From NCBI GenBank assembly GCA_902768125.1, contig CACXKA010000020.1, forward strand, positions 1 through 43,960: a stretch of 43,960 nt of DNA, given 5' to 3'. This DNA is from an uncultured Bacteroidales bacterium (GTDB taxonomy: Bacteria > Bacteroidota > Bacteroidia > Bacteroidales > Bacteroidaceae). Below are positions 1 to 43,960 of the stretch, piece after piece. Below the pieces are notes generated by a model. It was not told the DNA's origin and ran no database searches. It was given only the letters and a program-made list of their open reading frames with translations. The position numbers and the translations under genes are program-made. Positions within the stretch are counted from its first letter, which is position 1. Each line of letters starts with the position of its first letter.

Positions 1-86
1 TAAAAACAGGGAAAAATAAATAAAAATAGTTTTATATCTTTACTTGTATTTTTATATTTTTTCTTCGGCGCCACCGGCGCAACTAA

Positions 87-124
87 GTTAAGGTTAAAGA
101 GTTAAAGGGTTAAAGAGTTAAAGA
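87..124. repeat. 8-bp tandem repeat upstream of the HU-like gene
   Basis: Four consecutive copies of an 8-bp unit (gttaaaga or gttaaagg) preceded by a shorter copy lie about 70 bp before the HU-like start codon. Just upstream, at 68-80, is a GC-rich dyad (GCGCC/GGCGC) in otherwise AT-rich DNA. Nothing in the first 192 bases looks coding. Confidence 0.7.
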
Positions 125-192
125 AATAAGGGAAAGTCCCCATCCCTTGAAGTTGGGGGCACAACACAAACACAAAATAAACACAACACAGT

Positions 193-765
193 ATGAGTAA
201 GATTATTTATCGCAAAGTGCGCACGGCTCCGGGCTTGAAGACCACGGACGCCAACTGGGAGCAGAAGGCATCGTACTATGCCAAAGCAGTGTCACTCGAG
301 ACCATGAGTCTGCGCGACATGGCAAAGCACATCGCCAGACACGGTTCACCCTACACGGTGGATGTAGTGGTGGGAGTGCTCGAAGCGTTCCGCAGCTGCT
401 GCATCGAGCAGTTGCTGGAGAGCAAGAAGGTGAAGGTGGAAGGACTCGGCACGTTCTACGTGACCATCGCCAACAAGGAGGGCGGTGAGAAGGACATCGC
501 CAAGTTCAACATCGCCACGATGGCAACAGGTCTGCGTCTGCGCTTCCTGCCTGAGACGACCACCGAGGAGAACCTGAGCTCGAAGGAGTTCCTCAAGAAA
601 GCAAGTTTCGTGGATGTGGCTGACCTTGCCAACATCGAAGAGACTCCATCGGACGAGGACGGCAACGGCGTGGTGGTTGACGACAACCAGGGTGGCTCCA
701 ACACGGGCGGCAACTCCGGTGGTGGCGACAACGGAGGAAGCGGCGGCTTCGACACGGGAGACTAA
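193..765 (+). CDS. HU-like DNA-binding protein with acidic/glycine-rich tail
   Basis: The 190-residue protein belongs to the HU/IHF-like family common in Bacteroidales. Residues about 1-125 carry the fold: an N-terminal helix pair and a beta region (KVKVEGLGTFYV, then LRLRFLPE at the end of the arm). It probably binds and bends DNA as a dimer. From about residue 150 the sequence becomes a low-complexity tail rich in Gly, Asn, Asp and Ser, which is typical of the longer HU-like proteins of this phylum and is likely disordered. The ATG start has no good Shine-Dalgarno sequence, as is normal here. The gene stands alone and faces a terminator shared with nifJ. The specific DNA target is unknown. 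The family call is firm, the cellular role is not. Confidence 0.88.
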   Translation: MSKIIYRKVRTAPGLKTTDANWEQKASYYAKAVSLETMSLRDMAKHIARHGSPYTVDVVVGVLEAFRSCCIEQLLESKKVKVEGLGTFYVTIANKEGGEKDIAKFNIATMATGLRLRFLPETTTEENLSSKEFLKKASFVDVADLANIEETPSDEDGNGVVVDDNQGGSNTGGNSGGGDNGGSGGFDTGD

Positions 766-766
766 G

Positions 767-794
767 GGTTTGAGATTTGAGGTTTGAGATTTGG
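767..794. repeat. 14-bp direct repeat, two copies
   Basis: Two adjacent 14-bp copies of ggtttgagatttg(a/g) start immediately after the stop codon of the HU-like gene. It is a short intergenic microrepeat with no evident coding role. Confidence 0.6.
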
Positions 795-879
795 CTCCGC
801 CGAGCTGAAGGTTCTTGGCAAGCCAAGCGTGCTAAAGATACGATAAGAGGTTTCAAGTCAAAGGTCAAAGGCAAATGAA

Positions 880-908
880 AAGAGAGGGACGCGGTGCGCC
901 CCTCTCTT
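880..908. terminator. Bidirectional hairpin between HU-like gene and nifJ
   Basis: A GAGAGGG/CCCTCTC stem is extended by CGC/GCG around a GGT loop, with A-rich sequence on the left and T-rich sequence on the right. It lies between the convergent ends of the HU-like gene and nifJ and can serve both. Confidence 0.75.
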
Positions 909-931
909 CATGTATTATTATGTTAGAATGT

Positions 932-3900
932 TTACTCTGCTGAGTAGTCGATCTTGCTCATGCGAACGTAGGTTGCATAGCGGTGCTGAGCTGCCTTCTT
1001 GGCTGCGTCGAAGAGCTCCTGAGCCTCGTTTGGACATACCTTCTTGAGTGAGAGGTAACGAACCTCACCGTCGAGGAATGCCTGGAAGTTGTCCCAGTTT
1101 GGAGCCTTGGAGTCGAGCTGGAATGGGTTCTTGCCTTCCTCAGCGAGACGTGGGTCGAAACGCCAGAGGTGCCAGTAACCGCACTCAACTGCCTTAGCTT
1201 CCTCAGCCTGGCTCTTACCCATGCCGCCCTTAGCCTTGAGGCCGTGGTTGATACATGGAGCGTAAGCGATGACGAGTGATGGACCTGGATAAGCCTCTGC
1301 CTCGCGGAGAGCCTTGAGGCACTGTGCGTTGTCGGCACCCATTGCCACCTGAGCCACGTATACATAGCCGTAGGTTGACTGCATGAGACCGAGGTCCTTC
1401 TTGGTGATGCGCTTACCACCGGCAGCGAACTGAGCGATGGCACCGATTGGAGTAGCCTTTGAAGACTGACCGCCTGTGTTGGAGTAAACCTCGGTGTCGA
1501 TGACGAAGATGTTGATGTCCTCGCCAGAAGCAAGAGCGTGGTCGAGACCACCGTAACCGATGTCGTAAGAAGCACCGTCACCACCGATGATCCACTGAGA
1601 ACGCTTCACGAGGTAGTGAGAAAGCTCAGAGAGCTGCTTGCAGATGTCACAACCAGCGTTGCGACCTGCCTCGATAGCTGGAGCGAGCTTGGCTGCTGCT
1701 GCCTTAGAAGCATCTGCGTTGTCCTTGCCTGCGATCCACTCTTCAGCTGCTGCCTTGAACTCTGCAGGAGTGCTGTCCTTGGCGAGAAGCTCGTTGAGCA
1801 GAGCCACGATGCGAGCACGCATCTTCTTGTTGGCGATGGCCATACCAAGACCGTATTCGCAGAAGTCCTCGAACAGGGAGTTAGACCATGCTGGACCCTG
1901 ACCCTTAGCGTTCTTGGTGTATGGGGTAGATGGGATAGAACCAGAGTAGATAGAAGAACATCCTGTAGCGTTAGCCACCATCTGACGGTCGCCGAAGAGC
2001 TGAGAGATGAGCTTCACGTATGGAGTCTCACCGCAACCAGAGCATGCGCCGCTGAACTCGAAGAGTGGGGTAGCGAACTGGCTCACGCGTGGGTTTGCCT
2101 TGTAGTCGATGAGGTCTTGCTTGCTGGCCACGTTCTTCACGCAGTAGTCCCAGTTCTTTGCCTCGCTGAGCTCGCCCTGCAGAGGAACCATCTTGAGCGC
2201 CTGGTTGCCCTTCTTGCCTGGACATACATCCACGCAGTTGCCGCAACCGAGACAGTCCATGACGCTCACCTGCATGCGGAACTTCATGCCCTTGAGCTGT
2301 GCTGGAGCCAGCATGTCGAGCTTAGCAGCGTCGAGACCGGCAGCTTCCTTCTCGTCCATGACGAATGGGCGGATGGCAGCGTGAGGACAAACGAATGCAC
2401 ACTTGTTACACTGGATACAGTTTTCAGAATCCCAAGTTGGAACGAAAGCTGACACACCACGCTTCTCGTAAGCAGCTGTGCCCTGCTCCCACATACCGTC
2501 CTCGTAGCCCTTGTAAGCAGAAACTGGGAGGAGGTCGCCGTTCTGTGCGTTGATAGGACGCACGAGCTTGTTGATGAACTCAGGATCGTCGTTAGCTTCC
2601 ACAGGATCAGCAGGAAGGTTCTTCCATGCTGGGTCAACGTCGAGCTTCTGATACTCACCACCGCGGTCAACAGCAGCGAAGTTCATGTTCACCACGTCTT
2701 CACCCTTCTTGCCGTAAGACTTCACGATGGCCTTCTTCATCTGCTCCACAGCGAGGTCAACAGGAATCACCTCAGTGATGCGGAAGAATGCAGACTGGAG
2801 GATGGTGTTCGTGCGGTTGCCGAGACCAATCTCCTGAGCAATCTTGGTTGCGTTGATATAGTAAACGGTGATGTTCTTCTCAGCGAAGTACTTCTTCACG
2901 TTGTTTGGCAGGAAGTTCACGAGTTCCTCACCCTCGAAGATAGTGTTGAGGAGGAACTGACCGTTCTGACGAAGACCACGGAGCACGTCGTACATGCGGA
3001 GATAAGCCTGCACGTGGCATGCCACGAAGTTAGGAGTCTTGATCTGATAAGTAGAACGGATTGGCGTGTCTCCGAAACGGAGGTGTGAGCAAGTGAAACC
3101 ACCTGACTTCTTAGAGTCGTAAGAGAAGTAAGCCTGGCAGTACTTGTTGGTGTTGTCACCGATGATCTTCACAGAGTTCTTGTTGGCACCTACAGTACCG
3201 TCGGCACCAAGACCGAAGAACTTAGCCTCGAAGATGCCCTCGCCACCGAGTGCCATTTCCTCTTCGATAGGAAGTGAACGGAAAGTCACGTCATCCACAA
3301 CGCCTACGGTGAAGTGATTCTTTGGCTCTGGGAGTTCGAGGTTCTTGTAAACGGTGAGGATCATGGTTGGAGTCACGTCGGCAGAACCGAGACCGTAACG
3401 ACCACCAACGATAACAGGCGCATTCTCCTGACCGTAGAAGGCATCCTTCACGTCGAGGTAGAGAGGTTCGCCGTTAGCACCTGGCTCCTTCGTGCGGTCG
3501 AGCACAGCGATGCGCTTCACGCTCTTTGGAACAGCTGCGAGCAGACGCTCTACAGAGAATGGACGATAGAGGTGAACAGACACCATACCGTACTTCTTGC
3601 CGTTGGCGTTAGCGTAATCGATAGCCTCACGAGCAGCCTCAGTGGCAGAACCCATCAGGATGATAACGTCGGTAGCGTCAGCAGCACCATAATATGTGAA
3701 TGGCTTGTACTCACGACCAGTGATCTTAGAGATTTCAGCCATGTACTTCTCAACAACAGCAGGAACTTCCTCGTAGAATGGGTTGCAAGACTCACGATGT
3801 GCGAAGAAAGTCTCTGGGTTCTCAGCCATACCCTTTGCCTCAGGATGCTCTGGAGAGAGTGCACGAGAACGGAACTCAGCCACCTTGTCCATTGGAACGA

Positions 3901-4486
3901 GAGGACGGATGTCTTCCATGTCCATCTCCTCAATCTTGTGGTACTCGTGAGAAGTACGGAAACCGTCGAAGAAGTTGATGAATGGAACACGAGTCTCGAG
4001 AGCTGCCAAGTGAGCAACAGCAGAGAGGTCCATCACTTCCTGTACAGAACCTTCGCAAAGCATAGCGAAACCTGTCTGGCGGCAAGCCATCACGTCACCG
4101 TGGTCACCGAAGATACAGAGTGAGTGGCTGGCAACGGTACGAGCAGATACGTGGAATACAGATGGGAGCAACTCACCTGCAATCTTGTACATGTTAGGAA
4201 TCATCAGGAGAAGACCCTGAGATGCTGTGAATGTAGTAGTGAGGGCACCAGCCTGGAGAGAACCGTGAACAGCACCTGCTGCACCAGCCTCAGACTGCAT
4301 TTCCTGTACGAGAACTGTGTCGCCGAAGAGATTCTTGCGACCTGCTACAGCCCACTCATCCACATGCTCAGCCATCGGAGACGATGGGGTGATGGGGTAG
4401 ATGGCAGCCACCTCTGAGAACATGTAGGCTACATGAGCCGCAGCGGTGTTACCATCACAAGTAATAAATTTCTTTTCTTTACCCAT
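932..4486 (-). CDS. nifJ: Pyruvate:ferredoxin (flavodoxin) oxidoreductase
   Basis: A single-chain 1184-residue PFOR, the usual length for this fused enzyme. It oxidises pyruvate with CoA to acetyl-CoA and CO2 and reduces ferredoxin or flavodoxin, the central step of anaerobic pyruvate breakdown in the cytoplasm. The N-terminal pyruvate-binding domain carries the YPITPSSPMAEHVDEW motif. Two ferredoxin-type clusters follow in the middle (CIQCNKCAFVCP and CLGCGNCVDVCP). The C-terminal thiamine diphosphate domain shows GCGETPY, GDGASYDIGYGGLDH and DTEVYSNTGGQ. All expected cysteines are present. It starts with ATG at 4486 and lies 42 bp downstream of the AAA ATPase gene, with no clear promoter between them, so read-through is possible. 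Confidence 0.97.
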   Translation of the reverse strand: MGKEKKFITCDGNTAAAHVAYMFSEVAAIYPITPSSPMAEHVDEWAVAGRKNLFGDTVLVQEMQSEAGAAGAVHGSLQAGALTTTFTASQGLLLMIPNMYKIAGELLPSVFHVSARTVASHSLCIFGDHGDVMACRQTGFAMLCEGSVQEVMDLSAVAHLAALETRVPFINFFDGFRTSHEYHKIEEMDMEDIRPLVPMDKVAEFRSRALSPEHPEAKGMAENPETFFAHRESCNPFYEEVPAVVEKYMAEISKITGREYKPFTYYGAADATDVIILMGSATEAAREAIDYANANGKKYGMVSVHLYRPFSVERLLAAVPKSVKRIAVLDRTKEPGANGEPLYLDVKDAFYGQENAPVIVGGRYGLGSADVTPTMILTVYKNLELPEPKNHFTVGVVDDVTFRSLPIEEEMALGGEGIFEAKFFGLGADGTVGANKNSVKIIGDNTNKYCQAYFSYDSKKSGGFTCSHLRFGDTPIRSTYQIKTPNFVACHVQAYLRMYDVLRGLRQNGQFLLNTIFEGEELVNFLPNNVKKYFAEKNITVYYINATKIAQEIGLGNRTNTILQSAFFRITEVIPVDLAVEQMKKAIVKSYGKKGEDVVNMNFAAVDRGGEYQKLDVDPAWKNLPADPVEANDDPEFINKLVRPINAQNGDLLPVSAYKGYEDGMWEQGTAAYEKRGVSAFVPTWDSENCIQCNKCAFVCPHAAIRPFVMDEKEAAGLDAAKLDMLAPAQLKGMKFRMQVSVMDCLGCGNCVDVCPGKKGNQALKMVPLQGELSEAKNWDYCVKNVASKQDLIDYKANPRVSQFATPLFEFSGACSGCGETPYVKLISQLFGDRQMVANATGCSSIYSGSIPSTPYTKNAKGQGPAWSNSLFEDFCEYGLGMAIANKKMRARIVALLNELLAKDSTPAEFKAAAEEWIAGKDNADASKAAAAKLAPAIEAGRNAGCDICKQLSELSHYLVKRSQWIIGGDGASYDIGYGGLDHALASGEDINIFVIDTEVYSNTGGQSSKATPIGAIAQFAAGGKRITKKDLGLMQSTYGYVYVAQVAMGADNAQCLKALREAEAYPGPSLVIAYAPCINHGLKAKGGMGKSQAEEAKAVECGYWHLWRFDPRLAEEGKNPFQLDSKAPNWDNFQAFLDGEVRYLSLKKVCPNEAQELFDAAKKAAQHRYATYVRMSKIDYSAE

Positions 4487-4528
4487 AATTTTATGTTAGA
4501 AATTAAATGTGATTATACATTATATATT

Positions 4529-5758
4529 TTAATAGAGGAATCCGAAGAGCCAGAGTGGAATCTGGTTGCCATCGCCAATGTCGCATTGGTTGACAGCATA
4601 GAGCGCCTTTGCCTTGCTCTTCAGCTTCGTGCTATGTTCAGCAATCTTGAACTCCACCTGCTCGTCCACGAGGAAAGAACAGAGGTTTCCGTGCTTGTTC
4701 ACGAGGTGGTCTTTCCAAAGGGTGTTGCAGAAGAAGGTTTCCAACACATCGTGCTCGTCGAAGCAACGAGGATAGAAACTGTACATCAGGTTGGAATTGT
4801 GGAGCAGCACGCGGGCTGGCTTCTTGGGGAACTCATCGCCCTTGCTGTAGATCATGTTGACTAGACGTGCTTCTTCCAGATATTTGATGTAGTGCATCAC
4901 CGTGGCGCGGCTCATGCTCAAATCCTGTGCCAGCTGGCTGACATTGGGAACGCTGCTGCCACTCGTGGTGAGCATATAGAAAAGTTGCTTGATTTTCGCC
5001 AGATACTTCAACTCAATCTGCTTGACCAGCAGGATGTCCACCTCAATCATCATGTTCATGTTCTTCAACAAGTTCTCGCTGTAGTTCGCCTTGTCGAGGA
5101 AGAACGGATAGAAACCATGGTGGAGATATGCCTGGAAATACTCTCGTGGATTGAGCTTGGAGAAAATTTCTGTGGCAATCTGCTTGTGGTTGTTGATGAT
5201 TTCGTTCAGGGTGTAAGAGCGGAATTGGAAACCTGTGGTGAGGTTCAAGAACTCACGGAAGGAGAAACCTCGCAGGTTGTACGATTTCACGATTCCATTC
5301 AATTCAGGGTTCTCTTCTTTCAGGCGCATCACAGGAGAGCCTGTGAAGACAATCTTCAAACCAGGGTAGCGGTCGTAGCATTCACGCAACTGCGTACTCC
5401 AATCTGGCTGCTTGAACACTTGGTCAATAAGCAACACCTTGCCACCTGAATGGTAGAACTCGCCGGCAAACTCTGTTATGCCGACGTTTTGGACGTAAAA
5501 GTTGTTAGTGTTAATGTACAAACACGAATGGTCGTACGGTGAGAAATGTTCTTTGGCATACTGAAGCAAGAAAGTGGTCTTTCCTACGCCACGAGCACCC
5601 TTGATGCCAATCATTCGGTCTTTCCAATTGATCTCGTCCATCAGGTCTCGACGCACGGGGGCTTTCAGATGCTCTACCAAAAAAGCATGTGTACGGAAAA
5701 AAGATTCCATAAATTTTTTTGTTTTTAAGAGGTCATTCGCGAATGCCATCAATAGCAT
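4529..5758 (-). CDS. AAA-type P-loop ATPase with C-terminal nuclease-like region
   Basis: A 409-residue member of the large AAA_14/DUF4143-like ATPase group that is abundant in Bacteroidetes and of unproven function. Walker A is GARGVGKTT at residues 54-62. The Walker B region is LLIDQV near 109-114, with Gln where the catalytic Glu usually stands. A sensor-like IVFTGS and the family signature GFSFREFL follow. A helix-turn-helix segment (SQLAQDLSMSRATVMHYIKYL) sits at about two thirds of the length, and the protein ends with the characteristic IPLWLFGFLY. It has its own promoter at 5787-5818. The start may be the ATG at 5758 or the one three codons later. The family is clear. Any link to defence, DNA handling or nifJ is not shown. 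Confidence 0.85.
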   Translation of the reverse strand: MLLMAFANDLLKTKKFMESFFRTHAFLVEHLKAPVRRDLMDEINWKDRMIGIKGARGVGKTTFLLQYAKEHFSPYDHSCLYINTNNFYVQNVGITEFAGEFYHSGGKVLLIDQVFKQPDWSTQLRECYDRYPGLKIVFTGSPVMRLKEENPELNGIVKSYNLRGFSFREFLNLTTGFQFRSYTLNEIINNHKQIATEIFSKLNPREYFQAYLHHGFYPFFLDKANYSENLLKNMNMMIEVDILLVKQIELKYLAKIKQLFYMLTTSGSSVPNVSQLAQDLSMSRATVMHYIKYLEEARLVNMIYSKGDEFPKKPARVLLHNSNLMYSFYPRCFDEHDVLETFFCNTLWKDHLVNKHGNLCSFLVDEQVEFKIAEHSTKLKSKAKALYAVNQCDIGDGNQIPLWLFGFLY

Positions 5759-5786
5759 AAAAATGCTACTATGACGAAAATTTGTG

Positions 5787-5818
5787 CAAAATTACGACTT
5801 TTTCCCATAAAATGCAAA
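5787..5818 (-). promoter_or_regulatory. Bacteroidota-type promoter for the AAA ATPase gene
   Basis: On the minus strand a TTTG (5815-5818) is followed after 20 bp by TAATTTTG (5787-5794), matching the TTTG/TAnnTTTG consensus. It is 29 bp before the ATG at 5758. Confidence 0.7.
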
Positions 5819-5916
5819 CTTGACTTTGCAAAATTTGCTTTTTCATAGAAAAAATATGCCTCAGAACCCGTTTTAGTTCCGATAACGGACAATCCAATGC
5901 GTGGTTTGGTTGTTTT

Positions 5917-6951
5917 TTAGAAAGTGGGATATTGCATCGTGGAGCAATGCAGGGAACCATGCTGAAGAACCAGCGTAAGGCAATCAACGGGAATGATTTC
6001 TCTGTCAGGAAAAGCCTCCTTGAGCCGAGCAAGTGCCACAGCATCCTTGTCGAGTTGGTTGTAAGTGGGGACAAGGACGGCACCATTGATGATGAGGAAA
6101 TTGGCATGCGTGGAAGGCAGTCTTTCGCCCTCTTCGTCATAGCAGGCATCAGGCAAGGGAAGAGGGTAGAGGGTGTAGGGCTTTCCGTCGAGGGTGCGAA
6201 GGGCAAGCAATTCCTGTTCCATCGCTTGCAATTCTTCGTAGTGCTCGTCGGTTGGATCATCACATTTCACATAGGCAATGGAAGTGGGAGAACAGAAACG
6301 GGCAACGGTGTCAATATGCCCATCTGTGTCGTCTCCTGCCAGCCAAGAATGATGAATCCAAATGACTCGTTCTGCCTGAAAGCATTGCTTTAATCGTTCC
6401 TCTATATCTTGCTGAGAAAGAGTATTGTTACGATTTTCTGCTAACAAACAACTTGAAGTGACTATCAACGTACCTTCACCATCACTTTCGATGCTGCCGC
6501 CCTCAAAGACAAAGTCAAGGTGATTTTGGTATTCGACAGGAATCTCGTTGTAGAACGACGTGATTTCAGGTAGGATTTTTTTGTTGATTTTGTTGTCGAA
6601 ATTAGCAGCAAATTTGAGTCCCCAACCATTGAATTGGAAATCGAGCAGGAGGGCTTTTTTCTGCTGCTCATCCAGACAGGTGATGAAAGCATGATCTCGT
6701 GCCCAAGTGTCATTGGTGGAACAAGAGACAAAAGTGATGTTGTCGAGGGAAATGCCTCGTTGCAGCAAGGCTTTCTTTGCCTCCTCAGGATATTGTGCCA
6801 CAATGAGCAGCGGCTCCCGTTTTGCCACTTCTCGGGCAATGTTGCAGAAACAGTCAATGGCATCAGCCAACACGGGTGCCCAATCCGTGTCCTTATGAGG
6901 CCACGTGAGTTGCACAAATGCTTGCTGATGCCATTCTGCTGGGAAGAACAT
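5917..6951 (-). CDS. Agmatine deiminase (peptidyl-arginine deiminase family)
   Basis: The 344-residue protein has the guanidine-modifying fold of agmatine deiminases, which turn agmatine into N-carbamoylputrescine and ammonia on the way to putrescine. Visible motifs are WARD (83-86), GGSIESDG (151-158), DDTDGHID (207-214, with the catalytic His/Asp pair) and HGSLHC near the C-terminus, where Cys336 is the expected nucleophile. Length fits the family (about 340-370), and the C-terminus is slightly short. It is the last gene of the prs run, 5 bp after the GH43 gene. The usual partner, N-carbamoylputrescine amidase, is not next to it. Agmatine is the family's best-known substrate; a related guanidino substrate cannot be excluded. 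Confidence 0.87.
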   Translation of the reverse strand: MFFPAEWHQQAFVQLTWPHKDTDWAPVLADAIDCFCNIAREVAKREPLLIVAQYPEEAKKALLQRGISLDNITFVSCSTNDTWARDHAFITCLDEQQKKALLLDFQFNGWGLKFAANFDNKINKKILPEITSFYNEIPVEYQNHLDFVFEGGSIESDGEGTLIVTSSCLLAENRNNTLSQQDIEERLKQCFQAERVIWIHHSWLAGDDTDGHIDTVARFCSPTSIAYVKCDDPTDEHYEELQAMEQELLALRTLDGKPYTLYPLPLPDACYDEEGERLPSTHANFLIINGAVLVPTYNQLDKDAVALARLKEAFPDREIIPVDCLTLVLQHGSLHCSTMQYPTF

Positions 6952-6956
6952 ACTGC

Positions 6957-8912
6957 TTATCGGGTGAAATTGAGGGATGGCTTGACAGGAACAATGTTGC
7001 CATTCTTGTCAAACGTCATCTTGTCGATGCAGACTTCGCGATGGATGCCTGGCTCATGGCGCAAGTAGTTCTTGTTGATGCGATGGTAGCAGATATACCA
7101 CTCGTCCTTGCCTGGAATCTGCAAGATGGAGTTGTGGGCTGTACCATAAATCTTTTCTGCTGGCACCTGCTCAATCACACGATAGTTCTGCTCATCAATC
7201 TGGATGTCGCCCAGAGGTGACTTGCTTGTGCCGTAGCAGACGTGGTAGTTAGGAGAACCCGTGTCGTCCACTGACCAGAGGAAGTAGTAAGTGCCCTTGC
7301 GATAGAACACATAGGGAGCCTCGCGATAAGCCCAAGTCTGGAGCGTTCCACCTTTGGGTGTCATGTGCTTGACGGTTTCCCTCTTGATGGACAGCATATC
7401 GTCGTTCAGTTCAGCACCAGCCATGAAGCCATTGCCCCAATAAAGGTAGTACTTACCTGATTTCGGGTCTTGGAACACATCCACATCAATGGCTTGTCCA
7501 CCACGTGCTTCTCTCGGACGGTCTTCATCCGTCACGATAGGTGCGTCTGTCGCCACAAAAGGTCCTGTGGGGTTGTCGCTAACAGCCACACCAATTTCCT
7601 TGCGATTGCTCTTGGGGTTGTGGGCTGAGAAATAGAAGTAATATTTGTAGGAACCGTTCTTCTGCTTGCGCTCAATGATGCAAGGAGCCCATGCATTGCC
7701 AGTAGCCCATTTCACTTGGTCGCCCTTCACGTCGAGCATCTTGCCCTCGTCTTTCCATGTGACGAGGTCGTCAGAGGAAAATACGCTGAAGTCATGACCT
7801 CCCCATCCTGGCGTTCCGTCAGTCGTGCTGTAGATATAGTACTTCTTGGTCTTGTTGGAGTACATTATCTCTGGGTCAGCATGGAAACCAGTCAGGATGG
7901 GCTGATTAAAATTTGCGAAAGCCTTCAGCAAACGCTCCTTTTCAGCGCGAGTGATAGGGATGATAGTGCCATGACGAGGCGTGAATTTGCCCTTTGTCTC
8001 TGTGTTCTGCACGAACTTGAAGGTCTTGAGGTCTTCTGACTTGCAGAACTGGTAGTGACCATTGGCGTAGCAGTCATACATGATGATCCATGACTTGCCA
8101 TCAAGGCTCTTGCACACACCAACACCTTCCACAGCCTCTTTCGTCTGCTCCACATTTCCATCGAGCATCTGCCACTTGTCGGTCAGGTTCTTGGCTACAG
8201 CCTGATAGATGCCACGACCCGACTCCTGCTTGTAGAAGAGGTGATAGAGTTGGTCAGCTTCGTTATAGACAATGTCACCATCGATGGTGGCGTTTCCTGC
8301 ATCGAAGAGCCACTTGGGTTCTCCTTCGAGGTCTGTGAAGTCCTTGTTGGCATACTGGTAATAAATCTTGTCGTAGGAACCTTCATCGCTGGTGCGCAAC
8401 GAATAGAACACCATATACTTACCAGCCTTTCGGTCGTAGATGGTTTCTGGTGCCCACACGCGGATGACATTCTTCCACGTTTTCGTGTAGCGAGTAGGGA
8501 AGTTGATGGTGGAGTGCTGCCAATGAATCAGGTCTGTTGATTTCAGCAACACCATACCACGGTTGCTCGACCATCCCAAGCTGGAACGCATGTCGGTCAC
8601 CACCATGTAGAAGGTTTTGCCATCTTCACCACGCAGGATATGAGGGTCGCGCACACATTGGGTCAAAGCAATAGTGTCTGACTCAATGACGGGGTCTCCA
8701 TTGTTCAGGGGTGTGAAGTTGAAACCATCCTCGCTGATGGCGTAGCAGATTTGCTCATCCTTGGGGTCATTACTGTTGAAATAGGTGAACAAGTAAGCCA
8801 CCATTTCATTCGGATCTTGTGGCTCTTCCTTTGCTGCTTTTGAATTGCCAGCCATCATAGGCAGGGATAACGAAGCACAAAGGGCTGTTGTCAGTAAGAA
8901 TTTTGTGTTCAT
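6957..8912 (-). CDS. Exported protein with two GH43-type beta-propeller domains
   Basis: A 651-residue protein with an N-terminal signal peptide (about residues 1-22, ending near MMAGNSKA). Two glycosidase-like five-bladed propellers follow. The first, about 30-310, shows RDPHI, VWAPETIYD and an EGVGV acid motif. The second, about 335-630, shows FHADPEIM, WAPCIIE, AIDVDVF and EAPYVFYR, corresponding to the catalytic Asp, Asp and Glu region of family 43. Such enzymes remove arabinose or xylose from plant arabinan or xylan in the periplasm or at the surface, but the substrate cannot be read from sequence. It lies 19 bp after the nucleotidyltransferase gene and 5 bp before the agmatine deiminase gene, an odd setting with no SusC/SusD pair nearby. 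Confidence 0.85.
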   Translation of the reverse strand: MNTKFLLTTALCASLSLPMMAGNSKAAKEEPQDPNEMVAYLFTYFNSNDPKDEQICYAISEDGFNFTPLNNGDPVIESDTIALTQCVRDPHILRGEDGKTFYMVVTDMRSSLGWSSNRGMVLLKSTDLIHWQHSTINFPTRYTKTWKNVIRVWAPETIYDRKAGKYMVFYSLRTSDEGSYDKIYYQYANKDFTDLEGEPKWLFDAGNATIDGDIVYNEADQLYHLFYKQESGRGIYQAVAKNLTDKWQMLDGNVEQTKEAVEGVGVCKSLDGKSWIIMYDCYANGHYQFCKSEDLKTFKFVQNTETKGKFTPRHGTIIPITRAEKERLLKAFANFNQPILTGFHADPEIMYSNKTKKYYIYSTTDGTPGWGGHDFSVFSSDDLVTWKDEGKMLDVKGDQVKWATGNAWAPCIIERKQKNGSYKYYFYFSAHNPKSNRKEIGVAVSDNPTGPFVATDAPIVTDEDRPREARGGQAIDVDVFQDPKSGKYYLYWGNGFMAGAELNDDMLSIKRETVKHMTPKGGTLQTWAYREAPYVFYRKGTYYFLWSVDDTGSPNYHVCYGTSKSPLGDIQIDEQNYRVIEQVPAEKIYGTAHNSILQIPGKDEWYICYHRINKNYLRHEPGIHREVCIDKMTFDKNGNIVPVKPSLNFTR

Positions 8913-8931
8913 ATAGGTGTAATTTTAGTTA

Positions 8932-9642
8932 TTAGTTGTTTAGTGATGATGTCTTAGATAGAAAGGCTTCTGCCTTCTCGATGTCCGATGCATGGTCAAC
9001 GTCCAAGATTTTGCTGAAAGGGTAGGCTTTCAGATGGAGTCCGTCCTTCACCAGTTGCCGTTGGAAATTTCGCATGCGCGACTGTCCTTCTGCGATGCAT
9101 TTGTCGATGACAGGAAAACTCTTCTCGTCCAATCCATAGATACCTCCTGAGATGTACTTCTGAGGCTCATCATCAAGGAAGCCCGTAATGGTCATGTCAT
9201 CGTCTATGGCAATATAGAGCGGCTTCTCATCGTCGATGTAGTCAGTCACCGCCATCAAGCCGTCCGCTTGAGCATTCTGCCAACTTTGTATATATGCTTT
9301 GAATTCAGCCTCTTGGAAGATGGTGTCCACCGTCGTGAGGCAGAACTTTCCTTTTCCCATCATTTGCCTCAGCTCATAAAAGCTGTGCATGGATGAAGGG
9401 GTGGTCTTGACAATGAGGTGTATCTTGGGGTCTGCCGCTTGCAGGTGGTGGAGATGCTCCTGAGTGAGTGGGGTGAGGTTGTTGGTGATGATATAGATGT
9501 TGTCGGCTCCACAATCGTTGAAGATGCGGATGAGCCTGTCAATCATTGCCTCTCCCTTCACCTTCACCAGAGGCTTGGGGAGTTCGACACCCTCCTGTGC
9601 CAGCCTTGAACCCTCTCCTGCTGCAAGTATGGCAAACGTCAT
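8932..9642 (-). CDS. NTP-transferase (sugar nucleotidyltransferase-like)
   Basis: A 236-residue protein of the nucleotidyltransferase GT-A fold. It begins with the signature AILAAGEGSRL, followed by PKPLVKVKG, which binds the nucleotide. Later segments (TTVDTIF, GGIYGLDEKSF and KILDVDHASDIEKAE) fit the MobA-like/GlmU-like class that activates a sugar or cofactor phosphate with CTP, GTP or UTP. The substrate is unknown. It follows prs by only 3 bp, so the two are probably cotranscribed. It ends with an ordinary C-terminus and no extra acyltransferase domain. The class is confident, the substrate is not. Confidence 0.82.
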   Translation of the reverse strand: MTFAILAAGEGSRLAQEGVELPKPLVKVKGEAMIDRLIRIFNDCGADNIYIITNNLTPLTQEHLHHLQAADPKIHLIVKTTPSSMHSFYELRQMMGKGKFCLTTVDTIFQEAEFKAYIQSWQNAQADGLMAVTDYIDDEKPLYIAIDDDMTITGFLDDEPQKYISGGIYGLDEKSFPVIDKCIAEGQSRMRNFQRQLVKDGLHLKAYPFSKILDVDHASDIEKAEAFLSKTSSLNN

Positions 9643-9645
9643 GCA

Positions 9646-10584
9646 CTAAAAGTTGAATTCCTCGCTCACGCTCTTCTGTTCTGCCACAGCACGGATGGCA
9701 CGTGCAAACATCTCTGCGATAGAGAGTTGTACTACCTTAGGACACTTCTGAGCATAAGGGATGGAATCTGTGAAGACCATTTCGATGAGGGCAGAATTCT
9801 GCACGCGGTCGCTGGCTGGGTCGCTCATCACACAGTGGCTTGCCACAGCACGCACGCTCTTGGCACCAGCCTTCATCATCTCGTCAGCAGCACGGGTGAT
9901 GGTTCCTGCTGTATCCACCATGTCGTCCACAATCACCACATCCTTGCCCTTCACTTCACCAATGATCTGGATGGATTCCACCACATTGGCTGCTGCGCGA
10001 GTCTTGTTGCACAACACGAGAGGTGCATTCAACTTCTTGGCAAACAGGCGGGCACGCTTGGCACCACCCACGTCCGGTGTGGCAATCACGAGGTCAGGCA
10101 GGTTCAACGCTTCCACGTAGGGAACCTCCACGAGTGAACCATACAAGTGGTCAACAGGTACATTGAAGAAACCCTGAATCTGGTCAGCATGCAAGTCCAT
10201 CGTGATGAGACGGTCGATACCTGCCACACTCAGCAAGTCTGCAACGAGCTTTGCACCGATGCTCACACGGGGTTTGTCTTTGCGGTCCTGACGAGCCCAT
10301 CCGAAGTAGGGGATGACTGCCACGATGCTACGGGCACTGGCACGTTTGGCTGCATCAATCATCAACAACAGCTCCATCAAGTTGTCACTGTTGGGGAATG
10401 TTGATTGTACCAGGAACACATCATTGCCACGGATGGATTCCTCGAATGACACAGCAAATTCGCCATCAGCAAAGTGGGAAATCACCATGTTGCCGAGAGG
10501 GCAGTTCAAACTTTGGCAAATACGCTCTGCCAAGTACCTTGTTTTTGTACCTGAGAATACCTTGAAAGGTCTTGCTTCACTCAT
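9646..10584 (-). CDS. prs: Ribose-phosphate pyrophosphokinase (PRPP synthase)
   Basis: A 312-residue class I PRPP synthase, close to the usual 310-317. It makes phosphoribosyl pyrophosphate from ribose 5-phosphate and ATP, feeding nucleotide, histidine, tryptophan and NAD synthesis. Visible motifs are FADGE near the N-terminus, PYFGWARQDRK (flexible loop and ATP site), DLHADQIQGFF, and the PRPP loop VIVDDMVDTAGT. Quinolinate synthase (nadA), elsewhere in this window, starts the NAD pathway that later consumes PRPP. It starts with ATG at 10584, about 40 bp after a TACCTTTG box, and heads a four-gene run. Confidence 0.97.
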   Translation of the reverse strand: MSEARPFKVFSGTKTRYLAERICQSLNCPLGNMVISHFADGEFAVSFEESIRGNDVFLVQSTFPNSDNLMELLLMIDAAKRASARSIVAVIPYFGWARQDRKDKPRVSIGAKLVADLLSVAGIDRLITMDLHADQIQGFFNVPVDHLYGSLVEVPYVEALNLPDLVIATPDVGGAKRARLFAKKLNAPLVLCNKTRAAANVVESIQIIGEVKGKDVVIVDDMVDTAGTITRAADEMMKAGAKSVRAVASHCVMSDPASDRVQNSALIEMVFTDSIPYAQKCPKVVQLSIAEMFARAIRAVAEQKSVSEEFNF

Positions 10585-10626
10585 GTTTTTCTAACTGTTT
10601 AGGACGTTGATCGGTTGAATTTTGTG

Positions 10627-10634
10627 CAAAGGTA
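10627..10634 (-). promoter_or_regulatory. -7 box upstream of prs
   Basis: TACCTTTG on the minus strand matches the Bacteroidota -7 consensus. No convincing TTTG is visible at the expected distance upstream, so only the -7 half is supported. Confidence 0.5.
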
Positions 10635-10640
10635 GTGAAA

Positions 10641-10725
10641 AATAATTGATAATAGACGATTGACGATTGATAATTCATGATTGAAAGGCAAAAAATGTCG
10701 GTTGTCGATTGTCAATTGTCAATTA
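10641..10725. repeat. Degenerate ATTGAC/GTCAAT repeat cluster
   Basis: Several copies of gattgac or gattgat on the left are mirrored by tgtcaatt copies on the right (10700-10725), giving a loose inverted repeat. The right end reaches the stop codon of the small gene at 10723. It is an intergenic low-complexity microrepeat. Confidence 0.55.
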
Positions 10726-11025
10726 CAATGCACTTTCCATGTAAAAATAGAGGTCTTTCCCACACGTTTCTTCCATGTCGCTGGCAAAGATGTTGAAGTC
10801 GATGCGGATGTTCTCTCTGTCAGGGAAAGGAACGGAGATGGTTGCCTCTGCTTTTGTCGCCTCACCAGAAGGTTTTTCGAGAATGGCTAATGGGTATTTT
10901 TCTCCCGCTTGTTCAACGAACTTTTCCAGAAGAGAAAGTGCATCGCCATGCATGCTTTTTCCTGTCACGCTGATGTGGACGGGAAAATGTCCTTTCGGGT
11001 AGCTGTTTTGTTCTTTTTTATCCAT
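10723..11025 (-). CDS. Small hypothetical protein
   Basis: A 100-residue soluble protein that I do not recognise. It has no signal peptide or membrane segment. The composition is balanced (Lys, Glu, Ala), with a predicted alternating beta/helix pattern (HFPVHISVTGKSM, then a helix DALSLLEKFVEQAGE, then AEATISVPFPD and RIDFNIFASDMEE). The coding strand shows normal codon use for the neighbourhood, so it is probably real. It is separated from prs by the ATTGAC repeat cluster and is divergent from the small membrane protein gene. Confidence 0.55.
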   Translation of the reverse strand: MDKKEQNSYPKGHFPVHISVTGKSMHGDALSLLEKFVEQAGEKYPLAILEKPSGEATKAEATISVPFPDRENIRIDFNIFASDMEETCGKDLYFYMESAL

Positions 11026-11096
11026 GAAAAAAGTAGTTTATTTGTCAAACACGTTGTTTTATCATAAATAAGGTTAAAAAACGAGCCAGACGTGTG

Positions 11097-11124
11097 TTGG
11101 CAAACGTTATAACACCTATCTTTG
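11097..11124 (+). promoter_or_regulatory. Bacteroidota-type promoter
   Basis: TTG at 11097-11099 and TATCTTTG at 11117-11124. The 17-bp spacing is a little short. A transcript from here would begin near 11130, which places an alternative TTG start at 11122 inside the promoter and supports ATG 11155 for the next gene. Confidence 0.6.
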
Positions 11125-11154
11125 TATCACTTTTTGAATGCAAATATACAAAAA

Positions 11155-11370
11155 ATGTTGAAAACATTCGTCACTTTATTCATCATTTGTGTCATTCTGA
11201 TAGGCATCGCGATGCTTTTTCTGAGTGTCAGACTGATATTTAAGAAAAATGGGCGTTTTGTCAAGATGCATGTCAGCCAATCAAAAGCGATGCGGGACAA
11301 AGGCATCACTTGTGTGCAGAGTCAGGATTATGCCATGCGTCACAAGTCGCCTCATGCCGTGAAAGAGTGA
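11155..11370 (+). CDS. Small single-pass membrane protein
   Basis: A 71-residue protein starting at ATG 11155. Its N-terminal hydrophobic segment (about residues 3-24, TFVTLFIICVILIGIAMLF) is followed by a basic, hydrophilic tail (KKNGRFVKMHVSQSKAMRDKG). Short proteins of this layout are common in Bacteroidales, often in front of an OmpH-like gene; their function is unknown. An upstream TTG in frame overlaps the promoter and was rejected as start. The next gene begins 25 bp downstream, so the two are probably cotranscribed. Confidence 0.6.
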   Translation: MLKTFVTLFIICVILIGIAMLFLSVRLIFKKNGRFVKMHVSQSKAMRDKGITCVQSQDYAMRHKSPHAVKE

Positions 11371-11395
11371 GAAATAAAAATTGTAACAATAAAAT

Positions 11396-12028
11396 ATGAA
11401 AAAAATCACTACACTTGTCCTTAGCGGACTCATGATGGGAGCTGTCGTGGCAACCATCACATCATGTAACAATGCGAACAATGAGAACGCTCCAGAGAGC
11501 GCTCCAGCAAAGGCTTCTTCTGACAAAGCAGTAAGCTACAAGATTGCTTTTGTGCAGATTGACACACTCACTTCTCAATATCAGAAGTGCAAGGATCTCG
11601 AAGAGGAATTCACCAAGAAGCGTGCCAATGCTGAAGCAACCATCAATGCAAAGGGAAAGAACTTCACGGCACAGATGCAGGAGTTCAATCGTAAATATCA
11701 GAGTAACCAGTTCACGCAGCAGCAGTTTGAGGCAGAACAGGTGCGTCTTTCCAAGTTGCAGCAGGATCTGCAAGACCTTCAGGCTCGTCTGAGCAATTCA
11801 CTCCAGGAGGAATACCAGAAAGAATTCCAGGCGTTGACTGATTCTATCCAGAACTTCACCAAGTCTTATGCGAAAGAGAAAGGTTATGACTTCATTCTTT
11901 GCAAGTCATCAGGCATCGACAACGTGCTTTATGCGAACGAGTCTTATGATGTGACTGACGAGGTGGTGAAGGCACTCAACAAGCGTTACAGCAAAGATGC
12001 TCCTAAGGCGAAAGAAGATAAGAAATAA
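11396..12028 (+). CDS. OmpH/Skp-family lipoprotein
   Basis: A 210-residue protein with a lipoprotein signal (hydrophobic stretch, then a lipobox ending at Cys24 in TITSCNN). After a short Ser/Ala-rich linker comes the OmpH/Skp pattern: a beta segment YKIAFVQIDTLTSQY, a long charged coiled coil (about residues 75-150, rich in Gln, Glu and Lys), and a closing beta segment YDFILCKSSGIDNVLYANESYDVTDEVVKALN. Skp proteins hold unfolded outer-membrane proteins in the periplasm; this one would be membrane anchored. Length fits the family. It is followed by a strong terminator. Confidence 0.88.
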   Translation: MKKITTLVLSGLMMGAVVATITSCNNANNENAPESAPAKASSDKAVSYKIAFVQIDTLTSQYQKCKDLEEEFTKKRANAEATINAKGKNFTAQMQEFNRKYQSNQFTQQQFEAEQVRLSKLQQDLQDLQARLSNSLQEEYQKEFQALTDSIQNFTKSYAKEKGYDFILCKSSGIDNVLYANESYDVTDEVVKALNKRYSKDAPKAKEDKK

Positions 12029-12045
12029 ACACCCAAATCACCCAT

Positions 12046-12086
12046 AAAAAAAGGACTCTTAGCAATCATGTTAAGAGTCCTTTTTG
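12046..12086. terminator. Strong bidirectional terminator
   Basis: A 14-bp perfect stem (AAAAAGGACTCTTA/TAAGAGTCCTTTTT) around a 10-nt loop, A-rich on the left and T-rich on the right. It separates the convergent OmpH-like and htpG genes. Confidence 0.92.
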
Positions 12087-12101
12087 TATGATGTTGTTTC
12101 C

Positions 12102-13958
12102 TTAAATCAGATCAATGCTTCTCTTGACGAAGTTGTTGAGGGCTTCACCACGCAACAGACCGTTTTGCAAGAGTGCCAAGTCGATGAGCTGGCTCACCAC
12201 TTCAGGCTTTGCATCCTTGATGCTCTGCTTGATAAGTGGGTGGTCTGTATTGAGCACGAGGTTGAGCATCGTAGGCATCTCACCATAGAATGCCATACCA
12301 GGCTGCAGACGTGACATATCCTTCATACGACGCATGTACTCGCTCTGGGTCATGATGACAGGTGCTGTCGTTTCGCCCAATGCCTGTGGCTCCACGTTGA
12401 ATTCAATCTTCTCCAGTTTGGGAAGGGCGTTCTTGAAGGTCTCTGTGAGTGACTTCTTGTCATCCTCAGGCAGTTCTTCCTTCTTCTCGTCGCTCTTCAC
12501 AATCAGGCGATCCACCACATCTGAATCGACACGAGTGAAGCGGCTCTTCTCGAACTTCTCCTCATACATGTTGCACATGGCTGGGTCGAGCTGTCCGTCC
12601 ATCAACAGCACGTTGTAGCCCTTGGCATTGGCTGCATCGATGTAGCTGTACTGGTCGTCCTTGTTGTTGGCATAGAGATAGATGAGGTTGCCGTCCTTGT
12701 CGGTCTGCTCACCCTTGATGAGAGTCTGGTACTCCTCGAAGGTGTACATCTTACCTTCTGTGTCTTTCAACAGGGCGAAAGCCTTTGCCTTGTCGTAGAA
12801 GTCGCTCTCTGAGAGCATTCCGTAGTTAATGAAGATCTTGATGTCGTCCCACTTCTCCTCAAACTGCTTGCGGTCGCTCTTGAAGATAGAGGAAAGACGG
12901 TCGCTCACTTTCTTGGAGATATAGGTGGAAATCTTCTTCACGTTCGAATCACTCTGGAGGTAGCTACGGCTCACGTTCAGCGGAATATCTGGTGAGTCAA
13001 TCACACCATGTAGCAAGGTCATGAAGTCAGGCACGATGCCTTCCACGTTGTCTGTGACAAACACCTGGTTGCAATAGAGGTTGATCTTGTTCTTCTGAAT
13101 GTCGAGACTGCTCTTCACCTTGGGGAAATAAAGGATACCTGTGAGGTTGAAGGGGTAATCCACGTTGAGGTGAATCCAGAACAGAGGTTCATCGCTCATG
13201 GGGTAGAGTTTCTTGTAGAACTCCTTGTAGTCTTCGTCCTTCAGTTCTGATGGTTTGCGTGTCCAAAGTGGGGTGGTGTCGTTGATGACATCGTCCTCAT
13301 CAGTCTCCACGCTCTTCTTCTCCTTGTCGTCCCACTTGGTCTTCTTGCCAAAAGCAACGGGTACAGGGAGGAACTTGCAATATTTGTTCAGCAGTTCGCT
13401 AATTTTGTACTTCTCAAGGAAATCCTTGCAGTCATCGTCGATATACATCACGATGTCAGTACCACGATCAGTCTTGTCTGCATCTTCAATGCTGAATTCA
13501 GGACTGCCGTCGCAACTCCACTTCACAGCCTTGCTGCCTTCATGCCAGCTCTTGGTGATGATCTCCACCTTCTTGCTCACCATGAAGGAAGAGTAGAAAC
13601 CCAATCCGAAGTGACCAATGATGGCGTTGGCGTCCTCCTTGTATTTGTCGAGGAAGTCGTTGGCGCCAGAGAATGCAATCTGGTTGATGTACTTGTCAAT
13701 CTCCTCTTCTGTCATACCAATACCACGGTCACTGACGGTGAGGGTGCCTTTGTCCTTGTCAATGCTGACACGCACAGTCAAGTCGCCTGCCTCTTCTTTC
13801 AACTCACCCTTGCTGGCAAGAGTCTTGAGTTTCTGAGTGGCATCGACGGCGTTGCTCACAATCTCACGAATGAAGATGTCGTGGTCTGAATAGAGAAACT
13901 TTTTGATGACGGGGAAGATGTTCTCAGTCGTAACCCCAATGTTACCTTGTTGTGCCAT
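12102..13958 (-). CDS. htpG: Molecular chaperone HtpG (Hsp90)
   Basis: A 618-residue bacterial Hsp90. The N-terminal GHKL ATPase domain shows the helix EIVSNAVDATQKL, the Mg/ATP motif DRGIGMTEEEI, and GHFGLGFYSSFMV. The middle domain carries a Trp-rich LWTRKPSELKDEDYKEFYK and LNVSRSYLQSD with the catalytic Arg. The C-terminal dimerisation domain ends in LNNFVKRSIDLI. Length matches E. coli HtpG (624). It remodels client proteins in the cytoplasm under stress. It stands alone between the shared terminator and the clpC terminator. No heat-shock operator could be recognised upstream. Confidence 0.97.
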   Translation of the reverse strand: MAQQGNIGVTTENIFPVIKKFLYSDHDIFIREIVSNAVDATQKLKTLASKGELKEEAGDLTVRVSIDKDKGTLTVSDRGIGMTEEEIDKYINQIAFSGANDFLDKYKEDANAIIGHFGLGFYSSFMVSKKVEIITKSWHEGSKAVKWSCDGSPEFSIEDADKTDRGTDIVMYIDDDCKDFLEKYKISELLNKYCKFLPVPVAFGKKTKWDDKEKKSVETDEDDVINDTTPLWTRKPSELKDEDYKEFYKKLYPMSDEPLFWIHLNVDYPFNLTGILYFPKVKSSLDIQKNKINLYCNQVFVTDNVEGIVPDFMTLLHGVIDSPDIPLNVSRSYLQSDSNVKKISTYISKKVSDRLSSIFKSDRKQFEEKWDDIKIFINYGMLSESDFYDKAKAFALLKDTEGKMYTFEEYQTLIKGEQTDKDGNLIYLYANNKDDQYSYIDAANAKGYNVLLMDGQLDPAMCNMYEEKFEKSRFTRVDSDVVDRLIVKSDEKKEELPEDDKKSLTETFKNALPKLEKIEFNVEPQALGETTAPVIMTQSEYMRRMKDMSRLQPGMAFYGEMPTMLNLVLNTDHPLIKQSIKDAKPEVVSQLIDLALLQNGLLRGEALNNFVKRSIDLI

Positions 13959-14008
13959 GATTTATTTTCTATTTTATGATTTACAAATTACAATTTGGGT
14001 TCATGGTC

Positions 14009-14045
14009 AAAAAAAATGCCAGCCACTTTCGTAACTGACATTTTG
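14009..14045 (-). terminator. Terminator of clpC
   Basis: On the minus strand AAAATGTCAG pairs with CTGGCATTTT (one G-U pair) and is followed by eight T. It lies just after the clpC stop codon and before htpG. Confidence 0.8.
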
Positions 14046-14058
14046 TCGCGAGTTGTCA

Positions 14059-16587
14059 TTATTGCTTTTTTGCAATCACAATCTTGTCATCTTTCAGGTC
14101 TGCTAAGATGGTGTCACCCTCCTTTGCCTCTTCTTCCACCAGCATTTCACTGATGCGGTCTTCGAGGTGTTGTTGGATGGCGCGTCGAAGCGGACGGGCT
14201 CCAAACTGCTTGTCATAACCCTTCTCGGCAATGAACTTCTGCGCCTCTTCTGTGATTTCGAGCGTGATGCCCAGATCATCCATGCGCTTGTAGAGTCCTT
14301 TCAGTTCGATGCCGATGATTTGCAAGATGGCATCCAATTCCAGTTGGTCGAATGTGATAATTTCGTCGATACGGTTCAGGAACTCAGGAGAGAACTGCTT
14401 CTCGAGAGCCTTGTGAATGACTGAACGTGACACTTCCTTGTCGTTCTTACCTGCCATTGCTGAGAAACCGACGCCACGACCAAACTCTTTCAACTGGCGT
14501 GTTCCCACGTTGCTGGTCATGATGATGACGGTATTGCGGAAGTCGATGGTGCGTCCTTGTGTGTCTGTCAGTCGTCCATCGTCCATCACCTGCAGGAGCA
14601 AGTTGAACACATCTGGATGTGCCTTCTCGATTTCGTCCAACAGTACGATGGAGTAGGGCTTTCTGCGCACTTTCTCAGTCAGCATGCCACCTTCTTCGTA
14701 TCCCACATATCCAGGAGGCGCACCCACCAGTCGGCTGACGGTGAATTTCTCCATATATTCGCTCATGTCAATGCGGATGAGTGCATCGGTCGAGCCAAAC
14801 ATGTGCTCTGCCAGTTTCTTTGCCAAGAAAGTCTTTCCCACACCTGTAGGACCCAAGAACATGAACACGCCAATCGGACGGTTCGGGTCTTTCAGTCCCA
14901 CACGGCTACGCTGGATGGCACTGACAAGTTTATCTACAGCTGCATCTTGGGCAATCACAGTCGATTTCAGTTCCTGACGCATCCCCTTCATGCGGATGCC
15001 TTCAGCATTTGCCATTTTGCTGACAGGAATACCCGTCATCATGGAGACAGTCTCTGCCACTTCTTCTTCTGTGACTTTCTGGCGTTTTTCCTTCGAGGAT
15101 GATTCCCATTCTGCCTTTATCTTTTCCAGTTCCTCGCCAACGCCCTTGGCTTGGTCACGGCATTCGCTTGCCAACGCATAATTTTCATGCTTGATGGCCT
15201 CAGCCTTTTTCGCATTCAGCTCTGCCAATTCAGCCTCCTTTTCTTCCATCTCCTTGGGCACGCTTATATTAATAATATGTACGCGCGAACCCACTTCATC
15301 CATCACGTCGATGGCTTTGTCTGGGAAACTTCTGTCTGTGACATACCGCTCTGTCAACTTGACACATGCCATCAAGGCTTCGTCTGTATAGCTGACATTG
15401 TGGTGGTCTTCATATCTGTCTTTGATGTTGTGCAGGATGGTCAAAGTCTCCTCGGGTGTGGTTTGTTCCACAATCACCTTCTGGAAACGGCGTTCCAACG
15501 CTCCATCCTTCTCAATGCTCTTTCTGTATTCATCGAGGGTGGTGGCTCCGATGCATTGCAATTCGCCTCTTGCCAAAGCTGGCTTCATCATATTGGCTGC
15601 ATCCATCTGACCTGCCTGGTTGCCAGCTCCCACCAATGTGTGGATTTCATCGATGAAGACGATGATGTCGGGGTTGGCACTCAGTTCGTTGATGATGCTG
15701 CGCATGCGCTCCTCAAACTGACCACGATACTTCGTGCCGGCTACGACACTCGACATATCGAGGCTGATGATGCGTTTGTTGAAGAGCACGCGAGCCACTT
15801 TCCGTTCGTTGATGCGAGTGGCCAAACCTTCCACGATGGCACTCTTGCCCACACCTGGTTCTCCGATGAGTACAGGGTTGTTTTTCTTTCTGCGAGAAAG
15901 AATCTGTGCCAGACGTTCGATTTCTGTTTCACGTCCCACCACAGGATCCAACTTGCCCTCGCTGGCTGCACGAGTCAAGTCAAAACCAAACTTGTCAATG
16001 GCTGGTGTGTCAGAATTACCCTTCTTGGCAGTCTTCGAAGTGGTTGTGCTGTTCGATGCTGATGATGCCTCATTGTTCGCGGAGGGTGGTGGAGCATCCA
16101 TCTCGTCGTCATCCTCCTCGTCAAAGTCAATATCGCTTTGAGGTTGGGTAGGTGCTTTCTGAGTAGTCAGCGAATCGTAGAATTCCTTGTAGGTCACATC
16201 GCAATCGTTCAGTACACGAGCCACCATGTTGTCGTTCTGTTTCAGAATGGCAAGTAGCATGTGCTCTGCATCACTTTCCTCACTCTTCAGCAGACGAGCC
16301 TCCAAAACGGTCAGACGCATGATGGTCGTCGATTTGTTATTGAGGGTGATGTCGGTGGAGAGTAGGGCAGCTCCATGATCCTTCACGGCACGTTCCAACA
16401 CTTCCTTGATGGAAGGGATGTTGACGTAGAACTTCCTTCTCAGCACGTCCAAGGCTCTGCTTTCTCCGTCACGAATCATTCCCAGCATCAGGTGCTCAGG
16501 ACCAATGTAGTCGTTGTTCAGCCTTAAAGCCTCCTCCTTGCTATATCCGAGAATGCGTGTGATTCTATCTGAATATTTGTAATTCAT
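14059..16587 (-). CDS. clpC: ATP-dependent Clp protease ATPase subunit ClpC
   Basis: An 842-residue class I Clp/Hsp100 ATPase. The N domain has the double Clp repeat (about 1-140), then a Ser/Thr/Asp-rich linker (about 142-195). The first AAA module has Walker A GEPGVGKS at 242-249 and [12 protein letters not shown] middle region with a UVR-like stretch ([16 protein letters not shown]) marks it as ClpC rather than ClpB. The second AAA module has GPTGVGKT near 577-584 and [14 protein letters not shown]. It unfolds proteins for ClpP. No clpP or mcsB lies nearby. The 69-bp gap after proS has no clear promoter, so cotranscription with proS is possible. Confidence 0.95.
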
Positions 16588-16656
16588 CGATGAATGTTAA
16601 AGTCGTTTGTTGATGTATAACGGTACATTCCTACAAAACAGATGCCAGCGGCTCTC

Positions 16657-18135
16657 TTAGTATGCTCTTGCAATCAACACGCGTGCTTTGGCAGGCTTGC
16701 CGCTTACCATATCCACGCCTTCTGTCTGCTCGAACATGAAAGGCACACAACGGATGGTTGCCTGTGTCTCTTCCTTAATCTGAGCCTCTGTTTCTTCTGT
16801 ACCGTCCCAATGGCAGAGGAAGAAGCCGCCATCCTTGATGCGCTCCTTGAACTCCTCGTAGTTGTCACACTCGTAGATGTGCGCATCACGATAGTCAACT
16901 GCCTTCTTGTAGATGTTCTGCTGAATGTCGTCGAGCAGGTTTTTGATATATTGCTCGATGCCTTCGATGGACACATTCTCCTTTTCGAGCGTGTCGCGAC
17001 GCATCACTTCCACAAGACCCTTCTCCAAGTCTCTTGCACCCAGCACAAGGCGTACAGGCACACCCTTCAGTTCGTAGTCAGCAAACTTGAAGCCAGGACG
17101 CTTGTTGTCGGCATTGTCATACTTCACGCTGATGCCCATATCCTTCAGGTTCTTCACGATTGCCTCAGCCTTCTCGTCCAACATTGCCATCTGGTCACCC
17201 TTACCGATTGGGATGATGACCACCTGCAGCGGAGCGAGTTTTGGAGGCAACACGAGACCGTTGTCGTCTGAGTGCGTCATGATGAGGGCACCCATCAGAC
17301 GGGTTGAAACGCCCCATGAAGTTGCCCAAGCATATTCAACCTGATTGTCTTTGTTCAGGAACTGCACATCGAACGCCTTGCCGAAGTTCTGTCCCAAGAA
17401 GTGGCTTGTACCACTCTGCAAAGCCTTGCCGTCCTGCATCATCGCCTCGATGGTGTAGGTGTCGAGTGCACCAGCAAAACGCTCTGTCTCGCTCTTCACA
17501 CCCTGAATCACAGGCACAGCCATATATTCCTCTGCAAATTTGGCATACACCTTCAGCATCTGCTTGGCACGATCCTCAGCTTCCTCACGAGTGGCGTGAG
17601 CTGTGTGTCCCTCTTGCCAAAGGAACTCCGAGGTGCGCAGGAATAAACGGGTGCGCATCTCCCAGCGCATCACGTTACACCATTGGTTGCACAGGATAGG
17701 CAGGTCGCGATAGGACTTGATCCAGTTCTTATACGTGTTCCAGATGATGGTTTCCGAAGTAGGGCGGATGATCAACTCTTCCTCCAGCTTGGCAGCAGGG
17801 TCCACCACCACACCATCATGCGTCTCGTTCGTCTTCAGACGGTAGTGAGTCACCACAGCGCACTCCTTTGCGAAGCCCTCCACATGCTCAGCCTCCTTGC
17901 TCAAGAAGCTCTTGGGAATCAGCAAGGGGAAGTAAGCGTTCTGCACGCCTGTCTCCTTGAACATATCGTCGAGCACGCGCTGCATCTTCTCCCAGATGGC
18001 ATATCCGTAAGGACGGATTACCATACATCCTCTGACGTCAGCCTGCTCAGCCAACTCAGCCTTCACCACCAGTTCGTTATACCATTTTGAATAATCTTCC
18101 GACCTCTTCGTGAGGTCCTTCAATTCTGTTGCCAT
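16657..18135 (-). CDS. proS: Prolyl-tRNA synthetase (eukaryote/archaeal type)
   Basis: A 492-residue class II synthetase. It lacks the long editing insertion of the usual bacterial form and has the extra C-terminal domain, so it is the eukaryote/archaeal-like type found in Bacteroidetes. The catalytic core shows the proline-site segment [13 protein letters not shown], motif 2 [23 protein letters not shown], and [20 protein letters not shown] near motif 3. The anticodon-binding domain follows at about 290-390, and the C-terminus ends in RVLIARAY. It charges tRNA-Pro. It has a near-consensus promoter at 18171-18201. Confidence 0.96.
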
Positions 18136-18170
18136 ATTTCGTTCTAAGTTTTCTTTTGATTACAAGAGTG

Positions 18171-18201
18171 CAAAGGTACGACTAAATGAGCACAATACAA
18201 A
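18171..18201 (-). promoter_or_regulatory. Bacteroidota-type promoter for proS
   Basis: On the minus strand TTTG (18198-18201), a 19-bp spacer and TACCTTTG (18171-18178), a near-perfect match. It lies 35 bp before the proS ATG. Confidence 0.8.
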
Positions 18202-18293
18202 GGAAAAAACGAAGTTTTTACTTTTATGGCCGAATGTTAGTACCTTAGATGTCATCAACGGTATGAGTCAATGAGCAGAATACCCTTTTAACT

Positions 18294-19160
18294 CTATACC
18301 AAACCAAAATGACGTAAAGCATTCAAGACACCATCATCGTCAACAGAAGTAGTCGTGTGGTTTGCCTCATTTTTTAGGGATTCAAGCGCATTTCCCATCG
18401 CCACACCTATACCAGCAGCCTTAATCATGGGAGTGTCATTGCCTCCATCACCAAAGGCTATCGTAAATTGAGGGTCAATCCCAAAATGAGTTGCCATTGT
18501 GATGATGCCTTCTCCCTTGTCTGCACCTTTTGCCGTTATGTCCGTAAAGTCTGGGTGCCAGCGGCCTGAAGTGCAGTTGGGAATACGCTTCATCAACTCG
18601 CGCTCATATTCTTCAGGAAAGAAAGGCGTCATCTGAAGGATTCGTTGTTGAAGTACATAATCCAATGGTTTGGCTTGGTCAAAATTCTCCACGCCCAATC
18701 CACCACGAAAAATCCTGTCAACATCTCCCTGCGGGTCAAACACAGCCACATCTTTATCACCCACAACAATCAGTCCGTAGTTCTTGTCCAAAGCATCTTC
18801 AACCACCAACTGTACTGCATCCCTTGGAATGTCCTTGCAACTGACCACCTCATCGCCCACAAAACATAAGGCTCCGTTGATGGTCACATAACCATCAATC
18901 AAGTGCTCGATGGCACCCAAGTTGGTGATAATCAGTGGTGGACGACCTGTGGCAATAAAGACTTTATGACCGTTAGCCTTAGCTTGGGTGAGGGCGAAAA
19001 TCGTCGAAGATGGAATCTCGTGAGTCTGAAAACTCACTAATGTCCCATCTATATCAAAGAACAGGGCATACTTATCCCCCGATTCTTTTCCCAAACAACT
19101 CTTGCCGTTCTCCTCCATCTTGTGGCTGAACTCCACTTCAAATGCCTCTGCTATACTCAT
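18294..19160 (-). CDS. HAD-superfamily hydrolase, Cof-type sugar/cofactor phosphatase
   Basis: A Cof-like haloacid dehalogenase phosphatase. Motif I is FFDIDGTLVSF, where the first Asp is the nucleophile. Motif II is FIATGRPP. The Lys of motif III lies before the last motif, FGDGGNDTPMIKAAGIGVAMGNA. A cap domain of the C2 type fills the middle. Substrates of such enzymes are small phosphorylated sugars or cofactors and cannot be predicted. I chose ATG 19160 (MSIAEAFE, 288 residues). A longer frame to 19223 would start within the promoter (TATCTTTG at 19190-19197), and a later ATG (MEENGKS) is also possible. Confidence 0.85.
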   Translation of the reverse strand: MSIAEAFEVEFSHKMEENGKSCLGKESGDKYALFFDIDGTLVSFQTHEIPSSTIFALTQAKANGHKVFIATGRPPLIITNLGAIEHLIDGYVTINGALCFVGDEVVSCKDIPRDAVQLVVEDALDKNYGLIVVGDKDVAVFDPQGDVDRIFRGGLGVENFDQAKPLDYVLQQRILQMTPFFPEEYERELMKRIPNCTSGRWHPDFTDITAKGADKGEGIITMATHFGIDPQFTIAFGDGGNDTPMIKAAGIGVAMGNALESLKNEANHTTTSVDDDGVLNALRHFGLV

Positions 19161-19189
19161 ATTAACCAGATAATTCTTAAAACACTTCG

Positions 19190-19220
19190 CAAAGATAAGG
19201 CTTTTTTCTGACTTATCACA
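19190..19220 (-). promoter_or_regulatory. Probable promoter for the HAD hydrolase
   Basis: TATCTTTG on the minus strand (19190-19197) with a weak TGTG (19217-19220) 19 bp upstream. It is 29 bp before ATG 19160. Just beyond it, TATCTGTG is repeated at 19234 and 19243. Confidence 0.55.
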
Positions 19221-19274
19221 CATAAATTCGTGTTATCTGTGCTATCTGTGTGGGATAAAACTTTTCATGATGAA

Positions 19275-19627
19275 CCTTAAGGCATAATTTTGCAGCCCTT
19301 AAGGGTAACAATTTTTTTCCTTAAGGGTAGCACAAAATCGCCTTTAAAAATTGCCGACGGCAATCCTACCTTTTGCCGACGGCAAAACGATGCTTTGCCG
19401 GCGCCAATTTAAAACAACGGCGTTGTTTCATCAAAACATCGGTGTAGGAAAGGCAAGACAACGGCGTTGCTTTAAAGCGAGTACGTCGGAGGTGTTTTTG
19501 TGGACTCACGAGGGTGCAACTGTAAGCTCTAGGCTTATTTCTCAATAACCTGCCTCTGCTGATCAATAAGCGTTCCTTATTGAACAATAACCTGCCCTTA
19601 TTCAGGAATAAGTGCCACTTATTGAAA
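19275..19627. repeat. Phased array of short palindromes, about 21-22 bp period
   Basis: This non-coding stretch fills most of the 680-bp gap between the HAD and M15 genes. Short dyads recur every 20-23 bp. CCTTAAGG has centres near 19279, 19301 and 19323. TTGCCG/CGGCAA has centres near 19357 and 19379, with a weaker form at 19400. CAACGGCGTTG has centres near 19420 and 19464, with a degenerate copy at 19441. Weak dyads lie near 19486 and 19508, and TAAGC/GCTTA near 19530. AATAAG/CTTATT forms have centres near 19552 (half site), 19573, 19594 and 19615. Arms change between blocks but stay self-complementary. No array protein or integrase is adjacent. Frames through it give only repetitive heptapeptide-like shadows. 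Confidence 0.8.
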
Positions 19628-19841
19628 AAGGGGAAAAATTGGCTTTGGTGAATGGAAAAGTTGAAGGTGATTTCTCTCAAACCAGTTTGAGAAATGAAGG
19701 TGGAGGTTTATTTTATTGCTTTTTCCTTTGTTCCGATTGTAGAGAATGTTTTCCTGTTTACAGCATAAGGGTAGAAGAAAAAGGGAGGGGTGCGAAATTG
19801 CATCCCTCTATTATGTGTGGAGACTCTTTTTGAGTTCACTC

Positions 19842-20555
19842 TTATTTCTCGAAGTGTTGGTAGTCTTTGACTGTGCGCCAGGCGCCACCCCAGCGAAAGC
19901 CGTGTTGGATGAAGAGGCGGTAGCAGGGGTCGGAGGTGTTGATGAAGGGAACTGGAACCTTGCGGTTGGCGGTGCGGTTGGTGGCGTATGGCTTGCCGTT
20001 GGCTGGCTCCACCTTGCCATTGTTGAGGTGGACGTAAGGGTTGTAGAGGGGATTGATGTCGATGGCGAGTCCTTGGGCGTGCTTGGAGAGCTTGGTAGTG
20101 CCTGAGACGACGCGGAAATTGAAGCAGGAGGTGTTGTTGGCTGCCATGCTGCGCTCGTCGTCGGCGTCGTATTGGTCTATGAGGGTGATGCGCTCGATTT
20201 TGTAGCCTTGCTTGTAGAGCTGGCGGAAGATGTCGAGGAGGTCGTTGGCTATGGATTGGTTGCAGACAATTTCACCCAACTGGGTCTTTCCGTCGATGTT
20301 GCGATGGAGTACACGAAGGTAGCGCAGAGTGCTGCGTGGAACGGTGCAGTTCTGCTTGTAAGACTTGCCTTGCATGCGACGGAATATGGCGTCGGGGATG
20401 GGGAATGCCTTGAAACAGGAGTCGAGGCTGTAGGCGCTGACGGCTTCGTCGCTGACGACGGCTGCGGGGGGCCACTGGCGGAGGGTCTGCTTTTCGTCGG
20501 GGGTGGTGAAGGAGCAGAGGGTGAGGAGTAGTAGGATGAGTTGTAAAATCTTCAT
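19842..20555 (-). CDS. M15-family peptidase (D-Ala-D-Ala carboxypeptidase-like)
   Basis: A 237-residue exported protein with a signal peptide (residues 1-18). The C-terminal half carries the M15 zinc signature: SKHAQGLAIDINPLYNP supplies one His and one Asp, and DYQHFE at the very end supplies the second His. These are the ligands of LAS-type metallopeptidases of the M15C kind, which cut peptidoglycan cross-peptides in the periplasm. The N-terminal half contains AIFRRMQGKSY and LRYLRVLHRNIDGKTQLGEIV, typical of this subgroup. It is divergent from the V-ATPase operon and has its own -7 box. Confidence 0.87.
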   Translation of the reverse strand: MKILQLILLLLTLCSFTTPDEKQTLRQWPPAAVVSDEAVSAYSLDSCFKAFPIPDAIFRRMQGKSYKQNCTVPRSTLRYLRVLHRNIDGKTQLGEIVCNQSIANDLLDIFRQLYKQGYKIERITLIDQYDADDERSMAANNTSCFNFRVVSGTTKLSKHAQGLAIDINPLYNPYVHLNNGKVEPANGKPYATNRTANRKVPVPFINTSDPCYRLFIQHGFRWGGAWRTVKDYQHFEK

Positions 20556-20583
20556 TTGGGAATCAATTGTTGTTTTTGATTGG

Positions 20584-20616
20584 CAAATTTACGGAAAAAG
20601 AATGATTTTGTGCAAA
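20584..20616 (-). promoter_or_regulatory. Probable promoter for the M15 peptidase
   Basis: On the minus strand TTTG (20613-20616), a 21-bp spacer and TAAATTTG (20584-20591), 29 bp before the ATG. Confidence 0.6.
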
Positions 20617-20646
20617 TGCTTGTGAGAGTATGTGGGATTTTTTTCA

Positions 20647-20654
20647 TAAATTTG
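20647..20654 (+). promoter_or_regulatory. -7 box upstream of the V-ATPase operon
   Basis: TAAATTTG on the plus strand, 32 bp before the atpE ATG. No clear TTTG at 19-21 bp upstream, so only the -7 element is supported. Confidence 0.5.
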
Positions 20655-20685
20655 TCCCCAAATAAGTACAAACACCAATAATAAT

Positions 20686-21276
20686 ATGGAAAATAAGATT
20701 CAAGAACTGACAGAGAAACTCCTGAAGGACGGAGTGGAAAGAGGCAATGCCGAGGCTGAGAAGATCATTGCTGCTGCCAATGAGAAGGCGGCTCAGATTG
20801 TTGCTGACGCGAAGGCGCAGGCTGAAGAGATCGAGGCTGCTGCGAAGAAAAACACGCAGGGCATGGAGGAGAACATGAAGAGCGAAATCAAGATGTATGC
20901 TGCTCAGGCGTTGAACGCGCTGAAGAGCGAAGTTGCCAATGTGGTGGGCGACAAAGTGGTGAAGGAGGCTGCTGGTGAGGTGGCTGGCGACAAGGACTTC
21001 ATGAACGAGTTCGTGCTGAAGCTTGCTGAAAAGTGGGGTGCGAACGAGGACATTGTCATCAGCACAGCGGATGCGAAGAGCCTGAAGGCGTTGTTTGCGA
21101 AGAAGGCTAAGGCGCTGCTCGACAAGGGCGTGAGCATTGAGGAGGTGAACGGTCAGAAGACGCTGTTCACGGTTGCTCCAGCCGACGGTTCTTACAAGGT
21201 GAACTTCGGCGAGGCTGAGTTTGAGGAGTATTTCAAGAATTTCTTGCGTCCACAGTTGGTGGAAATGATTTTCTAA
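20686..21276 (+). CDS. atpE: V-type ATP synthase subunit E
   Basis: A 196-residue peripheral-stalk subunit. The N-terminal half is one long Ala/Glu/Lys-rich helix (ERGNAEAEKIIAAANEKAAQIVADAKAQAEEIEAA is its core), as expected for the stalk coiled coil. The C-terminal half is globular and contacts the catalytic head. It is the first gene of a seven-gene V-ATPase cluster and is followed after 3 bp by the DUF2764 gene. The usual partner, subunit G/H, is not present in the cluster. Confidence 0.88.
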   Translation: MENKIQELTEKLLKDGVERGNAEAEKIIAAANEKAAQIVADAKAQAEEIEAAAKKNTQGMEENMKSEIKMYAAQALNALKSEVANVVGDKVVKEAAGEVAGDKDFMNEFVLKLAEKWGANEDIVISTADAKSLKALFAKKAKALLDKGVSIEEVNGQKTLFTVAPADGSYKVNFGEAEFEEYFKNFLRPQLVEMIF

Positions 21277-21279
21277 GGT

Positions 21280-22152
21280 ATGGGAAATTACTATTGTTTA
21301 ATGGCAGGTCTGCCTGACATCTCGCTGGAGGATACGAAGCGTGGGGTCAGCATGGAGGACTTGAGGGAAGAGCTGGATGCGGTCTTGTCGGACGCCGACA
21401 AGAAGGTGCTCTACTACTTCTTCCTCAAGAACGACTGTGCGAACCTCGTGAAGCTGCTGAAGAATCCGCAGGCGGAGATTGATGTGAATGGCAACTTGTC
21501 CATGGAACAGTATGTCGACTTGATGATTTCGGCGAAGGAGATGAACTTCAACGTGCATCGTTATCCTGCCTTTATGAGTATGTTCGCGCGCGAGTACGAT
21601 TATAATAAAGGTAAGGAGGGTTACTTTGCTGAGGACGACATGCTCTATCAATTCTATCAGTATGCCATTGAGACGTGCCCGAACAAGATGGTGCGCCAGT
21701 GGTACAAGCTGAACCTCGACATCACCAACATCCTCACGGCGTTCCTTGCCCGTAAGAATGGCTGGAACGTGGCTGACTACATCCAGGGCGAGGACGAGGT
21801 GACGGAGATGATCCTGACGAACAACACGAAGGATTTCAACCTGACTGCCGAGTATGACTATGTGGCAGACTTGATGAAGATTGTGGAGTGTGAGGACCCT
21901 GTGGAGAAGGAGAAGAAGATGGACGCATTCAAGTGGCTGTGGCTGGAAGAGAAGACTTTCTTCAACATCTTCTCTGTCGAAGCTGTCTTCGCTTATCTCT
22001 GCAAGCTCGACATGCTGGCTCGCTGGGACAAACTTGATGTGGAACAGGGTAAGGAGACTTTCCGCCAGATCATCGAGAATCTGAGAGGAGAGGCTCGCGT
22101 GCCTGAAGAGTTCCAGGCTAAAGCGGCGCATATAAGAAACTTAATGGAATAA
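21280..22152 (+). CDS. DUF2764 protein, likely V-ATPase subunit C-like
   Basis: A 290-residue soluble, acidic protein starting with GNYYCLMAGLPDISLED, the typical DUF2764 N-terminus. The protein is mostly helical and rich in aromatic and acidic residues (for example YNKGKEGYFAEDDMLYQFYQYA). In Bacteroidetes this gene always seems to sit between subunits E and A, where other species carry subunit C (AC39/d), the coupling that joins the central stalk to the membrane ring. That placement suggests it is the C equivalent. This is inference from position, since residue-level similarity cannot be tested here. It is spaced 3 bp from atpE and 16 bp from atpA. Confidence 0.8.
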   Translation: MGNYYCLMAGLPDISLEDTKRGVSMEDLREELDAVLSDADKKVLYYFFLKNDCANLVKLLKNPQAEIDVNGNLSMEQYVDLMISAKEMNFNVHRYPAFMSMFAREYDYNKGKEGYFAEDDMLYQFYQYAIETCPNKMVRQWYKLNLDITNILTAFLARKNGWNVADYIQGEDEVTEMILTNNTKDFNLTAEYDYVADLMKIVECEDPVEKEKKMDAFKWLWLEEKTFFNIFSVEAVFAYLCKLDMLARWDKLDVEQGKETFRQIIENLRGEARVPEEFQAKAAHIRNLME

Positions 22153-22168
22153 AATCAAAGAACAAGAT

Positions 22169-23911
22169 ATGACAAAAGGTACAGTTAGTGGCGTTATTGC
22201 CAACATGGTGACACTGGCAGTCGATGGTCCTGTGAAGCAAGGTGAAATCTGCTTCATCGAGACTGGCGGCGACAAGCTGATGAGTGAGGTCATCAAGGTG
22301 GTGGGCAGTGACGTGTATGTTCAGGTGTTTGAATCGACACGTGGACTCCGGGTTGGTGCACCAGCCGAATTTACGGGACACATGCTGGAAGTGCAGTTGG
22401 GTCCTGGTATGTTGTCTAAGAACTACGACGGTCTGCAGAACGACCTCGACAAGATGGAGGGCGTCTTCCTGAAACGTGGTCAATATACTGAGCCTCTTGA
22501 CAAGGACCGCGAATGGGACTTCGTGCCGCTCGCCAAGGTGGGCGACGTGGTGGAAGGCTCTGCATGGTTCGGCGAAGTGGAAGAAAACTCTCAGAAACTG
22601 AAAATCATGGCTCCCTTCCAGATGGAGGGCAAGGCAACGGTGAAGAGCATCGTGCCTGCTGGCAAGTACAAGATTCACGATGTGGTGGCTGTACTCGAAA
22701 AGGAGGATGGCTCTGAAGTGAAGGTGGATATGGTGCAGCACTGGCCTGTGAAGTTTGCCATGACGAACTATAAGGAAAAACCACGTCCATTCAAGCTCCT
22801 TGAGACGGGCGTGCGCACCATCGATACGTTCAACCCCATCGTGGAAGGTGGAACGGGCTTCATCCCTGGTCCTTTCGGTACGGGTAAAACGGTGCTCCAG
22901 CATGCCATTTCGAAGCAGGCAGAGGCAGACATCGTGATTATCGCTGCCTGTGGTGAGCGTGCCAACGAGGTGGTGGAAATCTTTACTGAGTTCCCAGAAC
23001 TGGACGACCCACACACAGGACGCAAGTTGATGGAGCGCACCATCATCATCGCCAACACCTCGAACATGCCTGTGGCTGCCCGTGAGGCTTCTGTCTATAC
23101 AGCCATGACGATGGCAGAGTACTATCGTTCGATGGGTCTGCGCGTGCTCTTGATGGCTGACTCAACTTCTCGTTGGGCACAGGCGTTGCGTGAGATGTCG
23201 AACCGTATGGAGGAACTGCCTGGTCCTGACGCGTTCCCAATGGACTTGGGTGCCTTGATCAGTAACTTCTACGGTCGTGCTGGATATGTGTATCTGAACA
23301 ATGGCGAGGTGGGTTCCATCACGTTCATTGGTACTGTTTCTCCTGCAGGTGGTAACCTGAAGGAGCCTGTGACGGAGAACACGAAGAAGGTGGCGCGCTG
23401 TTTCTACGGACTGGAGCAGGATCGTGCCGACAAGAAGCGCTATCCAGCCGTGAACCCAATCGATTCTTACTCCAAGTATCTGGAATATCCAGAGTTTGCA
23501 GAGTATGTGTCGAAGAAGATTAACGACAAGTGGATTCCTAAGGTGCTCGACCTGAAGACTCGCATGCAGCGTGGTAAGGAGATTGCCGAGCAGATCAACA
23601 TCCTGGGCGATGACGGTGTGCCAGTGGATTACCACGTGGTGTTCTGGAAGTCGGAGATTATCGACTTTGTGCTCTTGCAGCAGGATGCATTCGACGAGGT
23701 GGATGCCGTGACGTCTATCGAGCGTCAGGAGGCAATCCTCAACCTTGTGACAGAGATTTGCGAGACGGACTTCCATTTCGACCATTTTGAGGATTGTGTG
23801 GCTTACTTCCGCAAACTCATCAACCTCTGCAAGCAGATGAACTACTCACAGTTCAAGAGCGAACAGTATAACGACTTTGTTTCACAGATAAAGGCAATGC
23901 TTGCCGCATAA
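22169..23911 (+). CDS. atpA: V-type ATP synthase catalytic subunit A
   Basis: The 580-residue catalytic A subunit. The P-loop GPFGTGKT lies at about 234-241. The bulge domain between about 110 and 200, typical of V-type A subunits, is present. Downstream are AACGERANEVVEIFTEFPEL and the adenine-site DSTSRWAQALREMSNRMEELPG, with the arginine-bearing region GSITFIGTVSPAGGN. It hydrolyses or makes ATP in the cytoplasmic head with three B subunits. Length matches the family (about 580-590). It ends 6 bp before atpB. Confidence 0.96.
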   Translation: MTKGTVSGVIANMVTLAVDGPVKQGEICFIETGGDKLMSEVIKVVGSDVYVQVFESTRGLRVGAPAEFTGHMLEVQLGPGMLSKNYDGLQNDLDKMEGVFLKRGQYTEPLDKDREWDFVPLAKVGDVVEGSAWFGEVEENSQKLKIMAPFQMEGKATVKSIVPAGKYKIHDVVAVLEKEDGSEVKVDMVQHWPVKFAMTNYKEKPRPFKLLETGVRTIDTFNPIVEGGTGFIPGPFGTGKTVLQHAISKQAEADIVIIAACGERANEVVEIFTEFPELDDPHTGRKLMERTIIIANTSNMPVAAREASVYTAMTMAEYYRSMGLRVLLMADSTSRWAQALREMSNRMEELPGPDAFPMDLGALISNFYGRAGYVYLNNGEVGSITFIGTVSPAGGNLKEPVTENTKKVARCFYGLEQDRADKKRYPAVNPIDSYSKYLEYPEFAEYVSKKINDKWIPKVLDLKTRMQRGKEIAEQINILGDDGVPVDYHVVFWKSEIIDFVLLQQDAFDEVDAVTSIERQEAILNLVTEICETDFHFDHFEDCVAYFRKLINLCKQMNYSQFKSEQYNDFVSQIKAMLAA

Positions 23912-23917
23912 TAGATT

Positions 23918-25240
23918 ATGGCTACTGCATTTCAGAAAATATACACTAAGATAGGCCAGATTACAAAGGCCACCGTCTCCCTCAAGGCGAAGGGCGTCGG
24001 ATATGATGAACTTGCGACCATCAACGGCAAACTGGCGCAGGTGGTGAAAATCGCTGGCGATGACGTGACATTGCAGGTGTTTGAAGGAACGGGCGGCATC
24101 CCTACCAATGCGGAAGTGGTGTTCCTCGGCAAGGCTCCCTCGCTGAAGGTGGGTGAGCAGTTGGCTGGACGTTTCTTCAATGCTTATGGCAACCCCATCG
24201 ATGGCGGTCCTGAGATTGAAGGACAAGAAGTGGAAATCGGCGGTCCTTCGGTGAACCCTGTTCGTCGTAAGCAGCCATCCGAACTGATTGCAACGGGTAT
24301 TGCAGGTATCGACTTGAACAACACGCTGGTGTCTGGTCAGAAGATTCCTTTCTTCGCTGACCCTGACCAACCTTTCAATGAGGTGATGGCGTTGGTGGCT
24401 CTTCGTGCGAAGGTGGACAAGATCATCCTCGGCGGTATGGGTATGACCAACGACGATTACTATTTCTTCAAGAATACGTTCTCCAACGCTGGTGCGCTGG
24501 ATCGCATCATCGCTTTCATGAACACAACGGAAGACCCTGCCGTGGAGCGTCTGCTTGTGCCAGACATGGCTTTGACGGCTGCTGAGTACTTCGCTGTGGA
24601 GAAGCACGAGACGGTGCTGGTGCTCTTGACGGACATGACTTCTTACGCAGACTCTCTCTCTATTGTGTCCAACCGCATGGACCAGATTCCTTCGAAGGAC
24701 TCCATGCCTGGTTCACTCTATTCCGACTTGGCAAAGATTTACGAGAAGGCTGTGCAGTTCCCAGAGAGTGCAGGTGGTGGTTCCATCACCATCATCGCTG
24801 TAACCACACTGTCGGGTGGTGACATCACGCACGCTGTGCCTGACAATACGGGTTACATCACGGAAGGTCAGCTCTACCTGCGTCGTGACTCTGATATCGG
24901 TAAGGTGATTGTGGATCCATTCCGCTCACTTTCACGTCTGAAGCAGCTCGTTTCTGGTAAGAAGACACGCAAGGATCACTCGCAGGTGATGAATGCTGCC
25001 ATCCGTCTTTACTCTGACGCCGCTAATGCGAAGACGAAGATGGAGAATGGTTTCGACTTGACCGACTACGATAACCGCTGCCTGGACTTCGCAAAGGAAT
25101 ATGCAGGCAAGCTCCTTGCTATTGATGTAAACCTCGACACAACTGAAATGCTGGATGTTACGTGGTCTCTCTTCAAGAAATACTTTAAGCTTGAGGAGGT
25201 CAACATCAAGAAAGAATTCACCGACATTTATTGGAAGTAA
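23918..25240 (+). CDS. atpB: V-type ATP synthase regulatory subunit B
   Basis: The 440-residue non-catalytic B subunit. It has the same fold as A but no P-loop lysine: the corresponding region is SGQKIPFFADPDQPFNE. Other conserved parts are VLLTDMTSYADSL, SNRMDQIPSKDSMPGSLYSDLA and GSITIIAVTTLSGGDITHAVPDNTGY. It alternates with A in the head and contributes to the nucleotide site. It is 6 bp after atpA and 3 bp before atpD. Confidence 0.95.
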   Translation: MATAFQKIYTKIGQITKATVSLKAKGVGYDELATINGKLAQVVKIAGDDVTLQVFEGTGGIPTNAEVVFLGKAPSLKVGEQLAGRFFNAYGNPIDGGPEIEGQEVEIGGPSVNPVRRKQPSELIATGIAGIDLNNTLVSGQKIPFFADPDQPFNEVMALVALRAKVDKIILGGMGMTNDDYYFFKNTFSNAGALDRIIAFMNTTEDPAVERLLVPDMALTAAEYFAVEKHETVLVLLTDMTSYADSLSIVSNRMDQIPSKDSMPGSLYSDLAKIYEKAVQFPESAGGGSITIIAVTTLSGGDITHAVPDNTGYITEGQLYLRRDSDIGKVIVDPFRSLSRLKQLVSGKKTRKDHSQVMNAAIRLYSDAANAKTKMENGFDLTDYDNRCLDFAKEYAGKLLAIDVNLDTTEMLDVTWSLFKKYFKLEEVNIKKEFTDIYWK

Positions 25241-25243
25241 TAT

Positions 25244-25888
25244 ATGGCGATAAAGTTTCAATATAACAAGACATCGCTTCAGCAGATTGAGAAGAACCTC
25301 AAGATGCGACAGCGCACCTTGCCGATCATCAAGAACAAGGAGACTGCGCTGCGCTTGGAGGTGAAGAGGAGCAAGCAAGAAGCGGAAGACTTGGAGAAGA
25401 AACTGCAAAGTCAGATTGGTGGCTACGAGTCGATGTATGCCCTGTGGGGTGAGTTCGACACGTCGCTGGTCAGCCTGAAGGATGTGCAGCTCGATGTGAA
25501 GAAGGTGGCAGGTGTTCGTGTGCCCGTCCTCCTGAACATTGAACTGGACGTGAAACCTTTCGGACTCTTCTCGGCTCCGAAGTGGTACTTCGACGGCATC
25601 AATCTGTTGCAGGGACTTGCCAAGACCGCTGTGGAACGTGAGTTCGTGCTTGCGAAACTTGGACTTCTCGACCATGCACGTAGAAAGACCACACAGAAGG
25701 TCAACCTCTTTGAGAAAGTCCAGATACCTGGCTATCAGGAGGCCATACGCAAGATCAAGCGATTCATGGAAGATGAGGAGAACCTCTCCAAGTCTTCACA
25801 AAAGATTCTGAAGTCTTTGCAAGAGGCTCGGAAGAAGAAGGAGGAACAGGATGTTTCTCTTGAAGGAAAGGAGGCTGTTGCGGTATGA
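25244..25888 (+). CDS. atpD: V-type ATP synthase subunit D
   Basis: A 214-residue central-stalk subunit. Two long helices at the ends (about 1-65 and 130-200, rich in Lys, Glu and Gln) form the antiparallel coiled coil that turns inside the A3B3 head, with a short variable region between. The N-terminus AIKFQYNKTSLQQIEKNL is typical. The C-terminus is rich in Lys/Glu. Its ATG overlaps nothing upstream (3 bp gap), and its stop overlaps the atpI start by 4 bp (ATGA type), which points to coupled translation. Confidence 0.9.
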   Translation: MAIKFQYNKTSLQQIEKNLKMRQRTLPIIKNKETALRLEVKRSKQEAEDLEKKLQSQIGGYESMYALWGEFDTSLVSLKDVQLDVKKVAGVRVPVLLNIELDVKPFGLFSAPKWYFDGINLLQGLAKTAVEREFVLAKLGLLDHARRKTTQKVNLFEKVQIPGYQEAIRKIKRFMEDEENLSKSSQKILKSLQEARKKKEEQDVSLEGKEAVAV

Positions 25889-27768
25889 TACAGGACATGA
25901 AGAAACTGACATTCCTCATCACCAATGGGGAATATGACAAATTCATCAATGATATCCGTGAACTGGGTGTCATCCATGTGGAGGAACTTCAGCAGGGTGC
26001 CACCAGCGACGAACTGCAAGCTGGTCTCGACTTGGCTGTGCGCTATAAGGAGGCGCTCAAGGCTCTCGACTATGCCGCTGATTCCTATGAAACGTCCACT
26101 ACTTACACGCCTCAGCCTGCTGATGCCTCCAAAGGTGTTGCACTGATTGACACAGTGGAACGTTTGCTTAAGGAGGAGAACAGCGTGAAGCATGGCATCG
26201 ACGCTACAGAAGATGCGATTCAGCAGCTGGAACCTTTTGGCGAGTTCAGTTGGGACAGCATCCGTCAGTTGGAGCAGTCGGGCTATAAGCCTTACTTCTA
26301 TGCTGTCAATGGTAAGATGTACAAGGCAGAGTGGGGCGAGAAGTATTTTGCCACCCCTGTCAACGAAATCAATAAGCGAATCTATTTCGTGGCTTTCTCC
26401 AACGAGGATCAGGAACCAGAGATCACAGCAGAACGTTTGTTCTTGCCTGAGGAATCTCTCTCTGTCTATCAGGAGAAGCAGAAAGTGCTTAACGAGCAGT
26501 TGGCAAGCATCCACGAACAAATGCTTCAAGTGAATGCTGTTGACCGTGCGTCTATTGAGGCAGGACAGACCGCCAACGAGAATGACATTCAGCTTTCCAA
26601 GGTGCATCTCAGTAATGAAAACATCGTTGACGGAGCGGTGAAGCTGATGATTGGCTGGACGCTGAAAGAAAAGGTGGATGGAGTGGTGGACTACTTGGAG
26701 AAGGAGCATATCTTCTATGAGTTGGAAGACCCAGCATTCGACGACAATGTGCCTATCCAAATCAAGAATGATAAATTATCTTCGCTCTTTGAACCGATTC
26801 TGCGGATGTACTCCCTGCCGAATTATCACGACATCGACCCGCTGCCGTTCTTTGCTCCATTCTTCATGCTGTTCTTCGGACTCTGCATGGGAGATATGGG
26901 TTACGGCTTGCTGATTTTGTGTGCCAGCATTGCCCTGATTTTTGCTAAGCCTAATATGGCAGCTTATGGTAAACTGGGTGCATTGCTGGGTGGTATGACA
27001 ACTATCTGTGGTTTTGTCACAGGCACTTTCTTTGGCATCGACCTTGCCACAGTTGATTGGGAGTTTATCAAGCCCATCCAACCATACTTCATCAATGATT
27101 CTATGAAGGAGAGCTTCTTTGGGTACTCGCCCATGATGGTCATCTCTGTCATCATCGGTCTTGTGCAAGTGCTGCTCGGTATGACGCTGGCAGGATGCAA
27201 GGCTGTGAAGAACTATGGCTTCGTTTATGGCGTGGGCAAGTTCTCGTGGGTGGTGGCATTGCTGAGTGCAACCCTCTTGTTCGGATTCCCGTTGTTTGGC
27301 GTTGAATGGTCGCAGTCTGTGCAATATGTGTTCTATGCACTTATTGCTTTGGCAGCCTTTGGTATCTTCTTCCTCAACAATCCAAACGCCTACAAGAAAG
27401 ACTCTGCTCTTGGTAAGGCACTCGGAGTGGGAAGCAACTTTGGTGGTGGCGTGTGGGCTACTTATGGTATGTCCACTGGCCTGCTGGGAGACCTGCTGAG
27501 TTATATCCGACTCTTTGCCCTCGGATTGACGGGTGGTGTGTTGGGTTCTGTGTTCAACCAGTTGGCAATGGAGATGAGTCCTGATATTCCTGTTGTGCAT
27601 GAGTTGGTGATGGTCATCATCCTGCTCTTCGGCCATGGCATCAATTTCGGTCTCTGTATGATTTCATCCTTCGTGCACCCAATGCGACTTACCTTCGTGG
27701 AGTACTTCAAGAATGCCGATTTCGAAGGTAATGGAAAAGAGTACAAACCCTTTCAAGTGAAAGTTTAA
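25885..27768 (+). CDS. atpI: V-type ATP synthase subunit I (a subunit)
   Basis: A 627-residue membrane subunit. The N-terminal half (about 1-300) is a soluble stalk-binding arm starting MKKLTFLITNGEYDKFINDIRELGVIHVEE. The C-terminal half has about seven or eight membrane helices, beginning near FFAPFFMLFFGLCMGDMGYG and including LLGDLLSYIRLFALGLTGG, which contains the Arg essential for ion transfer. It ends with HPMRLTFVEYFKNADFEGNG, a conserved tail. It forms the ion half-channels beside the K ring. The start overlaps atpD by 4 bp; a second ATG four codons later is possible. Confidence 0.93.
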   Translation: MIQDMKKLTFLITNGEYDKFINDIRELGVIHVEELQQGATSDELQAGLDLAVRYKEALKALDYAADSYETSTTYTPQPADASKGVALIDTVERLLKEENSVKHGIDATEDAIQQLEPFGEFSWDSIRQLEQSGYKPYFYAVNGKMYKAEWGEKYFATPVNEINKRIYFVAFSNEDQEPEITAERLFLPEESLSVYQEKQKVLNEQLASIHEQMLQVNAVDRASIEAGQTANENDIQLSKVHLSNENIVDGAVKLMIGWTLKEKVDGVVDYLEKEHIFYELEDPAFDDNVPIQIKNDKLSSLFEPILRMYSLPNYHDIDPLPFFAPFFMLFFGLCMGDMGYGLLILCASIALIFAKPNMAAYGKLGALLGGMTTICGFVTGTFFGIDLATVDWEFIKPIQPYFINDSMKESFFGYSPMMVISVIIGLVQVLLGMTLAGCKAVKNYGFVYGVGKFSWVVALLSATLLFGFPLFGVEWSQSVQYVFYALIALAAFGIFFLNNPNAYKKDSALGKALGVGSNFGGGVWATYGMSTGLLGDLLSYIRLFALGLTGGVLGSVFNQLAMEMSPDIPVVHELVMVIILLFGHGINFGLCMISSFVHPMRLTFVEYFKNADFEGNGKEYKPFQVKV

Positions 27769-28311
<543 letters not shown>

Positions 28312-28333
28312 TCGAACTAGAAATAAATGCATA

Positions 28334-28366
28334 ATAAAGGGGACTGTTTGCAAACAGCCCCCTTTC
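28334..28366. terminator. Terminator after the V-ATPase operon
   Basis: A near-perfect hairpin AAAGGGG-A-CTGTTTG/CAAACAG-C-CCCCTTT in the short gap between atpK and the convergent gene at 28390. The T run is short. Confidence 0.8.
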
Positions 28367-28389
28367 TCTATGTTTTCACTTTCCCTGAA

Positions 28390-29268
28390 TCAATAATAAA
28401 GCATTCTTTCCTCTTCCGTCATTTCTCGTTTGGGTTGTAATGACTTCAAGTATTCATATACTTTACGAATGTTCTTACCACCCCAATCGAGTGGTGGGAG
28501 ATTGTTGCAGTTGAATGAAACATCTGTGAATTTAATGGCCACAGAACCGCTGGGAGCATCAAGAATGCGCATGGGCTCGTCGTAGTAAGCAGGCATCTTA
28601 TAGACTTCACCTTCAATCAGCATCTGACGGATGGTGTCCACCTGTGCTTGTGTGACAGAGATGGTGTCGAGTTGGTGAAACTTATAGGTGTCTAATGCCA
28701 CGAGATAGGTGCCATCTTTCTGACGACGAAGGGTGGCTTTAGCAGCAGGACGATTGATCATGCCACCTCCTAAATGATAATAGAAATAAGTGAGTTCGCC
28801 CTGTGGAATGGTGAATTTTCGCTGATTCTTTGCTTCGATGATCGGAGTGGCTTCTTTGATGAGTTGCTGATACATCTGCACAGCTTCTTCAGCGGCTTCG
28901 AATCTCTGCTTGGCTTTTTCTGTGTCGGTGAAGTATTTGGCAAGATTGTTCTCTGATTTCTTGGAACCTGGTTGAGGATAGATTTTCTGTTTTAGTTGTA
29001 AGATCTGCTGATTCTCTTCATATGGTCGTTTGGACAAATCCACCACCAATTCGAGTTCATAGGGACAGCGGAGGGGTACTGTCTGGAGATAATGTGAGAA
29101 CCTATCGGCATCTTCCATCCATATAACGTGGTTGTAACCAAATTGCCAATCGTTTTCTATCCGTGTGGCTGTACTTATTATATCTTCTTCAGTCAGTTTG
29201 TTTTGAGCATATCCAGATGATATTGCCATCATCAATGCGATGGGCACGAATGAATATTTTACTTTCAT
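28390..29268 (-). CDS. Exported protein of unknown function
   Basis: A 292-residue protein starting at ATG 29268, with a signal peptide (about 1-22, MKVKYSFVPIALMMAISSGYAQ). I do not recognise the family. The mature part begins with a helix-rich region (about 25-150) holding a charged stretch LAKYFTDTEKAKQRFEAAEEAVQMYQQ. A beta-rich C-terminal half follows (GELTYFYYHLGGG, GTYLVALDTYKF, PSGSVAIKFTDVSF). It is probably periplasmic or cell-surface. It has a near-consensus promoter. A longer frame from 29304 was rejected because it would start inside that promoter. Confidence 0.7.
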   Translation of the reverse strand: MKVKYSFVPIALMMAISSGYAQNKLTEEDIISTATRIENDWQFGYNHVIWMEDADRFSHYLQTVPLRCPYELELVVDLSKRPYEENQQILQLKQKIYPQPGSKKSENNLAKYFTDTEKAKQRFEAAEEAVQMYQQLIKEATPIIEAKNQRKFTIPQGELTYFYYHLGGGMINRPAAKATLRRQKDGTYLVALDTYKFHQLDTISVTQAQVDTIRQMLIEGEVYKMPAYYDEPMRILDAPSGSVAIKFTDVSFNCNNLPPLDWGGKNIRKVYEYLKSLQPKREMTEEERMLYY

Positions 29269-29301
29269 AACACAATAGGTATTTGGAAATTTAATTGATT
29301 G

Positions 29302-29333
29302 CAAAGGTAATACAAATCAGAAGAAGAACAAAA
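29302..29333 (-). promoter_or_regulatory. Bacteroidota-type promoter for the gene at 28390
   Basis: TTTTG (29329-29333), a 19-bp spacer and TACCTTTG (29302-29309) on the minus strand, 33 bp before the chosen ATG. Confidence 0.8.
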
Positions 29334-29345
29334 TAATGTGTTTGT

Positions 29346-29377
29346 TTTTGTGGTTTCAATGAAAAATTGTACCTTTG
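29346..29377 (+). promoter_or_regulatory. Bacteroidota-type promoter for the nucleoside hydrolase gene
   Basis: TTTTG ending at 29350, a 19-bp spacer and TACCTTTG at 29370-29377. It is divergent from the promoter at 29302-29333, with only 12 bp between them. Confidence 0.82.
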
Positions 29378-29422
29378 TCCTCGCAAAATAACATTCATTT
29401 ATCAAAAACCTCAATTATAATC

Positions 29423-30475
29423 ATGATGAAAAAGATTTATTCTATGTTCGTGGCAGCGCTGCTTATCTTTTCTGTGGATGCAAGCGCTCAATGTTCATGT
29501 GGTGCCAATGGCGGTATGAAGCGTGAACCTGTCAAGATGATTCTTGATGCAGACTTTGGTAGCTCAACAGACGACTTGTTTGCGTTGATGATGCTGAATC
29601 ATTACATCGATGAAGGACGTGTGGATCTTCAGGGAATCATTGTTGACCGTGAAGGCGAGAAGAATGCGGGAGTGGTTGACATCTTTAACACTTACTATGG
29701 TCATCCTTACATTCCTGTAGGACTGGAGCGTAATGGCGTGAAGAACCCACGTTGTTTCATTCCTTACAATGGTATTTGTGACTTGAAGGATGCGCAGGGT
29801 AATCCACTCTTTAAGCGTACTATCGATGCCAGCAAATGCATGGATGGTTACAAGCTTTATCGTAAGCTTTTGGCTAAGGCTGAAGACAAGTCGATTGTTA
29901 TTGTCGCTATCGGCTTTGCTACTACGTTGTCACAGTTGATGGAATCTAAGGCTGATGAATATTCTAAGCTCGTTGGTTCAGATCTCTTTGCCCAGAAGGT
30001 GAAGGCTGTGTATATTCAGGCTGGTCGTTTTGAGAAGGAGGATAGCCTTTCTGGTTACAACATGCGTGCCGCTTCTAAGCAGTCTGCAGTATTCTTTGAC
30101 AAGTTGCCTGAAAGTGTTGACATTATCATGTCGCCCAGCAACATTGGCGATGCCATGAATTATCTTCCAGAAGATGTCATTGCAGACCTTTCATGGACTG
30201 AAGTGAATCCTATCAAGGCTGTCTATACCAATTATACTTGCGACACAGGTCAGCGCATGTGGGATACCAACTGTCTCGTGAATGCTGTAATGGGTGATTG
30301 CCAGTACAATATGTCTCCACGTGGTTGGGTCACTTTCGTTGACAGAGGTGAAGAATCCGTCATGCGCTTCAAGGTCGATCCTTATGGCAATGCACGTTAT
30401 CAGTTACCAGGTGACACCTTCCAAAGCATGGAGAAGTTGATGGATATCCGTCGTCACAATCGTATGAGAAAATAA
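29423..30475 (+). CDS. Exported nucleoside hydrolase-like protein
   Basis: A 350-residue protein with a signal peptide (ending near SVDASAQ, followed by CSCG). The start is ATG 29423 or the next ATG three bases on. A TTG at 29375 lies within the promoter and was rejected. The mature protein has the fold signature of inosine-uridine nucleoside hydrolases: DADFGSSTDDLFALMML corresponds to the Asp-rich calcium/ribose site, though one of the usual aspartates of the cluster is Ser. IVIVAIGFATTLSQL and the late WDTNCLVNAVMG also fit. It may cleave nucleosides in the periplasm, or a related N-ribosyl substrate. Activity is uncertain because of the altered motif. Confidence 0.8.
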   Translation: MMKKIYSMFVAALLIFSVDASAQCSCGANGGMKREPVKMILDADFGSSTDDLFALMMLNHYIDEGRVDLQGIIVDREGEKNAGVVDIFNTYYGHPYIPVGLERNGVKNPRCFIPYNGICDLKDAQGNPLFKRTIDASKCMDGYKLYRKLLAKAEDKSIVIVAIGFATTLSQLMESKADEYSKLVGSDLFAQKVKAVYIQAGRFEKEDSLSGYNMRAASKQSAVFFDKLPESVDIIMSPSNIGDAMNYLPEDVIADLSWTEVNPIKAVYTNYTCDTGQRMWDTNCLVNAVMGDCQYNMSPRGWVTFVDRGEESVMRFKVDPYGNARYQLPGDTFQSMEKLMDIRRHNRMRK

Positions 30476-30492
30476 AAGTATAATTCAATATC

Positions 30493-30530
30493 AAAAAAGG
30501 ATGGCGTTCCGAAAGAATGCCATCCTTTTT
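30493..30530. terminator. Strong bidirectional terminator
   Basis: AAAAAAGGATGGCGTTC pairs with GAATGCCATCCTTTTT (one G-U) around a short loop, with A and T runs on either side. It separates the nucleoside hydrolase gene from the convergent transporter gene. Confidence 0.92.
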
Positions 30531-30551
30531 ATATCTATACAAATCTTGTTT

Positions 30552-32171
30552 TTATTCCACGCCTTTCATCATTTTCTTCAGCAATGGGCAGAGGCAGAAG
30601 AGGAGGATTGCTGCTGCTCCAGCCATGACAGCGAAGAGGGTGAAGAAGTCGGTCAAATTGGTGATTTGATAACCGAGGAAAGAGTGGACAGGTTGCTCGG
30701 CAGTTGGTAACAGAGTGGCGAGTTTGCCGGCAAGGATGTTGCTGGCTGCATTGCTCATAAACCATACACCCATCAAGAGTGATGCGAGATGGATGGGGGA
30801 GAGCTTATTCACCATTGACAGACCGATAGGAGAAAGTGAAAGTTCACCAATCGTGTGGATGAAATAGAGGGCGAACAGCCACCACATAGATGCTTTCTGA
30901 CCATCTTCAAGACCATTTGTGCCGAAGGCAATGATAGCATAACCAATGGCAAGAAGGAGGAGGCCTATTGCCTGCTTGACAGGTGATGCAGGCTCCAGCT
31001 TATGCTTGGCAAGTGTTTCCCAAAGGGTCGCCATGATAGGTGCAAAGGCAACGACAACGATAGGGTTGATAGATTGGAACCAAGTTGTAGGCATCTCCCA
31101 ATTACCAATCATTCTATCACATTGCTGGTCAGCGAAAATCGTTAATGATGAACCTGCTTGTTCAAATGCGCTCCAGAAGAAGATGACGAACACGGCGATG
31201 ATGTAGATGACGCCAATACGCTGTTTCTCCACATTGGAAAGTCCCCTGTCTGTAATAATGAAGACGGGGAGGGCAATAGAAATGGCGTAGATGGCGGCAG
31301 AGATATAGTCGTTAAAGTTGTCCACATCCAGCGAGAACACCACGAAAAGGGCAATGGCACCCAAGAGGCAACCCCAGAGACGGAGTGGGGAGTTCTTGGT
31401 CTTCGTCGTATTCTGAGCCGCATTCTCTTCCTCTTTCTGCTGGTCTTTCTGCTGCATCAACTGACTTTGAGAAGGTGGCAAACCAATGGCAAGGCCTTCT
31501 GGTGTATTGAGGAACTTCTTCTTACCCATCATAAACACGACCACCGATACAATCATGGCAACTCCTGCACAGAAGAAGCCCCACTTGAATGCACCTGGAT
31601 TCATCCAGTTTCCATCGGCGGCAACAGAACCACACACCAATGGGGCAATGAGTGCGCCTGTGTTGATACCCATGTAGAAGATGGTGAAGGCGGAATCCTT
31701 ACGATGATCTTGTGGTGCATAGAGGTCACCTACCATCGTGGAGATGTTCGGCTTAAAGAAGCCGTTGCCAATGATGAGTGCGCCAAGACCAATGAACATG
31801 AGCGTCATTGCCAGTCCGTTGTTCACAGAGTCGCTGATGACACCTCCCGTTGCAGGGTCAGAGAAGATGCTCTGTTGTACTACGCATGCTGAAGCGAACA
31901 TGAGAAACTGGCCTATCGCCATCACGATACCACCAAAGATGATGCTGCGACGGTTTCCCCAATAGCGGTCGGCAATGTAGCCACCCAGCAGGGGAGTGAG
32001 ATAGACGAGTCCCGTGTAAGAACCATAGATTTGACTTGCGTCAGCGCTGTTGAAGAAGGCTGCCACGAGGTAGAGCACGAAGAGTGCCCTCATGCCGTAG
32101 TAGCTGAAACGCTCTGCCATTTCTGTCACGAAAAGCAGGTAGAGTCCCTTGGGATGTCCTTGTTGTGCCAT
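30552..32171 (-). CDS. POT/PTR-family peptide transporter
   Basis: A 539-residue inner-membrane protein with about 14 hydrophobic segments. It takes up di- or tripeptides with protons. The family signature ExxERFSYYG appears as EMAERFSYYGMRALF in helix 1, with the GGYIADRYWGNRRSI loop and the PTR2 signature FTIFYMGINTGALIAPLVCG. A hydrophilic linker rich in Gln, Lys and Asn (around 235-265) splits the two halves. Start at ATG 32171, 9 bp after the yidC stop, so the two are likely cotranscribed. Confidence 0.92.
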   Translation of the reverse strand: MAQQGHPKGLYLLFVTEMAERFSYYGMRALFVLYLVAAFFNSADASQIYGSYTGLVYLTPLLGGYIADRYWGNRRSIIFGGIVMAIGQFLMFASACVVQQSIFSDPATGGVISDSVNNGLAMTLMFIGLGALIIGNGFFKPNISTMVGDLYAPQDHRKDSAFTIFYMGINTGALIAPLVCGSVAADGNWMNPGAFKWGFFCAGVAMIVSVVVFMMGKKKFLNTPEGLAIGLPPSQSQLMQQKDQQKEEENAAQNTTKTKNSPLRLWGCLLGAIALFVVFSLDVDNFNDYISAAIYAISIALPVFIITDRGLSNVEKQRIGVIYIIAVFVIFFWSAFEQAGSSLTIFADQQCDRMIGNWEMPTTWFQSINPIVVVAFAPIMATLWETLAKHKLEPASPVKQAIGLLLLAIGYAIIAFGTNGLEDGQKASMWWLFALYFIHTIGELSLSPIGLSMVNKLSPIHLASLLMGVWFMSNAASNILAGKLATLLPTAEQPVHSFLGYQITNLTDFFTLFAVMAGAAAILLFCLCPLLKKMMKGVE

Positions 32172-32180
32172 GATATGAGG

Positions 32181-34070
32181 TTATTTTTGATTGTTCCGTT
32201 CTTGTTGCTGCTTCAGAATCTCCATTTGCTTCTCCTGCATAGCTTGCAGACGTTCCATGATGCTGGAGGTTTTCTTCTTGTCGCCAGCATTCGCCTTGCG
32301 TTCAGCATGACGCAGTTCCAGTTTTCGGAGCAGTTCGTCGTCATTCGTTGTCTTTCTCAGGAACCACATCATGAGAATGCTAATGAGACCTGAGATGAAA
32401 TAGTACCAGTTCAGACCTGCACTATAGCTGTTGAATGAGAAGAAGAAGATGATAGGCATCAGATAGGTCATCCATTTCATCATTCCCATCTGCTGTTGCT
32501 GCTCAGGAGTCATGGCATACTGTTGCTGACGCTGAGTGATGACAGAGTTTGCCACCGTTGACAAGCACCATAAGATACAGAAGAGTGACAGGTGGTCACC
32601 GATGCCCCAGATGTTGAAACCCCAGTTGATGATGTCATCGTATGTGGAAAGGTCATCAGCCCAGAGGAAGGACTCTCCACGCATTTCGATATAGTTTGGA
32701 ATAAAGTTGAAGAGGGCAATCCAGATCGGCATCTGGATGATCATCGGGAGGCAGCCACCCATTGGGCTCACACCATATTCGCTGTACAGTTTCATCACCT
32801 CTTGCTGCTTCAGCATGGCGTCTTCCTTCTTCGGATATTTCGCATTGATTTCATCCATCTTCGGACGCAACACACGCATGTTGGCTGAAGAGAGATAGGA
32901 CTTCTTCATCAGCGGGAACACGATGATCTTCACGATGATGGTGAGCAACAGGAGCACAATACCCATGTTCAGCCCCAGACCTGAGAGGAAGTCAAAGGCA
33001 TACAGGAAGATGAAGCGGTTGATCCATTTGATGACAGGCCAACCCAGATACACCAGCGATTGGAGGTCGAGGTCACCATCCGATGCCAACAACTGTTCAT
33101 TGTCCTTCAGCGTCGAGAACTTGTTGGGACCCATATACAGGTGGAAGCTCGTAGGCTTTACACCCTTGGTGTCGAAGTCTGCCGTGAATGTGGTTTTGTA
33201 TGTTTTCAGGTAGCCAGAACCGTTCTCCAGTTGCTGAGAAGACATGTAGTTGACAGCAATGGGATTATCTGCCACCAGCGTTTGGCTGAAGAACTGTGTC
33301 TTGAAGGAGATCCATTTCATCTTCTCTTCAAACTCATCTTCCTCCTCGTCGCTACCAGACACGGAGAGCTCATGCGTCTCACCTTCCACGTCGCGATAGG
33401 TCACGGTTGAGTAGCGAGTCTCAAAATCATATCCCTTCTCCTGCTGCTTCATGTCCTCTGTCCACTCAATCTGCATGGTCTTGGTGTTAGAAGGGAAGAA
33501 ACCCTCCAAACCAGTGGTCTTCACATCCATGTCGAGGATGTAGGAATTAGGCTTCAGCGAATAGATGATGTCCATGGAACCACCTGCTACAGGCAAGTGC
33601 ATGGTCACACTGCTTTTTGTCACTTCCGTTGGGGTGAAGAACAACTCATCTGTCACGATGTTGGCAGTCTTGCCGTCCAGCATGAACTTCATGTTCTGTT
33701 CCTTGCCTTCGAAGAGCACCACGTTGCCGCCATTACGGCTCTTGTAGGTGCTGTCCTTCAACTCTACTTTCTGCATCTGTCCGCCCTTGTTGGTGAGCGT
33801 GATCTTCAACAACTCATTCTCAATGACTGTTGTGCTTGCGTTTCCTTGACGAGCTTCAAACAATGGATTCAGCGTGTCAGCCAATTCTGCCGCCTTCTTT
33901 TCCAGCTCTTGTTTCTTTACTTTTGCTTCCTTCTGTGCTTCTACTTGGGCAATTGAATCCAGCACCATTTGTTCCGCAATCTGGTTGCGTCGTGCGTAGT
34001 TCTCATAGGCCATAAAACCGAAAACCACCAATGCCATCAACACAAAAGCTGTTAGCGTGTTCTTGTTCAT
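32181..34070 (-). CDS. yidC: Membrane protein insertase YidC
   Basis: A 629-residue insertase of Gram-negative form. A first membrane helix (about 7-23) is followed by the large periplasmic beta-sandwich domain (about 40-340). The conserved insertase core then follows, with LNMGIVLLLLTIIVKIIVFPLMKKSYLSSANM (about 375-405), where the Arg/Lys-bearing groove and the cytoplasmic hairpin begin, and PMGGCLPMIIQMPIWIALFN. The tail after the last helix is rich in Lys, Gln and Glu, suited to ribosome contact. It inserts inner-membrane proteins with or without SecYEG. A TATCTTTG box lies at 34120-34127. Confidence 0.95.
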   Translation of the reverse strand: MNKNTLTAFVLMALVVFGFMAYENYARRNQIAEQMVLDSIAQVEAQKEAKVKKQELEKKAAELADTLNPLFEARQGNASTTVIENELLKITLTNKGGQMQKVELKDSTYKSRNGGNVVLFEGKEQNMKFMLDGKTANIVTDELFFTPTEVTKSSVTMHLPVAGGSMDIIYSLKPNSYILDMDVKTTGLEGFFPSNTKTMQIEWTEDMKQQEKGYDFETRYSTVTYRDVEGETHELSVSGSDEEEDEFEEKMKWISFKTQFFSQTLVADNPIAVNYMSSQQLENGSGYLKTYKTTFTADFDTKGVKPTSFHLYMGPNKFSTLKDNEQLLASDGDLDLQSLVYLGWPVIKWINRFIFLYAFDFLSGLGLNMGIVLLLLTIIVKIIVFPLMKKSYLSSANMRVLRPKMDEINAKYPKKEDAMLKQQEVMKLYSEYGVSPMGGCLPMIIQMPIWIALFNFIPNYIEMRGESFLWADDLSTYDDIINWGFNIWGIGDHLSLFCILWCLSTVANSVITQRQQQYAMTPEQQQQMGMMKWMTYLMPIIFFFSFNSYSAGLNWYYFISGLISILMMWFLRKTTNDDELLRKLELRHAERKANAGDKKKTSSIMERLQAMQEKQMEILKQQQERNNQK

Positions 34071-34119
34071 ATTTTATTTTATATTTTCGTTTGGAATCTT
34101 AAATAATACAAAAATCGTG

Positions 34120-34127
34120 CAAAGATA
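34120..34127 (-). promoter_or_regulatory. -7 box upstream of yidC
   Basis: TATCTTTG on the minus strand, 50 bp before the yidC ATG. The -33 half is not clear because the upstream DNA is a repeat of gagttagga-type units (34136-34165). Confidence 0.5.
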
Positions 34128-34135
34128 CGAAAAAG

Positions 34136-34165
34136 TTGGGAGTTAGGAGTGAGGAGTTAGGAGTT
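34136..34165. repeat. gttaggagt-type microrepeat
   Basis: Three or four degenerate copies of a purine-rich 9-10 bp unit (gagttagga, gagtgagga) lie between the divergent yidC and DUF1573 promoters. Confidence 0.55.
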
Positions 34166-34171
34166 TTTTCC

Positions 34172-34179
34172 TACCTTTG
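34172..34179 (+). promoter_or_regulatory. -7 box upstream of the DUF1573 gene
   Basis: TACCTTTG, 28 bp before the ATG. The -33 part is replaced by the purine-rich repeat. Confidence 0.55.
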
Positions 34180-34207
34180 CATCAATTTTAATAAAAGATA
34201 AGAAAAT

Positions 34208-34624
34208 ATGAAGACGAAATTATTCGTGCTCATCGCTCTTTTCACGATGGCACTTGGAATGCAGGCAAAGAAATACCCACAAATCAAGTTCGAGAAAACG
34301 ACGATTGATTTTGGTACTTTCTCCATGGATGAACCCGTGCAGAAATGCACCTTCAAGTTCAAGAATGTAGGTGACGCCAAGTTGGTCATTACGGCTGTCC
34401 ATGCATCTTGTGGATGCACCGTTGCCGACTATCCCAAAGACTTCATCGCTCCTGGCGCAACAGGTGAGATCACCGTCACTTATGATGGTTCCAACAAGAT
34501 GCCCGGACGTTTCAAGAAGAACATCCAGGTCTTCAGCAATTGCGAGGAAGACATGGTGCGTATCTTTATTCAGGGCGACATGACTGATGTGCCAGTCAGC
34601 AAAAAGACGACAACAAAGAAATAG
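34208..34624 (+). CDS. DUF1573 exported protein
   Basis: A 138-residue protein with a signal peptide (about 1-20, ending MALGMQAK). The rest is one DUF1573 (Ig-like) domain with its core IDFGTFSMDEPVQKCTFKFKN and the cysteine motif SCGCTVADYP. The tail is Lys/Thr rich. Such small proteins are abundant in Bacteroidetes envelopes and their role is unknown. Gap of 28 bp to nadA, so the two are probably cotranscribed. Confidence 0.85.
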   Translation: MKTKLFVLIALFTMALGMQAKKYPQIKFEKTTIDFGTFSMDEPVQKCTFKFKNVGDAKLVITAVHASCGCTVADYPKDFIAPGATGEITVTYDGSNKMPGRFKKNIQVFSNCEEDMVRIFIQGDMTDVPVSKKTTTKK

Positions 34625-34652
34625 CCGATAGGGCAGAATTAAAAAGTTTGGG

Positions 34653-35666
34653 ATGAAAGTCAAGGAAACATGGGTGGAGAAAGGCTATGTGGATGAGCCT
34701 ATTCCTGAAGGTATTGATTTGAATGCCGAGATTCGTCGCATGTGCAAGGAAAAGAATGCGGTGATTCTGGCGCATTACTACACAGATGGAGCCGTGCAGG
34801 ACATTGCCGATTTTGTTGGCGATTCTTTGGCTTTGGCACAATGGTCAGCCAAGACCGACGCCGACATCATTGTAATGTGTGGTGTGCACTTCATGGGTGA
34901 GACGAACAAGATACTTTGTCCAAACAAGAAAGTGCTGGTGCTTGATTTGAATGCCGGCTGTTCTTTGGCGGACAGTTGCAAGGCTGAAGATTTGAAGGCA
35001 TTCGTCGAGGAACATCCAGGTTACAAAGTGGTGAGCTATGTGAACACCACGGCGGCTGTGAAGGCATTGACCGATGTTGTCGTGACCTCAAGCAATGCTA
35101 AACTTGTCATCGATTCATTTCCTGAAGATGAGAAACTTATCTTCGGTCCCGACAAGAACTTAGGCAACTATATCAATTCCGTCACAGGACGCTCCATGCT
35201 CTTGTGGAACGGTGGTTGTCACGTGCATGGACAGTTCTCTTTGGAGAAGATTCTTGCCCTCAAGGCAGAGCATCCTGATGCCAAGATTTTGGTGCATCCA
35301 GAGTGTCCTGCACCTATCCAGAAGGTAGCAGACGTGATTGGTTCCACAGCAGGATTGCTGAACTTCGCCATCAAGGACGAGGCGACAGAATTTATTGTAG
35401 CGACGGAAAGTGGCATCCTGCACGAGATGAAGAAGGCGTGTCCCGACAAACTCTTCATACCAGCACCACCAGAGGCGACAGAGACCATCGGTTGTTCTTG
35501 CAACGAATGCGAGTTCATGAAGCTGAACACCCTAAAGAAGCTCTACAACACCCTCAAGTACGAATGGCCCACCATCGAGGTAGATGCCGACATTGCGGAG
35601 AAAGCGGTGAAGCCGATTGACAAGATGCTGGAGATATCAAAGACCCTCTCCCCGCCCTCCCTATAG
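34653..35666 (+). CDS. nadA: Quinolinate synthase NadA
   Basis: A 337-residue [4Fe-4S] enzyme that condenses iminoaspartate with dihydroxyacetone phosphate to give quinolinate, the first ring of NAD. Motifs are AVILAHYYTDGAVQDIADFVGDS, the conserved cysteine in VMCGVHFMGET (C76), WNGGCHVHG (C189), and the C-terminal cysteine cluster GCSCNECEFM (C281/C283/C286). Length fits. The last seven residues (TLSPPSL) and the stop codon lie in the left inverted repeat of the DUF559 element, so the natural end of the protein has been replaced or extended. nadB is not in the window. Confidence 0.95.
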   Translation: MKVKETWVEKGYVDEPIPEGIDLNAEIRRMCKEKNAVILAHYYTDGAVQDIADFVGDSLALAQWSAKTDADIIVMCGVHFMGETNKILCPNKKVLVLDLNAGCSLADSCKAEDLKAFVEEHPGYKVVSYVNTTAAVKALTDVVVTSSNAKLVIDSFPEDEKLIFGPDKNLGNYINSVTGRSMLLWNGGCHVHGQFSLEKILALKAEHPDAKILVHPECPAPIQKVADVIGSTAGLLNFAIKDEATEFIVATESGILHEMKKACPDKLFIPAPPEATETIGCSCNECEFMKLNTLKKLYNTLKYEWPTIEVDADIAEKAVKPIDKMLEISKTLSPPSL

Positions 35667-35675
35667 GGAGGGAGC
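35640..35675. repeat. Left inverted repeat of the DUF559 element
   Basis: A 36-bp repeat containing the perfect palindrome ccctccctatagggaggg. It matches the repeat at 36111-36146 in inverse orientation with 34 of 36 bases. It overlaps the end of nadA and supplies its TAG stop. Confidence 0.9.
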
Positions 35676-35702
35676 AGATAGCTCAACCAATAGATTTATT
35701 TC

Positions 35703-36071
35703 ATGTGGAATCATAGGACGGCTTCGCCTGATCGATATTTGCTGTTGAAAGAATGGGCCAGAGAGAATCGTAAGAATATGACGCTGGCGGAGTCTTTCTT
35801 GTGGCAGAATCTTCGGGCGAATGTTTTGGGTCATAAGTTCCTGCGGCAACATATCATTGGAGATTACATCGTGGATTTTGTGTGCCGCGATGATGGGTTG
35901 ATTATTGAGGTGGATGGGGCATATCATTCAGAAAGAGAGCAAGTGCAGAATGATGAAATCCGAACCCATGATTTGGAATCGATGGGTTTTCGGGTGATTC
36001 GCTTCACGAATGAAGAGGTCCTGTATGACATCGAGTCCGTTCTTGAAGAAATAGAGAACCAACTTAAATAA
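35703..36071 (+). CDS. DUF559 (PD-(D/E)XK-like) endonuclease domain protein
   Basis: A 122-residue DUF559 protein, related to the very-short-patch-repair endonuclease fold. The N-terminal part ARENRKNMTLAESFLWQNLRANVLGHKFLRQH is the family signature. The nuclease core is GDYIVDFVCRDDGLIIEVDGAYH, with the Asp and the E-V-D pair expected to bind metal, then FRVIRFTNEEVL at the end. The gene is exactly enclosed by two 36-bp inverted repeats (35640-35675 and 36111-36146), giving a 507-bp unit between nadA and mnmA. No promoter is evident. It may be read through from nadA. DNA cleavage activity is likely by family but untested, and the target is unknown. Confidence 0.87.
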   Translation: MWNHRTASPDRYLLLKEWARENRKNMTLAESFLWQNLRANVLGHKFLRQHIIGDYIVDFVCRDDGLIIEVDGAYHSEREQVQNDEIRTHDLESMGFRVIRFTNEEVLYDIESVLEEIENQLK

Positions 36072-36076
36072 GCATA

Positions 36077-37219
36077 GTGAATCCAACGAACACCATAGTC
36101 GATAGTAACCGCTCCCTCCCTATAGGGAGGGCAGGGGGAGGGTCTTCCATCGCAGCGTTAGTTTCAGGTGGAGTCGATTCTGCTGTTTCGGTGCATTTGC
36201 TGAAAGAGCAGGGAATTGACCCACATCTGTTTTATATCAAGATAGGTCCCGACAAGGACACGGAATGGAACTGCACCTCAGAGGAGGATGTGGAGATATG
36301 TCAGTGGCTGGCACGGAAATATGGGCTGAAACTCGATGTGATTGACCTGCACAAAGAGTATTGGGACAAGGTCGTCGGCTACACGATGGACAAGGCCCGT
36401 GTCGGTCTCACCCCCAATCCCGATGTGATGTGCAACAAGTTCATCAAGTTTGGCTGCTTTGAGGAGGTGGCAGGCAAGGACTTCGACTATACGGCGACAG
36501 GACATTATGCCACCACCACCCAAATCGGTGACACCGTTTGGCTCTCCACCTCTCCCGATCCTGTCAAGGACCAGACAGATTTCCTTTGCCAGATTGATTC
36601 CTTGCAGGTGAGCAAGCTCATGTTTCCGATTGGACATCTCTGGAAACACGAAGTGCGTGAAATTGCTGAAAAGGCACACTTGCTGAATGCGGAACGCAAG
36701 GACAGTCAGGGTATTTGTTTCTTGGGAAATATCGATTTCCGCGACTACATCAAGGCGCATCTGGGTGAGAATCCAGGCGATGTGCGTGAGATAGAGACAG
36801 GACACAAGATAGGGGAGCACAAAGGTTTGTGGTTCTACACCATCGGACAGCGTAAGGGCTTGGGCTTTGGCGGTGGTCCTTGGTTTGTGGTGAAGAAGAA
36901 CATCAAGCGCAACATCCTCTTTGTCTCTCATGGCTACGACCCCGAGAAGGTGTACAAAGACCATGTGACGATGAACGATTTCCACTTCATCAGCGGCAAT
37001 CCGTTTGCCGAAGGGTGGGGCGATGCCCAGAAGGGGATGCGAGTCACCTTCAAGATTCGTCACACGCCCGAATATCTGGGTGGCGTGCTGTCCCGAAAAG
37101 ACGACGGACGCTGGTTCCTCCAAGCCGATGAGAAAATACACGGCGTTGCCCCCGGTCAGTTCTGTGTGGTCTATGACCAGGAACATCACCTCTGTTTCGG
37201 CAGCGGAGAGATAGATTGA
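36077..37219 (+). CDS. mnmA: tRNA 2-thiouridylase MnmA
   Basis: A 380-residue enzyme that thiolates U34 of tRNA-Glu, -Gln and -Lys. The PP-loop is SGGVDS (30-35). The two catalytic cysteines are C119 in NPDVMCNKFIKFG and C214 in GICFLG. Other conserved parts are TGHYA, DQTDFLCQI, GLWFYTIGQRKGLG and the C-terminal beta domain ending with CFGSG. The only start in reach is GTG 36077. Residues 12-25 (RSLPIGRAGGGSS) are translated from the right inverted repeat of the DUF559 element, so the natural start has been lost or replaced. The enzyme core itself is intact. Confidence 0.92.
   Translation: MNPTNTIVDSNRSLPIGRAGGGSSIAALVSGGVDSAVSVHLLKEQGIDPHLFYIKIGPDKDTEWNCTSEEDVEICQWLARKYGLKLDVIDLHKEYWDKVVGYTMDKARVGLTPNPDVMCNKFIKFGCFEEVAGKDFDYTATGHYATTTQIGDTVWLSTSPDPVKDQTDFLCQIDSLQVSKLMFPIGHLWKHEVREIAEKAHLLNAERKDSQGICFLGNIDFRDYIKAHLGENPGDVREIETGHKIGEHKGLWFYTIGQRKGLGFGGGPWFVVKKNIKRNILFVSHGYDPEKVYKDHVTMNDFHFISGNPFAEGWGDAQKGMRVTFKIRHTPEYLGGVLSRKDDGRWFLQADEKIHGVAPGQFCVVYDQEHHLCFGSGEID
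36111..36146. repeat. Right inverted repeat of the DUF559 element
   Basis: The inverse copy of 35640-35675 (34 of 36 bases), with the same 18-bp palindrome. It lies inside the mnmA reading frame and encodes a Pro/Gly/Arg-rich N-terminal stretch. Confidence 0.9.
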
Positions 37220-37226
37220 AAGAAAT

Positions 37227-37258
37227 AAGAGCCTGTGCGATTGCATGGGCTCTTCTTA
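37227..37258 (+). terminator. Hairpin after mnmA
   Basis: AAGAGCC pairs with GGCTCTT and is extended by TGTGC/GCATG with two wobble pairs, just after the mnmA stop codon. Only a weak T run follows. Confidence 0.65.
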
Positions 37259-37322
37259 ACTATCCCAGTCGTAATGGAACTTCTGAATGACGAAAAAGAA
37301 GATGCCCTGTTTCACTCCTATT

Positions 37323-37495
37323 AGGGGACAAGGGGACAAGGGGACAAGGGGACAGCTATTTTCTGCACCCCCTCCTTTTGAGGATATATATTGATAGTAA
37401 TTAATAATAATATATATTTAATAATAATTAATTATCAAGAAGAAGATGATGGGTGAGGGCAGGGAAAATGCTTGTCCCCTTGTCCCTCTGTCCCC
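37323..37495. repeat. Four aggggaca tandem copies with an inverted partner
   Basis: Four perfect copies of the 8-bp unit aggggaca (37323-37354) are mirrored by tgtcccc-type copies at 37471-37495, where 23 of 25 bases are complementary. The roughly 115 bp between them are AT-rich with taataat runs that also pair loosely, so the whole segment could form one long stem. The rest of the 338-bp gap between mnmA and the gene at 37558 shows no gene. Confidence 0.75.
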
Positions 37496-37530
37496 ATCAT
37501 AAACACACCCCACGCTTATCTTCCAGCAGA

Positions 37531-37554
37531 TGCCGCTTATTGCTCAATAAGGCA
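37531..37554. repeat. Isolated CTTATTG/CAATAAG hairpin
   Basis: TGCC-CTTATTG pairs with CAATAAGGCA with one bulged G and a two-base loop. It lies 4 bp beyond the stop of the minus-strand gene at 37558. The arms resemble the last block of the palindrome array near 19615. No T run follows, so a terminator role is doubtful. Confidence 0.6.
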
Positions 37555-37557
37555 GGG

Positions 37558-37932
37558 TTATTTGGGATCGTAATCTGTTTCTCCCGTTCCGTTCAGCCAA
37601 TTACTCAGGTTCACTTTGTTCAGGTTGGTGCCAAAACGGTTATTGTACCATTCTGCATCAATTGGAGGCAACAGCACCTCTGCTTCCATCGCTGCGCGTT
37701 GGGGCATCAAGGCAGGGTACAGCTTCTCCTCATCGGTGTAGTCCTCCGGCTTCGTCTCTTTCTTCTCGTGGCAATAGTTGTTCTGATTCTGGATGGTGTT
37801 CACGTGTTGCGCTCCCGATGCCACATACACCAGATTGATGTTGCATTCACGCTGATCTCGCTCCGTCTGTTGCAATTGTCGTAGCAGACGGCTGAAGAAG
37901 TCAAAGGCTTCCTCCTCTTTCTCAATATTCAT
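37558..37932 (-). CDS. Small hypothetical protein
   Basis: A 124-residue acidic, Gln/Asn-rich soluble protein. The N-terminus is helical (IEKEEEAFDFFSRLLRQLQQTE), followed by a stretch VYVASGAQHVNTIQNQNNY. A similar YVA/IQ-QN pattern occurs in uncharacterised proteins of Bacteroides and Prevotella, but I cannot name a family and the call is weak. No signal peptide or membrane segment. It lies directly downstream of the structured RNA (T run at 37968-37974, 36 bp before the ATG), so it may be expressed by read-through of that terminator. Confidence 0.5.
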   Translation of the reverse strand: MNIEKEEEAFDFFSRLLRQLQQTERDQRECNINLVYVASGAQHVNTIQNQNNYCHEKKETKPEDYTDEEKLYPALMPQRAAMEAEVLLPPIDAEWYNNRFGTNLNKVNLSNWLNGTGETDYDPK

Positions 37933-37967
37933 ATTTTATGAAAAATAGGTTTGAATAAAAGATTGAT

Positions 37968-38171
37968 AAAAAAACGGAGAGCGTGGACTTGTTACTTTGG
38001 CACACACCAACCCTATCGGGTTTAGCAGGACCCACGTACAGATGTTATGCCAAAAGCCCACGCCTCCTTTATGGTATGCGTGAGCCGACATGACATTCTT
38101 TCCTGTACGTTTCGCCTGATGAACTGCTAATTCGATAGGGCTGTTACAGAAAGCTGTCAAAGCTCAATCTT
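37968..38171 (-). ncRNA. Structured non-coding RNA, 6S-like / Bacteroidales-1-like
   Basis: A transcript of about 200 nt is bounded by a near-perfect promoter (38177-38208) and a run of seven T on the minus strand. It can fold into one long rod. Pairs, in plus-strand coordinates: CCCTATCG 38011-38018 with 38133-38140; TTAGCA 38022-38027 with 38125-38130; CGTACAG 38035-38041 with 38103-38109; further paired segments toward an apical GCTCACGC/GCGTGGGC stem. An asymmetric bubble (7 and about 14 nt) interrupts the rod. Length, rod shape, bubble and own promoter are those of 6S RNA, which binds RNA polymerase; the Bacteroidales-1 motif has been proposed as its Bacteroidales form. A 74-codon frame inside it is not coding. 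Confidence 0.6.
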
Positions 38172-38176
38172 GGGTA

Positions 38177-38208
38177 CAAAGGTAATGAGATTTCCCTATA
38201 CCCCCAAA
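38177..38208 (-). promoter_or_regulatory. Promoter of the structured RNA
   Basis: TTTG (38205-38208), a 20-bp spacer and TACCTTTG (38177-38184) on the minus strand. The segment from here to about 38250 is repeated at 43787-43860. Confidence 0.82.
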
Positions 38209-38250
38209 TATATTCTTGTTTTTTTATGGACTCATATTGATTCTGTTGGT
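38177..38250. repeat. 74-bp promoter-bearing direct repeat, copy 1
   Basis: Shares 45 of 48 bases over 38203-38250 with 43813-43860, and the same -7 box at the same 19-bp distance. The intervening bases are less conserved. Confidence 0.85.
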
Positions 38251-38300
38251 TCTTGAGTTTGTTTATTTTGCTATTTTCTTTTTTGGGGAGGCTGAAACAC

Positions 38301-38714
38301 TTAAAACATTGGTACAATAACACGCTGCAAGAGTTTTTGAAGCAGCGTTACCCACAAAGGAGATAAAAAGAAAGGTATGAGAACTGTATATAAAGTGTAT
38401 TTGTAGCGTTTTTCTTTTTTTAATCGTATAGTGACATATATCATGGATATGATTATGCCAGTGATTGATATATAGCTGTATTGTTTGGCATCCTGTTCTG
38501 TAAGTCCAGATCCGCTGGCTACATATATACAATAGAATAAGAACACATTGGGTCTTAACAAAATAAAGGTGAATAGTACAAATATTGGAATGTATCCATT
38601 GTCACGCCACTTATCGAATATTTTTCACTTGGTTGGTGGAATTTGAAAAAATCCAAATAATAAATTGTAAAGAATAATGTATGTAGAAAAGCCTTTATTA
38701 ATCGCATGTAAAAG
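38301..38714 (-). pseudogene. Remnant of a membrane protein gene
   Basis: One reading frame reads as plausible membrane protein for about 135 codons but has no ATG start and an in-frame TGA at 38626-38628, with another TGA just upstream at 38715-38717. Hydrophobic segments include YIILYNLLFGFF, IPIFVLFTFILL and YISITGIIISMIYVTI, separated by charged loops (KIFDKWRDNGY, RLKKEKRYK). Both stops would be Trp if a single base differed (TGG). The DNA is clearly more AT-rich than its neighbours. It looks like a decayed, possibly transferred gene. The family is unknown, and a chance open frame is not excluded. Confidence 0.4.
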
Positions 38715-38739
38715 TCAGTATGATTTTTGTTTTAGTTTA

Positions 38740-39599
38740 TTATTCCAATCGGATTGGGAGTGTCCATGATGGCGATTTTATCTTCCCATTGATGTAGTAG
38801 CAGGGGAGGAACTGATTGGCGAGAATATAATTGGCGAGTTTCTCCTTGATTTCCTTTTCCACCGCTTTGTTGTGTGGGGCATTTTCATCGCTGGGGAAGG
38901 TCACTTCCACATCAGAAGGCATCATCATAAGACCGAAGTTGCAATACTTGACTTGGGTAAGGATGCGCCTTCTCTCTTTTGGATAGCGTTTGTGCAGTTG
39001 CTTGCCGAGGTCGTCGATGAACTTCACGAGCTCCCTCTGGTCATCCATATTCCCTTTGATGATCAACTTGTTCTCTACCCGTTTGACAGAAACGACCTTG
39101 CCTCGCTTCACAGCAATGAAGTCCTCATGCTCGTAGTAGCGGGTGAAACCCATGTGTTCATAAAAGACTTGCTTGCCTGAAACCACTCGCAGGGTGTCGC
39201 TGAACCAAGTGGCTGCCACACGTCCATTCTTGCAGTATTTGCGAAGTGCTGGAATGTCCTTGGCGTAGAGTTTTTCCCCACTGTCAGGCACGATGTAGTC
39301 GAGATAGAGCATGTCGTTTTCGATGCACCAATGCCCCTGATACCCTCGCCAAAGGGATGTTATTGACGGTTCATCTTCAAATTTCCTGCCCAAGTTATCA
39401 AACTCGTGGCACTGGAAGAGGGGCAAGGTTAGCATCTCGTACTTTTGCCCTTTCCAAATGATGCGTTCACCTTCCTGCCCTGTGTTAGCATCTCGTACTT
39501 TTGCCCTTTCCAAATGATGCGTTCACCTTCCTGCCCTGTGGCAGAGGCAGTCGAAAGAAATGTGATCCATGTGAGGATGATCAAACAGATTTTATTCAT
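38740..39599 (-). pseudogene. Exported protein gene split by a 56-bp tandem duplication
   Basis: The original gene starts at ATG 39599 with a signal peptide of about 20 residues (MNKICLIILTWITFLSTASA), followed by TGQEGERIIWKGQKYEML. A perfect 56-bp duplication (39428-39483 and 39484-39539) then shifts the frame, so translation from 39599 runs into a TAA inside the second-read copy. The rest of the protein (about 250 residues, from IIWKGQKYEML to TLPIRLE) is intact in another frame and can only be read from a weak TTG near 39513, without the signal peptide. I do not recognise the family. It lies 13 bp after the BlaR1-like gene and is probably part of that operon. Loss of one copy would restore it. 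Confidence 0.8.
39428..39539. repeat. Perfect 56-bp tandem duplication
   Basis: Two identical, directly adjacent 56-bp copies. The length is not a multiple of three, so the duplication causes a frameshift in the gene that contains it. Confidence 0.95.
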
Positions 39600-39612
39600 A
39601 GTTGACAATTGA

Positions 39613-41952
39613 TTATTGGAGTCTGAAAGTGAAAGGCATGGTATATTTCATGCGTACATATTCTTTCTTGCCATTCGTTTCATGGATGGCTGGTTGCCAT
39701 TTGGGCATAGATTGGAGGATGTTGATCACCACATTCTCGAAGGCAGCCTTTCTCTTGTTGATGAAGGTTTCGTATTCCTCCTCCGTCACATGGAGAGAGA
39801 GTGCTGTCTCCTTGGTGTTGATATTGTTGCGAATCACAGAGAAATGTTGCAGACTTCCATCTTTTTCCACCACGAAGCTGACCATCAAGCGACCTTCAAA
39901 ACCATATTTCCTGTAGATGGGGTCAGGGTAATGCAGATGCGATTGCATATAGTGCATGAGGGCGCTTTCTCCTCCCTCAAATCTTGCTAGGCTGACATTG
40001 GGGTCGAGATAGATGCTGTCGCTGCTGGACACAGAGATGTCCGCACGGGTTGGCTTCGTGTCAAACTTGCTGGTGGCAAGGGGATGTGACTGGTGCAGGC
40101 AAGCATGAAGTATGGAGAGAAGATTATCATAGAGTAATTCTTTGCCTATGGTTTGGCGTGTCCAAAATTGGAAATTCCCTTTTTCTGTTTGATAATAAAA
40201 GTAGTTGTCGCCTATCCATTCGGGTTCGTAGATACGATTGCCGATGCGGATTTGTTTCTTCCCCACGTGGGAACAGTCTTGCACAGAGCCAGTATAGCCA
40301 CGTCTCGCCATATTGATGTCATTCACAAAACTGAACCTCAGCACTCGATAGCCTCGCACCACCATTCCGGTCATGTCGAGCTGTGTCTTAAAAGCTCCTT
40401 TTCCGTCCTTCCATGCCTGCAACTCAGCTTCGTTCTTTTCGCTCATCCACCAAATGCCAGCATAGGGGTCATTGCTATCGAATTCCTTCGTGTCTCTCAG
40501 CAGGCTGAATATCTCTTCAGCTGATTTGGAGAACTTGTCTCGTTCGTACTTCTCCACCACCCAACCATGATCGGGGAACAAGGCGTGATCTTTATACACG
40601 CTCCACCACCTGAGTTTGAACTCCCTGCCGTTACTGTCGTAAATCTGTGAACCATGCCCATCCTCTTCTTGGGGAACTCTCCCTGTGTAGTCGAAGACGT
40701 TGGCATCGTTGATGTTCAGGTGGAATTGAACATCTTTGGAATTGCTGCCATTGACCCAGAAGGAGAAAGTGGCGTCCTCTTCACAAATCTTGTACTGGTC
40801 GAAGGGTGCATCCATTTCAATGCCGTTACGACCTGTGATTTTGGTCAATCGGTAGATGCCACGAGGGTCTTGCGCCCAGTCGTTGTCATCGAAGGATTGG
40901 GTGCTGGCATTCTCTTTTGAGGTGGCAAAGGTGGGAGAGAACGAATCCATCTCGTCAGACACCTTGGTCTCAATCGTCTCCATCACATTGGGCTTGGCGA
41001 ATGCCACCAGAGCGATGGCACCAAGAGGAATCAGGTACAATGCTTTCATCCATGCGTATCTGCCAGATTTGTTCATGAACATCATAGTTAATCTTCTTTT
41101 AATGGGGTTTTGTTCAAAATTGTTGGCTATCTCGTAGGGGGTGGGGTCGGTTGCCCTGTCAATCAGCAGCAACTGGTAGGTGTGGGCATCGAATCCTGCC
41201 TGCATCACAGCTTGGTCAGCTTGATACTCGTGTACATCACGCAGGTCTCGCCTGAGCATCCATGTGAAAGGCAACCACCAAAGCATATTGGCGGTGAAAT
41301 CAGCCAACAGGTTATCCCATGAATGGCGAAGTTGCACATGTGCCAGTTCGTGGGCAATGATGGCATCTGTGATATTGGCATTGCCTTTGATGTCGTCCTC
41401 TCGAATGATGATGGTGCTGAACCACGAGAACGGCGTGCGGATGGACGGATGGCTTTTTAGACGGACACCCTTAGGAAGCCCGTCTTTGTCGATTCGTTGG
41501 CTCTTTCTGATTACACGATAGATGGCACCAACGGACAGCAGATATTGTGACCAGAAATAGACCAAGCCCAGGAGGTAGAGCAGGATGAGCCAACGAACGG
41601 GGCTCAGATGCAGGGTGCGGACAGGTGTCTCCCTTTCCGACTGCTTCTTTTTGAAGAAAGAGATATGGGTGCTCGGTTCTGTTCCCTCTGCATCTTCCTC
41701 TGGCTGATATTGAATCACAATTTCATCGGCAATGTTTGTCTCGATGTCGCTCATCCCCTTCGATACGATGGTTTCCTTTTTCGTGTGGATTATACAGAAT
41801 GGTAGCACCATGCTGGTCAGCAAGATGCCCAACAGCACCATGCGGTTGAAACGATGAAACGTCTCTTTCCGCAGGAACAGGCCATAGAGCGAATACAGCA
41901 ACGTGAGGCTGATAGCCCATTTAAGAATGTAAATGAATAGGGATGCCATCAT
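39613..41952 (-). CDS. BlaR1/M56-type sensor metallopeptidase with TonB-like C-terminus
   Basis: A 779-residue membrane protein. The N-terminal part has helices at about 5-25, 35-55 and 120-140. A zinc metallopeptidase domain of family M56 follows, with HELAHVQLRH at 201-210 and the third ligand in HEYQAD near 242. A further helix lies near 310. The long C-terminal part is extracytoplasmic and ends (about 680-779) in a TonB C-terminal-like domain (HYPDPIYRKYGFEGRLMVSFVVEKDGSL). In BlaR1/MecR1 systems the peptidase, once triggered from outside, leads to cleavage of the BlaI repressor. The penicillin-binding sensor domain is absent here, so the signal is unknown. Overlaps blaI by 4 bp. Confidence 0.88.
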   Translation of the reverse strand: MMASLFIYILKWAISLTLLYSLYGLFLRKETFHRFNRMVLLGILLTSMVLPFCIIHTKKETIVSKGMSDIETNIADEIVIQYQPEEDAEGTEPSTHISFFKKKQSERETPVRTLHLSPVRWLILLYLLGLVYFWSQYLLSVGAIYRVIRKSQRIDKDGLPKGVRLKSHPSIRTPFSWFSTIIIREDDIKGNANITDAIIAHELAHVQLRHSWDNLLADFTANMLWWLPFTWMLRRDLRDVHEYQADQAVMQAGFDAHTYQLLLIDRATDPTPYEIANNFEQNPIKRRLTMMFMNKSGRYAWMKALYLIPLGAIALVAFAKPNVMETIETKVSDEMDSFSPTFATSKENASTQSFDDNDWAQDPRGIYRLTKITGRNGIEMDAPFDQYKICEEDATFSFWVNGSNSKDVQFHLNINDANVFDYTGRVPQEEDGHGSQIYDSNGREFKLRWWSVYKDHALFPDHGWVVEKYERDKFSKSAEEIFSLLRDTKEFDSNDPYAGIWWMSEKNEAELQAWKDGKGAFKTQLDMTGMVVRGYRVLRFSFVNDINMARRGYTGSVQDCSHVGKKQIRIGNRIYEPEWIGDNYFYYQTEKGNFQFWTRQTIGKELLYDNLLSILHACLHQSHPLATSKFDTKPTRADISVSSSDSIYLDPNVSLARFEGGESALMHYMQSHLHYPDPIYRKYGFEGRLMVSFVVEKDGSLQHFSVIRNNINTKETALSLHVTEEEYETFINKRKAAFENVVINILQSMPKWQPAIHETNGKKEYVRMKYTMPFTFRLQ

Positions 41953-42305
41953 TTTTCTTCCAGTTTTTTCAAGAAATCTAAAAGTTCACTCCTGCTGACC
42001 TTCTCTTCCTGCACCAATGCCGACACCACATTCATGTAGGAATTGTCGAAGTATCGGTTCACGAAATTGGAGAACTTGCTCCGTCCATAGTCTTCCTGAG
42101 CAATGGCGGCAGAGTAGATGTAACCACGTCCCTTTGCCTCGTGAATGAGATACCCTTTCCTTTCCAACGACTGAAACATCGTGGCAATCGTGTTGATGTG
42201 TGGCTTGGGCTCTTCATACTCTGCCACCACATCTTTGGGAGCGCATGGGCCAATCTTCCAGATCATCTCCATCACCTCCTCTTCTTTTCCTGTTAGTTTC
42301 TCCAT
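41949..42305 (-). CDS. BlaI/MecI-family transcriptional repressor
   Basis: A 118-residue repressor with a winged-helix DNA-binding domain (about 1-75: LTGKEEEVMEMIWKIG, then PHINTIATMFQSLERKGYL) and a C-terminal dimerisation helix region. It would repress its own operon with the BlaR1-like gene. Two matching operator-like dyads lie on either side of the promoter (42312-42327 and 42383-42398). The stop overlaps the next start by 4 bp (ATGA), so the two are coupled. Confidence 0.93.
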   Translation of the reverse strand: MEKLTGKEEEVMEMIWKIGPCAPKDVVAEYEEPKPHINTIATMFQSLERKGYLIHEAKGRGYIYSAAIAQEDYGRSKFSNFVNRYFDNSYMNVVSALVQEEKVSRSELLDFLKKLEEK

Positions 42306-42311
42306 CTTTTC

Positions 42312-42327
42312 AACTATTTATTTAGTT
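42312..42327. promoter_or_regulatory. Operator-like dyad, promoter-proximal
   Basis: AACTA-N6-TAGTT (aactatttatttagtt), close to the expected transcription start of the BlaI operon, where a bound repressor would block polymerase. Confidence 0.7.
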
Positions 42328-42335
42328 CGATGCTG

Positions 42336-42366
42336 CAAAGTAATGCCTTTCAGATGACATAAACAA
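42336..42366 (-). promoter_or_regulatory. Promoter of the BlaI/BlaR1 operon
   Basis: TTGT (42363-42366), a 19-bp spacer and TTACTTTG (42336-42343, one mismatch to TAnnTTTG) on the minus strand. It is framed by two identical-type dyads. Confidence 0.6.
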
Positions 42367-42382
42367 GGAAATAACACTATTT

Positions 42383-42398
42383 AACTATATTTTTAGTT
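42383..42398. promoter_or_regulatory. Operator-like dyad, upstream
   Basis: AACTA-N6-TAGTT (aactatatttttagtt), the second copy of the dyad, about 17 bp upstream of the -33 element. Confidence 0.7.
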
Positions 42399-42468
42399 CA
42401 TCATATCTTCAGCTCTCTAATGATATCATGCGCAAGGTGGTGAAAACAAGGAAGGTGAGTAGCTGAAT

Positions 42469-42523
42469 AAAAGAATCCTCTGCAATGCCCTTGGGGTGTT
42501 GCGAGGATTCTTATTATTTTTTA
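42469..42523. terminator. Strong hairpin with T/A runs
   Basis: AAGAATCCTC pairs with GAGGATTCTT, extended by GCAA/TTGC and CCC/GGG, then a T-rich tail on the plus strand and TTTTATT on the minus strand. It probably ends the minus-strand transcript of the toxin-antitoxin region. On the plus strand only a 12-codon frame (42428-42466) precedes it. The remaining DNA to 42655 has an inverted repeat ttttaagga/tccttaaaa (42571-42606) and no gene. Confidence 0.8.
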
Positions 42524-42655
42524 GTTGGGGGTGTGCGTGTGGCGGCAAAAACAAGGCAAGAAGGAACAGGTTTTAAGGACGAGGAAAACACAATTAATCC
42601 TTAAAATCCTTTCAATCCGTGTTCGAAAATATGTTCTTACAACTAGATACAATGT

Positions 42656-43168
42656 CTATCGCATCCAACCTTCCACTCGATACACTTTCTCCAAGAGTTT
42701 CTTTTCCTCTTTGGTCTTAGCGTCCTTGAACCACACCTCGATGCGTGCAGCATAGTAATCACCCCAAACACCTTCATAGATGAAGAATCTCTGCTGATCA
42801 ACGATTTTGGAGAAGGATTTCGTCGGTTTGATTTCCACTCGGCTTTCCTTACGGATTCTTTTCTCTGAAAGCGGAAGGTTTTTTGTCACTTCAAAACATT
42901 TTAGATAAATCTCTCCTGCTGGCAGCGGACCATAAGAGAAATCATACGAATAGATTCCTCCCTGAGAGTCGTTCCAGATGTTCAGGTAAGTGTTGGGGTC
43001 ATGAATGTCAACAGGCGATACGAGTGAATCGAGGTCTTTTGGCCATTCATTATCGAATGAATCTACCTCAACGATGAATTTATCTAAAGGCAAGTTATAC
43101 TCAAGCCCTTCAGGGATGGGGTGATTCTTGCCAAATGGATCAGTGTCTGGAGCAAAGAGAACAGACAA
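42656..43168 (-). CDS. Hypothetical protein, possibly 5'-truncated
   Basis: I do not recognise this protein. It is acidic with aromatic-rich beta segments (GGIYSYDFSYGPLPAGEIYLKCFEV, GVWGDYYAARIEVWFKD) and a Lys/Glu-rich end. The only start in frame is TTG 43168, but the same frame stays protein-like upstream to a TAA at 43235-43237 (reading RQFDILSIIDIERIDKNGAIF) without any ATG. It therefore overlaps the end of the MazF-like gene by about 20 bp and seems to have lost its beginning, which may have held a signal peptide. It is either a 5'-truncated gene or uses a rare start. Confidence 0.5.
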   Translation of the reverse strand: MSVLFAPDTDPFGKNHPIPEGLEYNLPLDKFIVEVDSFDNEWPKDLDSLVSPVDIHDPNTYLNIWNDSQGGIYSYDFSYGPLPAGEIYLKCFEVTKNLPLSEKRIRKESRVEIKPTKSFSKIVDQQRFFIYEGVWGDYYAARIEVWFKDAKTKEEKKLLEKVYRVEGWMR

Positions 43169-43212
43169 GAAAATAGCCCCATTCTTGTCTATCCGCTCAA
43201 TGTCAATGATAC

Positions 43213-43554
43213 TTAGAATATCGAACTGACGATCTTATCTACAATCTCATTGAAATATTTCTCCTTGATGCTGCCGAGCCGACGCTGTACATCACGCTCG
43301 ATGTAGCCCGTAATAATCTGACATTTGACAAGGCTGGGCTTTGAGAACTCGAAACCTACCACCATGTCATCAGTCAGTGGATAGGAATATTGAGGGTTAA
43401 GCCAATCATTCGAGGTGATGAGCACGAGGTAGCACATACCATCCTCATCTTCCTGCAATTGGTCGTTGGACACAATGATTGCAGGATGAGGCTTGAAGGT
43501 GCCGTCGGGAAAGAGAAAGCTGACCTCAACAATGTCTCTCTGATGGTATTTCAT
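43213..43554 (-). CDS. MazF/PemK-like toxin
   Basis: A 113-residue protein of the MazF/PemK-like family. The N-terminal RDIVEVSFLFPDG and the core HPAIIVSNDQ, then YLVLITSND, are the family pattern of small beta-barrel mRNA interferases. VKCQIITGYIERDVQRRLGSIKE corresponds to the last strand and helix. If active it would cut single-stranded mRNA in the cytoplasm and be held inactive by the upstream antitoxin. Its ATG overlaps the antitoxin stop (ATGA), supporting coupled translation. Confidence 0.82.
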   Translation of the reverse strand: MKYHQRDIVEVSFLFPDGTFKPHPAIIVSNDQLQEDEDGMCYLVLITSNDWLNPQYSYPLTDDMVVGFEFSKPSLVKCQIITGYIERDVQRRLGSIKEKYFNEIVDKIVSSIF

Positions 43555-43754
43555 AAGTAACGGGCTATGACGTGAGACATTGATTTACGAGAGTGCTCGA
43601 GGGCTGCATCTCTGAGTTGACGATGCGCCTCCACCTCTTCGGACGTTGGCTCTTGAGAATTGACCTGATAGAAAAGACCCGTTGCAAGCAATGCAGCAAG
43701 TTTACGCCTTGCCAATGCATTGTTCTTGTTGTACTCTAATGTTACCGTGCACAT
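43551..43754 (-). CDS. Small antitoxin-like protein
   Basis: A 67-residue protein starting at ATG 43754 (MCTVTLEYNKNNALARRKLAALLATGLF), then a Glu/Gln-rich segment and a basic end. An upstream in-frame start at 43817 would lie before the promoter -7 box (43787-43794) and was rejected. The pattern of a short beta strand, a helix and an acidic tail directly in front of a MazF-like gene is that of an antitoxin. It would bind the toxin and perhaps the operon promoter. Confidence 0.7.
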   Translation of the reverse strand: MCTVTLEYNKNNALARRKLAALLATGLFYQVNSQEPTSEEVEAHRQLRDAALEHSRKSMSHVIARYL

Positions 43755-43786
43755 AATCAAATTCCTTTCTTTATTCTTTTCAACTG

Positions 43787-43818
43787 CAAAGATAATCTTA
43801 TTCCTCCATACACCCAAA
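43787..43818 (-). promoter_or_regulatory. Promoter of the toxin-antitoxin operon
   Basis: TTTG (43815-43818), a 20-bp spacer and TATCTTTG (43787-43794) on the minus strand, inside the repeated segment. Confidence 0.78.
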
Positions 43819-43860
43819 TATATTCTTGTTTTTTTATGGACTCATGGTGATTCTATTGGT
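43787..43860. repeat. 74-bp promoter-bearing direct repeat, copy 2
   Basis: The second copy of the segment at 38177-38250, with the same layout of -7 box, spacer and TTTG. It lies between the toxin-antitoxin operon and the partial gene at the window edge. Confidence 0.85.
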
Positions 43861-43886
43861 ATTTTCATTGTTGGTTATTCTTTTAT

Positions 43887-43960
43887 TTATTTTCTGTAAT
43901 ATACTTTCTTGCCATTCTGGATGTAAAGTCCCGTTTTTAGATTGGAGGCATCCACCTGAC
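43887..43960 (-). CDS. C-terminal end of a probable secreted protein (partial)
   Basis: The minus-strand frame running in from beyond the window ends at a TAA at 43887-43889. The visible end reads VDASNLKTGLYIQNGKKVYYRK. The pattern L..GLYI.NGKK....K is typical of the C-terminal sorting signals of type IX secretion substrates and similar Prevotella surface proteins. The rest of the protein lies outside the window. Confidence 0.6.
   Translation of the reverse strand, partial: QVDASNLKTGLYIQNGKKVYYRK

Follow-up and report, generated by a model that had tools for sequence, protein, structure and literature searches.

A DUF559 endonuclease-like gene at the nadA-mnmA junction of an uncultured Bacteroidales genome is enclosed by inverted palindromic repeats, and the pairing of DUF559 genes with inverted repeats reaches beyond the lineage of the window (the whole stretch of 43,960 nt that was analyzed), to at least three phyla. 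We consider it probable that the unit represents a minimal mobile element with a REPIN-like anatomy, in which the nuclease, by cutting and mobilization steps that we infer, would propagate both itself and gene-less doublets in a homing-like manner.

Layout of the unit at the nadA-mnmA junction

Repeat, palindrome and profile searches confirmed what the first-pass annotation had described here, a DUF559 gene enclosed by an inverted pair of 36-bp repeats that agree at 34/36 positions and both contain a perfect 18-bp palindrome (Table 1). The inverted repeats can be followed over 41 nt (35640-35680 and 36106-36146; 90% complementary). When the 2.78 Mb genome was searched at up to 3 mismatches, CCCTCCCTATAGGGAGGG occurred in two places only, both of them arms of the unit, and no further copy of the palindrome was found. 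The gene had been called packed between the repeats; the enclosure stands, but the position is not cleanly intergenic, with the nadA stop now inside the left repeat and the longest mnmA frame passing through the right one.

Table 1. Coordinates of the unit and its neighboring genes in the window
Feature	Position	Strand	Remarks
Whole 507-bp unit	35640..36146	+	Filled allele at the nadA-mnmA junction
Left 36-bp repeat	35640..35675	+	Outer end AAGACCC; terminates the nadA frame at 35666
Left 18-bp palindrome, perfect	35655..35672	strandless	CCCTCCCTATAGGGAGGG
DUF559 (PF04480) endonuclease-like gene, 122 aa	35703..36071	+	Modelled fold similar to a homing-endonuclease catalytic domain
Right 36-bp repeat, inverted relative to the left one (34/36 identity)	36111..36146	-	mnmA frame reads through
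Right 18-bp palindrome, perfect	36114..36131	strandless	
nadA	34653..35666	+	Left repeat replaces last codons
mnmA	36077..37219	+	Original start replaced; open frame now from GTG 36077, inside the unit

A chance origin of the repeats was ruled out by random-position, other-gene and shuffle controls. The flanking inverted-repeat score of the unit is 31, whereas none of 371 random window positions reached 17 and none of the 32 other window genes reached 15; the pattern CCCTCCC-N4-GGGAGGG-N0-3-GGGGAG has two matches in the window, which are the two repeats, and none in 100 shuffles. Judged from their sequence, the GC-rich palindromic ends could form hairpins or triplexes. Because no T-run follows the hairpins (sequence inspected by eye), we rejected a reading as intrinsic terminators.

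The modelled protein resembles a homing-type nuclease

The product of the open reading frame at 35703-36071 matched the PF04480 (DUF559) profile with E = 5.1e-35 (120.1 bits; curated cut-off, 20.6), and its only Pfam matches were DUF559 and MTES_1575. The unit does carry terminal inverted repeats, a classical trait of IS and MITE (DDE) elements; its protein matches no transposase family in Pfam, as the earlier remark that no transposase is present had it, and the same search detected no HUH (Y1) transposase gene in the unit. A profile search found no intein match in the protein. Five acidic or histidine residues (E30, D58, E69, D71 and H75 in window numbering) are invariant in a 55-sequence alignment (A3), and presumably make up the predicted catalytic core. 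The solved structures closest to the protein model were 3hrl, an endonuclease-like protein, and the homing endonuclease I-Bth0305I (Foldseek against its catalytic domain, PDB 3r3p: E = 7.7e-5), with Vsr among the weaker matches. The protein is likely a single-domain nuclease of the Vsr-like/EDxHD type.

Comparison of the window gene with the copy in G003 (dN 0.071, dS 1.30, dN/dS ~0.055) indicates that the gene is under purifying selection. At the sensitivity used, the window protein had matches in 3 of the 50,697 phage records and 37 of the 72,556 plasmid records, and because they are so rare there we rejected the idea that the gene usually travels as cargo of phages or plasmids. Some of the plasmid records with a match are chromosome-sized.

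Filled and empty sites

A survey of nadA-mnmA junctions, which the first-pass annotation had proposed, found the unit at the same point in 3 of the 43 junctions read in the genus, with the other 40 empty; the nearest sister is without it. Its presence and absence call for at least three changes on each of three trees. That a single site should exist both with and without the insert is a trait of homing genes, and the same is seen for an insertion in PriA (filled in 4 of 29 genomes read). Together with like units at unrelated positions, the empty junctions support the earlier view of the unit as a cassette that can move or be copied; neither of the two outcomes that the first-pass annotation had named as refuting it occurred.

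Measured against G006, which has an empty allele, the window unit takes the place of ~39 bp. No target-site duplication was seen at nadA-mnmA, where target bases are replaced instead, and no flanking direct repeat was visible by eye. The sequence GGTCT, present at some junctions, is a candidate target motif (by eye).

Repeat-flanked DUF559 genes elsewhere

Inverted repeats were found around 37 of 60 DUF559 places in relatives, 43 of 80 in named genomes (mainly Bacteroidota), 15 of 22 in Gammaproteobacteria and 24 of 30 in the cyanobacterial phylum, sets that overlap slightly; the places without good arms numbered 23 (remnants included), 37, 7 and 6, respectively. Control positions scored in 0/371, 2/315, 0/143, 0/40 and 0/58 cases, and among 141 genes tested in 72 loci, only the three DUF559 genes at nadA-mnmA exceeded the threshold. 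Units of the window type occupy many unrelated sites. The question of whether the palindrome always flanks DUF559 genes has a divided answer: the association does hold at unrelated positions and in several phyla, but not for every DUF559 gene.

The arms are specific to their unit, matching in 22 of 27 cases within a unit as compared with 5 of 56 between units of one genome, and four of these five fall within two G086 pairs of units whose proteins are similar. Since matches across units are so rare, the reading of the arms as generic genome repeats lying nearby by coincidence was ruled out. More closely related nucleases have more similar arms, a weak correlation (r = 0.13-0.16) that is uncorrected for host relatedness.

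Gene-less doublets in related genomes

Relatives also carry unit-type ends without the gene, in the form of dispersed doublets of 109-122 bp that share similar subterminal sequence. Across 37 loci of relatives there were 12 doublets and 18 single ends, two of the latter being the arms of the unit in G023. Empty sites were found for 6 of the 8 doublets tested, five of them with fewer target bases and one (L119) with more. A search for the palindrome with and without a DUF559 gene, also proposed in the first-pass annotation, gave a mixed outcome: at least three forward matches were present in 3 of 4 carriers of the window-type gene, but also in 9 of 41 genomes without it, so that the link between palindrome count and cognate gene is not strong.

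Triplex-type repeats and ycjD of E. coli

In layout, the window repeats correspond to the "intrastrand triplex" repeats known as PIT/BoxC, with a stem, a loop, the second stem strand, a short loop and a third, G-rich arm. Both arms fit the version of the triplex motif with a 7-bp stem (0/100 shuffles); the 9-nt TM-ECO consensus was not found in them, the stem being 7 bp by sequence. An exact TM-ECO motif adjoins ycjD, a DUF559 gene of E. coli. The arm-test score of ycjD is only 9.0, and its two motifs, the exact one and a degenerate one, both lie 3' of the gene. None of the ycjD-less E. coli strains examined offered a simple empty site, as they have other genes beside fabI or sapF.

Discussion

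In the reading that we favor, the DUF559 nuclease would recognize its own palindromic ends and then break either the target or the element, whereupon the element would template repair of the break and a copy would be inserted. Such insertion would commonly cost ~20-50 bp of target without target duplication, the outcome seen at most sites read. Copies reduced to two ends and a short spacer would give rise to the 109-122 bp doublets, presumably mobilized in trans; the doublets and the ends they have in common with the units are observed. Because the repeats are translatable, insertions near or inside genes may be tolerated where reading frames stay open. Dispersed triplex-motif (PIT/BoxC-type) repeats in other phyla may be debris of a like kind. 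A wider proposal, to which we give somewhat less than even credence and which we advance tentatively, is that these are self-spreading elements of multiple phyla that need a lone PD-(D/E)XK-type (DUF559) nuclease and no transposase, integrase or relaxase, that replace target through break repair and tolerate reading frames, and that are the source of the triplex-motif/PIT/BoxC repeats of more than 260 bacterial genomes.

The gene might instead be a free-standing homing endonuclease gene, which cuts a conserved nadA-mnmA target and is copied in, with the palindromes as binding sites or hitchhikers that the nuclease does not move. This would suit the identical insertion point in three separate lineages and the resemblance of the fold to I-Bth0305I, as well as one frame, L294, in which the DUF559 domain precedes an intein C-terminal splicing match (over the cut-off). 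However, the many unrelated sites of same-type units and the scatter of gene-less copies of the same ends in relatives argue against it, and we regard it as unlikely. We would assign a small chance to the DUF559 gene being mere compatible cargo of palindromes that owe their movement to a different enzyme or to replication and recombination slippage: DUF559 genes are enclosed in at least three phyla when control positions and other genes hardly ever are, and each unit has its own specific arms, although the genomes that have palindromes but no window-type gene (the 9 of 41) speak for such cargo.

It seems very improbable that the repeats are REP-like terminators to both sides of an ordinary gene for very-short-patch repair of the Vsr-like kind. 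A Caulobacter DUF559 protein has been credited with a DNA-damage response and proposed to act in Vsr-like repair (passages of PMC12907096), and Vsr is among the structural matches noted above; yet the existence of empty sites weakens this explanation, as do the patchy presence of the unit, the replaced target bases, the same ends on gene-less copies and the hairpins without a T-run.

We found no report of DUF559 paired with inverted repeats in a literature search whose coverage of subscription journals and bioRxiv was partial, and an earlier description is possible. The titles and opening parts of abstracts of the DUF559 literature, and passages of PMC9403480 and PMC12907096, apparently hold nothing on such repeats, and the listed literature on PF04480, YcjD, RAYT/REPIN-endonuclease associations, Vsr and palindromic repeats, CCCTCTCCC with palindromes and intrastrand triplexes yielded no link to DUF559 repeats. 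A nuclease gene framed by triplex-layout repeats in at least three phyla provides a named enzyme to test for repeat mobility, and since E. coli K-12 has both ycjD and the motifs, the question is testable in a laboratory strain. If the proposal is true, a nuclease of ~120 residues would suffice for mobility, and this would account for foreign segments within genes such as those of LeuRS and PriA.

Comparison with known systems

In REPIN systems, a small enzyme gene is bracketed by inverted palindromes and accompanied by many gene-less inverted doublets. The unit shares this arrangement, with its doublets in relatives of the window genome. RAYTs (TnpA-REP), in the portions of the literature consulted, are HUH single-strand enzymes, whereas the window protein is modelled as a Vsr-like/homing-type nuclease. 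The GTAG/CGTC tags named for REP palindromes in the title of PMC3733652 are absent from the palindrome ends by eye, the foot of the window repeat reading AAGACCC. With I-Bth0305I, an EDxHD homing endonuclease, the unit has in common the modelled fold of the catalytic domain and presence or absence at a fixed point; it differs in its palindromic frame, its many sites and its gene-less derivatives, and no intein match was found in its protein.

Rickettsia palindromic elements and other MITEs of ~100-200 bp are likewise small palindromic elements, a part of which form in-frame fusions with protein-coding genes (sections of PMC2229807; Delihas 2007). Several of these MITEs have target-site duplications, of which none was seen for the window unit, and those sections mention no DUF559 partner and leave the movement of small bacterial repeats as a question. 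Closest in form are the intrastrand triplex repeats TM-ECO, PIT and BoxC (PMC4666352, where mobility activity near the motifs was not found), which match the window repeats in their order of stem, loop, stem, short loop and third G-run and in occurring partly as inverted pairs, the core stem of the window repeats being 7 bp rather than the 9 of TM-ECO. A DUF559 nuclease is a good candidate for the mover of this widespread family of triplex-type bacterial repeats.

Structure of the unit and its two repeats

The DUF559 gene of the unit encodes a 122-aa protein (PF04480 match, E 5.1e-35), and the right repeat is an inverted copy of the left (34/36 identical), each with a perfect 18-bp palindrome inside; the first-pass annotation's picture of a DUF559 gene enclosed by inverted 36-bp repeats was thus borne out. 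The window forms contig 20 in an assembly totalling 2.78 Mb, and in this whole genome the palindrome occurs at two places, both in the unit, with no further copy found when up to 3 mismatches were allowed. The unit is not cleanly intergenic, since the left repeat contains the end of the nadA frame and the right one is spanned by the longest mnmA frame. Both repeats (hereafter arms) contain a stem, a loop, a stem, a short loop and a third G-run, in that order.

Features of the window and loci from other genomes
Feature	Position or locus	Size or arm score	Content
Whole unit	35640-36146	507 bp, nadA-mnmA interval	left repeat, DUF559 gene, right repeat
Start of longest mnmA frame	36077		GTG
ORF downstream of mnmA	37453-37884	143 aa	no Pfam match at E 0.001
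Plasmid/phage loci scoring at least 15	L363, L365, L367 (phage clone)	20.5, 23.0, 17.0
Plasmid/phage loci scoring below 15	L362, L364, L366	14.5, 8.0, 9.0
PriA linker, in-frame stretches other than DUF559	L305, L313, L315, L316, L318, L319, L322-L325, L327, L328	42 to 309 bp between anchors
Exact triplex motif beyond ycjD, E. coli MG1655	1351205-1351239		167 bp beyond the ycjD stop
DNA methylase frame	L294:334-3315		DUF559 domain, then intein C-terminal splicing match

Filled and empty junctions between nadA and mnmA

We located mnmA in 43 of the 45 genomes of the genus and read the junction in all 43. The unit lies at the identical point in three (the window's genome, G000, and its congeners G003 and G023), and in the remaining 40 the distance from one anchor to the other is 35 to 246 bp; junctions with and without the unit therefore both exist, as expected of the movable cassette that had been suggested. 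In the closest sister, G006, whose NadA and MnmA are ~99% identical to those of the window over the compared stretches, the anchors are 41 bp apart as compared with 509 bp in the window, so that the 507-bp unit replaces ~39 bp; no direct duplication was seen at this insertion.

Trees of nadA, mnmA and both each required at least three changes, because the nearest relatives of every carrier are non-carriers, so the unit must have reached this point more than once, been transferred between species or been lost repeatedly. The DUF559 DNA of G000 is 82.0% identical to that of G003 (adjoining nadA and mnmA stretches, 82.3%) and 74.1% identical to that of G023 (adjoining stretches, 81.0-82.9%), and the three-genome distribution is thus not a recent burst. 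The dN/dS between G000 and G003 was ~0.055 (dN 0.071, dS 1.30). At two loci without the unit (L079 and L080), the mnmA start carries GAGGGGGAGGGTCT or GAGGGGAAGGGTCT, nearly identical to the outer end of the unit, possibly a target resemblance or an old scar.

Gene-less copies and their insertion sites

The pattern CCCTCCCTNYAGGGAGGG (at most one mismatch) is present in 21/45 genomes of the genus, with 67 forward and 70 reverse matches in the congener G037 and 47 and 49 in G003; read backwards, it was absent from all genomes listed. Among 37 loci of relatives we found 12 doublets (gene-less inverted pairs of the same palindromic ends) and 18 singles, two of the latter being arms of G023's own unit. 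The spacing was exactly 64 or 76 bp in 10/12 doublets, with typical ends AGACCC...GGGTCT and a length of 109-122 bp (8 measured), and the subterminal sequence (AGTGGTATC... and ...GGTAACC) resembles by eye that of the units with DUF559 in G023 and G003. In G003 (L083/L104), a third palindrome between the left arm and the gene creates a complete doublet within the unit. At least three forward matches occurred in 3/4 genomes with a window-type gene (G000, G003, G023 and G037) and in 9/41 without one; the latter nine genomes, together with G000, which has no further copy, count against a tight link of palindrome copies to the gene.

For 8 doublets, the genus was searched with the joined flanks and junctions were read in the 30 loci returned, yielding empty sites for six (29 comparisons, leaving out a self match, L355); for the doublets L114 and L211, no empty site occurred among the 30 loci read (further L114 places were listed). 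Net target loss was 26 bases at one site (7/7 comparisons), and at others 22-23 (13 comparisons), 20 (1), 40 and 52 (2) or 2-14 (3); one site had 16-19 bp extra rather than a loss (3 comparisons). Target bases were replaced at the window unit and at 5/6 doublet sites. The net change was a multiple of 3 in 28/29 comparisons, which within one site are not independent, as expected if the doublet sites are in coding sequence.

Inverted repeats beside DUF559 genes in other genomes

The window protein had matches in 37 genomes among its own and 100 relatives. For each DUF559 place, we compared the 350 bp to its left with the 350 bp to its right and took the highest-scoring ungapped inverted repeat as the arm score. 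Scores of at least 17 occurred in 37/60 places of the relatives, including the window's own unit and short remnants, as compared with 0/371 random window positions and 2/315 random positions in other loci. In named GTDB genomes, mostly Bacteroidota, 43 of the best 80 loci (from at least 565 confirmed candidates) reached 15, against 0/143 control positions. Of 114 genomes sampled from the class that includes a Methylomonas genome, 31 had the family, as did 40 of 59 from the phylum that includes a Scytolyngbya genome; among strong-match loci, a subset of the listed matches, inverted arms flanked 15/22 (controls 0/40) and 24/30 (controls 0/58) units, respectively, and 3/4 in three other genomes (controls 0/6). 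These sets share at least seven places (e.g., L199 is L051, L206 is L236 and L204 is L231; likewise L195 and L237, L197 and L232, L152 and L234), so their fractions are not to be pooled.

Real genes served as further controls, and none reached 15 among 32 window genes and 18 and 17 neighbouring genes; of 141 genes in 72 mnmA and PriA loci, three did, namely those encoding DUF559 in G000, G003 and G023. The pairing of DUF559 with inverted repeats thus recurs in at least three phyla, and the expectation that palindromes flank DUF559 genes at unrelated positions held for many, though not all (37/60 in the relatives). Plasmid and phage collections returned 40 records, and three of the seven loci scored reached 15, the arms of the phage clone not being a GC-rich palindrome. 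Of the other four, the one from Neisseria gonorrhoeae had a score of 14.0 and motif-like repeats to its left and right. Stop codons interrupt the DUF559 copies at L036, L037 and L038, two of which keep strong arms; these are decaying units.

Arms are specific to their unit. We took 27 units, which apart from that of the window came from genomes carrying two or more DUF559 genes. The left arm matched the right (at least 17) in 22/27, as compared with 5/56 comparisons between units of one genome, four of these five coming from two pairs of units with similar proteins in genome G086. At some orthologous sites occupied in several species (e.g., L007/L012 and L016/L020/L024/L042), arms differ between species and match within each unit; at others, one short 12-bp arm is common to all (L019, L021, L022, L038 and L039). 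Protein and arm distances correlated weakly (r 0.16, n 103; 0/2000 permutations as high), also when each site contributed a single unit (r 0.13, n 83; 8/2000), for units scoring at least 17 and with permutations that ignore host relatedness.

DUF559 domains within other genes

An in-frame DUF559 insertion occupied a variable linker of PriA in 4/29 junctions read (33 genomes of the genus of G244, cyanobacterial phylum), and one further genome (L326) shows a short stretch there, likewise in frame, resembling a scar. Other in-frame stretches also occur there (Table), and the linker is a hot spot for small insertions. In LeuRS of genomes from two families of the order (L025 and L027), the domain immediately precedes the editing domain, at corresponding places, and has degenerate palindromes on its flanks (arm scores 18.5 and 14.5). 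By domain content, DUF559 is also in frame in, or fused to, IspE (L272), MmeI-like and other restriction-modification proteins (L231, L258, L281 and L283) and DNA methylases (L236 and L294), and L294 may contain an intein whose homing domain is DUF559.

Comparison with known systems

The window arms have the same order of elements as the triplex motif, an intrastrand repeat, in the available text of Holder et al. (PMC4666352), with a stem of 7 bp rather than 9 nt; that paper, which covers E. coli K-12, states that no mobility activity was found near its motif sites. Its motif 9 (1351204-1351239) is the same copy as the exact motif that we found beyond ycjD, annotated as DUF559 in MG1655. A degenerate motif was seen by eye at the ycjD end, but the arm score of ycjD was only 9.0. 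The gene is patchy, with a match spanning 80% or more of the query in 3364/5426 E. coli genomes; three strains without it (L224-L226) have other genes next to fabI or sapF (a TetR-type regulator beyond fabI in one, an MFS efflux gene adjoining sapF in two). An Enterobacter genome contains 100 such palindromes, presumed in the portion available to act in termination (PMC2869309).

A profile of 24 DUF559 proteins matched the PDB entries 3hrl (endonuclease-like protein, E 6.8e-32) and 3r3p (mobile intron protein, E 1.6e-8), as did an AlphaFold2 model of the window protein (pLDDT 89.6; 3hrl, E 2.2e-7; 3r3p, the homing endonuclease I-Bth0305I, 7.7e-5; more weakly Vsr, 0.02). In the parts of the literature available, a DUF559 gene is already placed in the EDxHD homing family (PMC9403480), YcjD is named in a PD-(D/E)XK superfamily survey (PMC1189080), and a DNA-damage response in Caulobacter cells lacking a methyltransferase is attributed to a DUF559 protein (PMC12907096). 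Nuclease and repeats had each been described before, and no link connecting the two turned up in the literature searched.

The unit is patchily present, replaces target bases and has arms of its own, and relatives contain copies that share these ends but lack the gene. The DUF559 nuclease would recognise the palindromes and make the break, and may act in trans on doublets. Classical IS duplicate their target, whereas no duplication was seen at the window unit, so we do not place it among them; nor do we place it in the RAYT family, since the window unit has neither the HUH enzyme nor the tag. We read the unit, by analogy, as resembling REPIN/RAYT in its anatomy and a homing endonuclease in its enzymology; more boldly, such units may form a separate class of nuclease-driven element.
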